The position numbers and the translations under genes are program-made. A DNA stretch of 64,000 nt, taken from positions 20,023-84,022 of the forward strand of contig CANPYT010000003.1 in NCBI GenBank assembly GCA_947588705.1, in the 5' to 3' direction. Source of the stretch: an uncultured Acetatifactor sp. GTDB lineage: Bacteria > Bacillota > Clostridia > Lachnospirales > Lachnospiraceae. Below, one piece after another: positions 1-64,000 of the stretch. Numbering within the stretch: the first letter of the stretch is position 1; each line of letters starts with the position of its first letter. The notes under the pieces are model-generated. The model saw nothing but the letters and a program-made list of their open reading frames with translations, was not told where the DNA came from and made no database searches.

Positions 1-5
1 ATACA

Positions 6-419
6 CTAATGCTCACGCCTGGTATGTCTCATGCGGGCATTACTGTCCTTTTCTACGGTCTTCTCCTTCTTTTCTTTCTTCTCCATAAATTGCTGTCTGT
101 TCCACTCATTCAGGAATCGGAGTTTACATTCCCTGCAGAACCGCCCGGACTGCACCGCGCCGCCGCATCCGTCACAGCGGATTCCCGACTGGCCCTCCGC
201 CAGCTCCAGCTGCCCTTCCTTCACCCACTGTATGATATAAGATTTTTTCACATCACAGTCTTCCAAGATCTGAGCCATCCCCGCACCTGAATGTTCTCTC
301 AGATATTCTTTGACCTCCTGATACTTCTCTTCTATCACCTGTCTGCAATCCTGACAAACCGGCGTATCGTAAACATTGTAAAAAAGCCGTCTACATTCCC
401 TGCAAGTACATAACTCCAT
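6..419 (-). CDS. Flagellar-operon-type small Cys-rich protein (TIGR03826/YvyF-like)
   Basis: MELCTCRECRRLFYNVYDTPVCQDCRQ... with paired CxxC motifs, directly downstream of flagellin; start set at internal Met rather than the 485 ORF start. Confidence 0.6.
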   Translation of the reverse strand: MELCTCRECRRLFYNVYDTPVCQDCRQVIEEKYQEVKEYLREHSGAGMAQILEDCDVKKSYIIQWVKEGQLELAEGQSGIRCDGCGGAVQSGRFCRECKLRFLNEWNRQQFMEKKEKKEKTVEKDSNARMRHTRREH

Positions 420-432
420 TTTCCGCTCCTTT

Positions 433-3400
433 CTAATTTCCCAACAGCCCCAACACGGCCTGGTTACTTTGGTTAGCCTGCACAAGCATGGACTGAGCTG
501 CCTGGGAAAGGATCTGATTATTGGAGAGAGAAACCATTTCCTTCGCTACATCTGTATCGCGAATACGTGACTCAGCCGCCGTTGTATTCTCGGAAACGTT
601 TCGGTTGGAGTTGACGGCATGCTCCAATCGGTTCTGCAGCGCTCCAAAAAAGCTTCTCTTGCTGCTCACGCTCTTTAGGGCATACGAAACCATGTCTATG
701 GTATTGCGGCAGGCGTCTGCAGTGCTGCAGTCTGCTCCGCCCAGTCCCAGGGCCAGGGTATTCAGCGCAAACCTTGGTATGGTAAGATAGTTTGGCACAT
801 CTCCACTTTTCTGGATCCGAATGCCCTCGATGATTTTTTTATCCTTACTATAGGGTGATGCCGTATAATAAGGGCTAAAAAAGGAATCGATGGCTAGGTT
901 TGGCTTCTCATCCCCCTGTATGTTCGCTCTTGTATAATCCTTTGCCGACAGCGACACCTTTGTGGCATCGATCATATCCTGAACCAGGCTTTCGGCATAG
1001 TCATCTCGTCCGATATCGCCCTCGGTCTTAACTTGGAAAGATTGTGTGCCCACTGTCACAGTCTTTGTGCCTGTGGCAGAACTGTTCACATTTCCGACAG
1101 CGTCCTTGTAACTAACCTTGATATTATATTTCTCGGTTGCCCCGGGATAAAGCGAGGCATCTTCATAAATATTTTTGTCTTTATTGTACACATACTGCCC
1201 GTTCGCATCATCCCGCTCCATGGTTACCTCGATCCGGTCTTCATAATCGGAATAGTCAACCTGGTATGTGATACTCTGTGTGCCGTTGTCCGGACTGCTC
1301 AGTTCCAGTGTCTGCTCCGTCCTGTAATCAAAATTCTTATCATGGGGCGTAGTATAAAACTGCGCACTGACATTCGGCTCCTGATATTCCGGCCTCTCAT
1401 CCAGGACATAGAATACGCCATCCTTAGCCGCATACTGTTGATAATGATCTTCAAACCCATTGCCCGCAATCTTAACAAGCGCCTCGGCGATCTTCTGCCC
1501 AATAGAGGCCGGATCGTCGGCAAAGCCCTGTTCGATCATCGACGCCACCGAAATTTCCATTACCGGATTCATGTCATCTGATTTGTCGATCCGGTATCTC
1601 ACGCCATCCGCGTTATCCCCTCCAAATGTGTCAAAAACGAATTTGAAACTGTAATGCCTGTTACAGGTATTGCAAGTGGAATCAAAGCCGCTTCCGGTCA
1701 GTTCCCAGATATCCCTCGCTGTCTGAAGCCCGGAAAAATCTACTTTTCCGCATCCATATGTCTGTCCGTCTCTCAAACTGTATCCTAAACTACCATTTGT
1801 CCGCAGCATCGTATCGTCAAGCGTCACCGTATCAGACATTTTTGAGGTTGAAGTGATCTTATCCTCGCCGAGATATTCCTTTAAATCTTTTGGTTCCAGT
1901 TTGTATCCAAGATAGTTCGTCATGAGCTTCCGTAAGATAAAGAGATCTTCATAGGAACCAACTCCATCCTTTACCTGCTGCAGAAATTCATCATACCTCG
2001 CCTCATAGGTGATGGAAAAATCACCGGCGGCATTCTGATAAGTCAGACCGACTGTCGGCGGCGTTGCCGCATTATCTATCTCCAGGCCGCTGGCTCCCAC
2101 GAAGTAGTTACTGTCATCGAAATCCCGTCCTAACGCAAGTTCGTCTTCCAAATCCATGACCGTACCATCTTTCAGGACGGCGCCAAGAATATTCGTGCCG
2201 TCGGCGTCCAGCTCCAACTCTGTCATATAACTATTCTTCACGCCATAATAAGAGATATTCACGCCGTCCAGGCCGTCTATGACAGAATCCACGCTGGTGA
2301 CATTGGCCAATTTATAGTTAAAAGATATATAAGTATCATCCACTCCCTCATCATCGGAATAGGTATAGGAGAAACCTGTCTTGATATCATCCCCCTCATT
2401 CCATGAACTGATCCCCATCTCCTCCCATGTGCGAAAGGAAGCTGCGATCGTATCCCTTTTATCTGCCGCCCTGTCATATCTTTCCAGCCACAGGCCGCTC
2501 TCGTCCGCCCTAAGAATATAATCCCCACCCTTTAATATATCTTCTGCCACGCCCTTCGATACACGGAGATTGCTGATATTCATGTCTGCATCCACAGCCT
2601 GAATAGGCTTGCTGCCTGCATACTGCGCATAAGCCCTGTACCTGAATTTTTCATCCGTTCCCTTGTTGATCGCTCTTACCATTCCCTCGAATCCGTCGAA
2701 AGCATTGGCAATCTCAAATTCCAAGGTCATCCCATGGTACTGAGCCGTCCACATCCCATTGACATTATGGGTCTCGTTCACGGACTCCCCTGCTTCGTTC
2801 GTAATATCCTTCCACGCTATCAGGTCGCCGTCTATCCTCATCCCTGCCGCGTCCGCGGTGATCTCAAACTCCCGGGTCACCTTCGGCACAGTGTCTCCCT
2901 CTCTCGCGGAAAAGGTCAGCTTCCTACCCCAGGCATCCTGATAGTTCCATGTTCCCCCATGGAATTTCTGTACATCGCCGTCTGCATATACCATGCCGGG
3001 ATCAATCTGATCCCATGGTACTCTGGTGCCATGGAATACGATTCCGCCATATGTCACTTTTCCGGCATCAGCATCATAAGAAGCGTTAAATATGTTAAAA
3101 TCATCCGGTTCACCCGTAATGCCTTTTATAGAGAATTCCACCGGATCCTCCACTTCATTATCCGTAGAAAAAATGCGCAGTTCATTGAATTTTGTTGTCT
3201 CATTGATCCTGTTGATCTCTACCTTCAACTGCTGCATTTCTTCATTGATGGCTGCACGGTCTGAGGCAGAAAGAGTTCCGTTCGCGCCCTTGACAGACAG
3301 TTCTGTCATTCTATGTAAAATATCCTGTACCTCCTCCATAGCGCCATCGCCGATCTGTACCCAGGAAATCCCGTCCTGCATATTTTCGGTACCCTGGTTC

Positions 3401-3576
3401 AGACCACGGATTTTCAGACGCATCTTTTCTGAAATAGCCAGTCCGGCCGCGTCATCGGCCGCCCGGTTTATCTTGTAACCGGAGGACAGCTTCTCCATGC
3501 CTTTGCATATACTTTTATTATTGATCCCTAATTGCCTGTTTGTATACATGGCAGGTAAATTGTGCATAATGACCAT
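433..3576 (-). CDS. Giant flagellin (1047 aa) with large central insertion
   Basis: N-terminal flagellin D0/D1 (LSSGYKINRAADDAAGLAISEKMRLKIRGLNQG) and C-terminal D1/D0 (ALQNRLEHAVNSNRNVSENTTAAESRIRDTDVAKEMV...QAAQSMLVQANQSNQAVLGLLGN) flank ~750 aa of other sequence. Confidence 0.95.
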   Translation of the reverse strand: MVIMHNLPAMYTNRQLGINNKSICKGMEKLSSGYKINRAADDAAGLAISEKMRLKIRGLNQGTENMQDGISWVQIGDGAMEEVQDILHRMTELSVKGANGTLSASDRAAINEEMQQLKVEINRINETTKFNELRIFSTDNEVEDPVEFSIKGITGEPDDFNIFNASYDADAGKVTYGGIVFHGTRVPWDQIDPGMVYADGDVQKFHGGTWNYQDAWGRKLTFSAREGDTVPKVTREFEITADAAGMRIDGDLIAWKDITNEAGESVNETHNVNGMWTAQYHGMTLEFEIANAFDGFEGMVRAINKGTDEKFRYRAYAQYAGSKPIQAVDADMNISNLRVSKGVAEDILKGGDYILRADESGLWLERYDRAADKRDTIAASFRTWEEMGISSWNEGDDIKTGFSYTYSDDEGVDDTYISFNYKLANVTSVDSVIDGLDGVNISYYGVKNSYMTELELDADGTNILGAVLKDGTVMDLEDELALGRDFDDSNYFVGASGLEIDNAATPPTVGLTYQNAAGDFSITYEARYDEFLQQVKDGVGSYEDLFILRKLMTNYLGYKLEPKDLKEYLGEDKITSTSKMSDTVTLDDTMLRTNGSLGYSLRDGQTYGCGKVDFSGLQTARDIWELTGSGFDSTCNTCNRHYSFKFVFDTFGGDNADGVRYRIDKSDDMNPVMEISVASMIEQGFADDPASIGQKIAEALVKIAGNGFEDHYQQYAAKDGVFYVLDERPEYQEPNVSAQFYTTPHDKNFDYRTEQTLELSSPDNGTQSITYQVDYSDYEDRIEVTMERDDANGQYVYNKDKNIYEDASLYPGATEKYNIKVSYKDAVGNVNSSATGTKTVTVGTQSFQVKTEGDIGRDDYAESLVQDMIDATKVSLSAKDYTRANIQGDEKPNLAIDSFFSPYYTASPYSKDKKIIEGIRIQKSGDVPNYLTIPRFALNTLALGLGGADCSTADACRNTIDMVSYALKSVSSKRSFFGALQNRLEHAVNSNRNVSENTTAAESRIRDTDVAKEMVSLSNNQILSQAAQSMLVQANQSNQAVLGLLGN

Positions 3577-3642
3577 TCCGTGTTTCCCCCCTGAAACAAC
3601 ATAAAATTCCTGATCTGCTGCTCCATCAGCAATCTAATTTAT

Positions 3643-3669
3643 ATATCGGTACAGAATGCAAAAACTTAA
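3643..3669 (-). promoter_or_regulatory. Sigma-28 (SigD)-type promoter for flagellin
   Basis: Minus strand TTAA-N15-ACCGATAT, close to the SigD consensus TAAA-N15-GCCGATAT, upstream of the flagellin start. Confidence 0.7.
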
Positions 3670-3807
3670 CCTATGATTATGAAATTATTAGCTCTAGACC
3701 GTTATTTCAAAAGTATAGAAATTATATAATAAAGCTAACATTAAGATATACAGTATAGGGAATTTATTCGGAATAAATGTCCGCCAGATCGGACAAGAGG
3801 TATGAAA

Positions 3808-4125
3808 ATGGAGAATCTCAATTTTGCCCTGATAGGGCAGCGAATCAGAGAAATCAGAACCAGCCGGCAGTTTACCCAGGAATATCTTGCCTTTGTCACA
3901 GACGTAAATGTTTCTCATATCAGCAACATCGAGACCAACAAAGTCAAAGTATCCCTAACCCTTCTGGTCTCCATCTGTAATGCCCTGGATGTGACAGTTG
4001 ACTATATCCTCGGTAATGAATACCACGCTCCGGCGTCCGTACTTGAGAAAGAACTTCTAAATACCATCAAAGACATGGACGAGCCCAAAAAAGAACAATT
4101 ACTGCGGATAGCGAAGGTTCTGTGA
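3808..4125 (+). CDS. XRE-family helix-turn-helix regulator
   Basis: IGQRIREIRTSRQFTQEYLAFVTDVNVSHISNIETNKVKVSLTLLVSICNALDVTVDYIL. Confidence 0.85.
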   Translation: MENLNFALIGQRIREIRTSRQFTQEYLAFVTDVNVSHISNIETNKVKVSLTLLVSICNALDVTVDYILGNEYHAPASVLEKELLNTIKDMDEPKKEQLLRIAKVL

Positions 4126-4373
4126 AACCTGCCCCATGCCTGATCCCGCCGGTATTTCCCCTGTCGGCATTTTCTGCCAGGATTGCGAGCCTTACCTTGA
4201 AAAATATTAGACAGCTAAACGCTCGCCGTTCATATTTTGTTTACAAATCATTCAATGAATCTTTTATTTTTACTCATTCTTTAGACATTTCTATGGCCTA
4301 TACTAAAACCATGGCAACAGAGAACACGAGCCAATGCCAGCCACTGTTTACTAGATAACTTTTTCATAATAAA

Positions 4374-4398
4374 TGCCAAGGAACAATGTTCCTTGGCA
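4374..4398 (-). terminator. Intrinsic terminator, probably bidirectional
   Basis: Perfect 11-bp stem TGCCAAGGAAC-aat-GTTCCTTGGCA with T-rich flanks, downstream of the 219-aa ORF. Confidence 0.6.
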
Positions 4399-4419
4399 TC
4401 CTCCCTTTTTAGGGTAATT

Positions 4420-5079
4420 TTACAATTTCCACTTCTCGCCGCTCTTAAGGAAGAAGCATTCGCCGGAATAAGATCCGTTTTCAGACAGCCGCGCCACGAT
4501 CTCCAGCATCCTCTCGTCTATCCTGTGATATACACGCCGGTTTCCCCAGGGCAGGCCCTCTATGTATTCCCGCTGGGCATCGTCAAGCGACCGCATTATC
4601 TGCCTGTAACGAAGAGGTTCCTTTAAGTTGACCGGGCCAAAGTCACACGACAAATAAGAGCAGTCTTCTCCGTTTTCGTTTCGCTTTTCCCTGAGAAGCT
4701 CCCGAAATCCACGGATATCGGCCGTCTCCACCTGCCGGATGCGCCACTGTGCCACAGTCTGCGCTCCTGCCGGCTCTAGCACCCGCCGAAAACTGCTCCG
4801 TCCGTATTGATCCAATTCACGCACATAAACGGCTGTCTCCCTTTTGCGGCTCCCGGGCTCTTCCAGGAGGATCACTCCACGATCCACAAGATATTTCCAC
4901 ATCTCCTGCCGCACCCGTTCATACGGTGTAGGGAAGTCCAGCCGTTCTGTGATCTGTTTCGCTGTATATCCCAGGTCAGCCAGATGGCGGATAGCGCCTC
5001 CGCTGGCCACGTCATTTGTAAAATCAGACAATGCGCTCTGAAAATAAGAGTTCAACTCATGCCTTTCCAACAGAACCAA
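4420..5079 (-). CDS. Hypothetical protein
   Basis: 219-aa ORF downstream of aldolase; the ORF-track start is a TTG inside the aldolase end, so the true start may be further in. Confidence 0.55.
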   Translation of the reverse strand: MVLLERHELNSYFQSALSDFTNDVASGGAIRHLADLGYTAKQITERLDFPTPYERVRQEMWKYLVDRGVILLEEPGSRKRETAVYVRELDQYGRSSFRRVLEPAGAQTVAQWRIRQVETADIRGFRELLREKRNENGEDCSYLSCDFGPVNLKEPLRYRQIMRSLDDAQREYIEGLPWGNRRVYHRIDERMLEIVARLSENGSYSGECFFLKSGEKWKL

Positions 5080-5920
5080 ACAGCTCCATCTTTTCCTTCA
5101 CGGTCGCTTTGATCGCCTCTGTACCGGGCGCCAACAGCTTTCTGGGGTCAAATCCCTTGCCTTCCAGATCTTTACCGGCTTCCACATATTTCCGGGTTGC
5201 CTCCGCAAACGCCAGCTGGCATTCGGTATTCACGTTGATCTTTGCAACGCCAAGTGTGATCGCCTTTTTGATCATATCCGCGGGGATACCGGTACCGCCG
5301 TGAAGCACCAGGGGGAGCTCGCCGGTCAACTGCTGGACCGCATCCAGGGTCTCAAAGCTCAGGCCCTTCCAGTTAGCAGGATATTTGCCGTGAATGTTGC
5401 CGATGCCTGCCGCCAGGAAATCGACGCCCAGGTCTGCGATCGCCTTGCACTCCTTGGGATCAGCGCACTCGCCCATACCTATAACGCCGTCTTCTTCACC
5501 GCCGATGGAGCCAACCTCAGCCTCGATGGACAATCCCTTGCCATGAGCGGCAGCCACCAGCTCGGTAGTCTTCTGCACATTCTCGTCAATGGGATAATGG
5601 GAACCGTCAAACATGATGGACGAGAATCCTGCCTCAATACATTTATAGCAGCCCTCAAATGAGCCGTGATCCAGATGCAGCGCAACGGGCACATCGATAT
5701 CCAGATCCTTCAGCAGGCCGTTTACCATACCCACAACAGCGTGATAACCGCCCATGTACTTACCGGCGCCTTCCGACACACCCAGGATCACAGGGGACTT
5801 GTTTTCCTTTGCCGTCAGCAGGATGGCCTTGGTCCACTCCAGGTTGTTGATGTTGAACTGGCCGACCGCATAGTGGCCGGCTTTTGCTTTTTTGAGCATT
5901 TCAGTTGCTGATACTAACAT
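5057..5920 (-). CDS. fba: Class II fructose-1,6-bisphosphate aldolase
   Basis: MLVSATEMLKKAKAGHYAVGQFNINNLEW...ALHLDHGSFEGC...VLHGGTGIPADMIKKAITLGVAKINVNTE. Confidence 0.95.
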   Translation of the reverse strand: MLVSATEMLKKAKAGHYAVGQFNINNLEWTKAILLTAKENKSPVILGVSEGAGKYMGGYHAVVGMVNGLLKDLDIDVPVALHLDHGSFEGCYKCIEAGFSSIMFDGSHYPIDENVQKTTELVAAAHGKGLSIEAEVGSIGGEEDGVIGMGECADPKECKAIADLGVDFLAAGIGNIHGKYPANWKGLSFETLDAVQQLTGELPLVLHGGTGIPADMIKKAITLGVAKINVNTECQLAFAEATRKYVEAGKDLEGKGFDPRKLLAPGTEAIKATVKEKMELFGSVGKA

Positions 5921-6047
5921 TTTGATTACCTCCATAATATATTTTTATATTGCGTTTAGCCTGTCAAAATATATATCTGTAGTATAACACAGGACGATAT
6001 AAAAAGAAATACCCCATTTATTTTTAGGTTTCCCCCATAATTCCTCT

Positions 6048-6944
6048 TTACTCCTTTACCCGGATCTCCATTCCCTTATTGATATTCCGGATCTTCACGC
6101 TCTTGTGGCTTCCGCCGTTCTCGCCGTCCAAAGTCCACGCCACCGCCTCGGAGGATTCAAAGATCAGCTCTGCGGCGCGGAAGCAGTACATGACATCTGT
6201 ATCAACATTATGGTTCAAAAGAGAGACCATGATATTGTTAAGTTCAATGGGATTTCTTGGTTTTTTGATCAACGTTACCTCGAAGACGCCGTCATCCAGC
6301 AGGACATTTTTCCCGGTGATATTTTTAAAGCCTCCCACGGAGAAGGAATTGGTCACCATGCCAAAAATAAAGTCATCCACGATGGTCTTTCCCTCCCAGC
6401 TGACCCGCATGGGAAAAGATTTTATGGATGAGAGACGTTTCATTCCCTCCAGCACATAGGCCATATGGCCCAACAGGTTTTTGACCTCCTGGTCCGTCTC
6501 ATAAGACACTTCCGTAAACAGGCCGAACGCGGCAATATATACAAAAACGTCGTCATTGAACGTTCCCACATCACAAGCATAGGTCCTGCCGTCCACTATG
6601 GTCTCCGCCGCCCGCAGCATATTTTTCGGCAGAGACAGGCTTCCGCCAAAATCATTGGTGCTCCCTGCCGGGATATAACCAAGGGGAGTCTTAAAACCGC
6701 TTTCCATCATACCTGTGACGGTTTCATCCAGGGTTCCATCGCCGCCGCTGCAGACCACCAGCTCATAATCTCCGGGCCGGCATTTCATAAGCCGCCTTGC
6801 ATCTCCCTTGGCCTGCGTGGGAAAAACCGTGATCTCATACCCTGCTTTCGCAAACACGTCCAAAATATCGGAAAGCTTGTTTTTTATTTTTGCCTTGCCG
6901 GCCTTTGGATTATAAATAAAAAGTAGTTTCTTCAAAGTCCACAC
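6048..6944 (-). CDS. Diacylglycerol/lipid kinase family protein (YegS-like)
   Basis: LLFIYNPKAGKAKIK...VVCSGGDGTLDETVTG...LGYIPAGSTNDFGGSL. Confidence 0.9.
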   Translation of the reverse strand: MWTLKKLLFIYNPKAGKAKIKNKLSDILDVFAKAGYEITVFPTQAKGDARRLMKCRPGDYELVVCSGGDGTLDETVTGMMESGFKTPLGYIPAGSTNDFGGSLSLPKNMLRAAETIVDGRTYACDVGTFNDDVFVYIAAFGLFTEVSYETDQEVKNLLGHMAYVLEGMKRLSSIKSFPMRVSWEGKTIVDDFIFGMVTNSFSVGGFKNITGKNVLLDDGVFEVTLIKKPRNPIELNNIMVSLLNHNVDTDVMYCFRAAELIFESSEAVAWTLDGENGGSHKSVKIRNINKGMEIRVKE

Positions 6945-7028
6945 CTCGGCGTAAAGTTTGTCAAAAAAGGCGAAACCAACAGTATCCTATTGACTTCGCC
7001 CCACCTTATGCGATCTGCCCGGCGATCC

Positions 7029-7289
7029 TTATGCCGTCTTGCCGCTCAGAAAATGTTCGATTCCGTCCACAGCCGCCTTTTCGTCAGTGCCTTCCGCAGA
7101 GACGGTCAGGGCTTCTCCGTTGTCCAGCCCAAGGCTCATCATTCCCATAATGCTCTTGGCATTCACCCTCTTATCGCCCGACTGGATATAGATCCTGCTT
7201 TCGTACTTGCTGGCTTCCTGCACTAACAGCGCCACCGGCCTGGCCTCAAGACCGTTTTCCAGGTTGACCTGAATATCCTTCTTTGTCAT
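7029..7289 (-). CDS. HPr-family protein lacking His15 (Crh-like)
   Basis: HPr fold with NGLEARPVALLVQEASKY (Glu at the His15 position) and retained Ser46 region KRVNAKSIMGMMSLGL; downstream of whiA. Confidence 0.9.
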   Translation of the reverse strand: MTKKDIQVNLENGLEARPVALLVQEASKYESRIYIQSGDKRVNAKSIMGMMSLGLDNGEALTVSAEGTDEKAAVDGIEHFLSGKTA

Positions 7290-7334
7290 AATAATTCCTC
7301 CTCAATCTCTCACACTCTGCCAAATACAGGCGGT

Positions 7335-8207
7335 TTATAATCCCGATCTGAGCTTATCTGCCAATTCGCTTAATTTACGAAGCCTGTGGTTGACCCCTGA
7401 CTTTCCAATAGGGGGGCTGAAACACTCTCCCAATTCTTTCAGCGGAAGATCCTGATTCTCCAGGCGGATCTCCGCCATCTCCCGGAGCCCCTGGGAAAGA
7501 TTCTGCAATCCGTAATGGGCCCTGATATATTCGATATCTTCTACCTGCTTTGCGGCGGCATTCACTGTCTTGGCAATATTGGCTGTCTCACAGTTTACCC
7601 GGCGGTTTACCGAATTTCTCATCTCCTTAAGGATCCGCAGATTTTCAAGATTCATCAGGGAAACCGGCGCCTCGCATACATTCAGCAGATCCACGATGCC
7701 GGCCCCCTCTTTCAGGTAGACCACATGATACTTTTTCCGCAGGATCCTTTTTGACTCAATGTCAAAGTGGCCGATCACTTCCTGAAGCTGATCCGCCTTT
7801 GCCTCGTCTGTGCAGTCAAATTCCAGATGATAGCCTTTGGAAGGATCGCTCATGGAACCAACACTCAAAAAAGCCCCTCGCAAAAAAGCCCGCTGACAGC
7901 AGGAATTTTTTAACAGAATCCTGCTCACCGGCTCTTCCGGGTCTCCAATGCCTTCCAAAACTTTCCGCATCTCCTGATACGTCAACGCCGAACCAGTTTC
8001 TATATTATATGTTTTTTTCAATAATGTAAAGCCTTTTCTCACAACGGCTTCATTTTCTGTCTGAAAGCCAATGGTATATAAGCCGTTGTCATCACGCCCG
8101 TACTGGCCGGAAAAATGTATGATGGCGGCCAGCTCCGCGATCTGGCAGTGCCTGGCCGGACTGATATGCCTGGCGAGCTCATTCTTCACATCACCCGAAA
8201 ACGACAT
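7335..8207 (-). CDS. whiA: DNA-binding protein WhiA
   Basis: MSFSGDVKNELARHI...RRVNCETANIAKTVNAAAKQVEDIEYI...LKELGECFSPPIGKSGVNHRLRKL. Confidence 0.95.
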   Translation of the reverse strand: MSFSGDVKNELARHISPARHCQIAELAAIIHFSGQYGRDDNGLYTIGFQTENEAVVRKGFTLLKKTYNIETGSALTYQEMRKVLEGIGDPEEPVSRILLKNSCCQRAFLRGAFLSVGSMSDPSKGYHLEFDCTDEAKADQLQEVIGHFDIESKRILRKKYHVVYLKEGAGIVDLLNVCEAPVSLMNLENLRILKEMRNSVNRRVNCETANIAKTVNAAAKQVEDIEYIRAHYGLQNLSQGLREMAEIRLENQDLPLKELGECFSPPIGKSGVNHRLRKLSELADKLRSGL

Positions 8208-8256
8208 GGGCTGGTCCTCTCCCGGCTGTAGAGCCGCTGCGCGGCCGGTCTGCCTT

Positions 8257-9123
8257 TTACTTTCCGGGATTCTTTACATCCCTGTGATACAGCTTGATGC
8301 CGTAAGTTCCCTGATCCTTCATACGCTTGTACAATTCATTGGCAAGGGTGATGCTCCTGTGCTTGCCGCCGGTACAGCCGATAGCCACTACAAGGCTGTT
8401 TTTGCCCTCCTTCACATAATTCGGGAGGAGGAACTGTATCATATCCGTCAGCTTTGCCATAAAGGTCTCAGCCTCCTCAAAACTCATCACATAGTCCTGG
8501 ACTTCCTTGTCATTGCCTGTTTTCTCTTTCAGATGGTCAATATAGAAGGGATTCGGCAGAAACCGGACATCAAATACCAGATCTGCGTCCACCGGGATCC
8601 CGTACTTAAATCCGAAGGACATCACTGTTACCATGAGGCTGTTGTATTCTCCGTTCTCCACAAAGATCCGCCCCAGCTCCTCTTTCAGCTCCCTGGTCAG
8701 AAGATGCGTGGAGTCAATGACATAGTCGGCGCTTTTTCGCACATTCTCCAGCACCTGCCGCTCCCTGCGAACGCCGTCCTCCACCCTTCCGTCCGGGGCC
8801 AGCGGATGCATCCTTCTGCTCTCCTTATAGCGCTTGATCAGCGCGTTTTCATCAGCCTCCATGAACAGGATCTCAAAGGAATAGCCCTTCTGCTTCAGTT
8901 GGGCAAGGATCCGGGTGGCGTCCTCAAAAGACTGGTCGGTACGGACATCCAGCCCAAGCGCCACTTTACTGACCTCGCTGTTTGGCATGGAGATCAGCTC
9001 CACAAATTTTTCCACCAGGGAAATAGGCAGGTTGTCCACACAATAAAAGCCTACATCTTCCAACATTTTCAGAACGGTGCTTTTTCCGCTGCCGCTCATA
9101 CCGGTCACAACTACAAATCTCAT
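8257..9123 (-). CDS. rapZ: RNase adapter / nucleotide-binding protein RapZ (YvcJ)
   Basis: MRFVVVTGMSGSGKSTVLKMLEDVGFYCVDNLP...VAIGCTGGKHRSITLANEL. Confidence 0.95.
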   Translation of the reverse strand: MRFVVVTGMSGSGKSTVLKMLEDVGFYCVDNLPISLVEKFVELISMPNSEVSKVALGLDVRTDQSFEDATRILAQLKQKGYSFEILFMEADENALIKRYKESRRMHPLAPDGRVEDGVRRERQVLENVRKSADYVIDSTHLLTRELKEELGRIFVENGEYNSLMVTVMSFGFKYGIPVDADLVFDVRFLPNPFYIDHLKEKTGNDKEVQDYVMSFEEAETFMAKLTDMIQFLLPNYVKEGKNSLVVAIGCTGGKHRSITLANELYKRMKDQGTYGIKLYHRDVKNPGK

Positions 9124-9170
9124 AATCCCTCACACTCTGTCGTCACATAACAAAACGGTTTTTCTGCGGT

Positions 9171-10079
9171 TTATTCCAGATAGATGACCTCTGTCTCCAG
9201 ATCCACTCCAAATCGCAGCTTCACCCGCTCCCGCACCTCGCAGATCACATCCAGCACATCCTGGGCGGAGGCTTTTCCCACATTGATGATAAAGCCGCAG
9301 TGCTTGTCGGAGACTCTGGCTCCCCCTGTCTGATAGCCGCGCATCCCTGCATCCATGATCAGTTTGCCCGCATAATACCCCTCCGGCCTTTTGAACGTGC
9401 TTCCTGCGCTGGGATATTCCAGCGGCTGTTTCGCCCGGCGCTTCTCCGCAAGCTCCTCCATCTTTGCCTGGATCTGCTCCCTGTCTCCTTCCTTCAGTTC
9501 AAAGGTCACTTCCGTGACGGTAAAGGAATTTTTCCGGAGAGCGCTGGTGCGATACCCAAACTCCATGGTGCTGTTGTCAAACACCATCGTCTCTCCCTGC
9601 CTGCTGACCACCTTTACCTGCGTCACGACCTGGCTCAGCTCTCCGTCATAAGCCCCGGCATTCATCACCACGCCGCCGCCCACAGTTCCCGGAATGCCGG
9701 ATGCAAATTCTAAGCCTGTGAGGCTGTGCTCCAGGGCTTTTTTCGCCACCTGCGCCAGCGGCGCCCCCGCCTGGGCTATAATATGGCAGCCCTCCACCCG
9801 GATCTCACTCATGCCCTTCCCGATCCGAAGAATGACGCCGGGATAACCGTGGTCGCTGACCAGAAGGTTGCTGCCGTTGCCCAATATGAAAAAGCGCTCT
9901 TCTATAAGAGACAGATACTTCTGGACATTTCTCAGCTGTTCCTCATTTTCCAGTTCCAACAGGCAATCGGCAGGCCCCCCTATCCGAAAGGTGGTGTGGC
10001 CTGCCATCGGCTCCTGCAGATAAATATTCTTCTCCGGCACAAAACTTTTCAACGCTTCTATTACTGCTTCACTGATCAT
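9171..10079 (-). CDS. murB: UDP-N-acetylmuramate dehydrogenase
   Basis: FRIGGPADCLLELE...LGNGSNLLVSDHGYPGVILRI...ASGIPGTVGGGVVMNAGAYDGE...YPSAGSTFKRP. Confidence 0.95.
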   Translation of the reverse strand: MISEAVIEALKSFVPEKNIYLQEPMAGHTTFRIGGPADCLLELENEEQLRNVQKYLSLIEERFFILGNGSNLLVSDHGYPGVILRIGKGMSEIRVEGCHIIAQAGAPLAQVAKKALEHSLTGLEFASGIPGTVGGGVVMNAGAYDGELSQVVTQVKVVSRQGETMVFDNSTMEFGYRTSALRKNSFTVTEVTFELKEGDREQIQAKMEELAEKRRAKQPLEYPSAGSTFKRPEGYYAGKLIMDAGMRGYQTGGARVSDKHCGFIINVGKASAQDVLDVICEVRERVKLRFGVDLETEVIYLE

Positions 10080-10128
10080 ACTTTGTCATTTCCTGTTCTG
10101 ACATTTTTTATTCCTGCGGGGTATTTGG

Positions 10129-11070
10129 TCAGCGGCACAGGATCATGCCCGCTGCGCCGTAGATCCCCGCATCGTTCCCAAGCTCCGCCAACGCCAGCTT
10201 CACTCCCCTGCAGGGAGGGAACGCATATTTATCCAATTCCGGGCGGACAAATTCCAGAAGGATCTCCCCGGCCTTTGAAACGCCTCCGCCGATCACAAAT
10301 ACTTCCGGGTTTACCACATTAGCAACTGCCGCAAGGCCCTTTCCCAGATACCGGCCGAACCGCCCTGCGATCTCTATGGCGACCTTATCTCCCGCTTTCA
10401 CCGCGTCAAACACTGCCTTGGCGGACAGATTGCCCTCCCGCAGAGTGCTGGGGGCATCGTCCTCAGCCAGCCGTCTCCTGGCCAGGCGGACGATTCCCGT
10501 AGCGGACGCATACTGCTCCAGGCAGCCCTTGTTCTTACAGCCGCATTCCTCCGTCTCATTGTCTTCTATATGGATGTGGCCGATCTCGCCTGCCGCTCCC
10601 GTGGCGCCTGTGATAATACTTCCATTCACGATGATACCGCCGCCCACGCCCGTGCCCAGCGTTACCGCCACCATATTTCTGTAGCCCTTGCCGCCACCCT
10701 GCCACATTTCGCCGAAAGCGGCGGCATTGGCATCGTTAGCTACCTTTACCGGTACATTAATATATGCGTTGAGCGCTTTTGGTATGTTAAAGGGCCTCCA
10801 TCCGATATTGACCGAGCCGCCCACAAGAGTTCCCTCAGCGTCTACCGCCCCCGGAACGCCGATGCCGATGCCGACCAGATCCTTCTCTTCGATTCCCTTT
10901 TCCTTCATTTTCTTCCGGATGCTCTCCGCCACATCCGGAAGGATGGATGCCCCCTCGTTGTCCTTCACCGTGGGGATTTCCCACTTGTCCAGGACGCGGC
11001 CGTCCAGATCAAAAAGCCCCAGTTTCACCGTGGTGCCCCCCACGTCTACGCCAAATGCATAATTTCCCAT
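10129..11070 (-). CDS. ROK-family glucokinase
   Basis: FGVDVGGTTVKLGLFD...VTLGTGVGGGIIVNG...EIGHIHIEDNETEECGCKNKGCLEQYASA. Confidence 0.92.
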   Translation of the reverse strand: MGNYAFGVDVGGTTVKLGLFDLDGRVLDKWEIPTVKDNEGASILPDVAESIRKKMKEKGIEEKDLVGIGIGVPGAVDAEGTLVGGSVNIGWRPFNIPKALNAYINVPVKVANDANAAAFGEMWQGGGKGYRNMVAVTLGTGVGGGIIVNGSIITGATGAAGEIGHIHIEDNETEECGCKNKGCLEQYASATGIVRLARRRLAEDDAPSTLREGNLSAKAVFDAVKAGDKVAIEIAGRFGRYLGKGLAAVANVVNPEVFVIGGGVSKAGEILLEFVRPELDKYAFPPCRGVKLALAELGNDAGIYGAAGMILCR

Positions 11071-11096
11071 ATTCCTTACCCCTTTCCGGCCTGTTT

Positions 11097-12041
11097 TTAT
11101 TCTTCGTCCTCTTCGTCACGCCGCTTGGCCAGAGAATTTTGTACTCTCGTATATAGCTCCTGGGCGGCGTTATACCCCATCTTTTTCTGGCGGTGGTTGA
11201 CCGCCGCGGACTCACAGATAATAGCCAGGTTCCGCCCGGGGCGGATGGGAATATCGTGGCACACCACTTTATTTCCCAGATATTCGGTATATTTTTCCTC
11301 CAGGCCAAGCCTGTCATACTCCTTGTCTTTGTCCCAATCCTCCAACCGGATCACCAGGTCTATGTTCTGGGTGTCCTTTACGGAAGAAGCGCCAAACAGC
11401 GCTTTTATATCCACAATACCTATGCCGCGCAGCTCGATCAAATGCTTTGTCACATCCGGCGCACTGCCCACCAGAGTGTCATCGCTCACCTTCCGCAGCT
11501 CCACCACATCGTCCGTCACCAGCCTATGCCCTCTCTTCACCAGCTCCAACGCCGCCTCGGATTTGCCGATACCGCTCTCACCGGTAATAAGCACACCCTC
11601 GCCATAGACATCGACCAACACGCCGTGCACGGAAATACAGGGCGCAAGTTTCACATTCAGCCAGCGTATGGTCTCGGCCATAAACGCGGATGTGGACTTC
11701 TTGGTAGAGAGCAGCGGTATCCGGTGCGCCAGGGCGGATTCCATAAAAATAGGATCCGGCTGCAGTTCCCTGCAGAACACGATAGCAGGAATGTCATAGC
11801 TCATCAGCTCATCGTACACTTCCCGCTTTCTCGCGTCACTCAGGCTTTCCACATAAGTGTATTCCACAAATCCCACCACCTGGAGACGGGTGGCGTCAAA
11901 ATGTTCAAAATATCCCGTCAGCTGAAGAGCCGGACGGTTGATATCGGGCTGAGTGATACGGATCCCCTTCATCTCGATCTCGGGAGTAAGATTGTCCAGT
12001 TTCATCTTTTCGATCAGCTGGTTCAAAGAAATACTTGCCAT
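11097..12041 (-). CDS. hprK: HPr(Ser) kinase/phosphorylase
   Basis: GVLVDVYGEGVLITGESGIGKSEAALELVKRGHRLVTDDVVEL; ELRGIGIVDIKALFGASSV. Confidence 0.95.
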   Translation of the reverse strand: MASISLNQLIEKMKLDNLTPEIEMKGIRITQPDINRPALQLTGYFEHFDATRLQVVGFVEYTYVESLSDARKREVYDELMSYDIPAIVFCRELQPDPIFMESALAHRIPLLSTKKSTSAFMAETIRWLNVKLAPCISVHGVLVDVYGEGVLITGESGIGKSEAALELVKRGHRLVTDDVVELRKVSDDTLVGSAPDVTKHLIELRGIGIVDIKALFGASSVKDTQNIDLVIRLEDWDKDKEYDRLGLEEKYTEYLGNKVVCHDIPIRPGRNLAIICESAAVNHRQKKMGYNAAQELYTRVQNSLAKRRDEEDEE

Positions 12042-12182
12042 GTTTTCCTCATTTCTGCGCGGCTCCTTTTGTTCCCCTCATCTCAAGGGCATCCGTACCC
12101 GGCGCCGGCCCTGCCGCGCGTAAAGCAGACCCCGTCTATTACCCTTGATTGTATCACAAGGCATGGCGTATGTGAAGTAATT

Positions 12183-14072
12183 TTATTTCAGTTGTTCCTT
12201 CTCCTCCCGCTCCCTGTCCCGGAAAAATTTCCAGATGCCCTCCGCCGCACTGCGGTTTAACTCCGGCAACGCCGCCAGCTCTTCCACGGACGCCGCCCTG
12301 ATCTCGTCAATGGACTTAAAATGCCGCATCAGCGCTTTCCGGCGGGCGGGCCCCACGCCCGGAATGTCATCCAGCACCGACTTCACCTGGGCCTTGCTTC
12401 GCAGAGACCGGTGATACTCGATGGCAAACCGGTGCGCTTCATCCTGCACCCGGGTGATCAGCTTAAACCCCTCGGAATGTGTATCGATCGGCAATTCCAC
12501 ATTGTTAAAATACAGCCCTCTGGTACGGTGGCTGTCGTCTTTGACCATGCCGCAGACCGGAATGGAAATGTGCAGTTCTTCCAACACGGACAGGGCAATA
12601 TTCACCTGCCCGCGGCCGCCGTCCATCATCAGCAGATCCGGAAATCTGGTAAAACTTCCATATTCCCTGTCCAGATCCTTTTCCGCCAGTTCCCGGCTTT
12701 CCTCCAGCCCGTGGCGAAAGCGTCTCGTCAGCACCTCCCGCATACAGGCATAATCATCCGGGCCGGACACCGTCTTGATCCGAAATTTCCGATAATCGCT
12801 TGGCTTCGGCTTTCCCTTCTCAAACACGATCATAGAGCCTACATTTTCAAAGCCGTTTATATTTGATATGTCGAAAGCTTCCATGCGCTCGATGCGGGAA
12901 AGCCCCAACAACGCCGCGATCTCCTTCACCGCCCCCACAGTGCGGCCCTCTTCCCGCTTCAGCCGCTCCCTGTCCTGCTCCAAAATATGTTTTGCATTCT
13001 GCGCGGCCAGCTCAACCAGCTTTTCCTTGGAACCGATCTTCGGCACCCGGAGATACACCCTCGCGCCCTTCCGCCCGGTAAGCCATTTTTCGATCAACTC
13101 CCTGTCGGGAATCTCGTACTGCAGCATCAGTTCCCTGGGAATAAAGGGCGTTCCGGCATAGAACTGCTTCACAAAATTTTCTAAAATACCGGGCTTGTCA
13201 TCTTCTGACACATGCGTCATATAGTAATGTTCCCGGCCGATCAGCTTGCCGTCCCGAACGAAAAACACCTGGACTACCGCTTCCCGTTCATCCTGATACA
13301 GGGCGATGACATCCTTATCTTCCCCGACGCTGTCCGTTATTTTTTGCTTTTGGGAAACAGACTTCACGCTGTTATAGAGATCCCTGTAACCGGCGGCCGC
13401 TTCAAAGTCCAACGTCTCCGCGGCTGCCTTCATCTTTCCCTCCAGGTCTTTCAAGATCAGGTTATAATTTCCGTTCAGAAATTCCAATGCCTGATCCACC
13501 TGCTCCCTGTACTGTTCCCTGCTCACATACCCCTGGCAGGGCGCAAGGCATTGTTTGATGTGATAATTCAGGCAGGGGCGCTCCAAGCCCATGTCCCTGG
13601 GAAGACTGCGGTTACAGGTGCGGAGGTGGTAAAGCTTATTCAACAGCTCTATGGTATCCTTCACCGCCGCCGCGCTGGTATAAGGCCCATAGTATTTTGA
13701 CTTGTCCTTTTTCATGGTTCTGGAAAAAAGGATGCGGGGATACTCTTCCCCCACAGTGACCTTTATATAAGGATAAGTCTTATCGTCTTTTAACAGAGTA
13801 TTATATTTTGGGGAATTTTCTTTGATCAGATTGTTTTCCAGCACAAGCGCTTCCAGCTCCGAGTCAGTGACAATATACTCAAAGCGGGCGATCAGAGAGA
13901 CCATCTTGTCGATCATTGGACCGCGCCCGATATTTTCCCGAAAGTAGGATCGGACGCGGTTGTGTAGATTTACGGCTTTTCCCACATACAAAATGACATC
14001 CTTGTCATCTCGCATAATGTAGACGCCTGGCTCCTTAGGGAGCTTTTTCAGTTCTTCTTCAAAGTTAAACAT
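12183..14072 (-). CDS. uvrC: Excinuclease ABC subunit C
   Basis: GIY-YIG start [45 protein letters not shown]-terminal HhH. Confidence 0.97.
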
Positions 14073-14079
14073 GCGTTAT

Positions 14080-16272
14080 CTAATCTATCTTTCCGTTGGA
14101 AAAAACACCCGTAGCCTGTTGCTGTTTCTGTTGCTCCTGCTCCTGACTCACGGCCCCGTCCCGTTCTTCAGCCCGGAGCGGTTCCGGTGCGTCAGCCTGC
14201 TCCGGCATCTGGGCCTGAACCGGTTCCCCGGACTGCGAAGGCGCCTCATCCCGCTCTGCCTCCCCGGCGCCGTCTTTCTTCTCCTCGGGCTCGGGAAGTC
14301 CTTTTTCCCTGCGGAAGATCTCCATAAATTCCTTGCCGGTAATGGTTTCCTTCTCGATCAGGTACTCCGCCAGCTTATCCATCACATCCCGGTTGTCGCG
14401 GAGCAGCGAAAGTGCTTTTTCATAGCTTTCCTTCAGGATCTGAACCACTTCCGCATCGATCTCAGCCGCGGTGGTATCGCTGCATGTCAGCTCCGCCCGG
14501 CCTTCCAGGTACTGGCTTTCTATGGTGGCAAGCCCCACCAGGCCGAATTTTTTGCTCATGCCGTAGCGTGTGACCATATTGCGGGCAATGCTTGTCGCCC
14601 TCTCGATATCGTTCGCGGCCCCCGTAGTCACCGTATCGAACACGATCTCTTCCGCCGCCCGGCCGCCTACCAGGCCGACCAGCATATCCCTCAGTTCCGC
14701 CTCCGTATTCAGGTATTTTTCCTCCTCCGGCACCTGCATCACGTACCCAAGCGCCCCCATGGTCCTCGGCACAATAGTGATCTTCTGCACGGGCTCGGAA
14801 TTTTTCTGCAGGGCGCTGATCAGCGCATGTCCCACCTCGTGGTAGGACACGATCCGGCGCTCCTCCTTGCTCATAATGCGGTCCTTCTTTTCCTTTCCTA
14901 CCAGGACTACCTCCACGGCGTCGAACAGGTCTTTCTGGCTCACATACTCGCGGCCCTCCTTGACCGCATTGATGGCCGCCTCGTTGATCATATTTGCAAG
15001 ATCAGAACCCACGGCGCCGCTGGTTGCCAGCGCTATGGCGTCCAGGTCCACGCTCTCATCCATCTTCACGTCCTTTGCGTGGACTTTCAATATCTCCACA
15101 CGGCCCTTCAGATCCGGCTTGTCCACAATGATCCGCCTGTCAAAACGGCCCGGGCGCAAAAGCGCCTTATCCAAAATCTCAGGGCGGTTAGTGGCTCCCA
15201 GGATCAGAATACCCTTAGAGCTGTCAAAACCATCCATCTCGGACAGAAGCTGGTTCAGGGTCTGCTCCCGCTCCTCATTCCCTCCGCCATACTTGGAGTC
15301 ACGGCTTCTTCCGATGGCGTCGATCTCGTCGATAAAGATAATGCAGGGCGCGTTCTTCGTCGCTTCCCGGAACAGGTCGCGAACACGGCTGGCTCCCACG
15401 CCCACATAGAGTTCGATAAAGTCGGAACCGGTCAGAGAGAAAAACGGCACATGGGCCTCGCCGGCCACAGCTTTCGCCAGCAGCGTCTTACCCGTTCCGG
15501 GAGGCCCCACCAAAAGCGCCCCCTTGGGCAGCCGGGCGCCGATCTTGGAATATTTTCCGGGATTGTGCAGAAAATCCACCACCTCCACCAGCGATTCCTT
15601 GGCCTCGTCCTCGCCGGCCACATCCTTAAAGGTCACGCCGGTCTCCTTCTGCACATACACCTTGGCGTTGCTCTTGCCGACGCCCATGGGTCCGCCGCTT
15701 CCGCCCATCCTCCGAAACAGGAAGCTCAAAAGTATCCACATAAGCACAACGGGCAGGATCACGCCCACTATGATATTCAAAACCAATTCGGAGCTGTCGC
15801 TCGGCGTCCTGCGGCCGTCGATGCCATGTTCCTCCAGCCGGGCCATCAGGGTATCCATATCCTCCATGAGGATCGTGGTATACTGCTCCCGGGTCTCCTG
15901 AGGATAAAACCCGAAACCAAAACCATAGCCATAACCATAGCCGGGCGCGGATTTATCGGAATCCTGATCCGCCTTCAGGGTAAACTGTATCTCCCCGCTG
16001 CTCAGCAGATTCACTTCCTCTACTTTCTCTTCCTCGATATATTCCAGGAACCTGCTGTATGAAACCTGCTCGCTCTCGCCGCTGCCGGAAAGCCACCGCA
16101 TAAAGCTGATGGCGAGCACCAGGGTACCCAGCGTGACCAAAAGCACCACCAGCATACTGGGCCGCCTGGGCGGCTCGCCGCCATTCCCGCCTCCGCCGTT
16201 CCCGGAACCGTTTGCGCCTCCGCCGTTGTTGTATCCACCGCCATTTCCATATTCATTCAACTGATTTTCCAT
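14080..16272 (-). CDS. ftsH: ATP-dependent zinc metalloprotease FtsH
   Basis: [21 protein letters not shown] region, HEVGH zinc motif ([13 protein letters not shown]). Confidence 0.97.
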
Positions 16273-16434
16273 AGTAACTCCATTTCAGGTATTTTCGTCT
16301 TACATTCAGCATTCCCGTTTCCAGGTGAATTAAATCTATTTTATTATAGAAAGAACCGATTGATAAATCAATAGAAGAATTGTGAAAAAATGGTGTTCAA
16401 ACCGAAAAAGATTTATAAAATGCCCCTATGGCGT

Positions 16435-16554
16435 CTATAACCATCTGTTTCTGGCCTTCCTCATAATTTTCTCCTGAATCTGCTCCTTCCCCTGTTCCAG
16501 CCAATCCTCGGGCGCTTTCTGATCGGATACAAGATTCACGCTGATATTGGTCAC
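16435..16554 (-). CDS. Possible small ORF (39 aa), absent from the supplied ORF track
   Basis: GTG start preceded by AGGAAG; VTNISVNLVSDQKAPEDWLEQGKEQIQEKIMRKARNRWL*. Confidence 0.3.
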   Translation of the reverse strand: MTNISVNLVSDQKAPEDWLEQGKEQIQEKIMRKARNRWL

Positions 16555-16829
16555 ATAATCGCTTCCTATGGTTTCTATCTTCTTTCCTGCCGAAACCTCC
16601 AAGAGATGTCAGCCAGTTTAACAGCTACAAGGTGTAATTCTATCAACTTCCCCCTTTTCTGTCAAGGACTGCCGCACAACGCGTTCCAGGTACTTCCATT
16701 TCTTTTTCGGAATCCGTATTTTTTTCATTCCAATGGGAACGGATTTGTGCTAAAATATATCAGTGATTGTTTGTGCCGGCGCAGGGCAACCAGAATACAA
16801 AAGGCCGCCGGGCCGCAGGGTGGGGAGAT

Positions 16830-18305
16830 ATGAAACCAGGATTCGACAATGAAAAATACTTAAAAATGCAGTCTGAGCGCATAAAGGAGCGCATCGGCCA
16901 GTTCGGGAACAAGCTGTACCTGGAGTTTGGAGGAAAACTTTTTGACGACTACCACGCTTCCAGGGTACTCCCCGGATTTGCGCCCGATTCAAAGCTCAGA
17001 ATGCTGATGCAGCTCTCCGAATACGCGGAGATCGTCATTGTCATCAGCGCCGCGGACATTGAAAAAAACAAAGTGCGGGGCGACCTGGGCATCACCTACG
17101 ACGTGGATGTGCTCCGTCTCAGAGACGAATTTCTGCAAAAGGGCCTATATATCGGCAGCGTGGTCATCACCCACTATACCGGCCAGAACAGCGCCGACCA
17201 GTTCAAGGCAAAGCTGGAAAAAAAGAACATCCGGGTATACCTGCATTACACCATTGAGGGATACCCTGCCAACGTTCCGCTGATCGTCAGCGAGAACGGC
17301 TACGGACGAAACGATTACATAGAGACCTCCCGTCCTCTGGTCGTAGTAACCGCCCCCGGCCCGGGAAGCGGAAAGATGGCTACCTGTCTCTCTCAGCTGT
17401 ATCATGACAACCTTCGCGGGATCAAAGCGGGGTATGCAAAGTTTGAGACCTTCCCCATCTGGAACATTCCGCTGAAGCATCCGATCAATCTGGCTTACGA
17501 GGCCGCAACAGCGGACTTAAATGATGTGAACATGATCGATCCTTTCCACCTGGAGGCTTACGGCGAGACCGCGGTGAATTACAACCGGGATATTGAGATC
17601 TTTCCCGTGCTGAACGCTATTTTTGAGGGCATTTACGGCAGCAATCCATATAAATCTCCCACAGACATGGGCGTAAATATGGCGGGAAACTGCATTATGG
17701 ACGATGAGGTCTGCTGCCGCGCCTCCAATATGGAGATCATTCGGCGGTATTATTCAGCCCTGAACAAGGTGGTTCGGGACGAGGCTTCCGAAAACGAGGT
17801 CTACAAGATCGAGCTCCTGATGAAACAGGCAAAGATCACTACAGATGACAGAAGTGTCACATTAGCCGCAAAGAAACGGGCGGAGGAACTCGGCGTTCCC
17901 ACCGCCGCCATCGAGCTGCCGGACGGCCATATCATCACGTCCAAAACCACGGCTTTCCTTGGCGCATCCGCCGCGCTTTTGCTGAACGCCCTGAAACATC
18001 TGGCCGGCATAGACCATGACACGCGACTGATCAAGCCGGAAGCCATTGAGCCCATCCAGGACTTGAAGGTGCGCTATCTCGGCGGGAAAAACCCAAGGCT
18101 CCACACAGACGAGGCGCTGATCGCCCTGTCGCTGGCTGCCTGCTCGGATGACAATGCCGGCCGCGCCTTAGAGCAACTTCCGGCACTGAGAGGCTGCCAG
18201 GCGCACACCTCCGTCATGCTTTCGGAGGTGGATATCAAGATCTTTAAAAAGCTGGGCGTGGACCTAACCAGCGAACCGATCCTGGCATCGAAAAAACGGT
18301 ACTGA
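16830..18305 (+). CDS. DUF1846 family protein
   Basis: [50 protein letters not shown]...[23 protein letters not shown]. Confidence 0.93.
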
Positions 18306-18409
18306 CCCTTAGGACTGCCCGAAGGGAACTGTTCCGCTCCCTGCCTGTGGCCGCGCGCTGCCGGATACAGGCAAATGACAATCGAAAACAGCGCAGAAAA
18401 GAGGTACTT

Positions 18410-20025
<1,616 letters not shown>

Positions 20026-20029
<4 letters not shown>

Positions 20030-21159
20030 AAAAGACATTTTTGAAAAGAACCGCCTCTTTCTTTAAGAAAGAGACGGTCCTGTGTATCGCAGCTCTGCTG
20101 TCCTTCCTTTCCGCTTTTTTGGTGCCGCCTTCCGCGGAATATTGGAAATATATCGACTGGCGGGTATTGGCGTTGCTCTTCGGGCTGATGCTGGTGGTAA
20201 AGGGCTTTCAAAGCATCGGCCTGTTCCAGTACCTCGGGACAAAGCTTCTTTCCCGCATACATACTACCCGGCAGCTCTGCCTGCTGTTGACTGCTCTCTG
20301 CTTTTTCTCCGCCATGCTGATCACCAATGACGTGGCGCTGATCACCTTTGTGCCTTTCGCCGTGATGATCCTCTCCATGGCCGGCGGGAAGGAACTCCTC
20401 ATTCCCGTGGTGGCGCTCCAGACCATCGCCGCCAACCTGGGCAGTATGCTGACCCCCATCGGAAATCCTCAGAACTTATATCTCTATTCGGCGTTTTCCA
20501 TTCCCATGGGGCGGTTTCTGTCAGAAATGCTTCCTCTGACACTCCTGTCATTTTTGCTGCTGACGATCAGCATCTTTTTGCTGCCGGACAAAAAAATCCA
20601 GGCCAAAACCCCGGAAGTGTTTCCGGCTCCTCCCGGCTTCCGGCTGGCCTGTTACCTGCTGCTGTTCCTCGTCGCGTTAAGCTGCGTGGTGCGGCTGCTG
20701 CCCTGGCCGGCGATGCTGGCGATACTGATCGCCGCCGTGCTGATCCTGGACCGAAAGCTTTTCCGGGCGGTGGATTACTTTCTGCTGCTGACTTTTGTAT
20801 GCTTTTTCCTGTTTATCGGAAATATGGAACGGATCCCCGCCATATCCGGGCTGCTGCATGCTTTTATCCGCGGGAAGGAGCTTCTCCTCGGCATCCTGTT
20901 CAGCCAGTGCATCAGCAACGTGCCTGCCGCCATCCTGCTGTCCGGATTTACCGATGCCGCAAGGCCCCTGCTCTACGGCGTAAACATCGGCGGCCTCGGC
21001 ACACTGATCGCTTCTCTGGCAAGCGTGATTTCCTTTCGGATCTACGGCGCCGACAGCGATGCCTCCAAAGGACGCTACCTGAAAACCTTTACCCTGTACA
21101 ACATCGCCTTCCTGGCGCCGCTTGCGGCAGCGGCCGCACTGCTTCTTCACCTGACCTGA
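20026..21159 (+). CDS. SLC13/ArsB-NhaD superfamily anion transporter
   Basis: Polytopic membrane protein with [15 protein letters not shown] and [12 protein letters not shown] signatures; ATGA overlap with pyrG stop. Confidence 0.8.
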
Positions 21160-21162
21160 CTG

Positions 21163-22047
21163 TCATAATTTCTTTAAATAGTGGCCCAGCACATTTACGC
21201 CCTCATTCAGCACGATAAAAGCCTCGGGATCGTACTTGTGGATGATGGCCCGCAGCCGGTGCACCTCGTATTTCGAGAGCATGATGTATAAGATGTGGGA
21301 GCGGTCATAAGTATAAGCCCCCAGGGCGGACCACTTGGTGATGCCGCGGTTCAGCTCCTGGAACACTTCCTTTTCCAGGGCGGTGGTATCCGCTTTGGTG
21401 ATGACCGTAACCTCCACATTGATGTTCTGGGTGTGTACCCTGTCCATGGCAACAGAATACACGGCGGAATAGATGATGCAATATACTACGATCTCTATGT
21501 CAAACAGCAAAAGGCACACGGCATACAGTGCTATGTTGACAAAAAGGTTGACCTTTCCCACGCTGAAATCCTGCTTCCACCTGGCCAGCAGTACGCCTAT
21601 TACATCCATTCCGCCCCCGGAAGCTCCCATCCTCAGCATGATCCCCGTTCCCGCACCGGCGATGATGCCGCCGACCACACACGCGGCCATTCTCTCTTCT
21701 ACGATCTGAGCGGTGGGGATCAGCGACAAAAACACCGTTATGGCGGTGACCGCAACAAGAGTCTTTCCAAAAAACCTCCGCCCGATCCGTTTAAACGCCA
21801 CCACAAAGATGGGGATGTTTATGGCATAATAAATTACGCCGGCAATATCGAACGTCTCAAAGTGAAGCCCGAAAAACCGGATAAAGACAGTTCGGATCAC
21901 CTGGCAGATACCCATGACGCCGCCGGTGTACAGACCGGCGGGCACCACGAAAAGGTTGATGCCTGCCGCGTACAGGAACGCCCCCAGGACGCTTCCCAGC
22001 GCCCGCTTTCCCTCCTGCTTTACACTCTCTTTATTCATTTTATTCAT
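21163..22047 (-). CDS. YitT family membrane protein
   Basis: LGAFLYAAGINLFVVPAGLYTGGVMGICQVI; C-terminal DUF2179 region ILYIMLSKYEVHRLRAIIHKYDPEAFI. Confidence 0.9.
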   Translation of the reverse strand: MNKMNKESVKQEGKRALGSVLGAFLYAAGINLFVVPAGLYTGGVMGICQVIRTVFIRFFGLHFETFDIAGVIYYAINIPIFVVAFKRIGRRFFGKTLVAVTAITVFLSLIPTAQIVEERMAACVVGGIIAGAGTGIMLRMGASGGGMDVIGVLLARWKQDFSVGKVNLFVNIALYAVCLLLFDIEIVVYCIIYSAVYSVAMDRVHTQNINVEVTVITKADTTALEKEVFQELNRGITKWSALGAYTYDRSHILYIMLSKYEVHRLRAIIHKYDPEAFIVLNEGVNVLGHYLKKL

Positions 22048-22366
22048 TGGCCAAAGCCTGCTCGATCTTGTTTTTAAATTCCGCCGCGGAAGAAGCCCCC
22101 ATCCAGCTGGCCGCAGCCGAACCGTTCCGGAAAACCATAAAGGTGGGGATGCTCACGATGCGATACTGTTGGGCGATCTGCATGTTCTCATCCGTGTTGA
22201 GTTTTCCAACCTTCAGTTTCCCCTCAAACTCCTCCGCCACCTTCTCCACCAGCGGAGCCATCATCTTACAGGGGCCGCACCAGTCCGCGTAGAAATCTAC
22301 CAGCACAGGCAGTTCCGACCGCAGCACCTCCTCCTCAAAGTTTTCCGTCGTGAATTTGTATTCCAT
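22040..22366 (-). CDS. trxA: Thioredoxin
   Basis: VLVDFYADWCGPCKMMAPLVEKVAEEF. Confidence 0.95.
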   Translation of the reverse strand: MEYKFTTENFEEEVLRSELPVLVDFYADWCGPCKMMAPLVEKVAEEFEGKLKVGKLNTDENMQIAQQYRIVSIPTFMVFRNGSAAASWMGASSAAEFKNKIEQALANE

Positions 22367-22399
22367 ATTACAGTCCTTTCCGTGCCGATTGGCGGCACA

Positions 22400-23077
22400 T
22401 TATTTTACTTGCGCCCTCCGTCCGGCCATGCCGGTACGGCTGATCACATATTTACAGATCGGGTTGCCCTGCGCAGAAAATTTTTCCTCATACTCCGTCA
22501 TCACGTTGCCGCGCACCAACTCCTCATCGCCGTGCAGGTCAAAAGTTATCACCTCCGCCTGCCATCCGGCGGGTTCCAGCTCCCCCACCGCAAAATCAAA
22601 CAGCGCCCTGTTGTCTGTCTTGAACTCCAGTTTTCCATCTTTTTTCAGGATCACATCGTATCGGGCCAGAAATTCCCTGGAGGGAAGCCTGCGCTTGGCA
22701 TGTCTGTCCTTGGGCCATGGATCCGAAAAGTTCAGGAAGATCCGATCCACCTCGCCAGGTGCGAACACAGACAAGATATCCTCCGCATCCATGCGCAGAA
22801 ATTTCAGGTTCGGGAGCTCCTCCCGCTCCATCTTCTGGATCGCCCGGAGCAGTACGCTGGAATATTTTTCAATTCCGATATAATTGATCTCCGGGTGGGC
22901 CTTAGCCATAGTATGTATGAATTTCCCCTTTCCCATTCCGATCTCGATCTGTATGGGGGCATCGTTTCCAAAAATTTTCTTCCATTTGCCGGGGCAGTCC
23001 GGCAAAACCGCCTCCTGCACCACATAAGGGCTCCCCGCGATCACCTCTCTGGAACCCGTAATATTCCGCAGTCTCAT
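22400..23077 (-). CDS. trmB: tRNA (guanosine(46)-N7)-methyltransferase
   Basis: IQIEIGMGKGKFI...LNFSDPWPKDRHAKRRL. Confidence 0.94.
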   Translation of the reverse strand: MRLRNITGSREVIAGSPYVVQEAVLPDCPGKWKKIFGNDAPIQIEIGMGKGKFIHTMAKAHPEINYIGIEKYSSVLLRAIQKMEREELPNLKFLRMDAEDILSVFAPGEVDRIFLNFSDPWPKDRHAKRRLPSREFLARYDVILKKDGKLEFKTDNRALFDFAVGELEPAGWQAEVITFDLHGDEELVRGNVMTEYEEKFSAQGNPICKYVISRTGMAGRRAQVK

Positions 23078-23252
23078 AAACCCTCTTTCCGTTCTCTCTG
23101 ACAGGATCTGCTTTTAAACTTATTATACCACAGGAAACCAAAAGGTCAATTTAAACACACACCAGAAAAAATGTAACGCGCTCCCTCTTTCCTCTTTGGT
23201 TTTTTTCAAAAATGTTGTATACTGTACCTACACGGAAACGGAGAGAGTGCCT

Positions 23253-24809
23253 ATGTATAACAGCTTTTTATCGATCTGTCAGAAAATAACAGGAAAATCC
23301 CGCCAAACGGATCCTTCCGCCCTAATAGCCCCTTACCGCAGGCGGCGGCTGTCGGCCGTGTCAGTATGCGCCGCCATCCTGCTTTCTTTTTTCCGGTGCC
23401 TTACGGTCTCGGCGGCGCCCTCTGAGATAGAGCAGCGCCTGGAGGCGCAGCGCGCCATGGAGATCCAGTCGAATCTGGTTGAAAACTGGCCTACCGGCCC
23501 TGTGGTGTCCGCCGAGTCCGCCATTCTCATGGAAGCGGAGACCGGAACCGTCCTCTATGCCAAGAACATACATCAGAAACAATATCCCGCCAGCACCACC
23601 AAGATCCTGACCACCCTGATCGCCACGGAACAATGCCAGATGGACGAGATGGTGACTTTTTCCCATGACGCCGTCTTTGACACGCCCCGGGACAGCAGCC
23701 ATATCGCCATGGACGTAGGACAGGCCATCACCATGGAACAGTGCCTGAACGCCATCCTGATCCGGTCAGCCAACGAGGTTTCCTTCGCGGTTGCGGAACA
23801 TATCACGGGCACCTCCGACTGGCAGGTCTTTGCGGATATGATGAACCAGCGGGCAAAAGAACTGGGCTGCCTGAATTCCCATTTTGTCAATCCCAACGGT
23901 CTGCCCGACGAAAACCATTACACCACCGCCTACGACCTGGCCATGATCGGAAGGGCTTTTTTCGCAAATGAGATGCTGTGCCAGATCTCCCTCACAAGAA
24001 GGCTTGAGATCCCTGCCTCCGATACGCTGCCCCAGGCTAAAGTGGAGATAAATCAAATGGCGATCATTCCCGGCGGCGCATATGCCTATGAGTATTTGAT
24101 CGGCTGCAAGACAGGCTACACCAATGCCGCCAGAAGCTGCCTGGTATCCGCTGCGGAGCGGGACGGCATGAAGCTGATCTGCGTAGTGATGCACGATGAG
24201 TCTCCCTACCAATATGAGGACACCATCGCGCTCTTTGACTATGGATTCAGCAATTTTGAAAAGGTAAACGTAGCTCAGACCGAGACGAAATATGACATAG
24301 ACAATACGGGATTTTTCTATGGAGGGAACGATATTTTCGGAAGCTCCACTCCCATCCTCTCCCTGAACAGAGATGACTATATCGTCCTGCCCAGGACGGC
24401 GTCCTTCGCAGATACGGAGTCCTCCATCTCCTATGACACCTCCAGCGAATACCAGGCTGCCGTCATCACCTACTCCTACCACGGGGTGGACATCGGCTCG
24501 GTCCGGGTGAATTTTACCGTAAGCCAGCCCCGGACCCATATGTTTGATACCTTCGCCGGATCGGAAGAATCCGAGGAAGAAGAGAAGGATGCGCAGAGAC
24601 CTGTGATCTACGTAAATATTATTCGGGTCTTGATCGGAATGGGCGTGGTCTGCGCAATTATCATTATCGCCGCGCTGATCCGGGCTTTCCTGAAAAAATA
24701 CCAGTTTTCCGGCTGGGGAAACCGCCGGGCCTGGAAAAAAGAAACCAGAGGCCGCAGAAAGAAGGCAAAAAGGGCCAACCGATTCCGGGATTATGACTTC
24801 TGGTCCTGA
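23253..24809 (+). CDS. D-alanyl-D-alanine carboxypeptidase (DacF-like)
   Basis: SXXK at YPASTTKILTTL; SANEVSFAVAEHI; GCKTGYTNAARSCLV. Confidence 0.93.
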   Translation: MYNSFLSICQKITGKSRQTDPSALIAPYRRRRLSAVSVCAAILLSFFRCLTVSAAPSEIEQRLEAQRAMEIQSNLVENWPTGPVVSAESAILMEAETGTVLYAKNIHQKQYPASTTKILTTLIATEQCQMDEMVTFSHDAVFDTPRDSSHIAMDVGQAITMEQCLNAILIRSANEVSFAVAEHITGTSDWQVFADMMNQRAKELGCLNSHFVNPNGLPDENHYTTAYDLAMIGRAFFANEMLCQISLTRRLEIPASDTLPQAKVEINQMAIIPGGAYAYEYLIGCKTGYTNAARSCLVSAAERDGMKLICVVMHDESPYQYEDTIALFDYGFSNFEKVNVAQTETKYDIDNTGFFYGGNDIFGSSTPILSLNRDDYIVLPRTASFADTESSISYDTSSEYQAAVITYSYHGVDIGSVRVNFTVSQPRTHMFDTFAGSEESEEEEKDAQRPVIYVNIIRVLIGMGVVCAIIIIAALIRAFLKKYQFSGWGNRRAWKKETRGRRKKAKRANRFRDYDFWS

Positions 24810-24850
24810 TCCCTTCGCCCCGCTTCCGCCTTCCTTCCGCTTTCTATCCT

Positions 24851-25837
24851 TTACTGGTGTTTTTTGTTTTTCCTGACATCCGCCCGATGGTGGTTTTTCC
24901 GGTGATGCAGTTCCTTTGCCTGCTCGCTTCTTGCCCGGAGGGCCGCGGCCTCCTCCGGTGTGATGAGTTTTGCCGTCTTCTCAGCAAAAAGCCTGTCCTC
25001 CTCGGACTTTCTGAACCTGAGCTTATACTTGATGTATCCATGTTTCTCGCAGTAGGCCATACAATAGTAATGCCTGTTGTTCACGGTAAACCATTTCAGC
25101 TTCTTTTTCAGGTTGCGGTGGCAGAGATAACATTTGCTGGACATGACTTCCCTGTCCGAAAACGCATCTCCCTTGTCCGAAAACTCTCTGCTGATATATT
25201 TGACATATGTGTCAAATTGAATATGGATCTCTTTTTCCCGGCTGGCCGGAGGATGAAACACATCGAACGACACTCTCTTCGTCACTTCCGGCTTTTCCTT
25301 CAGGATTTTCGACAGCAGCCTGCCCGTGTAATAGGCGTCGCTGAAAGCCCGGTGAAAGGGGATATCCTTTTCCAGCTCCGCCTGGTCTACCGCATTCTCC
25401 AACCCCCGCCTTGACTTTCCGTCCTCATAGGCCAGGCTGAAAAGCTTCTGCACATCCAAGAAGGCAATAGGGCCATCTGACAGCGGTGTCATATTATAGT
25501 AGCGCATATTCCGCTGCAGCTCCGTCAGATCCGAGCCGCCCCAGGTACAGAACAGATAGTTTTCCTGTCCGCACCAATCCAGGAACTCCCCCATCACCTC
25601 CGGAAATGGCCTGCCTCTTTCCAGTTCCTTCATCTGCAGGTGAATAAGCCGGCTGGTGATCTGGTGCATCTCCGGATAGACGCCGGGCCGGACCAGACGG
25701 CTGAACTCGCTGATCATGACCCCATCTCCGTTCAGTTTGATGGCGCCTATCTCAATGATCTCAAAGGGGATGCCGGGAACCTCCTCCCGGCCGTCGGTGC
25801 TTTGATTCCATTCCAAATCCAATACGATATAATTCAT
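24851..25837 (-). CDS. DEDDh 3'-5' exonuclease family protein (KapD/ERI-like)
   Basis: MNYIVLDLEWNQST...PFEIIEIGAIKL...HRAFSDAYYTGRLL. Confidence 0.85.
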   Translation of the reverse strand: MNYIVLDLEWNQSTDGREEVPGIPFEIIEIGAIKLNGDGVMISEFSRLVRPGVYPEMHQITSRLIHLQMKELERGRPFPEVMGEFLDWCGQENYLFCTWGGSDLTELQRNMRYYNMTPLSDGPIAFLDVQKLFSLAYEDGKSRRGLENAVDQAELEKDIPFHRAFSDAYYTGRLLSKILKEKPEVTKRVSFDVFHPPASREKEIHIQFDTYVKYISREFSDKGDAFSDREVMSSKCYLCHRNLKKKLKWFTVNNRHYYCMAYCEKHGYIKYKLRFRKSEEDRLFAEKTAKLITPEEAAALRARSEQAKELHHRKNHHRADVRKNKKHQ

Positions 25838-26670
25838 AGAATTTCCTTAACAAAACGGCTTTCAAGCCAGGTATGCGCCAGAGAGATCCAGGAGGAACAC
25901 TCTTCCTGGATCGCCCCTCCCTCCGCGTTCTGCGTCAGCCGGTTAGCCAATCCAAGGCCATGGCCGCCGCAGGGGTACATATGAAATTCCGTGGACACCC
26001 TCGCCCGGCGCAGCGCGTTGACAAATAACAGCGAATTTTCCACCGGCACAGCCTCATCCGTAAAGGTGTGCCAGAGGAAAGCGGGCGGTGTATCTTCACT
26101 CACCCTGTTTTCCAAAGACAGATACTCGGAAAGCTCATCTTCCCGCTCCCGCAGCAGGTTTTCAAAGGATCCCCTGTGGGCGTATTCTCCCGCGGTGATC
26201 ACCGGATAACAGAGAATCATTCCGTTCGGCCGAAGCTGTTCCCGATCCAGCCCCTTCTGTCCAAGAGCCTCCGCCAGGAAATCCTCCTTCCATAAAGTGC
26301 CCAGGCAGGCCGCCAGATGGCCGCCTGCGGAGCAGCCCTGCACAATGATCTTGTCCGGGTCCACATGCCATTCCTCCGCGTTCCGGCGGATCAGCGCCAT
26401 GGCGGAGGCCAGCTCTGTCAATGCCGTCGGATATACCGCGGGGGCGCAGGAATATTTCAGCACCGCCGCGTGATATCCCATCGCCAGAAACTGCAGGGCC
26501 AGCGCCTCCCCCTCCCGTTCCGAGGTATAGGCATAGGCGCCGCCCGGGCAGATCAAAATCAAGGGCCTGGTATCGATCCCGACTTCCTTATGATAATCCT
26601 GAATATAGGTGATCAGCCGGGCCTCCGGCAGCGACCCCCGCACCTGAATCTGACAGGTAAGATGAATCAT
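25834..26670 (-). CDS. Alpha/beta hydrolase (acetyl esterase-like)
   Basis: LILICPGGAYAYTSEREGEALALQF; VQGCSAGGHLAACLG; MYPCGGHGLGLA. Confidence 0.9.
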   Translation of the reverse strand: MIHLTCQIQVRGSLPEARLITYIQDYHKEVGIDTRPLILICPGGAYAYTSEREGEALALQFLAMGYHAAVLKYSCAPAVYPTALTELASAMALIRRNAEEWHVDPDKIIVQGCSAGGHLAACLGTLWKEDFLAEALGQKGLDREQLRPNGMILCYPVITAGEYAHRGSFENLLREREDELSEYLSLENRVSEDTPPAFLWHTFTDEAVPVENSLLFVNALRRARVSTEFHMYPCGGHGLGLANRLTQNAEGGAIQEECSSWISLAHTWLESRFVKEIL

Positions 26671-26757
26671 GTGTTCTTCTCTCCCTTCTGTTTCTTCCGG
26701 TTTCCAGCCATCCGGCTTTTCTTTTTTCCAGTAAGCCTTTTCTTAGTAAGCTTTTTC

Positions 26758-28197
26758 TTAGTAAGCTTTTCCCCAGTACACCATTTTCTTTGCCGGTTTG
26801 CCGCAGCAGACGCAGGTATCCGCAATATGCTCCTGTTCGAAAGGCATACAGCGGCTGGTGACGCTGAGCTTTTCCTTGATCTCATCCTCGCAGCTCTGTT
26901 CCCCGCACCACATGGCTTTCACAAATCCGGATCTCTCGTGAAATATCTTCACAAATTCATCCATGCTGGAAGCAGTATAGGTGTGAAGATCCCGATGTTT
27001 CCTCGCCCTCTCAAGCATCTCCCGCTGAATGGCATCCAGAAGCTCCTCCACCCTGCTCTCCAGCTCCTCCAGAGAAACCTCCGTTTTCTCCCTTGTATCT
27101 CTGCGGCAGAGTACGCACCTTCCGGCCTCCATGTCCTTCGGCCCGATCTCCACACGGATCGGATACCCTCTCATCTCCGCGTCGGCAAACTTCCATCCGG
27201 GAGATTTGTCCGTATCATCCAGTTTCACCCGGCAGACCTTTTTCAGCCGTTCCGTAAGCTCACGGGCTTTCTCCAGCACACCTTCCTTTTTCTGCTGGAT
27301 AGGGATCACACATACCTGGATGGGCGCTACTTTCGGCGGCAGCACCAGCCCCTCATTGTCTCCGTGCACCATGATGATAGCGCCTATGAGCCGGGTAGTC
27401 ATGCCCCAGGATGTCTGGTGGACATATTTCAAAGTATTGTCTTTGTCCGCGAACTGAATGCCGAACGCCTTTGCAAAACCATCGCCAAAGTTATGGCTGG
27501 TGCCGGACTGAAGGGCCTTTCCGTCGTGCATCAGCGCTTCGATGGTATATGTCGCGACCGCTCCCGCAAACTTTTCCTTCTCCGTCTTCTGACCCTTGAT
27601 CACGGGGATCGCCAGCACCTCCTCACAGAAATCCGCGTACACGTCCAGCATCTGGATCGTGCGCTGCTCCGCTTCCTCCGCTGTGGCGTGGGCGGTATGC
27701 CCTTCCTGCCACAGAAATTCCCGGGAACGCAGGAATGGCCTTGTCTCCTTCTCCCAGCGGACCACGGAGCACCACTGGTTATATACCTTCGGCAGATCCC
27801 TGTAAGAATGAATATCGTTCTTATAAAAATCACAGAACAATGTCTCTGAGGTAGGGCGCACACAAAGACGCTCCTGCAGGGGCTGCAGGCCCCCGTGCGT
27901 CACCCATGCCACCTCCGGCGCAAAACCCTCCACATGATCTTTCTCCTTCTGAAGCAAAGATTCCGGTATAAACATAGGCAGATAGACATTCTCCACCCCT
28001 GTCTCCTTAAACCGGGCGTCCAGCTGCTTCTGGATCAGCTCCCAGATCGCGTAACCCGCAGGCTTGATCACCATACAGCCCTTTACGGAAGTATAGTCGA
28101 TCAATTCCGCTTTTTTCACCACATCCGTGTACCACTGGGCAAAATCCACATCCATGGATGTGATCTCTTCCACCATTTTCTTGTCTGCCATTTCCAT
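26758..28197 (-). CDS. proS: Prolyl-tRNA synthetase (ProS type 3, archaeal-like)
   Basis: [54 protein letters not shown]; start corrected from the 560-aa ORF because upstream sequence is RNA leader. Confidence 0.95.
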
Positions 28198-28227
28198 CCT
28201 CCCTTTCTTTTCCCGGCCCGCGCCCCT

Positions 28228-28382
28228 TGCGGCAGCTGCCACACGGCCATGCAAGCCCGCCCGTCTGGCCCGCTGCCCGCGGAAGTCGCCAAATGGCCTT
28301 TGCAAACACGTCCGTTTGGCTCGTTGCCCGCGGAAATCTCCACATGGCCTTGCAAGCACGTCCGCTGGGCCCGCTGTCCGCA
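28228..28382. repeat. Three imperfect ~50-bp tandem repeats in the proS leader
   Basis: Units beginning CCACACGGCCATGCAAGCCCGCCCGTCTGGC.., CCAAATGGCCTTTGCAAACACGTCCGTTTGGC.., CCACATGGCCTTGCAAGCACGTCCGCTGGGC.. Confidence 0.85.
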
Positions 28383-28384
28383 GG

Positions 28385-28700
28385 AATAAAAATGCGCCGG
28401 GGATCCGATCCCAAAGGGACCGGATTCCCGGCGGTGCCACCCTGTTTGACGCTGGCGCGTCCTCTCATCTGCCCGTAACGCCGGCCCGCGCCATGCTTTC
28501 CGGCCCTTAGGCCGCTCGCACGGAAACTCCGGGGCAGGTTCCAGATCCTCCGCATAAGGGCCTCCCAGCCGCAGGCTGTTTCCCGTCTGCCACGCCCTCT
28601 CTCTGGGATGCTTCCAATCTGTACTGATCCCCTTCTCAGTCACCTCATATCCGGGCGCCAAAGCCTTTCCCCGACTCAGCTCCCACGATTGCCTAAAAGA
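28385..28700 (-). promoter_or_regulatory. T-box leader upstream of proS
   Basis: Minus-strand T-box AGGGTGGCACCGCC (28430-28443), then terminator hairpin CGCCGGGAATCCGGTCCC-ttt-GGGATCGGATCCCCGGCG and ATTTTTATT. Confidence 0.92.
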
Positions 28701-28701
28701 A

Positions 28702-28731
28702 ATTTTAGTGTAAGGGCATGGAATTTGTCAA
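28702..28731 (-). promoter_or_regulatory. Sigma-A promoter of the proS T-box transcript
   Basis: TTGACA-N18-TAAAAT on the minus strand. Confidence 0.7.
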
Positions 28732-28752
28732 GCTTTTTTTCACCTGCCCTGG

Positions 28753-29190
28753 CTATCCGGATCCGCGCCTCTCGGGCGGAAGCTCCATACACGCTTCGAT
28801 CGCGTTGTCCAGGAGATTGCCGATGACGATACAAAGATCCAGCGCCGATACGGAAAGGGCCACCGGTATCTTTGCATCCGCCTTTACCTGGATCCCCTTC
28901 CCGGCCGCCACAGAGAGCTTGCTGTTAAGAATGGCGTCCGCCATCCTGTTTCCCGTCCTGACCACCGTCTCCACATTGGTGAGGTCATCGTCCAGCATGT
29001 CCAGATATCTCTCGAGCTCCTCGTATTCACCCCGGGCCGCGTAAACCTTCATGGTCTGAATGTGGTGCCTGTAATCATGCCGCCAGCCCCGCATTTTACC
29101 GAACATGTCCTCCACTTCCGCGTAATATTTCCGCAGGATCTCCTTCTCAAATGACGCGGCCCGTTTTTCTATCAGCTTATCAAACAGCAT
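28753..29190 (-). pseudogene. Truncated GHKL (VirS/AgrC-type) sensor histidine kinase
   Basis: Has MRGWRHDYRHHIQTMK phosphoacceptor region and N-box LCIVIGNLLDNAIEAC, then stops; no G-boxes and no N-terminal membrane domain. Confidence 0.8.
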
Positions 29191-29209
29191 TTCACCCTCC
29201 CTGCCTGTA

Positions 29210-29911
29210 CTACAGATATTTGATCAAAGCAGTGTGGACCGCATCGTAAGATCCCCGGCTGACGGGAAGAGTTTCTCCGTTCACCATAGTCACTTCCGTG
29301 CGCGTGACCTTCTTAATATACTTCAGCGATACAATATAAGAGCGATGTACTTTAAAAAAGGTATCGTCCAGCTGTTCCGAGAACCTTGCCAGGGCCATAC
29401 GCGCCCGGAAATTGCCCTGCGCCGTGTGGACAATGATGTATACGTTTTCTGACTCCACATACAGGATGTCAGCCAGAGGTACACGGATCCCGCCCTCCGA
29501 TGTGGAAAGCAGCACCGAACGCTGCCGGTAAGCCAGGTTTTCCGCCGCTTTGTCCAGCACCTCCCAAAGTTTTTGCGTGTTCACCGGCTTGAGAAGATAA
29601 TGAAGGGCCGAGACGTCAAAACCATCGCTGAAATACTCATAATATCCGGTGATAAAGACGATCTGCACCGTAGAATTGTCTTTCCTCACCTGCTTTGCGA
29701 GCTCAATGCCGTTCTTTCCCGGCATCTCAATATCCAGCAGCAAAATATCAAAATCCTTTTCTTCCTCATAATCAAAGAAAAAGGATCCTGCGTCCGCATA
29801 TCGTTTCAATTCCGCCGGGTGGCGGTTTTTCTTTGCCCACTCCGAGACCGTCTCGTAAAGATAGTCCCTCTGGGAAACCTGATCGTCGCAGATCGCTATT
29901 TTAAATTTCAT
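29210..29911 (-). CDS. LytTR-family response regulator
   Basis: Receiver IAICDDQ...LLLDIEMPGKNGIELAKQVR and LytTR domain DILYVESENVYIIVHT...FFKVHRSYIVSLKYIKKV. Confidence 0.93.
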   Translation of the reverse strand: MKFKIAICDDQVSQRDYLYETVSEWAKKNRHPAELKRYADAGSFFFDYEEEKDFDILLLDIEMPGKNGIELAKQVRKDNSTVQIVFITGYYEYFSDGFDVSALHYLLKPVNTQKLWEVLDKAAENLAYRQRSVLLSTSEGGIRVPLADILYVESENVYIIVHTAQGNFRARMALARFSEQLDDTFFKVHRSYIVSLKYIKKVTRTEVTMVNGETLPVSRGSYDAVHTALIKYL

Positions 29912-29946
29912 AGCCTACACCTGAATCCCTGTCCAAAAACCGCCGT

Positions 29947-30354
29947 TTATCTTTTTTTCCGGCTCAGCTGAAACAGATCCATGGCATATCCGTAAGCGTC
30001 AGCAGCCAGCGCGTTCAGATCAGTAGACAGCACCTGGGGCGGTTTTGCCGTATCCTGTCTGCCCAAGACCTTCTGCGCATAAAGCGCATGCTGTTCCCCC
30101 TGGGCCTGCAGCCGGTCCCGCAGAGAGATCTCCCGGGCAAGATCGCTCTGCGCCTCGGCTCTCTCTATCATCGCCTGAACCTGTTCCTTCATCCGCTCTT
30201 TTATCCGTTTCTGCCGTTTATCCCACCAAGTCTCTTTCTGCCTTTCCGTCTGAGCGCACTGCTGGCCATACTTCTTCCAGGCGTTCCTCAGCTCATTGTT
30301 TCCGACAAAGCCGGAGCCGCCGTTTCGCCCGTTTTCAACAGATCCCACTGCCAT
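29947..30354 (-). CDS. Hypothetical protein
   Basis: 135-aa ORF, charged/coiled composition, upstream of the LytTR regulator. Confidence 0.6.
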   Translation of the reverse strand: MAVGSVENGRNGGSGFVGNNELRNAWKKYGQQCAQTERQKETWWDKRQKRIKERMKEQVQAMIERAEAQSDLAREISLRDRLQAQGEQHALYAQKVLGRQDTAKPPQVLSTDLNALAADAYGYAMDLFQLSRKKR

Positions 30355-30515
30355 AAAAGAACCCTCCCGCCCGCCTGCGGCGTCATGCGCAGGCTTATCC
30401 TGATATTTTATTTATCGGCAGTTTTTCTGTGTGCTTAAACCTCGCTGCCCGGAAATTTCGATATCCCCGCGGATCCTTTTGCGGGATCTTTTTTTGAATT
30501 TTTTTCTGAAAACTA

Positions 30516-30546
30516 TTGACATTCCACCAACTGGAAGGTATAGAGT
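30516..30546 (+). promoter_or_regulatory. MerR-type promoter/operator
   Basis: TTGACA-19 bp-TAGAGT with dyad TTCCA-ccaac-TGGAA centred in the spacer. Confidence 0.85.
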
Positions 30547-30638
30547 AAACATACAAAGCACAGGCAGCCCACCCGGGAACACAGAAACTGCCGCCAAAAC
30601 AACGGTGTCTGCGCCCGAAGCGCAAAAGTGAGGACTTC

Positions 30639-31280
30639 ATGAAGATCAATCAGGTGGAACAGACGATCGGGATCACCAAAAAGAACATCCGCTTCTATGA
30701 ACAGGAGGGCCTGCTGAAGCCTGTTCGGATAGCAAACGGCTATCGGGATTACTCCCCCGAGGACTTGGAACGCCTGCAGCTGATCAAATTGCTGCGGAAG
30801 CTGGACATTCCCATAGATGAGATCCGCAGGCTTCAGGAGGGCAGCCAGACTCTGAAAGATTGTCTTGAAAGGCATCTGATCTCCCTGAGGCGCAGACGCA
30901 GCAACCTGGAAGCCATGGAACGCTTCTGCATACGGCTGCTGGACGAGGACAGAACTTTAGACAACCTGGACGCGGAGGCGCTCCTCCGGGAAATGGAACA
31001 ACAGGAAAGCGGAGGTGTCATGTTTAAGAACATTCAAAAAGATGACAAAAGGAAGCTGCTGAAAAGCGCTGTCCTTTCAGCGGTGGTCGTCCTTTCGATC
31101 CTGCTTCTGAGCCTTGGATTTCTGGTATGGCTGATCTTTCAGAACTTAGCCATGCTGGCGCCGCTTTTTCTGATCCTGTTCCTGACCCATCTGATCCTGA
31201 TCGTGGGAACCCTGCTTGCTTTGTGGGAAAGGATCAAGGAAATCGAAGGAGGGGAAATGAATGAAGCTAGTAAATATTGA
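30639..31280 (+). CDS. MerR-family regulator with C-terminal membrane anchor
   Basis: MKINQVEQTIGITKKNIRFYEQEGLLKPVRIANGYRDYSPEDLERL; C-terminal hydrophobic segments AVLSAVVVLSILLLSLGFLVWLIF and LAPLFLILFLTHLILIVGTLLAL. Confidence 0.93.
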   Translation: MKINQVEQTIGITKKNIRFYEQEGLLKPVRIANGYRDYSPEDLERLQLIKLLRKLDIPIDEIRRLQEGSQTLKDCLERHLISLRRRRSNLEAMERFCIRLLDEDRTLDNLDAEALLREMEQQESGGVMFKNIQKDDKRKLLKSAVLSAVVVLSILLLSLGFLVWLIFQNLAMLAPLFLILFLTHLILIVGTLLALWERIKEIEGGEMNEASKY

Positions 31281-31596
31281 CCACATACCCGGCAAGGAAA
31301 TCGAAGCGCTGGATATCGTAAAGGGAACCGTAGTCCACACAAAGAATGTGGGAAGGGATTTCATGTCCGCTATGAAGACACTGGTGGGAGGCGAACTGAC
31401 CAGCTATACCCAGATGTTGAACGAAGCCAGACAGATTGCCGTAAAGCGCATGGTTGACGAGGCGGAAGCGCTCGGTGCGGATGCCATTGTAAACGTCCGT
31501 TACGGCACTTCCTCCGTCATGTCGGGAGCCGCTGAGGTGATCGCTTACGGAACCGCCGTAAAAATTGTAGAAAGGCAGGATATAGGGCATGAGTGA
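31261..31596 (+). CDS. YbjQ (DUF74) family protein
   Basis: GKEIEALDIVKGTVVHTKNVGRDFMSAMKTLVGGELTSYTQMLNEARQIAVKRMVDEAEALGADAIVNVRY. Confidence 0.92.
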   Translation: MKLVNIDHIPGKEIEALDIVKGTVVHTKNVGRDFMSAMKTLVGGELTSYTQMLNEARQIAVKRMVDEAEALGADAIVNVRYGTSSVMSGAAEVIAYGTAVKIVERQDIGHE

Positions 31597-32521
31597 GACA
31601 TCGGAAGAGACAAAGAAAATGAACCGCAGGCGTATTTTGCTCTACCTGATCCTGACATTCGGAATGACCTGGCTTTTTGAGTTCCTGGTGATATGGCCCC
31701 TGGCGTTAAGCGGCAGCCAAAGCTCGCTGGCTCTGGCCCAGGGCCTGTTGACCGTTGCCATGTTCTGCCCCGCACTGGGCGCACTGCTCACCCGGATCAT
31801 CACCCGGGAGGGATTTCAAAACGCCATGCTGGCACCAAAAAACGGCAGACGGAGCATTCCCTACTTTTTCCTGGGATGGTTCGGCCCTCAGATCCTCACC
31901 ATGATCGGCGCGGCAGTTTATTTTCTCGTGTTTCCCGAGCGCTTCGACCCGGGCATGGGCGCCATGAGGGCAACGCTGGCCGCTCAGGGCCTGGAGGCCA
32001 CGGACTCGATGGTGGCCCTTACTGTGGTGTCTCAGATCGTATCCGGCATCCTGCTGGCGCCCCTGCTGAACGCCATACCCTGTTTCGGCGAAGAATGGGG
32101 CTGGAGAGGATACCTGCTGCCAAAGCTGTCGAAAGACATGGGCACACTGCCCACACTGCTTCTCTCCGGCGTGATCTGGGGGATCTGGCATCTGCCAGCC
32201 ACTATGCTGGGCCATAATTACGGCACCGGCTACCCCGGTTATCCCATAACCGGCATTCTTGCCATGTGTGTGTTCTGCGTCACATTGGGGATTTTTCTGT
32301 CCTACCTTACATTCCGCACCGGCAGCTGTATTCCGGCGATACTCGGCCACGGCGCCTTAAATGGTTTCGCCAGCGCCGGCATACTCTTCACCGACGGAAC
32401 CGCCATAAATCCCTTCATCGGCCCCACACCCACCGGCATTCTCGGGGGAAGCGCTTTCCTTCTGTGCGCCGTGGTTATGGCCGTACTTCTCGTAAGACAA
32501 AAAACGCCGGCAGAGCTTTAA
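31589..32521 (+). CDS. CPBP-family intramembrane glutamic endopeptidase
   Basis: Polytopic; CFGEEWGWRGYLLPKL (EExxxR) and SGVIWGIWHLPATMLGHNY. Confidence 0.92.
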   Translation: MSETSEETKKMNRRRILLYLILTFGMTWLFEFLVIWPLALSGSQSSLALAQGLLTVAMFCPALGALLTRIITREGFQNAMLAPKNGRRSIPYFFLGWFGPQILTMIGAAVYFLVFPERFDPGMGAMRATLAAQGLEATDSMVALTVVSQIVSGILLAPLLNAIPCFGEEWGWRGYLLPKLSKDMGTLPTLLLSGVIWGIWHLPATMLGHNYGTGYPGYPITGILAMCVFCVTLGIFLSYLTFRTGSCIPAILGHGALNGFASAGILFTDGTAINPFIGPTPTGILGGSAFLLCAVVMAVLLVRQKTPAEL

Positions 32522-32536
32522 CGCCCTGCCGGTTTT
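32507..32536 (+). terminator. Intrinsic terminator of the MerR-YbjQ-CPBP operon
   Basis: CCGGCAG...CTGCCGG followed by TTTT, overlapping the CPBP stop codon. Confidence 0.65.
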
Positions 32537-32542
32537 ATGTAC

Positions 32543-33238
32543 TCATCCTCTCAGTTTTCTTACCGCTTTAGCCTGAATCAGGCATCGGCCGTGTTCCTCC
32601 AGCCGAAGCAGCAGTTTTTCCTCCGCCCCGTAAATATTTCCAAATTCCATCGCCTGGATACAGGCTCTGCTGAACCGCTCATAGGAAGCGTTTCCTTTTC
32701 CCAGGCAGAGATAATAGACATCCTCCATCTCATAAAGCGCACTGTCCACCCGAAGGTTCCCGGGCAGTACCGCCGCATAATTCATCACATCCCGGAGCCT
32801 GTCAAAAGAAAAGATCGCAAAGTCCGGCTTCTTGGCAGGGGCAGGCGCCTGAGACGCGGCTTCAGCAGGGGCGGATGCCTCGATCTGGGCAGGAACGGGC
32901 TGTTCCGAAGCCATCCCCACTTTTTCCTTCGCCTTCTGCAGCACACGCTTCATCTCTTTCAGACACTCGATCAGCGATGAAGGCTCGTTCTCCGGATCCC
33001 TCTCGGAAAAAGTCAGAATCAGCCCCTGGTCCGGAAGCATCATGATCTGCAAGTCAAAGGAATACTTGGGCGGCTTATAGCCCACCGCTTCCTCCGCCTG
33101 CACGATGATTTCCTGCACTACCTCTTTCGCCTTTTCGCTGCGCAGCACAAAGTCCTTATAATCAATGTCATATTCGTCCAGCTCTTCATTGGAGAGAAAG
33201 CATTTCACCGTCTTGTCATCTACTCGTTCTATCCGCAT
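32543..33238 (-). CDS. mecA: Adaptor protein MecA family
   Basis: MRIERVDDKTVKCFLSNEELDEYDIDYKDFVLRSEKAKEVVQEII... Confidence 0.85.
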   Translation of the reverse strand: MRIERVDDKTVKCFLSNEELDEYDIDYKDFVLRSEKAKEVVQEIIVQAEEAVGYKPPKYSFDLQIMMLPDQGLILTFSERDPENEPSSLIECLKEMKRVLQKAKEKVGMASEQPVPAQIEASAPAEAASQAPAPAKKPDFAIFSFDRLRDVMNYAAVLPGNLRVDSALYEMEDVYYLCLGKGNASYERFSRACIQAMEFGNIYGAEEKLLLRLEEHGRCLIQAKAVRKLRG

Positions 33239-33352
33239 ACTCTCATCCTCTCATAAATACACAACAACTCTGGCCATATCTCACATATATGACTATAATA
33301 ACATGATATTCCTGATTTTTCAATGAGATCTATTTTCCAATTTATTGGTGAA

Positions 33353-33514
33353 TAACAGTTCAGCCAGACGCCTGATTTGATGGAAAATCGTGCTTGCACG
33401 AATTTTCCATCATGTCTGGCGGCTGAGAGAGCGCCGTTTTATGAGCAAAGGCAGGCGCACAGCGCCGGAGAGCGCGTCAGCGCGGCTTTGCGAATGGCGT
33501 GGGCTGAACTGTTA
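33353..33514 (+). repeat. Dispersed structured repeat, copy 1
   Basis: 13-bp perfect terminal inverted repeats TAACAGTTCAGCC/GGCTGAACTGTTA; internal nested hairpins; shares core with copies at 45362 and 63415. Confidence 0.85.
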
Positions 33515-33726
33515 CATTGGAGAATCTCCCCTCAATCGCCGACCTGACCATGTCCAGCTCCTCCTCCATGATGCAGTGCGGAAAGAGGCGTATTTCCATC
33601 CTCCGTCACCTCCGGGATCTCAGCCGTCATATCATTCAGACTTAAGATCTCAAGCGAAAGCCCACTCAGCCATTCCCGGGCATCCGACAGCTTTGCCGGA
33701 TTTCCGGTCCCATACAGCAGCTTCAT
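33515..33726 (-). pseudogene. Remnant of a HAM1/RdgB-like NTP pyrophosphatase
   Basis: MKLLYGTGNPAKLSDAREWLSGLSLEILSLNDMTAEIPEVTEDGNTPL then out-of-frame sequence; adjacent frame MEEELDMVRSAIEGRFSNVTVQPTPFAKPR* runs into the repeat. Confidence 0.6.
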
Positions 33727-33936
33727 ACCTCTCTACTCCTTCCCATGAAATATCCTGTCTGCGCTTTTCATACGCATAGATCCCAATGATCCAAAACCGC
33801 GTCCTTTTCATACGCTACATGTTACACTCTCGATCCCCCACTGTCAACTCATTCCGCCCTACCCTGTTTTCCCGCTTTGTGCTATACTGAATAAAAAAAT
33901 GTCTGCACATACAAAATAACGAAAGGAAGCTTTTCC

Positions 33937-35775
33937 ATGGAAATGCGTGTAAAAGAAACAGCAGTCCAATTTTTATCCGGCGGCGGCAGGCTCCTGCCTT
34001 TTCAGCCTTTTCCCCCCGCGGCCCGGCGGGAAGCTTATGAGGCTTTGCCCCAAAAGCTGCGCCGGAAACTGATCTCTCTTGGCGAGGATGTACTGGACAC
34101 GCCTTATCCCGCCTTAACCGCCTCTGCTTTTATGGACTATGGCCGCACGGGAAACCGCGTCCGTTTTGAAACTCCGTACTTCAAAAGACGGCATATGCTC
34201 AATGCCTTTGTCACCGCGGAATGTATGGAGGGGGAGGGCAGGTTCCTGGATCGGATCGCAGACGGTATCTTTGCTCTCTGTGAGGAGAGCGCCTGGCAGC
34301 TGCCCGCTCACAATTCCTATCTGCGCGGTGCGCCCGCAGAGCTCCTGCCGGATGTTTCCCGCCCTGTGCTGGATCTTTTCGCCTGTGAGACGGGAGCTCA
34401 GCTGGCCTGCATCCTGTACCTGCTGAAACCGCAGCTGGACCAGGTCAGCCCGGCGCTCTGCCAGCGGATCCACCTGGAGCTGGAACAGCGCATTCTCCGG
34501 CCGTACCTGACAGAACATTTCTGGTGGATGGGCAGCGGTGAGGAACCCATGTGCAACTGGACGCCCTGGTGCACCCAGAATGTGCTCCTCACCGCCTTCC
34601 TCCCGGGATGCCCGGAGGATTCCGGCCGACAGATCCTCCGGAAAGCCGCCGAGAGCTGTGATTTCTTTTTAAAGGATTACGGGGAGGACGGCTGCTGCGA
34701 CGAGGGCGCTCTCTATTTCCGCCGGGCCGGCCTTTGCCTGGACATGGCATGTGACATCATGGACCAGGTGACCGGCGGAGCCTTTTCTCCGCTTTACCGC
34801 TGGGAAAAGATCCGAAACATCGCCGCTTATATCTTAAACGTCCATGTGAGCGGGAGATATTATTTCAACTTTGCGGACTGTTCCCCCTCCGCCGGCAGGG
34901 CAGGCGTAAAAGAGTACCTTTTCGGGAAACACACCGGCCAGCCTGCCCTGATGCAGTTTGCCGCCGAAGATTACCGGGAGGCGGGAGACGAGATCTACCG
35001 CGAGGAACTCTATCAGCTGAACTTATACTATCAGCTGCTGAATGCCTTCACACACCAGGAAGTCATGTCCGTCAATACGGCGGGCCGCCCTGCCCCTCAG
35101 GACATTTTTTATCCCAGCGTGGGCCTTTTTATCGCCCGCAGCGGTCACTTCGCCCTGGCGGTAAAGGCCGGGGGCAACAATGACAGCCACAACCACAATG
35201 ACACCGGAAGCATCACCCTGTACCAGGACGGCCAGCCTTTGCTTGTAGACATCGGCGTGGAGAGCTACACGAAGAAAACGTTCTCACCCCAGCGCTATGA
35301 GATCTGGACCATGCAGTCCTGCTACCATAACCTGCCTACTATTGACGGACTGGACCAGCACGACGGGCCCGAGTACCGCGCCGCGGAAGTACGCTCCTCC
35401 CTTACGAAGGAGCGGGCAGAAATATCCATGGAGCTGGCGGGGGCTTATCCTTTTTCGGAACCGGGCCGCTCCTACCGGCGCCGCGTCACTTTGGACAAGA
35501 TCCAGGACTGTGTGCTCCTCACAGATATCACAGACTGCCGGGATGTGGTCTTACACTTTATCACCGATGAAAGACCTCTGTCCGTCGAAGAAAACCGCCT
35601 GCGGGTAAAAGGAGCGGATATTTCCTTCCGGGGCGCTTCCCTTTTGGAGACAGAGATCCTGCCCATCACGGACGAACGGCTCCGAACCGCCTGGGACCAT
35701 CCCCTGTACCGCGTCAACCTCAAAATGACAGAAAGGGAATTTACGATGCGGATCCGATCCAATATCGCCGGATAA
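33937..35775 (+). CDS. Heparinase II/III-family protein
   Basis: C-terminal GGNNDSHNHNDTGSITLYQDGQPLLVDIGVESYT; N-terminal alpha-toroid-like region. Confidence 0.88.
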   Translation: MEMRVKETAVQFLSGGGRLLPFQPFPPAARREAYEALPQKLRRKLISLGEDVLDTPYPALTASAFMDYGRTGNRVRFETPYFKRRHMLNAFVTAECMEGEGRFLDRIADGIFALCEESAWQLPAHNSYLRGAPAELLPDVSRPVLDLFACETGAQLACILYLLKPQLDQVSPALCQRIHLELEQRILRPYLTEHFWWMGSGEEPMCNWTPWCTQNVLLTAFLPGCPEDSGRQILRKAAESCDFFLKDYGEDGCCDEGALYFRRAGLCLDMACDIMDQVTGGAFSPLYRWEKIRNIAAYILNVHVSGRYYFNFADCSPSAGRAGVKEYLFGKHTGQPALMQFAAEDYREAGDEIYREELYQLNLYYQLLNAFTHQEVMSVNTAGRPAPQDIFYPSVGLFIARSGHFALAVKAGGNNDSHNHNDTGSITLYQDGQPLLVDIGVESYTKKTFSPQRYEIWTMQSCYHNLPTIDGLDQHDGPEYRAAEVRSSLTKERAEISMELAGAYPFSEPGRSYRRRVTLDKIQDCVLLTDITDCRDVVLHFITDERPLSVEENRLRVKGADISFRGASLLETEILPITDERLRTAWDHPLYRVNLKMTEREFTMRIRSNIAG

Positions 35776-35855
35776 TTTTACCGTGAATGAAAATGCGGGA
35801 GTATGGGAAGTATATGCTTTGAACGCTGTACGGATAACAGCAGAAAAGAGGCTAT

Positions 35856-36383
35856 ATGACATTAGATGGAAATGCCCGCAGAACGGCAATTTTAGTATTT
35901 CTTGAGAGACAGACCGGCCCCGTCAGCGGCTCGGAGCTGTCGCGGCAGTTTGGTGTCAGCCGCCAGGTCATCGTCCAGGACATCGCTCTCCTTCGGGCGG
36001 AGAACAGGAATATTCTTTCCACCAACAAGGGATATGTCCTCTTCCATCCCCAGGAAAAGCACGCCGGCTATACCACGGTCATCTCCGTAAAACACACCGC
36101 GGAGCAGGTGCTGGACGAGATGCTTTCCATTGTTGAATACGGCGGTTCCATGCTGGATGTGTTTATCGACCACGATCTCTATGGGCAGATCCGGGCCAAC
36201 CTGGTCATCAACGATGTGGACGATGCGGCGGAATTTTGCCATAAGCTGGCCCGAAACGGGTCCCCGACCTTAAAGGAACTGACAGAGGGCTGCCATTACC
36301 ACACTATCTCCGCGCCATCCGAAAAAGTCCTGAACCTGATCCGCAGGGAACTGCAGGAAAAGGGGATCCTGGGAGAGGAGTGA
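35856..36383 (+). CDS. NiaR/NadR-type transcription repressor (HTH + 3H domain)
   Basis: ILVFLERQTGPVSGSELSRQFGVSRQVIVQDIALLRAE...; 3H-domain histidines HTAEQV, DHDLYG, HYHTI. Confidence 0.9.
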   Translation: MTLDGNARRTAILVFLERQTGPVSGSELSRQFGVSRQVIVQDIALLRAENRNILSTNKGYVLFHPQEKHAGYTTVISVKHTAEQVLDEMLSIVEYGGSMLDVFIDHDLYGQIRANLVINDVDDAAEFCHKLARNGSPTLKELTEGCHYHTISAPSEKVLNLIRRELQEKGILGEE

Positions 36384-36389
36384 TCCTGC

Positions 36390-37265
36390 TCATCTCCCGA
36401 TTTCCCCATACATTTCCGGCCTCCTGTCCCGAAACAGGCCCCAGCTGAAACGCAGCTCTTCCGCCGCTTCCAAATCAAAAGTATGCAGGATCGCTTTCTC
36501 TTCCGTCCGCCCGGCCTCCTCCACCACTTCCCCCGTCTCGTCCGTGATAAAGGAAGAACCGTAAAATGTCAGGGAAGAGTTTTGCCAATTATTTTCCGCG
36601 GCAGGCTGCACCCGCTCTTCCCCGACGCGGTTTGCCGCGATCACCGGCATCACGTTGGCGGCGGCGTGTCCCTGCATACACCGTCTCCAGTGAGACATGC
36701 TGTCGCACCCTATAATAGGTTCCGAGCCGATCGCCGTAGGATACAGCAGAAGCTGCGCCCCCATCAGCGCCATGCACCTCGCTGCCTCCGGAAACCACTG
36801 ATCCCAGCAGATCCCCACGCCGATCCTGCCGTATGCGGTATCCCACACGCGAAACCCGGTGTTTCCCGGCGTAAAATAAAATTTTTCCTGATAGAAATGA
36901 TCATCCGGGATATGCGTTTTTCGGTACACGCCAAGGATTTTCCCGTCCGCGTCTATCATGGCGGCGGAATTGTACGTCACATTTCCCGCCCTTTCAAAAA
37001 AGCTGACAGGCATCACCACTTTCAGCTCCGCCGCCAGCCCCTGAAAGTGTCTCACCGCAGGGTTTTCCTCCAGGACTGTCGCCAGCTTATAGGAATCATA
37101 ATTTCTCTCCTGGCAGAAATACCGGGTCTCAAACAGCTCCGGCAGAAGCGCCACCTGCGCTCCCCTTCCGGCCGCCTCCCGCACCAGCTTTTCCGCCGCC
37201 GCAATATTCTCGTCCCTAACGCGATCGCAGTACATCTGTACCGCCGCCACTGTCACGTTTTTCAC
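36390..37265 (-). CDS. aguB: N-carbamoylputrescine amidase
   Basis: Nitrilase fold: VTVAAVQMYCDRVRDENIAAAEKLVREAA...LLPELFETRYFCQ...GVGICWDQWFPEAARCMALMGA. Confidence 0.93.
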   Translation of the reverse strand: MKNVTVAAVQMYCDRVRDENIAAAEKLVREAAGRGAQVALLPELFETRYFCQERNYDSYKLATVLEENPAVRHFQGLAAELKVVMPVSFFERAGNVTYNSAAMIDADGKILGVYRKTHIPDDHFYQEKFYFTPGNTGFRVWDTAYGRIGVGICWDQWFPEAARCMALMGAQLLLYPTAIGSEPIIGCDSMSHWRRCMQGHAAANVMPVIAANRVGEERVQPAAENNWQNSSLTFYGSSFITDETGEVVEEAGRTEEKAILHTFDLEAAEELRFSWGLFRDRRPEMYGEIGR

Positions 37266-37355
37266 ACTATCCTCCCATCCGTCTCCGCCGACACACGGAT
37301 CCTATGGCCCCGCTCCGCAAAATTCCGGGCCAGATCAGAAACATCCCTTTTCACG

Positions 37356-38450
37356 CTAGCCCGGAATCTGCTGCGTGATACAGTGAATGTTTCCTCCGCC
37401 GATGAGGATATCCCTGGCATAGATCTGGATCACCTCCCGCCCCGGAAAGAGCCCCTGCAGGATCTCCTTTGCCCGTGCGTCCGCAGGATCCCCAAACCCC
37501 GGCATCACGATTGCCTTATTGGCAATATAAAAATTCACATAGGAAGCCGCCAGCCTCTCTCCCGGCGTCCGGGTAGGTTCATCCCAGCAGTTGTCCAGCC
37601 CGGCGCACTCTTCCCCGGTAATGACCACCGGTTTCGGCAGAGGCAGCTTATGCACCTTAAGGCGCCTGCCTTTTGCGTCCGTGACCCGCTCCAGATATTC
37701 CAGACATGCCCTGGACATGCCGTACTGCACATCGTCCTGATCCTCTGTCCAGGCCAGAACCACTTCCCCCGGCTTCACAAATGCGCAGATGTTATCCACA
37801 TGTTCATTGGTCTCGTCCTTATAGATTCCACATGGCAGCCAGAGCACTGTGGACACGTTCAGGTATTTCCGCAGGATCTCTTCTATGTCCTCCCGGCTGA
37901 GCCCGGGATTCCGCCCCGGGCTCAAAAGACAGGTCTCCGTCACCAGGCAAGTGCCCTCCCCGTCCACATGGATGGATCCGCCCTCCAGGATAAATTCCCG
38001 CTTGTCGTAAACATCTGTCTCCAGCAGGTCACAAAGCTTCCGGGCCATCCGATTATCCTGATCCCACGGGAAATACAGTCCGTCATATAAACCGCCCCAG
38101 GCGTTAAATCCCCAGTCGATACCCCGGATCTCCCCCTTTTCATTTATGACAAACGTGGGGGCATAATCCCTGGCCCAGGCGTCATTACTGGACATCTCCA
38201 CCACCCGTATCTGTTCCGGCAGCATGGCTCTGGCATTATCATACTGGGCTCCGCTGGCGCATACCGTCACCTTCTCCGATCGGGAGATGGCTTCCGCCAC
38301 CTGCGCAAAAGCTTTCCTGGCCGCGTATCCCCCATACTGCCAGGAATCCGGCCTTTCCGGGAAAATCATAATGCAGCCCCGGTGATGTTCAAATTCCCCG
38401 GGCATACGAAACCCGTCTCCGGCGGGAGTCCCGTTTTTGATCTGTCTCAT
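37356..38450 (-). CDS. aguA: Agmatine deiminase
   Basis: FRMPGEFEHHRGCIMIFPERPDSWQYGG...WARDYAPTFVINEKGE...GGGNIHCITQQ. Confidence 0.95.
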   Translation of the reverse strand: MRQIKNGTPAGDGFRMPGEFEHHRGCIMIFPERPDSWQYGGYAARKAFAQVAEAISRSEKVTVCASGAQYDNARAMLPEQIRVVEMSSNDAWARDYAPTFVINEKGEIRGIDWGFNAWGGLYDGLYFPWDQDNRMARKLCDLLETDVYDKREFILEGGSIHVDGEGTCLVTETCLLSPGRNPGLSREDIEEILRKYLNVSTVLWLPCGIYKDETNEHVDNICAFVKPGEVVLAWTEDQDDVQYGMSRACLEYLERVTDAKGRRLKVHKLPLPKPVVITGEECAGLDNCWDEPTRTPGERLAASYVNFYIANKAIVMPGFGDPADARAKEILQGLFPGREVIQIYARDILIGGGNIHCITQQIPG

Positions 38451-38527
38451 GGTTCCTCACATTCTGCCGTAGGAAACGGCATATTTTCTATTTATCGGGA
38501 TTTCCTTACCCGGCCTTTCCTGTTCCG

Positions 38528-39691
38528 TCAGGAAAGCCGATCCCGGAAATCCCTATAGCCAAACTGCTTTATGAGCCTGCATCCGCCGTCTTTTTCCCGC
38601 AGGGCGATAGCGGGCAGGCACATTCCGTTAAATGTATTGTTTTTCACCATAGAGTAGATCGCCATGTCTTCAAACACCAGCCTGTCGCCTTCCTTCAGCG
38701 GCCGTTCAAAAGAATATTCCCCTATCACATCCCCCGCCAGGCATGTGGGGCCTCCCAAAAGAAACGTATATGCTTTCTCCCCCGGCTGGCCGCTTCCCTT
38801 AAGCGGCGGCCGGTAAGGCATCTCCAGCACATCCGGCATATGGCAGGCGGCGGAGGTGTCCAGAATAGCTATGTCCTTTCCATTGTGCAGAGTCTCCAGC
38901 ACCGTAGTTACAAGGAATCCAGCGTTCAGCGCAACCGCCTCTCCGGGCTCCAGGTATACCGTCAGGCCATATTTTTCCTGCATCCGGCGAATGCACCGTT
39001 CCAGCCGGGGGATGTCATAGCCGTCCCGGGTAATATGGTGGCCCCCGCCAAAATTGATCCATTTCATTTCCGGAAGATATTTTCCGAACCTTTCTTCCAC
39101 GGCGTCCAGGGTTTTTTCCAAGTCGTCGGAATTTTGTTCACAGAGCGTATGAAAGTGCAGGCCGTCTAAAAGCTCCTTCTTCCCGCCATTCTCGAAATTC
39201 TCAAGCGTCATCCCAAGCCTGGACCCCGGTGCGCAGGGGTCGTAAATGGCATGTTCCGCCTGGGTGGAGCATTCCGGATTGATGCGAAGCCCTATGCTTT
39301 TCCCAGCGGCCTTTGCCCTTTCCCCAAATTTCTCCACCTGCCGCCAGGAGTTGAACACCATATGGTCGCAGTACCTCAGCAGCTCCTCAAACTCCTGTTC
39401 TTTAAAGGCCGGGGCATACACATGATTCTCACATGCTTTTCCCTGTCTCCTCAGGGGAACCGCCATCTCCTCATATCCAAGCCTGGCCTCATACAGGCCG
39501 CTGGCTGTGGCTCCGGCAAGGGAACCGCCCAGGAGAGGATACATTACATACATGGAAAATGCCTTTTGCGCCAGCAGGATCTTTGCCCCCGTCCTGTCCA
39601 TGACGCCTTTCAGGATTTCCAGATTCCGTTCTATCAGCGCCTGATCCACCACATAACAGGGTGTTGGCAGCTGCGAAAGATCCATCTTCAT
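38528..39691 (-). CDS. nspC: Carboxynorspermidine decarboxylase
   Basis: MKMDLSQLPTPCYVVDQALIERNLEIL...LLAQKAFS...GLRINPECSTQ...GGGHHITRDGYD. Confidence 0.92.
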   Translation of the reverse strand: MKMDLSQLPTPCYVVDQALIERNLEILKGVMDRTGAKILLAQKAFSMYVMYPLLGGSLAGATASGLYEARLGYEEMAVPLRRQGKACENHVYAPAFKEQEFEELLRYCDHMVFNSWRQVEKFGERAKAAGKSIGLRINPECSTQAEHAIYDPCAPGSRLGMTLENFENGGKKELLDGLHFHTLCEQNSDDLEKTLDAVEERFGKYLPEMKWINFGGGHHITRDGYDIPRLERCIRRMQEKYGLTVYLEPGEAVALNAGFLVTTVLETLHNGKDIAILDTSAACHMPDVLEMPYRPPLKGSGQPGEKAYTFLLGGPTCLAGDVIGEYSFERPLKEGDRLVFEDMAIYSMVKNNTFNGMCLPAIALREKDGGCRLIKQFGYRDFRDRLS

Positions 39692-39748
39692 ACTTCCCCT
39701 CATTCCGCCGTGCTCCGCGGTCTTTCCCGGAAAACCGCACACACCTGC

Positions 39749-40282
39749 CTACCGTATCTCCGCCATGAGCATATCCGAACAAGCCTTTTCCACCTTCCAA
39801 ACCGCATCCGCGTACCTATGGCTGGCAGGCAGGAACAGATAAACCGCCGCCACAGCCAGCACTCCAAAAAACAGGAGCTGGATGAAATACAGAAATACCG
39901 CCAAAGGGGATGCCGCCCGAAACGCCGGATCCAGTATCAGGTAAACCATGCCGATGTACTGGCCGATCAGCGCCACATTCCCCAATACCAGCAGCCACAG
40001 GCACAGAGCCCCCTGGTAAGTGCGGCTGGCGCACCACAGGAAAAACATCCCGATCAGAAGCCGCAGGATCTCCCTGCCCGTCTGGGAGAAATCTCCAATG
40101 GTTCCCATGACCGCCAGGCCGCACAGAAAGTTTAACAGATATATGCAGCGAAGCGTCCACAACATCACTCTCCGAACCTTCACAAAATTTTTTGTTCCGG
40201 GCTGCTCTTCATAAAGCTCCTGCAGCTGTTTCGCCCTGTATGCCTTTACCCTTTCCTGCAGCTCTCTACTGATTCTTTTCAT
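39749..40282 (-). CDS. Small integral membrane protein of unknown function within the polyamine cluster
   Basis: 177 aa with several hydrophobic segments (CIYLLNFLCGLAVMGTI, LRLLIGMFFLWCAS, LLVLGNVALIGQYIGMVYLIL, IQLLFFGVLAVAAVYLFL). Confidence 0.65.
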   Translation of the reverse strand: MKRISRELQERVKAYRAKQLQELYEEQPGTKNFVKVRRVMLWTLRCIYLLNFLCGLAVMGTIGDFSQTGREILRLLIGMFFLWCASRTYQGALCLWLLVLGNVALIGQYIGMVYLILDPAFRAASPLAVFLYFIQLLFFGVLAVAAVYLFLPASHRYADAVWKVEKACSDMLMAEIR

Positions 40283-40329
40283 TTTTCCTCTTATTCCGCC
40301 GCGTCAGCGGCCATTTCAAAAACAGGGAT

Positions 40330-41589
40330 TCAATCCACCAAAACAGGGTCTTCTTCCACCGTCCAGGGGAGGCCGTACTGATTCAGCGCCTCCATAAAGG
40401 GATCGGGGTCAAATTCCTCCACATTGAACACACCCGGTTTCTTCCAGACTCCCGACATCACCAGCATGGCCCCGATCATAGCCGGTACGCCCGTAGTATA
40501 GGAAATGGCCTGGGAGCCAAGTTCTTTATAGCATTCCTGATGGTCACAGACGTTGTAGATGTAAACGGACTTTTCTTTTCCATCCTTTAGGCCGGTAAAG
40601 ATACAGCCGATGTTGGTCTTTCCCACCGTGCGCGGGCCCAAAGAGGCCGGATCCGGCAGCAGCGCCTTCAAAAACTGGATGGGAACGATCTCCTTTCCCT
40701 CAAAAAGCACAGAGTCGGTGCGCAGCATTCCTACGTTTTCCAGGCATTTCATATGCGTCAGGTAACTCTGGCCGAAGGTCATAAAGAACCGGATCCGCTT
40801 CACGCCGGGAATGTTCTGAGCCAGGGACTCAATCTCCTCGTGGTGCAGCAGATACATATCTTTCTTTCCCACCTGGGCAAAGTCGTATTCCCGCTTTATT
40901 TCCATGGGCCTGGTCTCCACCCAATGCCCGTCCTCCCAATAGGAACCGTTGGCGGACACCTCCCGGAGATTGATCTCCGGATTAAAGTTGGTGGCAAAGG
41001 GGTAGCCATGGTCTCCGCCGTTGCAGTCCATAATGTCGATATAGTGGATCTCGTCGAAGTAATGCTTCAACGCATATGCGGAAAACACGCTGGTGACCCC
41101 GGGGTCGAAGCCGCTGCCCAGCAGACCGGTAATGCCTGCCTTCTCAAAGCGCTCCCTGTAGGCCCACTGCCAGGAATAATCAAAATACGCGGTAAAGCCC
41201 TTCTCCCTGCAGCGCTTCTCGTAAACAGCCCGCCACTTTGGATCTTCCGTATCCTCCGCCTCATAGTTTGCGGTGTCAATATAATCCACACCGCAGGCCA
41301 GGCAAGCGTCCATTATCGTCAGGTCCTGGTAAGGCAGGGCGAGGTTCAGGACCGCCTTTGGCCGCTCCTTCCGGATCAGCTCCGTCAATTCCTCCACACT
41401 GTCCGCATCCACCTGAGCGGTGGTGATCACAGCTTCCGTCTTTCCCTGAAGTTTCTCCTTCAGCGCATCGCACTTTGACACAGTGCGGCTGGCAATACAG
41501 ATCTCCGAAAATACATCCGCCTTCCCCGCACATTTCTGAATTGCCACAGAAGCCACGCCCCCGCAGCCGATGATCAATATTTTTGCCAT
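40330..41589 (-). CDS. Saccharopine dehydrogenase-family carboxynorspermidine dehydrogenase
   Basis: MAKILIIGCGGVASVAIQKCAG...; adjacent to nspC. Confidence 0.92.
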   Translation of the reverse strand: MAKILIIGCGGVASVAIQKCAGKADVFSEICIASRTVSKCDALKEKLQGKTEAVITTAQVDADSVEELTELIRKERPKAVLNLALPYQDLTIMDACLACGVDYIDTANYEAEDTEDPKWRAVYEKRCREKGFTAYFDYSWQWAYRERFEKAGITGLLGSGFDPGVTSVFSAYALKHYFDEIHYIDIMDCNGGDHGYPFATNFNPEINLREVSANGSYWEDGHWVETRPMEIKREYDFAQVGKKDMYLLHHEEIESLAQNIPGVKRIRFFMTFGQSYLTHMKCLENVGMLRTDSVLFEGKEIVPIQFLKALLPDPASLGPRTVGKTNIGCIFTGLKDGKEKSVYIYNVCDHQECYKELGSQAISYTTGVPAMIGAMLVMSGVWKKPGVFNVEEFDPDPFMEALNQYGLPWTVEEDPVLVD

Positions 41590-41671
41590 TTTTCCTCACA
41601 TTCTGCCGCCGTCCGCAGCGAAACCACGAAATTTCCTCTTGTCCTTCCCGCCAGATCCGACCTGCATCCCG

Positions 41672-42532
41672 TCACTCGTGCACTTCCACGTTCCGCAGCA
41701 GCTTCTCCACATATGCCGGCAGGCAGAATGCCCCCTCATGCAGCTTCGGCGTGTAATATTTTGTCTCAATGCCCCGACCCAGCCACCGCTCCGCGTTCAG
41801 GTCGCGGACAGGATGATATTTTTTGGAGGCAAAGCCAAACAGCCAGTGGCCGGAAGGGTAAGTCGGAATATGGGCCTGGTAGACGCGGCTTATGGGAAAG
41901 CTCTCCACGATCCGCTTATGAGCCCTCATACATGCCGTTGCATCCGCCTCGTAAAAAGGGCTCTCATGTTGATTTACCATGATCCCGTCCTCCTTCAGGG
42001 CCTTATAGCAGTTGCCGTAAAACTCCTTGGTAAACAGCCCTTCCCCCGGTCCGAAGGGGTCGGTGGAATCCACGATGATCAAATCGTACTCGTCCTCCCT
42101 GGAACGGACAAACCGCAGGCCATCCTCATAATAAATGGAGACACGCGGGTCATCAAGCTTGCAGGCCGTTCTGGGAAGAAAATCCTTACAGACCAGGATC
42201 ACCTGCTCGTCGATCTCCACCAGGTCAATGTGCTCGATCTCCGGATACCGGGCGAGCTCCCGGATCACGCCGCCGTCCCCCGCTCCGATGACCAGCACCT
42301 TTTTCACGTCCGGGTGCACCGCCATAGGCACATGGACTATCATCTCGTGGTAAATAAACTCATCCTTCTCTGTCAGCATCACATAGCCGTCCAGCACCAG
42401 AAAACGGCCAAACTCCGGCGAGTCAAACACATCGATCCTCTGAAAGTCACTTTCCCCGCCGTACAGCTGCCTGTCCACCCGGATGGACAGCTTCACATCA
42501 GGGGTGTGCTGCTCCGAAAACCATAGTTCCAT
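41672..42532 (-). CDS. speE: Spermidine synthase
   Basis: LVLDGYVMLTEKDEFIYHEMIVHVPMAVHPDVKKVLVIGAGDGGVIREL...VDSTDPFGPGEGLFTKEFY. Confidence 0.95.
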   Translation of the reverse strand: MELWFSEQHTPDVKLSIRVDRQLYGGESDFQRIDVFDSPEFGRFLVLDGYVMLTEKDEFIYHEMIVHVPMAVHPDVKKVLVIGAGDGGVIRELARYPEIEHIDLVEIDEQVILVCKDFLPRTACKLDDPRVSIYYEDGLRFVRSREDEYDLIIVDSTDPFGPGEGLFTKEFYGNCYKALKEDGIMVNQHESPFYEADATACMRAHKRIVESFPISRVYQAHIPTYPSGHWLFGFASKKYHPVRDLNAERWLGRGIETKYYTPKLHEGAFCLPAYVEKLLRNVEVHE

Positions 42533-42589
42533 ATTATCCTTCCTTTCTGTTGACGATTCTTTTATAACAGGGATCTTCCCCGTTCCCGG

Positions 42590-44053
42590 CTATTGCGCCC
42601 ATTCCTCTTTCAATACGTTCAGCCTCTCGATCCGGGCATCCTCTGGCCCTGTCATGGAGCATCCCTTCTCCCGGGCATACGCGATGTATTCCAAGATCGG
42701 CCCGGTGATCTCCTCCCCCGGCGCCAGGATGGGAATCCCCGGCGGATAGCACATGACAAATTCACTGCATATACGCCCTTCCGTCTGTTCCAGGGGCAGG
42801 GATTCCTTTTCCGCGTAAAAAGCATATTGGGGCGATACCGCCACTTTCGGCTCAATGTATTCCTGGGTAAACATTCCCGTGTTGTCTCTTCCGTACTTTC
42901 GCCGGATCTCCACCAGCGCACTGATCAGCCGCTCTATATCCCGCTCCCTGTCGCCGATGGACACATAGGCCAGCACATTTGCAATATCGCCCAGTTCCAT
43001 CTGGATATCGTACTCATCCCGAAGGATATCATAGACCTCGATCCCCGCCAAGCCTACGCCGAGAGTGTTCACCGTCAGCTTGGTCTTGTCAAAGTCATAA
43101 ATGCTGTCTCCGTTTATCAGCTGGGAGGTGTATGCGTAATACCCTCCGATCCGGTTGATCTCCTCCCTGGCATACTCCGCCAGCGCCACCACCTTCCGAA
43201 ACTCTTCCCTGCCCCGCAGGGCCAGATTCCTCCGGGAAATGTCCAAGCTTGCCAGCAGCAGGTAGGAAGCGCTGGTGGTCTGGGTCAGGTTGATGATCTG
43301 CCGCACATAGCCCGGCTGCATGGACGGGCCGGTCAGCAGAAAAGAACTCTGCGTAAGGCTTCCTCCTGATTTGTGCATACTCACCGCAGCCATGTCCGCC
43401 CCGGCTTCCATAGCGGATACCGGCATATCCTCCCCAAAATAAAAATGCGTACCATGAGCCTCGTCCACCAGCACCTTCATCCCGCTCCTGTGAGCCAGCT
43501 TCACGATACTTCTCAGGTCAGAACAGATTCCGTAATAAGTAGGGTTATTCACCAGCACCGCCACGGCGTCCGGGTTTTCCCGGATCGTCCTCTCCACCTG
43601 GGATACCTTCATGCCTAGGGCGATACCAAGCCGGCCGTCCATATCCGGATTCACATAGATGGGGATGGCGCCGCTCAACACCAGCGCATTGATGACGCTG
43701 CGGTGCACGTTCCGGGGCAGGATGATCTTATCTCCCTTTTTACAGACGCTTAAGACCATGCTCTGCACGGAAGATGTGGTCCCGCCCACCATCAGAAAGG
43801 CATACGCGGCGCCAAACGCCTCCGCGGCAGCACCTTCCGCCTCCCGGATCACGGAAATGGGATGGCACAGATTGTCCAGGGGCTTCATGGAATTTACATC
43901 CAGGGAAACACACTGCTGGCCCAGGAGCTTCACCAGCTCCGGGTTTCCCCTCCCCCGCTTATGTCCGGGCACGTCAAAGGGAACCACCCGGTTTTTCTTA
44001 AATTCCTCCAAAGCCTCATAGATCGGCGCTCTGGACTGATCGTACAGACCCAT
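42590..44053 (-). CDS. speA: Orn/Lys/Arg decarboxylase family, likely biosynthetic arginine decarboxylase
   Basis: PFDVPGHKRGRGNPEL...VDEAHGTHFYFGEDMP...SMHKSGGSLTQSS; context with aguA/aguB. Confidence 0.88.
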   Translation of the reverse strand: MGLYDQSRAPIYEALEEFKKNRVVPFDVPGHKRGRGNPELVKLLGQQCVSLDVNSMKPLDNLCHPISVIREAEGAAAEAFGAAYAFLMVGGTTSSVQSMVLSVCKKGDKIILPRNVHRSVINALVLSGAIPIYVNPDMDGRLGIALGMKVSQVERTIRENPDAVAVLVNNPTYYGICSDLRSIVKLAHRSGMKVLVDEAHGTHFYFGEDMPVSAMEAGADMAAVSMHKSGGSLTQSSFLLTGPSMQPGYVRQIINLTQTTSASYLLLASLDISRRNLALRGREEFRKVVALAEYAREEINRIGGYYAYTSQLINGDSIYDFDKTKLTVNTLGVGLAGIEVYDILRDEYDIQMELGDIANVLAYVSIGDRERDIERLISALVEIRRKYGRDNTGMFTQEYIEPKVAVSPQYAFYAEKESLPLEQTEGRICSEFVMCYPPGIPILAPGEEITGPILEYIAYAREKGCSMTGPEDARIERLNVLKEEWAQ

Positions 44054-44071
44054 CCGCAGGTCTCCCCCTTT

Positions 44072-44833
44072 TTATGAAAAGACGTTCCTTCCGCTGAATA
44101 TCTCTATCATCTCTCTTCGGAGATTGTTGGTTATCTCCAGCCTTGTCTTAGGCGGAAGCTCATAGACATCGCTGTTGAACAGATAATTCTGAAGGTCGAT
44201 CTCTTTAATCAGCATCTTTGTATGGAAGATATTGGCCTCATACACATTGATATCCACCGCATCATACCTGCGCAGGGTAGTCGAGTCAATGTAATCCTGA
44301 ATGGAGGTTATATGGTGGTCCATAAACAACTTCTGTCCGCCCATGTCTCTGGTAAACCCTCTTACCCGGTAGTCCATGGTAATGATATCGGAGTCAAAAG
44401 AATCGATCAGATAATCCAGCGTGGACAGGGGCGTGATCTCTCCGCAGGTAGCCACATCGATATCCACCCGGAAGGTGGCAAGGCAGGTCTCCGGGTGGTA
44501 TTCCGGATAGGTATGCACTGTGATATGGCTTTTATCCAGATGGGCTACGGTAGTGTCTCCCGCAGGGATCATGCTGTGTTCCGCGATCAGGATCGTCACG
44601 GAGCTCCCCTGCGGCTCATAATCCTGGCTGGAGATATTCAGCACTTTCGCGCCGATCATATCCGTCACATTGGTCAGTATCTTTGTAAGCCGCTCCGAGT
44701 TGTACTGCCTGTCGATGTATGCAATATAATCCTTCTGCTCCCGCTGTGTCTCCGCATAGCAGATATCATAAATATTGAAGCTCAGGGCTTTTGTCAGATT
44801 ATTAAATCCATAGAGTGTAATTTTGTCGCTCAT
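44072..44833 (-). CDS. speD: S-adenosylmethionine decarboxylase proenzyme
   Basis: [47 protein letters not shown]. Confidence 0.93.
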
Positions 44834-44890
44834 GGTTTCGCTCCTTTATCGGCCATCGAAAGCATCTTCTCTTTCACCCGAAAACAAACT

Positions 44891-44919
44891 ACGGCAGGTG
44901 TCGATAAAACACCTGCCGT
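44891..44919 (-). promoter_or_regulatory. Leader hairpin 2 upstream of speD (possible attenuator)
   Basis: Perfect 11-bp stem ACGGCAGGTGT/ACACCTGCCGT, followed on the minus strand by AGTTTGTTTT. Confidence 0.55.
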
Positions 44920-44949
44920 GAAAATCTGTACTCTCTTCTGTTTCCTGCC

Positions 44950-44982
44950 GCGGCTTCAGGACACTGCACCCTGAAGATCCGC
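44950..44982 (-). promoter_or_regulatory. Leader hairpin 1 upstream of speD
   Basis: GCGG-CTTCAGG / CCTGAAG-(2-nt bulge)-CCGC. Confidence 0.5.
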
Positions 44983-45227
44983 GTATGAAAGCAACAGCTA
45001 TGTGGTTTTTAGAGTCTATATAGCAAATATTTTACTTTTACTACTCTTATTGACCGTTTCACAAGTTAGGTGTGCATCAGCACCGGTTTATAGTAACCAA
45101 CTTATAAAATTTGAGCTTTTAACTCAATCAATAAGGCAACAAGGTTGCCAAAATATTTGCATGGAAGACTCCGTCAAACTGTTTTCCATACATCAGCACT
45201 ATAACATATATGCCGATATGAAGTCAA

Positions 45228-45281
45228 TTCCAAAATTGTTTTTAATTCACCTTTTTCCAAAATTGTTTTTAATTCACCTTT
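45228..45281. repeat. 27-bp direct tandem repeat (2 copies) in AT-rich intergenic DNA
   Basis: TTCCAAAATTGTTTTTAATTCACCTTT twice, followed by degenerate partial TTAATTCACCTTT copies. Confidence 0.8.
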
Positions 45282-45361
45282 TCACTTCACCTTTTTAATT
45301 CACCTTTATTTCTTTTATTTCTTTGGTTCCTTTTTTTCTTTATTTCTTCTTTATTTCTACG

Positions 45362-45520
45362 TAACAGCTCAGCCGGTTGCCGTGTCCAGAAGGAAATCGT
45401 GCCCGCACGAATTTTACTCTGGATACGGCAACCGAAGGAGCGCCATCTGACGGACAAAGGCGGGCGCACAGCGCCGGAGTGCGCGTCAGCGCGGCTTTGC
45501 GTTTGGCGCGGGCTGAACTA
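45362..45520 (+). repeat. Dispersed structured repeat, copy 2
   Basis: TAACAGCTCAGCC...GGCTGAACT ends; shares GGCGCACAGCGCCGGAG-GCGCGTCAGCGCGGCTTTGCG core with copy 1; different but paired long stem. Confidence 0.85.
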
Positions 45521-45869
45521 ATTCAAGCACCTGCTGCTGACTGTCTTCCTCGATGAGGCCGATCCCCATAAATACCGCCCATATATAAGGTGCGCCATAC
45601 ATATTCAGGGTCTTGGGGCCTACGATCCTGGCAGGGGCTCCTTCCACAGCCCGGTCCAGGCGCAGTTTCTCATAAGCCTTCTCAAAGGTACTTCTTGTGA
45701 TGGACCTCTCTCTTCTGTCAGTAAAGAGCTCCCCACCCTTGATGGTGTAGGTAAAGGGCAGGCCCTTTTTTGTAAAAAAGCCCTCTCCCTGGTGCGCTGT
45801 GATCACATCCCACAGATCTTCCAAGGATACTTTTGAATCGTTAAACCTCATAAAAGTATATCTCCGCAT
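45486..45869 (-). CDS. Hypothetical protein whose C-terminus is encoded by the dispersed repeat
   Basis: 127 aa; body MRRYTFMRFNDSKVSLEDLWDVITAHQGEGFFTKKGLPFTYTIKGGELF...; tail VQPAPNAKPR* lies in copy 2. Confidence 0.65.
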   Translation of the reverse strand: MRRYTFMRFNDSKVSLEDLWDVITAHQGEGFFTKKGLPFTYTIKGGELFTDRRERSITRSTFEKAYEKLRLDRAVEGAPARIVGPKTLNMYGAPYIWAVFMGIGLIEEDSQQQVLELVQPAPNAKPR

Positions 45870-46055
45870 TCTTCAGACTAATCAAACATGTCTATAAGAA
45901 TGTTACAGGCAACCGGGCCAATTGTCAACAGCTTCCCGCGATCAAATTTCACCTCCTAATTTTCAACCTCCTAATTTTTCATTTTTTTGCGGTTGATTTA
46001 CATTCTTTCTTTATTATATAATAAAATTTGATATAAAATGAGGGAGGACGTAATC

Positions 46056-46487
46056 ATGTTGATCTCAACTAAGGGCCGCTATGCGCTCCGCATTATGATC
46101 GATCTGGCCGAGCATCAGTCGGAGGGGTTCATCCCTCTGAAGGAAACCGCCAACCGCCAGGACATTTCCGAAAAATACCTGGAAAGCATTCTGAAGATCC
46201 TGGTACAGAATAAATTCCTGGAAGGTCTGCGCGGGAAGGGCGGCGGGTATCGACTGACCCGGGCGCCGGAAACTTATACGGTAGGAAGCATCCTTCGGCT
46301 CACGGAAAATTCCCTTGCAACCGTCAGCTGCCTTGAACCGGGCCAGCCCCCCTGCGCAAAGATGGCCACTTGCCGTACACTGCCTATGTGGAAAGGACTG
46401 GACAAGCTGATCAACGACTACCTGGACAGCGTGACTCTCGACCAGCTGATGCAGCCAAACCCGCCCGGATGGGATTACGTCATATAA
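46056..46487 (+). CDS. Rrf2-family transcriptional regulator (IscR-like)
   Basis: MLISTKGRYALRIMIDLAEHQSEGFIPLKETANRQDISEKYLESILKILVQNKFLEGLRGKGGGYRL; three conserved-type Cys CLEPGQPPCAKMATC. Confidence 0.93.
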   Translation: MLISTKGRYALRIMIDLAEHQSEGFIPLKETANRQDISEKYLESILKILVQNKFLEGLRGKGGGYRLTRAPETYTVGSILRLTENSLATVSCLEPGQPPCAKMATCRTLPMWKGLDKLINDYLDSVTLDQLMQPNPPGWDYVI

Positions 46488-46613
46488 AAACTATTTTCTC
46501 TTAAATGCTGTATTCATAGTCTTCCCTCAGGATCTGATGCCCGGATGCCGTCCGAAGCTCGGCATGGATATCGTCAAAATCTATCGTTCCCTTCTCTGCC
46601 CGCTCCAGAAAGT

Positions 46614-47177
46614 TCAGGTGGCGGAAGAATCCTCCGTTTCGCTGGTCTCGGTTTCCGTCAGCTCCTCCAGGGAGATATTCAGCCTGCTGATATCCTGCTG
46701 ATCCACCACATACACATCCGTGCCGCCCGGAACGCATACATAGCATGAGGAGGTCAATTCGTTGCTGTCGCCCACATTATACACGTAACTTTCAGAGGCG
46801 GTCTCATAAGAGAACGTTCCGGAAGGTTCCGCCAGTCCATACAGACTCAGATCTTCCACATCCGAAATAACCTGTTCCGCCGCCACCGGCACAATGTAAT
46901 TCAGGATAAGGTCGAGCCGGTCCTGCTTAATAGCTATAGAATGATCTTCCGCATAGTACCATACGCCATCCTCTTTCTCAAAGGTATAATTTTCTCCCTC
47001 ATGGTCAAAGGAAAACCGAATGATCTCTTCCGGCAGGACTTCCGCTATGGGAGTCCTCTCCACATCCTCCTCTTTCTCTTCCTGCCTCAGTTTATACTGC
47101 CGGATGCCAAAGTATGCCGCCGCCAGCGCCACAAACAGCGCCAGCAGGACCAACATCTGTATTTTCTGTCTTTTCAT
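46614..47177 (-). CDS. DUF4340 domain-containing protein, possibly truncated/frameshifted
   Basis: MKRQKIQMLVLLALFVALAAAYFGIRQYKLRQEEKEE...; partner of the Gld-type ABC genes upstream. Confidence 0.8.
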   Translation of the reverse strand: MKRQKIQMLVLLALFVALAAAYFGIRQYKLRQEEKEEDVERTPIAEVLPEEIIRFSFDHEGENYTFEKEDGVWYYAEDHSIAIKQDRLDLILNYIVPVAAEQVISDVEDLSLYGLAEPSGTFSYETASESYVYNVGDSNELTSSCYVCVPGGTDVYVVDQQDISRLNISLEELTETETSETEDSSAT

Positions 47178-47179
47178 CT

Positions 47180-49303
47180 CTACAACCGCCTCCTCCTGAA
47201 CCAGATGATAAATCCGGCCAGCAGACATCCCGCGGGAATTACCAGTATTGTCACGGCTCCCACCAAAACTGCCCTGGCTCTGGTTACCATTAACGCGGAA
47301 ACTTCATAGCTCTTGGCCGGGATAGATACGCTGATCTCATGGTCAGCGAAGCTTCCAATGATATTGGTAAATACCATCTGATTCGCTCCGCTCACGATCT
47401 CGTTGGCTTCGTCGGTAAAGAATTGCTCACAGCCGATCACCACCATTGTGGCCGCGTTTCCCTCTTCCGTTTCTTTCTCCGCCGCAACGGCCACGGCAAA
47501 CGGGCCGTCAATATCGCCCTCCTCCTTCTCATAGCTTTCGCTGGCAAGGTCTATCTTGGAATACGCGCTGTCCGAAGTAGACAGGAAGGTGTCATAGGAA
47601 ATCCCCTCCGCTGCCTCATCCTCGATCACAATTCCCTGGGCGTAGGGCGCAAAGACATAATAATCCCCATATACCCCGTCCAGATAACCGGAATAAGACT
47701 GGACAGGCAGCAGCCAGTAAGGCGTGGCATAATATCGATCCGCATCCGATTCCACGATCAGTCCGTCCGTCAGGCGAAGGCCCATCTCCTCCAGGAGCTG
47801 ATCCAGATTCGGGGTCGCCTCCTGAGCCATGCCCGCCACAAACACAATATCTCCGCCGGCATTCAGATAATCCAGCACCTTATCTCTATCCTCATTCGAC
47901 AAGTCGTGGACAGGAGCGTTGATAAGCAGGCAGGCCGCATCCTCCGGCACCGTCTCATAGTCTATCAGGTTGATGGACTCATATTCCACATTTTCCCGTT
48001 CCAGCGCGGTAGTAAATCCGGAACTCAGCGCATACTCCCCGTGCCCCTCCAGGAGATAGATCTTAGGCATATCGTCTGACAACACGTAATCCAGGGCGCT
48101 CGTGATCTGCCCCTCGCCGTCATATCCGGTAGTGGTGGCGGAATAGCCTCCGGTAGAATAGTCATACTCATAGTCGGCTTCATAGATCTCACTGTAATCG
48201 ATCACCCTGCTCCGCTTATCGCTGACCACGATCAGACTGTTTAAGCTGATATTTGCGCTGGTATACTGAGTGTGAAACCGTGGATTCTGATTCGGATCCA
48301 CATACTGCACCGTAATATGGTCGGACAGATCGTCATAGCGCTGCAGGGTCTGATCCAGAACCGTATCGCAGTTGTCCTGGGCCACGATCACATAGATGTC
48401 CACATCCTCCTGCATACTGTCCACATATTCCCGGGTCTGGTCCGTGAGAGAGTAAAGCTTCTGCGCCGTCATGTCCAAAGAAGTCCATGACCTCGGCAGT
48501 TCCCCCATCACGATATTTACGGCTATCGTCACGGCGACAGCCGCCAACGTGCTTCCCAGGCTGTACGCGCCCAGGCGAAAGGACTTGACAGACACGTTGT
48601 ACCGCCTCTTCTGAATAGACTGTACCGTCAAAAACAGCGCCAGCGCCGACAGTGACACAAAATAGACTACGGAAGAAAGATCCAGGGTGCCGTTCAGCAG
48701 GTTGCTGAACGGGGTATACATGTCAAAGCAGCAAAGCAGGGTATACAGCCAGTTATCCGTAGAAAACACCACACTGCAGATGGAAGAAATCATATATCCC
48801 AGGAAGAGCGCAAGAAACGTCAGTACCGCGGAAATCACCTGGCTCTCCGTCAGGGACGAGATCAATATGCCGATGGAAATGGCTGCCATTCCATACAGGA
48901 AAAATCCCAATATAGCCAGATATGCCTCCCCCAGCGGAACCGAGCCTGACAGGCTCATGATCAGCGGATAAGTACATATCACCGCGCAGGGGATAAGGAA
49001 AATGGTCATCAGCGCCAGGAATTTTCCCAGGACGATGCCGCCCACGGAAACCGGCGCTGTCAGGATCAGCTGGTCCGTTCTGCTCCTCCGCTCTTCCGCC
49101 AGGATCCGCATGGACAGAACGGGCACACTGATCAGGAACAGCAGGACCACATTGGACATGGCATATGTGAAATAAGGGCTCCCGCCATACATATTATACA
49201 CATAGAAATACAGGCTCACATAAAACAAAGTCACCGCTATGAACAGCAGGCCGATAAAGGAACAAAAATAGGTTTTCAACTCTTTTTTATATATGGCAAA
49301 CAT
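47180..49303 (-). CDS. Fused ABC-2 permease / GldG-like (ABC-type uncharacterised transport) protein
   Basis: N-terminal permease (MFAIYKKELKTYFCSFIGLLFIAV...MRILAEERRSRTDQLILTAPVS), C-terminal GldG-like domain (LTDQTREYVDSMQEDVDIYVIV...ALDYVLSDDMPKIYLLEGHGEY). Confidence 0.88.
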   Translation of the reverse strand: MFAIYKKELKTYFCSFIGLLFIAVTLFYVSLYFYVYNMYGGSPYFTYAMSNVVLLFLISVPVLSMRILAEERRSRTDQLILTAPVSVGGIVLGKFLALMTIFLIPCAVICTYPLIMSLSGSVPLGEAYLAILGFFLYGMAAISIGILISSLTESQVISAVLTFLALFLGYMISSICSVVFSTDNWLYTLLCCFDMYTPFSNLLNGTLDLSSVVYFVSLSALALFLTVQSIQKRRYNVSVKSFRLGAYSLGSTLAAVAVTIAVNIVMGELPRSWTSLDMTAQKLYSLTDQTREYVDSMQEDVDIYVIVAQDNCDTVLDQTLQRYDDLSDHITVQYVDPNQNPRFHTQYTSANISLNSLIVVSDKRSRVIDYSEIYEADYEYDYSTGGYSATTTGYDGEGQITSALDYVLSDDMPKIYLLEGHGEYALSSGFTTALERENVEYESINLIDYETVPEDAACLLINAPVHDLSNEDRDKVLDYLNAGGDIVFVAGMAQEATPNLDQLLEEMGLRLTDGLIVESDADRYYATPYWLLPVQSYSGYLDGVYGDYYVFAPYAQGIVIEDEAAEGISYDTFLSTSDSAYSKIDLASESYEKEEGDIDGPFAVAVAAEKETEEGNAATMVVIGCEQFFTDEANEIVSGANQMVFTNIIGSFADHEISVSIPAKSYEVSALMVTRARAVLVGAVTILVIPAGCLLAGFIIWFRRRRL

Positions 49304-49304
49304 G

Positions 49305-50276
49305 CTATTTTCCCTCCTCTGTCTGGGCAGTCTCTTCCCCGGTCAGCTCCAGGAAGATATCCTCCAGGGATTTTCCGGCCCGGGACATTTCATAGATGGG
49401 AAGCCCCGCATTGGCCAGCGCATAAAACACGCTTTCCCGGATATCCAGATCCCCGCTTCCGGCAGTGACCCGCACTCCTACACAGCCCTGCTCCCCGCAT
49501 TCCATCTCCTCGACGGAGTCAATTGTTTCCAGCGTCTGCAGCGCAGAACGGACACTCTCTCCGGTTCCCTTTACCGTCAGCAGAAGCTCCTCCGCCCCGG
49601 TCATGCGTTTTTGCAGTCCCTCCGGGGAATCGCTGGCCACCAGGTGCCCGTGGGAAAGTATCATGACGTGGTCGCACACCGCGCTGACTTCCGAAAGGAT
49701 GTGGGAACTGAGGATGATCGTATGCTCTTTTCCCAGCTCCCTGATCAGATCCCTGATTTCTATGATCTGCTTGGGATCCAGCCCCACGGAAGGCTCATCC
49801 AAAATGATCACATCCGGGTTTCCCAACATTGTCTGGGCAAGGCCCACCCTCTGGCGGTACCCTTTTGACAGATTCCTGATAAGGCGGCCGCTCATGTCAG
49901 AGATGCCCGCTTTCTCCATCACAGCTCCGATCTGGGCGCTCCGCTCTTTCCCAGGCAGCTTTTTCAGCTCAGCCGCGAAGGCCAAATACTCCTTCACCGT
50001 CATTTCCATATAAAGCGGCGGTATCTCCGGCAGATATCCGATCTTTTTCTTGGCCGCCTCCGGCTCCTTCTGGATATCCCTCCCATCGATGGTCACAGTC
50101 CCCTCCGTGGGGGCCAAATATCCTGTGATCATGTTCATTGTGGTAGATTTTCCCGCTCCATTGGGGCCCAGGAACCCGTAGATCTGTCCCCGCTCCACAC
50201 AAAATGACAGATGATCGACCGCCACATGCCCGCCATACTTTTTCGTGAGATTTTTGACTTCTATCATATGAAATTC
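49305..50276 (-). CDS. ABC transporter ATP-binding protein
   Basis: Walker A GPNGAGKSTTMNMI, LSKGYRQRVGLAQ signature, VIILDEPSVGLDP. Confidence 0.93.
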   Translation of the reverse strand, partial: EFHMIEVKNLTKKYGGHVAVDHLSFCVERGQIYGFLGPNGAGKSTTMNMITGYLAPTEGTVTIDGRDIQKEPEAAKKKIGYLPEIPPLYMEMTVKEYLAFAAELKKLPGKERSAQIGAVMEKAGISDMSGRLIRNLSKGYRQRVGLAQTMLGNPDVIILDEPSVGLDPKQIIEIRDLIRELGKEHTIILSSHILSEVSAVCDHVMILSHGHLVASDSPEGLQKRMTGAEELLLTVKGTGESVRSALQTLETIDSVEEMECGEQGCVGVRVTAGSGDLDIRESVFYALANAGLPIYEMSRAGKSLEDIFLELTGEETAQTEEGK

Positions 50277-50386
50277 ACCTTTCCCGGTGGGCACGATCGT
50301 CCACCCTGATATCTTAGTGTATTGTAAAGGTAAAATGTCATCGTTTGGTGATGGAAATGTGAAAAAAATGTGAACGAAAAAAGTAA

Positions 50387-50416
50387 CAGGGCTTCCGCAC
50401 TACTGCGGCAGCCCTG
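50387..50416 (-). terminator. Intrinsic terminator downstream of the HD-GYP regulator
   Basis: CAGGGCT-t-CCGCA-ctac-TGCGG-c-AGCCCTG; minus strand continues TTACTTTTTT. Confidence 0.75.
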
Positions 50417-50429
50417 CGCCTTTGTTTTT

Positions 50430-51539
50430 TCAACGAAATTCTTCCTGTTTCTTTTTCAGTTCATGGTTCAGATCTTCAAATTTTTTCTTCACCCGGCGGA
50501 AACATTCCAACAACTTTGGCGAAAACACACCGCACTCGCCGGATACGATCATATGGAATGCCTCGTCCTCGGAGTAAGCGCTCTTATAAACGCGCTCGCT
50601 GACCAGGGCGTCATAGGCGTCCGCCAAACCTACCAGCTGAGCGGAGATCGGGATCTCTTCTCCTGCCAGCCCATCGGGATAACCCTTGCCGTCGTACCGC
50701 TCATGATGATGGCGGCAGATCTCGTAACTGATCTTGCTGTAGGTTTCGTCCCAGACACCCTCCACATTGTCCAGCACCTCACACCCTCTTGTCGTGTGGG
50801 ATTTCATATATTCGTACTCGTCCTTGGTGAGCCTTGCGGGCTTTAACAGGATATTGTCCGGGATGGCGATCTTTCCAATGTCGTGGAGGGCGCTTGCGGA
50901 AACGATAACTTCTATCTTTTCCTGATTCAGCCCATATTCCGGGTAATCGTTCATCATCTGTTCCGCCAGGATCCTGGTAAAACTCTTCACGCGCTTGATG
51001 TGTTCGCCGCTTTCCAGGTTACGGCATTCTACCACTGTACCGAGAATATCGATGATCCTGACATTACTCTCTTTCAGCCTTTCCGCCTGCATCACCAGGA
51101 GCTTATACTGCTTTTTAAGGGTTTCTGTCTGTTTCTCAACTTTTTCTTCCAGATTGTTCTTATAGAGAAACAGATCGACGATATTTTTCACGCGGTTGCG
51201 GACGATAGCGTTATCAAACGGCTTCTTGATAAAATCCGAGACGCCCATCTCAAAACATTTGCTCTCCACTTCCGCTTTCGATTCCGCGGTGATCACCAGC
51301 ACCGGGATCGTCTTCAGCCAGGATTGATTGCGCATCACTTCCAGCACCATAAAGCCATCAACTTCCGGCATGATCAGGTCCAACAGCACTACCGCAATTT
51401 CCTCCTGATATTTCTGGATCATGGCAATCGCTTTTTTCCCGCTGTCCGCTTCCAGGATCGGGTAATCATTTTCCAGAATTGCCGACAACATTTCCCGATT
51501 CAATTCCAAATCGTCAACGATCAAAACCTTACTGCGCAT
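50430..51539 (-). CDS. Response regulator with HD-GYP-type phosphodiesterase domain
   Basis: Receiver VLIVDDLELNREML...VVLLDLIMPEVDGFMVLEVM; HD domain ALHDIGKIAIPDNILLKPARLTKDEYEYMKSHTTRGCEVL, HHERYDGKGYPDGLAGEEIPISAQLVGLADAYDAL. Confidence 0.95.
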   Translation of the reverse strand: MRSKVLIVDDLELNREMLSAILENDYPILEADSGKKAIAMIQKYQEEIAVVLLDLIMPEVDGFMVLEVMRNQSWLKTIPVLVITAESKAEVESKCFEMGVSDFIKKPFDNAIVRNRVKNIVDLFLYKNNLEEKVEKQTETLKKQYKLLVMQAERLKESNVRIIDILGTVVECRNLESGEHIKRVKSFTRILAEQMMNDYPEYGLNQEKIEVIVSASALHDIGKIAIPDNILLKPARLTKDEYEYMKSHTTRGCEVLDNVEGVWDETYSKISYEICRHHHERYDGKGYPDGLAGEEIPISAQLVGLADAYDALVSERVYKSAYSEDEAFHMIVSGECGVFSPKLLECFRRVKKKFEDLNHELKKKQEEFR

Positions 51540-51567
51540 AACTGTTCCTCCGCAGCCCGTCTCCAGA

Positions 51568-53766
51568 CTAATTCCGGAAAACGGCCACTCTCTCCTCCAC
51601 TCTCTTCACCTTCACGTTCCGCGCCTGCTTTGCCTCCCAGTGCTTACCGTTTATCTCAAACACCGTTCCCTCATACAGAGTGGCATGTATCACTGCCTGT
51701 GCATCCCTGGCTGCTTTCTCCTCATTCTCCATGTCCATCCTGTACTGCATCAGCGTGTCCACTTCTTTTTCTTTTGTAAAAATAGCGCTCTCTATCTTCA
51801 GGTACATATCCATGGTATTCCGCACTTCCGGCGGATACTTGGCATGAAAATCCGCATACGCGTTTCGGAGGATCTCCAGCTGCTTGTTTGCCTCCGCGAT
51901 CTTCTCCTCCACATCACCCTGCTTCTCTGCGATCTCATCGTTTACGCCCAGCCGGACCATAGTGGCAATACCCGCCCTGTTTCCGAGATAAGTCACATCC
52001 AGGGAGATCTTTGCGTAAACCGTGCCTCCCGCCACCTCGCCATTTCTGTCGCTGATGGTGATCTTGTTTTCAGAATGCAGGTCACAGTTCAGGCAGTATC
52101 CCGCCTTGATCTCGTTTCCCGCATATACCCTGCAGGATTCAAAGAATTTGCCGCTCACGTCCACAGCCGCCCGGATATTGCCGACGCCGTTTCCGTTCAC
52201 GCCCCGCTTTATCAGTACGCTGCCCGCGCTGCTCTCAATGTGCGCAGACTCCACATAACCGTTTACGACCACATCCCCCGTGGCCTGTATGGTGGCTCCC
52301 ACGCCCACGTTCCCCGACACATAAATACTTCCGTCGAAAGTGACGTTTCCCGTGGCAAGGCTCACTTCCTCGATCGTCAGGGTTTTGTCGATATCGATAC
52401 GGTTTCCGTGCAGCTCGATCCTTCCGCTGGTACTGGCGGTATAGGTCCGATTGTCCTCCATCAGCGTGAAACCTTTTCCGGTCAGTACGCTCCTCTCACG
52501 GCCCTTCCTGGGCGGCAGGTCCTTTCCCGTCACCGTGTAGCCGCCGGTACCCATCCCAGCGTCATGATACAGCGCAATACGCTGTCCTGTCTGCACAAAT
52601 TCATACCACTGTATTTCCGAAAAATCCACAGAACCATCCGGCAGAAGCTTGGGCTGTCTGTCCAGTTCGGTCTTAAAGAAAAACTCATACCATCCGTCCG
52701 GGCCGTCCGTGGCAGGCTTGCCCTTGGCCACCTTTAGGGTCTTGTGCTTAAACTTACCCTTTAGGAGCTTATTGATCTCCTGCTCCAGGATCCCCCGGCG
52801 CACACCGCTGAATTCCAGCGCCTTCATGATCATCTTCTTGGAGACCTTGTCACTGTCCTGTACATAGACGAACGCGTCCATCTCGTCGCTGCTGATCGTG
52901 ACGGAAATATCCTGAAAAGTTTCAAAGTGAGACTGCTCATCCGAGGATACGACGGTGTAGATCGCCTCCTGAAGAGCCAAGCGCATTCTGCGCATGTCCC
53001 TGGCCGTATACATCAATGTGTGGTAGGAGCTGACATCAATGCCGCTTTCCAGGCCCAGGCGGATCTCATGCATCTGCTGCCAGTCATACAGGGAGTTTGC
53101 ATAGCTGGACACGTCTATGCGGTTTTCCATGCCAAGGCGGATCTCCCTCATCTGCTGCCAGCTAAATTCCAGCTTCGCATAACAGGAGACATCCAGCCCC
53201 TTCTCAAGCCCCTCACAGATTTCGTGGATGGAAACGCCCCGGAACTCCTTGTGGAGATAAGGCGTAATGTTCAGATGCTTCTCCAGCGCGATCCTGATCT
53301 GCTCCAGCTGCTCCGCCTCATAGCCCTGCTGGATATATTCTACAATATAGATCTTGGAGAGAAGCGCCTTGCGCAGCTCACGCAGGACGCCTGCCTCCAG
53401 CTTTCTATAATTAGACAGATTAATGCCGTCTTTCAGGCCCAGGCGGATCTGGCGCATCCGGTCATAGGAAATAGACGGGTTGGCGTATATGGTTATGTCC
53501 AACCCATCCTGAAGTCCACAGCGAATCTCCTCCATCTGAAACCAATCATATTCCGTGGAGGCATAGACCTCTACCGGCAGCCTCTCCATCTGCCCCAGGC
53601 GGATCTGACGCATCTGGATCGCAAAAAATTCCTTTTTTGCATACACGGAAGTGTCAAGACCCAGTTCAAGGCCCTCCTGTATTTCATTGATCTGATCCAG
53701 CGTGAAGCCGGAGTTTAAATACGATTCCTGTTCTTCCTTAGTCATACTTCCTCTTCCAAGAACCAA
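51568..53766 (-). CDS. DUF342 (FapA-like) protein with N-terminal array of ~26-aa repeats
   Basis: Repeats of type YDWQQMHEIRLGLESGIDVSSYANSL; C-terminal beta-helix-like DUF342 (IYVSGNVGVGATIQATGDVVVNGYVESAHIESSAGSVLIKRGVNGNG). Confidence 0.9.
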   Translation of the reverse strand: MVLGRGSMTKEEQESYLNSGFTLDQINEIQEGLELGLDTSVYAKKEFFAIQMRQIRLGQMERLPVEVYASTEYDWFQMEEIRCGLQDGLDITIYANPSISYDRMRQIRLGLKDGINLSNYRKLEAGVLRELRKALLSKIYIVEYIQQGYEAEQLEQIRIALEKHLNITPYLHKEFRGVSIHEICEGLEKGLDVSCYAKLEFSWQQMREIRLGMENRIDVSSYANSLYDWQQMHEIRLGLESGIDVSSYHTLMYTARDMRRMRLALQEAIYTVVSSDEQSHFETFQDISVTISSDEMDAFVYVQDSDKVSKKMIMKALEFSGVRRGILEQEINKLLKGKFKHKTLKVAKGKPATDGPDGWYEFFFKTELDRQPKLLPDGSVDFSEIQWYEFVQTGQRIALYHDAGMGTGGYTVTGKDLPPRKGRERSVLTGKGFTLMEDNRTYTASTSGRIELHGNRIDIDKTLTIEEVSLATGNVTFDGSIYVSGNVGVGATIQATGDVVVNGYVESAHIESSAGSVLIKRGVNGNGVGNIRAAVDVSGKFFESCRVYAGNEIKAGYCLNCDLHSENKITISDRNGEVAGGTVYAKISLDVTYLGNRAGIATMVRLGVNDEIAEKQGDVEEKIAEANKQLEILRNAYADFHAKYPPEVRNTMDMYLKIESAIFTKEKEVDTLMQYRMDMENEEKAARDAQAVIHATLYEGTVFEINGKHWEAKQARNVKVKRVEERVAVFRN

Positions 53767-54120
53767 TCACCCATTCTGCAACTCCTGAATGATATCTATT
53801 GTCCGCTGGTACTCTTCCTTAACTTTTCCAAGAAGAGCCTCATTCTCCGGTTTTTCGCCGCCCCGGAGAGCTTCCGTCAACTCGTTGCTGTTTTCATACA
53901 GCCTTGTGAAACCTAGGTTCAGGCTCACGCCTTTCAGCGTATGCGCAGCGCGAAACGCCTCGTTGTAATTGCCTGCCGCCATAGATTCTTCCAGGAGAGC
54001 AAAACTGTCATCTGCCAGAAACTTCATCACGAATTTCTGCACCAGCTTCTCGCTGCTCAAACGTCCAAGCGTTCCCTCATAGTCACCGCCCAGTTTTTCG
54101 TAACACTCCCGTAATGTCAT
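53767..54120 (-). CDS. Histidine phosphotransfer (Hpt) domain protein
   Basis: AFRAAHTLKGVSLNLGFTRLYENSNELTEALR. Confidence 0.9.
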   Translation of the reverse strand: MTLRECYEKLGGDYEGTLGRLSSEKLVQKFVMKFLADDSFALLEESMAAGNYNEAFRAAHTLKGVSLNLGFTRLYENSNELTEALRGGEKPENEALLGKVKEEYQRTIDIIQELQNG

Positions 54121-54246
54121 ATACCCTCCTTGGCAAACTGAAGATTTTTGCCCCAAAATTTAAGTAGAAATGGTATTTTCATTATAGTATACACCAGCTC
54201 TCTATGGCAAGTATTTTATCAAATTTCCCTGTGGGCCCGGAACCGT

Positions 54247-54741
54247 TCAGCCGCGCCACTGAAGACGATGAAGGCTGCCCTCCCGTTCCAGGCTGCCGAA
54301 CCCATTTTGCCGCAGGGCTTCATAGAGCACCACCGCCACGGAATTTGACAGGTTCAAAGACCGGATGGAGGGAAGCATTGGGATACGTATACAGGTCTCT
54401 TCATGCTCCACCAGTATTTCCTCAGGGATCCCGGCGCTTTCTTTTCCGAACATGATATAATCATCCGGCCCGTAGGAGACCTCCGTGTATACCTTTTTCG
54501 CCTTTGTGGTGGCCATCCAGATCCTGGCTCCGGGGTTTTGCTCCTGAAATTCCCGGAAATTCATATATCTGTGGACATCAAGCAGCGGCCAGTAATCCAT
54601 TCCTGCCCGCCGGAGGGATTTTTCGTCCAGGTGGAAGCCCAAGGGCTCGATGAGATGAAGCGACGCCCCCACTGCCACGCAAGTCCTCCCGATATTTCCG
54701 GTATTTCCCGGTATCTCCGGCTGATGTAAAACGATATTCAT
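54247..54741 (-). CDS. trmL: tRNA (cytidine(34)-2'-O)-methyltransferase
   Basis: MNIVLHQPEIPGNTGNIGRTCVAVGASLHLIEPLGF...IRSLNLSNSVAVVLYEALRQ. Confidence 0.95.
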   Translation of the reverse strand: MNIVLHQPEIPGNTGNIGRTCVAVGASLHLIEPLGFHLDEKSLRRAGMDYWPLLDVHRYMNFREFQEQNPGARIWMATTKAKKVYTEVSYGPDDYIMFGKESAGIPEEILVEHEETCIRIPMLPSIRSLNLSNSVAVVLYEALRQNGFGSLEREGSLHRLQWRG

Positions 54742-54742
54742 A

Positions 54743-55933
54743 TCAGCTTTGTCCTTTTTCGTTTTCTGCGCGGAGCTTTTTCACAAACCGGTCCATCCTG
54801 CCGATAGCTACCTTAAGGTTTTCCAGCGAATACGCATAGGAGATCCGCAGAAACCCTTCCCCGCTTTCGCCGAAAGCGGTTCCCGGCACCACAGCCACTT
54901 TCTCCTCCGCCAGAAATCTGGTGGCAAATTCGTCGCTGGTCATGCCGAACTGCCTGATGCAGGGGAACACATAAAAGGCTCCGTAGGGCTCAAAACATTC
55001 CAGCCCCATCTCCCGGAACGCGTTCAGCAGATACCTCCTTCTCTGATTATATGCGGTGCACATTTCCACAATGTCGTCATCTCCGTTTTTCAGGGCCTCC
55101 ACCGCCGCGCACTGGCTGGTAATGGGGGCGCACATGATGGCAAACTGGTGGATCTTCATCATCTGCTGTATGATAGCCGCCGGCCCGCAGGCATAGCCAA
55201 GCCTCCATCCTGTCATGGCATACGCCTTGGAAAAACCGTTGATGAGGACAGTGCGTTCTTTCATGCCCGGCAGGCTTGCGATGGACACATGCTTTCCCTT
55301 GTAAGTCAGCTCCCCGTAGATCTCGTCAGACATAACGATCAGGTCATGTTCAATGGCCACTCGGGCCACAGCTTCCAGGTCCTTCCGCTCCATAATGGCG
55401 CCGGTGGGATTGTTGGGGAAGGGCAGGATCAGCACCTTTGTCCTGTCCGTAACCGCGTTTTCCACTTCTTCCGCCGTCAGCCGGAATTCGTTCTCCGCTT
55501 TCAGGTTGATGATCACCGGCTTTGCGCCCGCCAGAATGGCGCAGGGTTCATAGGAAACATAGCTGGGCTGGGGGATCAGCACTTCCTCCCCGGGATTGAT
55601 CAGCGCCCGAAGCCCAATGTCGATGGCCTCCGAACCGCCCACGGTAATCAGGACTTCCTGGGCCGCATCGTATGAGATCCCCTGTTTCCGATACATGTAA
55701 TTACAGACTTCCTGGCGAAGCTCCATCAGCCCGGAATTGGAAGTATAATGGGTCCTTCCCCTCTCCAGAGAATAGATACCCTCGTCCCGGATATGCCAGG
55801 GGGTGTCAAAATCCGGTTCGCCTACGCCGAGAGAAATAACCTCCGGATCGTTCATCTCGCTGACAATATCAAAAAATTTGCGGATGCCGGAAGGTTTTAT
55901 ATGAACTACAGCTTCCGATAAGGGATTTTTCAT
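54743..55933 (-). CDS. PLP-dependent class I/II aminotransferase
   Basis: VISLGVGEPDFDTPWHIRDEGI...LPFPNNPTGAIM...VLINGFSKAYAMTGWRLGYACG. Confidence 0.93.
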   Translation of the reverse strand: MKNPLSEAVVHIKPSGIRKFFDIVSEMNDPEVISLGVGEPDFDTPWHIRDEGIYSLERGRTHYTSNSGLMELRQEVCNYMYRKQGISYDAAQEVLITVGGSEAIDIGLRALINPGEEVLIPQPSYVSYEPCAILAGAKPVIINLKAENEFRLTAEEVENAVTDRTKVLILPFPNNPTGAIMERKDLEAVARVAIEHDLIVMSDEIYGELTYKGKHVSIASLPGMKERTVLINGFSKAYAMTGWRLGYACGPAAIIQQMMKIHQFAIMCAPITSQCAAVEALKNGDDDIVEMCTAYNQRRRYLLNAFREMGLECFEPYGAFYVFPCIRQFGMTSDEFATRFLAEEKVAVVPGTAFGESGEGFLRISYAYSLENLKVAIGRMDRFVKKLRAENEKGQS

Positions 55934-56412
55934 GGTGTGATCATCTCTCTTTCATCTTCTTTTTTCTGGCCGATCGTACAGCCATGATCCTTGTATTTTT
56001 TCAAAATAAAGTGTGTTGCGGTGCTGAGCACGGCATCCAGGGTGGACAATTTTTCCGAGACAAAGGTGGAAACCTCCCTCAGCGTCTTGCCTTCCAAGAT
56101 CACCATCAGATCAAAGCCGCCGGAGATCAGGTATACGCTGCGGACTTCCGGATACTTGTAAATACGCTCCGCCACGCTGTCAAATCCCTGGCCGCGCTGA
56201 GGCGTTACGCGGACTTCGATCAGCGCCGTCACCTTCTCTATGGATGTCTTTTCCCAGTTGATCAGGGTATGATATCCGCAGATGACCCCCTCTGCCTCCA
56301 TGGCCGCGATCTCATTGACCACGTCGATCTCCTCCACGCCAAGGATAACAGCCAGCTCTTTCAGGTCGATGCGGCTGTTCTTTTCAATCACTGTCAACAA
56401 TTCTTCTCTCAT
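55930..56412 (-). CDS. Lrp/AsnC-family transcriptional regulator
   Basis: MREELLTVIEKNSRIDLKELAVILGVEEIDVVNEIAAMEAEGVICGYHTLINWEK... Confidence 0.92.
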   Translation of the reverse strand: MREELLTVIEKNSRIDLKELAVILGVEEIDVVNEIAAMEAEGVICGYHTLINWEKTSIEKVTALIEVRVTPQRGQGFDSVAERIYKYPEVRSVYLISGGFDLMVILEGKTLREVSTFVSEKLSTLDAVLSTATHFILKKYKDHGCTIGQKKEDEREMITP

Positions 56413-56501
56413 AAAATCCTCACTTTCCGCCTTGCGGCATAGACATCTCCATCTTGACATACTCTATGGAAGCCCTGGAATCCTTATACCAAATACCAAT
56501 C

Positions 56502-57557
56502 TTATACCGATCCCCGGCCGGTATGCGCTTTTTTGTCTTCCCCTAAAAAACGGTACAGTTCATCGGTTCCGGGCCGGTCCATGTAACGGATTTCTCCGTC
56601 GTTCAGGATCAGCCTGTCGTTGCTGTCTGTGACCTTCCCCACGATCACAGCCGGTATCTTCCGGGCGTGAAGCTTCTCCACAAGCCCCGGCCCATCCTCC
56701 ACAGCCATGACCAGGCTTCCCCCGGACATAAGCCGGTAGGGGTCCACATTACAGCACTCGCATATTTCCACCGTCTCCTGGCGGAGCGGCAGTTTTTTCA
56801 GATCTATCGTCAGTCCGACGCCCGCTCCCTCCGCCAACTCCCAGAGGGCGGCAAAGATACCGCCTTCCGATGCGTCGTGCATAGCGCATACGCCGGACTC
56901 CACGGCGGCTGCGGCCTCCGCCAGAATGGACAGATAGCGGTGAAACCCCGCCGCCTCCTCTATCAGATAAGCGGGATACCGGACAAGCAGCCTCTCCCTG
57001 TACCGCTGTGCCAGAAAAGCGGTTCCCTCCAGCCCGATCCACTTGCTGACCACTATGTCCTGCCCCGGCGCTGCACCGGCTCCAAAACCGTCTTCCCTGA
57101 GCCTTTTGCCATACCCGGTGACCACGGCCACAGGAGAGGACACTTCCTCTATCACACTGGTCTGTCCTCCGGCTATGGCCATGGACAGCTCCCCGCATTT
57201 CCCTTCCGCTTCCGCCATCAGCTCTTTCAGCTCCGGCTCTTCCAGCCAGCCGGGGAGAAGCAGGCCGATTATTGCGGAAACCGGCTCCGCTCCCGACGCC
57301 GCCAGGTTGTTGGCGCATTTCTGGATCAGCTGGCCCATGGTGTACCGCACCGCAAAACCCGGCGGCTGACATCCCGCAAAGGTCTGTACCGCCACGGGAG
57401 CCTCCTGCATACAGGAAATGACAATACCGTCAGAAAATTTGAAAAAGGCACAGTCTCTCCCTACTCCTGCGCCTTTCAGTATTTCTTCTCTCCCTGTCTT
57501 AAGTTGTCTCAACACAGAACGCTTTAAAACGTTCTCCGGCACTTTTCCTGTTTTCAT
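56502..57557 (-). CDS. AIR synthase-related (HypE/PurM superfamily) protein
   Basis: MKTGKVPENVLKRSVLRQL...GVGRDCAFFKFSDGIVISC...DASEGGIFAALWELAEGAGVGL. Confidence 0.85.
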   Translation of the reverse strand: MKTGKVPENVLKRSVLRQLKTGREEILKGAGVGRDCAFFKFSDGIVISCMQEAPVAVQTFAGCQPPGFAVRYTMGQLIQKCANNLAASGAEPVSAIIGLLLPGWLEEPELKELMAEAEGKCGELSMAIAGGQTSVIEEVSSPVAVVTGYGKRLREDGFGAGAAPGQDIVVSKWIGLEGTAFLAQRYRERLLVRYPAYLIEEAAGFHRYLSILAEAAAAVESGVCAMHDASEGGIFAALWELAEGAGVGLTIDLKKLPLRQETVEICECCNVDPYRLMSGGSLVMAVEDGPGLVEKLHARKIPAVIVGKVTDSNDRLILNDGEIRYMDRPGTDELYRFLGEDKKAHTGRGSV

Positions 57558-57634
57558 CCCCGTTGTCCTCTTACCATACTTGCCGGAGCTTTCATACGCG
57601 GTCTGCGCCCTTGCCCCGATCCGCCGACAGGATC

Positions 57635-59119
57635 CTACTGCACCGGATCCGGCGCAGCCACTGCAGGCGCCGACGGCGCCGTCAGCAAAGCGATCACATT
57701 CTTTACATGGTCGATGCTTCCCGTTCCGATAGCGGCCATGATCTCTTCGTAAGCGTGAGGGTCTGCCGTAGCGACTCCGACGGTAGCGCTCCTTGGCACC
57801 ATCTTGTATGTGCTGCTGTTCACCTGTGTACGGCTGACCTCCACTCCGTCCTGGAGGGTAATTTTCCACAGCCTGGCTTTGTATCCGATGTGTGCGCTGC
57901 TCTCGTTGGCAATATATCCAATGGGCTGCGCGGCATCCACGTTGATGGTATCTGTGACGGGATTGATCACTTCCAGCACTTCGCTCTCATATCGAACCTT
58001 ATAGCCCGCGTCTCGGGTCTCAACACCGTAAATATTGAATGTGATCTGTTTGTTCTCGGTATACCCTTCTATATAGATCGGGTAGTCCAGATTGTTGACA
58101 AATCGGAAATCTTTCCCGGAGCTCTCCGCTATTGCAGCATCTGCGGAAGGATCCACATAATTCACGATCATGGAATGATTATGGCGCTCTGTCACTTCCA
58201 GCTCCGCCTGGAGCACCGCGTTATAAAGCGTGGTAGAGACCTGGCAGATCCCGCCGCCAAGACTGTCCACTACCTTTCCGTTTAAGTACGAACCCGCCAT
58301 ATAATAACCATTTTTTTCCGTAAAAGGGGAGACCGCGTCATAAGTGGAAAATTCGTCTCCGGGGTACAGGGTCACCCCGTCCACCAGCCTGCAGCCGTTT
58401 GTCACATTGGCGCTTCTGGATGTGTTGGAAGTCTTAAAGGAAGTGGTACAAGTGCCGAGAATATCCCGGACTACCGACAGTTCTTCCACACTTCCCCTGG
58501 GCTCGTCAACCGCAACGTCCAGTTCTATAGTACAGGGCAGATAATCCCAGCTGCCGGTAAGGTAATCGTTGATCCTGTCAATGGAAGTCTCCACATCCGT
58601 CCTGAATCCGACCTGACCTTCTACCACCCGGAACCCGCCGTTTTCGCGGACCAGATAGGCATCCACCGCTTTCACGTCATACACAGCGCATTTCTGAATC
58701 AAAAAATCGTTGATCGCCTGGATGTCAAAGGCCACCTGGATCGGATAAACCATATTTTCATGTTCCAGATCCTTTAAAACCTTGTAGCGCTCTATGACAT
58801 TCCCCTGCGTACCTAAGCTGGCCGCCTCCGACACCAGCTCCGGATTCGCCCAAGAAAGCCCCAGTTCCCCGGCTGTGACAACAACCTGATTCCCACCGGC
58901 CGCTGCCAGGGTGATCTCCACGTCCCGCAGCCCGGAGACAAAATCCTCCACCGCCCGGTACGCCTCTTCCTCTGTCATTCCCGAAAGCTGAATGTGTTCC
59001 GCATAAACACCGTTCTTGATCGTAACTATACCCTGAGCATCCTGACCCTGAGCCCGGACCCTGACGTCGGCAGCCAATAGGATAAAAACTGCCAGAACAA
59101 AAAAAATCCCTTTTTTCAT
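57635..59119 (-). CDS. VanW-family protein with putative peptidoglycan-binding domain
   Basis: Signal/TM start; VTNGCRLVDGVTLYPGDEFSTYDAVSPFTEKNGYYMAGSYLNGKVVDSLGGGICQVSTTLYNAVLQAELEVTERHNHS. Confidence 0.92.
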   Translation of the reverse strand: MKKGIFFVLAVFILLAADVRVRAQGQDAQGIVTIKNGVYAEHIQLSGMTEEEAYRAVEDFVSGLRDVEITLAAAGGNQVVVTAGELGLSWANPELVSEAASLGTQGNVIERYKVLKDLEHENMVYPIQVAFDIQAINDFLIQKCAVYDVKAVDAYLVRENGGFRVVEGQVGFRTDVETSIDRINDYLTGSWDYLPCTIELDVAVDEPRGSVEELSVVRDILGTCTTSFKTSNTSRSANVTNGCRLVDGVTLYPGDEFSTYDAVSPFTEKNGYYMAGSYLNGKVVDSLGGGICQVSTTLYNAVLQAELEVTERHNHSMIVNYVDPSADAAIAESSGKDFRFVNNLDYPIYIEGYTENKQITFNIYGVETRDAGYKVRYESEVLEVINPVTDTINVDAAQPIGYIANESSAHIGYKARLWKITLQDGVEVSRTQVNSSTYKMVPRSATVGVATADPHAYEEIMAAIGTGSIDHVKNVIALLTAPSAPAVAAPDPVQ

Positions 59120-59258
59120 CCAGTTTTTCACCCTGATACCTCCCGCCCGCTCCAACAGGCATATCCCCGAATTTTCAGAATTGCCGTTTCCCGGCAACAG
59201 TCCAGTCTCCGGCTAAGCTGTTACGCCTCCCGCAATTCTGTCAGGTCTGTTTCTTGAA

Positions 59259-59366
59259 CTATGAGAAAAAATATGATAAAGTAGGTATGACCATGGCGAG
59301 CACAAGAACCAAAATAATCACTGCGGAAACATATCGCCGGTTCTTTTTGTTATTCAAGTTAAACAT
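59259..59366 (-). CDS. 35-aa single-pass membrane small protein
   Basis: AGGAG-aaaaac-ATG; MFNLNNKKNRRYVSAVIILVLVLAMVIPTLSYFFS*. Confidence 0.65.
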   Translation of the reverse strand: MFNLNNKKNRRYVSAVIILVLVLAMVIPTLSYFFS

Positions 59367-59505
59367 GTTTTTCTCCTGGCTGCCCTTTCCCGGCTGCAAG
59401 CCCAGCCTGAAAAAGGATCTCACAACTTTAAACTTGTTACGGATCTTTTGGACAAGATAATAAAAATAATAAAGCAAAAATAAAAACTCTGAAAGGATAT
59501 TATAT

Positions 59506-60114
59506 ATGACTTTAGCTCTTTTGGCAAGCGCAATCGTAATGGTATTCCTTATTTCCCACAACATAAAACGCCAGCGGCGGAGCAGGTCCCGCTCTGCCGA
59601 AAATTTCTGGGCCAGGGAGCGCAGGGCAAATTCCGTGCGCCGCAAGCCTCTGGATGGCCTGAAATATATCACAGTTCCCCTGGAGACCTTTCCGACTCAT
59701 CTTCTGCAGGAGGACAGCACCGTGTCGGAATGTATCGAGACACTGGAAACCCTCACCTCCCGGAAGATCGTAAACCTGACAGGCTACACCAACACGGATC
59801 TGAAATTGGAATACGGAGCCGCCAACCTTACGCTGCTGTCCGAATACGACCAAAATTACACCGTTCTGGTCCGAACGCTGCAAAAATGGGCGGACGCGCT
59901 TATCGCCTCCGATCATTGGGAAGAAGCGTGTACACTGATGGAATTTGCCGTCAGCACCGGTTCCGATGTGGGCGCCACCTATTATAAACTTGCGGAGCAT
60001 TATGCTTCCGAAGGCAAAACAGAACAAATACGCCGGCTGAAGGGACTGGCCGGATCCCTCCACTCTTCCAGCAGAGAGATCATCCTGCGCCATCTGGACA
60101 AACAGTACCCATAG
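59506..60114 (+). CDS. Hypothetical membrane-anchored TPR-like protein
   Basis: N-terminal TM MTLALLASAIVMVFLISHNI; helical repeats at the C-terminus. Confidence 0.7.
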   Translation: MTLALLASAIVMVFLISHNIKRQRRSRSRSAENFWARERRANSVRRKPLDGLKYITVPLETFPTHLLQEDSTVSECIETLETLTSRKIVNLTGYTNTDLKLEYGAANLTLLSEYDQNYTVLVRTLQKWADALIASDHWEEACTLMEFAVSTGSDVGATYYKLAEHYASEGKTEQIRRLKGLAGSLHSSSREIILRHLDKQYP

Positions 60115-60223
60115 GCCGCCCTCAGCTTCAAACAAAGATCCGAACTTCCCCTCTTCGTTCCTTACTATCTTATGCGGCGCCGGCGGCGGCTATGACAACT
60201 TTTCTGTTCCTTTTCTGTTCCGG

Positions 60224-61753
60224 TCAGCAGGACAGCGATTCCAGAAAACGGTCAAAAGCCTGCTGCCCCTCCGGCGTCCTCTTATAAACACCGGCATCCT
60301 CCAGCACTTTCATGAATACCAGGCCGACTTCTCTTTCTATGATCTCATCTATGTTAGATTCATTTATCTCCTGGTACTTGGCGGAAAACGCGTCCACCCA
60401 GTCCGCATGTTTTGCGAGCTCCTCGTCCGCCCGCAGGTCGCCTCCCGCCAGCATGGTCTCTTTCAGCCGCGCCAGTTCGGTCTTTAGCCGCGCCGGCAGT
60501 ACCGCCAGCCCCATGACCTCGATCAAGCCAATGTTTTCTTTTTTAATATGATGGAGCTTCGCGTGAGGATGGTAAACGCCCAGAGGATGCTCCTCTGTGG
60601 TAATGTTATTGCGCAGCACCAGGTCAAGCTCATATTGCTCCCCCCGCTTTCTGGCGATGGGCGTGATCGTATTGTGGGGTTCCCCATCCGTGCAGGCGTA
60701 GATAAAAGCCTTTTCGTCCGTGTATCCGCGCCATTTCTCCAGGATCCGGTCCGCCAGCTCAATGATCTCTTCCGTATCCGGGCCGCTCAGCCGGATCACG
60801 GACATAGGCCAGTTGACTACCCCGGCGGACACCTTTTCATGCCCCTTCACGACAAAAGTCCGCTCCACGGGCGCTTTCGCCATAGCAAACTCATAGTGTC
60901 CTCCCTGAAAATGGTCATGGCTCAGTATCGAGCCTCCCACAATGGGCAGATCCGCGTTGGATCCCACAAAATAGTGGGGAAACTGTTTTACGAAATCAAA
61001 CAGCTTGCAGAATGTAGAGCGATCAACCTTCATGGGTACATGCTGGGAGTTAAATACAATGCAGTGTTCATTATAATACACATAGGGCGAATACTGGAAT
61101 CCCCAGCGGCTGCCATGGATCGTCACCGGGATGATCCTGTGGTTTTGGCGGGCGGGATGATCCACACGCCCCGCGTATCCCTCATTTTCCCAGCACAGCA
61201 AACACTTTGGATACCCGGACTGTTTGGCCAGCTTCGCCGCCGCTATCGCCTTTGGATCCTTCTCCGGCTTGGACAGGTTGATGGTGATATCCAGATCGCC
61301 GTAACGGGTGGCAACGACCCACTTTACATCCTTGCGGATACGGTACCTTCGGATGTAGTCGGAATCGCAGCTGAATTTGTAATAATAATCTGTGGCAGCC
61401 TCCGGAGAGACCTCCTGATACAGCTGGCGGAATTTGGCGATCACCTCGCTGGGCCTCGGCAGAAGCATACTCATGATCTTTGTGTCATACAGATCCCGGT
61501 AGACAATACTTTTTCCGGCCTGTATCGCCAGTTCGGAAAGCTTCTTCTCACTCGCATATTGGCAGATGCTATTTAAAACCGTTTCCAGCTCTTCTGTTTC
61601 CATTGTGACATCCGTGTCATCACATTCCAGCTCTTTGATATCCAATAGCTCCAGCAGCCTGTTAAGGGTATAAATTCTATCCTCCTCCGGCACAAGCCCT
61701 GTCTGAACCCCGTAAAGTACAAGTTTTCTGATATCTGACTGAATTTTTTCCAT
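60224..61753 (-). CDS. galT: UDP-glucose--hexose-1-phosphate uridylyltransferase
   Basis: MEKIQSDIRKLVLYGVQTGLV...; GGSILSHDHFQGGHYEFAMAKAPVER; firmicute-type GalT. Confidence 0.95.
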   Translation of the reverse strand: MEKIQSDIRKLVLYGVQTGLVPEEDRIYTLNRLLELLDIKELECDDTDVTMETEELETVLNSICQYASEKKLSELAIQAGKSIVYRDLYDTKIMSMLLPRPSEVIAKFRQLYQEVSPEAATDYYYKFSCDSDYIRRYRIRKDVKWVVATRYGDLDITINLSKPEKDPKAIAAAKLAKQSGYPKCLLCWENEGYAGRVDHPARQNHRIIPVTIHGSRWGFQYSPYVYYNEHCIVFNSQHVPMKVDRSTFCKLFDFVKQFPHYFVGSNADLPIVGGSILSHDHFQGGHYEFAMAKAPVERTFVVKGHEKVSAGVVNWPMSVIRLSGPDTEEIIELADRILEKWRGYTDEKAFIYACTDGEPHNTITPIARKRGEQYELDLVLRNNITTEEHPLGVYHPHAKLHHIKKENIGLIEVMGLAVLPARLKTELARLKETMLAGGDLRADEELAKHADWVDAFSAKYQEINESNIDEIIEREVGLVFMKVLEDAGVYKRTPEGQQAFDRFLESLSC

Positions 61754-61905
61754 GCTAAATCCCCCTGCTCTGATCCGTCTGGTCATGGCCCCGCCACAGC
61801 GGCAAACTTACACCGCCTGCTTTAGCCTTTTCATGGTTTACATGTCCTGTTTATTCCTGGGAGCAACGAGCCAAGCGAACGCGCCCGCACGTCCATTTGA
61901 CTGTT

Positions 61906-63072
61906 TTACGGCAAAATGACAGGCCCGTCACCTATTTCCACCACATAGAAATCGGCCTTATAACCGATTTTATTCTCATAAATGCTGCCTACCTTTTCAA
62001 TAAAGCCATCGATAGCCTCATCCTTCACAATGCTTACGGTGCAGCCGCCAAAACCGGCCCCGGTCATCCTGGAACCGATGACTCCCGGAATGCTCCAGGC
62101 CGCTTCCACCAGCGCATCCAGCTCCGGCCCCGTCACCTCATAATCATCCCGCAGCGATATGTGGGACGCATTCATCAGCTGCCCGAATTCCGTGATATCC
62201 CCTTTTTTCAAAGCCTCCACTGCCCGTATGGTACGCTGGTTTTCAAAGACGGCATGTTTTGCGCGCCTCCTGCATACCTCACTTGAGATCGCCCCCTGGT
62301 ACTTTTCAAAAGCCGCTTCATCCAGATCTCCCAAGCTTTCTATCTTGATTTCTTTTTGTAATTCCGACAATGCGGTTTCACACTCACTCCGCCGCTCATT
62401 GTATTTGGATTCTCCCAGGCCGCGCTTCTTATTGCTGCACGCGATCACGATCTTCGCTCCCTTCAGAGTAATGGGGGCATATTCGTAAGAAAGATCTGCC
62501 GTATCCAGAAAAATAGCATGATCTTTCTTACCCATCGCTATGGCAAACTGATCCATTATTCCGCAATTCACTTTATTAAAATGATTTTCCGCATATTGGC
62601 CGATCAACGCCAGATCCTGATTGGACACCGCAAATCCGAAAAAGTCCCGCAGGATAAAACCGGTCAGCACTTCCACGGAAGCGGAGGAGGAAAGCCCGGA
62701 TCCATTCGGAATCGTGCCATATAAGAGAATATCCATGCCGCTGGGAATCTTCATGCCGCGCTCTTCAAACGCCCACATAACTCCCTTGGGGTAATTTGTC
62801 CATCCCGCCTGTCCGGACGGCGTCAGCTCATCAAGCGAGGATTCCACCACGCCAACAGATTCAAAATTCATGGAGAAAAACCGAAGCTTCCTGTCATTTC
62901 GCCTGCGGGCGGCCCCATAAGTGCCAATGGTCAACGCGCAGGGAAACACATGTCCGCCATTGTAATCCGTGTGCTCTCCGATCAGGTTCACCCGGCCGGG
63001 AGCAAAAAAGACTTTCGCTCCCTCGCTGTCTCCATAAATTTCCTGAAACCGATTCAAAATCTTTTCTTTCAT
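61906..63072 (-). CDS. galK: Galactokinase
   Basis: FFAPGRVNLIGEHTDYNGGHVFPCAL; GSGLSSSASVEVLTGF; GSRMTGAGFGGCTVSIV. Confidence 0.96.
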   Translation of the reverse strand: MKEKILNRFQEIYGDSEGAKVFFAPGRVNLIGEHTDYNGGHVFPCALTIGTYGAARRRNDRKLRFFSMNFESVGVVESSLDELTPSGQAGWTNYPKGVMWAFEERGMKIPSGMDILLYGTIPNGSGLSSSASVEVLTGFILRDFFGFAVSNQDLALIGQYAENHFNKVNCGIMDQFAIAMGKKDHAIFLDTADLSYEYAPITLKGAKIVIACSNKKRGLGESKYNERRSECETALSELQKEIKIESLGDLDEAAFEKYQGAISSEVCRRRAKHAVFENQRTIRAVEALKKGDITEFGQLMNASHISLRDDYEVTGPELDALVEAAWSIPGVIGSRMTGAGFGGCTVSIVKDEAIDGFIEKVGSIYENKIGYKADFYVVEIGDGPVILP

Positions 63073-63355
63073 AATTCTGCTCTCTCCATTCCTGCGCATC
63101 TGCGCAAATATCCGCATATCCTGTTTTATCCGCCATCATCCGCTTATTCCAGCCCGCTCCGATCCCCCTGAACTGCAGCGCTCAAAAAACTGCGCTGTTT
63201 TATGACCCCCTTTTTATGGCGGAAGCGGGAAAGACAGGTTTTCTGCCCTGGCCAAGGCAAGGCCGCCGCCACTTACAATTTATTTACGAGTAAAGCGGCT
63301 GAATCTGCCTTGAATGTGCGGAATACACGTTTCAATGATTACTCTTGATGTGACT

Positions 63356-63384
63356 ATTGTATACTGGAAGATATAATTTGTCAA
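63356..63384 (-). promoter_or_regulatory. Sigma-A promoter for galK
   Basis: Minus strand TTGACA-N17-TACAAT; ATTGAAACGTGTATTCC just downstream is a possible LacI-family/cre-like operator. Confidence 0.65.
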
Positions 63385-63414
63385 TTCTTAAATGGAATAC
63401 TTTTCTTTCTTTGA

Positions 63415-63522
63415 TAACAGTTCAGCCGCCATTCGCAAAGCCGCGCTTACGCGCTTTTCGTCGCTCCGCGACTTCCTTTGCTCACAAAAAAGCGCTCCCT
63501 CAGCCGGCTGGCTAAACTGTTA
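63415..63522 (-). repeat. Dispersed structured repeat, copy 3 (short form)
   Basis: TAACAGTTTAGCC...GGCTGAACTGTTA in minus orientation; shares GAGCAAAGG...GCGCGTAAGCGCGGCTTTGCGAATGGCG core. Confidence 0.8.
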
Positions 63523-63530
63523 CGAAAAAT

Positions 63531-63565
63531 TAACTTCCACTTCTAGGGGGTGTAAGTGGAAGTTA
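63531..63565. other. Perfect 12-bp inverted repeat with 11-nt loop
   Basis: TAACTTCCACTT-ctagggggtgt-AAGTGGAAGTTA. Confidence 0.8.
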
Positions 63566-63703
63566 GTCTTTCCCAAAGGGGCTGTCGCTTTAACAAATGA
63601 AAATCGTGAAACGGCAGCTTCATTTTGGGGTTTATGATTTAAAAATCCAATAAACATTATAACGGCACATCCCGCGCCATCCGCGGCGCTGTCCGTCATC
63701 ACT

Positions 63704-64000
63704 TTATTGCCAGATCCCGATGACCCCCACTGTCATGTCATCCCGAATCCGCCCGCCGCTCCTGCAAATGGCAAGCCGCAGAAACTTTTCCGCGAACTCC
63801 CCCGGGTTCTGGCTCTCAATGACAGCCAATGCCCGTTCAATACCATCCTCAAAATCCTCCGCGCCAAAGGCATCCACCACGCCGTCCGTCATCATGACAA
63901 GAAGATCCCCGTCCTGCAGCTGCCTTTGAATGGCCTGCGCTTCCACCTTCTGAAAAACGCCCAGGGGGAGATTCCCCGCAGCCAGTGTTTCCACTGTTTT
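63704..64000 (-). CDS. SpoIIE-like PP2C serine phosphatase, C-terminal part (cut by window edge)
   Basis: ETLAAGNLPLGVFQKVEAQAIQRQLQDGDLLVMMTDGVVDAFGAEDFEDGIERAL...GGRIRDDMTVGVIGIW. Confidence 0.75.
   Translation of the reverse strand, partial: KTVETLAAGNLPLGVFQKVEAQAIQRQLQDGDLLVMMTDGVVDAFGAEDFEDGIERALAVIESQNPGEFAEKFLRLAICRSGGRIRDDMTVGVIGIWQ

Follow-up and report, generated by a model that had tools for sequence, protein, structure and literature searches.

A Lachnospiraceae MITE with IS66-type ends and an interior related to Clostridiales-1 RNA

The 164-bp element at positions 33352-33515 (plus strand) of the window, by which we mean the whole stretch of 64,000 nucleotides analysed here, is a MITE, a non-autonomous transposon of Lachnospiraceae. 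It is set apart by an interior related to the Clostridiales-1 RNA (RF01699). The assignment as a MITE is based on 8-bp target duplications together with presence or absence of the element at orthologous sites. Our best explanation, which we regard as very likely, is that the family is mobilised by IS66 and carries a structured RNA as its passenger.

The copy at 33352-33515 (copy 1) was found with nhmmer and with our own covariance model (187.9 bits), and is flanked by an imperfect 8-bp target duplication with 7/8 identity between the left member ATTGGTGA (33344-33351) and the right member ATTGGAGA (33516-33523). The original prediction described perfect 13-bp inverted repeats enclosing a long hairpin, a GCAAAG/CTTTGC closure and two inner hairpins, all of which are present. 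Alignment with relatives extends the repeat to 14 bp across the family (G-TAACAGTTCAGCC), with an A at 33352 as the first position in copy 1, and the extent is therefore given as 33352-33515. The left terminal inverted repeat is ATAACAGTTCAGCC (33352-33365, plus strand; family sequence GTAACAGTTCAGCC) and the right one is GGCTGAACTGTTAC (33502-33515, minus strand). Between them, on the plus strand, lie a long variable hairpin (33363-33421, helices 1-3), whose stem sequence is swapped with compensation between relatives and which contains a conserved apical hairpin TCGTGCTTGCACGA (33388-33401) common to Clostridiales-1 RNA, and a multi-branch domain (33431-33500, closure GCGCC/GGCGT, helices 4-5) with the GCAAAG/CTTTGC helix and a conserved ATGAGCA...GCGAAT motif. 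This domain holds the inner hairpins GGCGC-ACA-GCGCC (33454-33466, helix 6; GTCGCGGAGCGAC in other copies) and GCGC-GTCA-GCGC (33472-33483, helices 7-8). The predicted RNA fold of copy 1 reaches -84.7 kcal/mol, as compared to -55.7 kcal/mol in shuffles (z -8.1). The element contains no transposase gene, the sole overlapping window ORF being a 129-aa frame that exits it. A short ORF lies beside the insertion on the minus strand (33532-33726); by eye it resembles an RdgB/HAM1 diphosphatase that breaks off soon after its start, and a Pfam search with it gave no match.

At up to two mismatches the terminal repeat occurs at 10 sites in the window, against 0.95 expected, and strong matches to our own covariance model are exactly three, namely copy 1, copy 2 (45361-45519, plus strand, 146.8 bits) and copy 3 (63414-63523, minus strand, 101.7 bits). 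The same order of parts had been claimed at 45362 and 63415. Copy 2 does keep this order, with an alternative long-hairpin sequence and a right end truncated at GGGCTGAACT, but the claim is only partly true for copy 3, since that copy lies on the minus strand and is missing the long hairpin; copy 3 also has no recognisable target duplication. Further copies in the parent genome, which had been set as a test of the prediction, are abundant. More than 40 good copies were among the matches listed in a BLAST search with the element, and in the sampled 1.58 Mb, which make up 55% of the assembly, there are 118 whole or partial copies, the element being one of roughly 200. The 14-mer repeat, allowing at most one mismatch, is found at 238 sites in the parent genome versus 1 for a reversed control. 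Copy lengths are variable, and one 50-bp element consists of the two ends alone with a perfect 8-bp duplication. We found no match to the element in a plasmid collection. Scanning a viral collection with the 14-mer gave mostly chance matches, along with three short elements with duplications, and a human faecal phage record (MT835743.1:10890-10977) holds a stretch that matches the element's 3′ half at 77% identity.

Evidence for DNA transposition comes from a scan in which each species was represented by one genome and two exact ends had to lie 100-130 bp apart; it returned at least 119 stretches, from records titled Lachnospiraceae or near relatives, a few being labelled just ‘bacterium’, ‘Clostridium sp.’ or ‘Clostridia bacterium’. 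Among the 118 elements with both flanks in these other records, an 8-bp direct repeat is exact in 70 and matches at 7/8 or better in 97, compared to a mean of 1.3 for shuffled flanks; other repeat lengths (5-7 and 9-11 bp) gave at most two exact cases among the 118. The duplicated 8 bp are AT-rich. At orthologous sites, elements in genomes G005, G035 and G013 are missing from contigs C6, C1 and C2 of the parent genome, where the flanks align on both sides at 75-81% identity with no element between them. As the base-level alignment is poor in the middle of these sites, they are taken as presence/absence rather than as precise empty sites. A REP-like element, which had also been suggested, is excluded, as the palindromic REP/RAYT type with its Y1 transposase makes no target duplication and the 8-bp duplication here is clear. 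The covarying fold described below, and the Rfam type ‘sRNA’ of RF01699, would fit a chromosomal non-coding RNA gene family, an ordinary sRNA multiplied by duplication whose terminal repeats merely form a closing helix. The target duplications refute this as a sufficient account, and together with the absence of elements at orthologous sites, the unrelated interiors found between identical ends and the 50-bp element made of ends alone, they render it scarcely credible.

Copies in the parent genome are mainly intergenic, and the element contains a terminator-like hairpin on both strands, as would be expected of intergenic terminators or cis-regulatory elements retained for host gene expression. 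However, there is no preference for convergent genes, with 10 of 62 copies lying between such genes as compared to 113 of 597 gaps overall, and no orientation bias towards either upstream (31:31) or downstream (33:29) genes. RF01699 was also rated as not cis-regulatory by Weinberg et al. 2010 (PMC2864571), and we assign this explanation a very low probability.

Single-ORF elements of the IS66 family (ISBst12-type) have the same ends as the element. The published ISBst12-group element ISDge4 ends in GTGACTACTCAGCA/GTAACTGCTCAGCA with a repeat of 8 bp (PMC12898284), so that a GTAACTGYTCAGCA-like terminal repeat and an 8-bp target duplication are common to both, whereas the window element is without a transposase gene and has an unrelated interior. 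In the genus, MITE ends were seen at 0 of the 30 loci examined for the top PF03050-scoring IS66 elements, which have other ends, and MITE-like ends (about 11/12 core match) were seen in a lower-scoring single-ORF subgroup. Duplications are 8/8 in two IS66 elements of G006 (L441 and L442, ends GTAACTATTCAG) and likewise in L467, L468 and L482 (in G017, G271 and G462); TnpC of the single-ORF elements matches PF03050 and passed NF033517, the NCBI IS66 model, where tested. A MITE with exact window-type ends (L079) is about 87% identical, beyond the repeat, to the end of the insertion sequence L477, and is an obvious deletion derivative of such an IS. A search with this end revealed exact GTAACAGTTCAGCC ends in a number of genomes, several of the ends lying at contig breaks, as expected for a multi-copy IS. 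In one such genome (G533) the 14/14 identical end is present in two copies, one of which (L493) has an IS66 DDE transposase ORF starting 47 bp inside; a single end is visible there, as the contig end cuts both element and ORF, and the TnpC fragment scores 135 bits against an NF033517 cut-off of 180.

A different DDE family could be the mobiliser, with convergent likeness to IS66 ends, and it is true that an intact IS66 with both exact ends was not recovered and that the parent genome gave no PF03050 match. The end identity in the two G533 copies argues against this, as do the same ends on an IS-derived MITE and the shared 8-bp duplication, which leaves such a family only a slim chance. IS66 (ISBst12-type) is well supported as the probable mobiliser. 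In the 55% of the parent genome sampled, no pair of terminal repeats 300-4000 bp apart with a duplication was found either. The proposal of a MITE-like element mobilised in trans is supported by exact 8-bp duplications, by presence/absence at orthologous sites and by an identical terminal repeat with an IS66 transposase gene next to it. Under the IS66 explanation, the transposase would act in trans, binding the terminal repeats and copying or moving the element to mostly intergenic sites in either orientation, and the cognate transposase would now be absent from the parent genome or lie in its unsampled part. One candidate partner, a terminal repeat near a DUF6444 fragment in G398, was rejected as just a remnant, because its ORF runs on into Cas1. 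This ORF (L464/L489; G398:C32, ~10895-11707), with a GTAACAGTTCAGCC end about 500 bp away, is an in-frame fusion of the IS66 DUF6444 remnant with a Cas1 domain (PF01867, E=3.7e-62).

Bacterial MITEs such as MITEAba12 and the RUP, BOX and Correia elements are short and non-autonomous, with terminal repeats, target duplication, high copy number and modular hairpins. The element shares its short size, repeats, duplication, copy number and hairpins with them, and differs in that its interior is a conserved, Rfam-related RNA fold that is common to elements with other ends. Ends and interior behave as separable units, since in other genomes GTAAC ends flank quite different interiors, some of which repeat the end internally in inverted orientation, and since in the parent genome, where the long hairpin comes in two sequence types, one copy (L029) is a hybrid whose left arm is of one type and whose right arm is of the other. 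Window-type interiors are dissimilar to every IS66 end compared, an IS-derived interior having been seen just in L079; the interior of the element is not IS-derived. The RNA module may have come to lie between IS66 ends as a passenger, or its own ends may have evolved into them. The end is also found doubled as a short hairpin, GTAACAGTTCAGCC...GGCTGAACTGTTAC within 32 bp (L502:1496-1527, L508, L042, L126 and similar).

The statement that the element matches nothing named holds in so far as an Rfam search gave nothing at gathering score; it does not extend to the ends, which are those of a known IS family, nor to a full-length sub-threshold match of copy 1 to RF01699 (36.9 bits, E=7.5e-7, model positions 1-166, with a gathering score of 48 bits). 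This gathering score was reached by 0 of 15 related loci, and in the reciprocal direction our model R1 matched RF01699 loci weakly (best E 2.5e-4 to 0.01). Both families are high-copy in Lachnospiraceae, and in both the closing helix, the GCUUGC-capped hairpin and the AUGAGCA...GCGAAU domain follow one another in the same order. The element is missing the last ~33-nt 3′ hairpin of RF01699 and has one extra inner hairpin, while the remaining helices align. Given the sub-gathering score and these missing and extra hairpins, we treat the element as a divergent relative of RF01699 and not as a member by the Rfam rule.

Covariation was analysed in 28 relatives over 36 internal pairs, with the terminal helix left out. 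Compensatory double changes are present in 20 of the 36 pairs, and covariation is 0.323 as compared to 0.126 in shuffled alignments. For the long hairpin (helices 1-3), 12 of 14 pairs show both-sided changes, and the wholesale replacement of its stem between relatives, with complementarity kept, is visible by eye. Paired cells make up 94.5%, exceeding all shuffles as well as slid controls, the latter comparison being flattered because the alignment itself was the source of the structure. Homology at low score and covariation together establish a conserved predicted fold related to Clostridiales-1 RNA, and the covariation supports the earlier suggestion of an RNA family.

Whether selection acts on this fold as RNA or as DNA is addressed by mispairs. 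Among recent copies in the parent genome, G-U (123) and A-C (109) mispairs are similarly frequent, with no strand-specific pairing, and hence the decay of copies once inserted is neutral. Between species, the listed strand shows G-U in excess of A-C (36:17 and 11:3), and the reverse-complement folds show no such excess. With no strand-specific pairing in recent copies, the case for RNA-level selection comes solely from this weak cross-species excess, which hints at selection on one RNA strand in spreading lineages. The fold might instead act as DNA, with extruded or single-stranded hairpins recognised by the transposase or by host factors and complementarity maintained via quasi-palindrome correction. 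Such a role would account for the mispair balance in recent copies, for the lack of orientation preference relative to genes and for a long stem that swaps wholesale yet keeps its complementarity; it would not predict the one-strand excess across species, nor that the unpaired GCTTGC loop, ATGAGCA and GCGAAT motifs are conserved in both end types, and we consider it somewhat unlikely. On the RNA reading, the interior is presumably transcribed and may function as RNA, its fold being kept in spreading lineages via selection on the folded strand. A bolder and rather unlikely version would make Clostridiales-1-type RNA a working part of a selfish element, transcribed, folded and able to swap ends (GTAAC here, GATACCAGGG elsewhere), that aids its own spread, e.g. 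through transposase binding or protection, or by hiding the inserted copy from selection.

Of 120 family genomes, 66 contain typical RF01699 members, often in at least 20 copies. Where a second end is recognisable, they have GATACCAGGGTCAAAAGG-like ends in place of GTAACAGTTCAGCC, and their direct repeats are mostly 7 bp where those of the element are exactly 8 bp (among 21 copies, exact 7-bp repeats in 9 and exact 8-bp repeats in 2; shuffled mean of 0.7 at 7 bp). From these ends and repeats it follows that the orphan RNA is also, at least largely, a mobile-element interior; what has counted as an ‘orphan RNA’ of gut bacteria would in fact appear to be mobile-element cargo. Weinberg et al. 2010 listed RF01699 as a probable RNA, and their main text is silent on its transposition (PMC2864571); in the open-access literature we found nothing linking Clostridiales-1 RNA to mobile elements, other papers merely naming the RNA. 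Unexplained since 2010, it and a divergent sister are now placed between transposon ends with target duplications, and the question shifts from the regulatory targets of an sRNA to the reason why a MITE retains an RNA fold. There is also a caution for RNA discovery, in that RNA finders can misread a MITE as a regulatory RNA, or else some MITEs are themselves RNA genes. A viral scan for GATACC-type ends was empty, and a candidate autonomous partner for them turned out to be no transposon but genes with a separate MITE on either side. Individual Clostridiales-1 loci include a copy about 30 nt upstream of the RNase P RNA gene on the same strand (L228:1115-1672) and a direct tandem of three Clostridiales-1 RNAs (L231:1165-1667). 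GATACC-type ends alone form a 69-bp near-perfect palindrome (L487, G205:C9:107908-107976), which is seen again at G205:C22:25751-25819.
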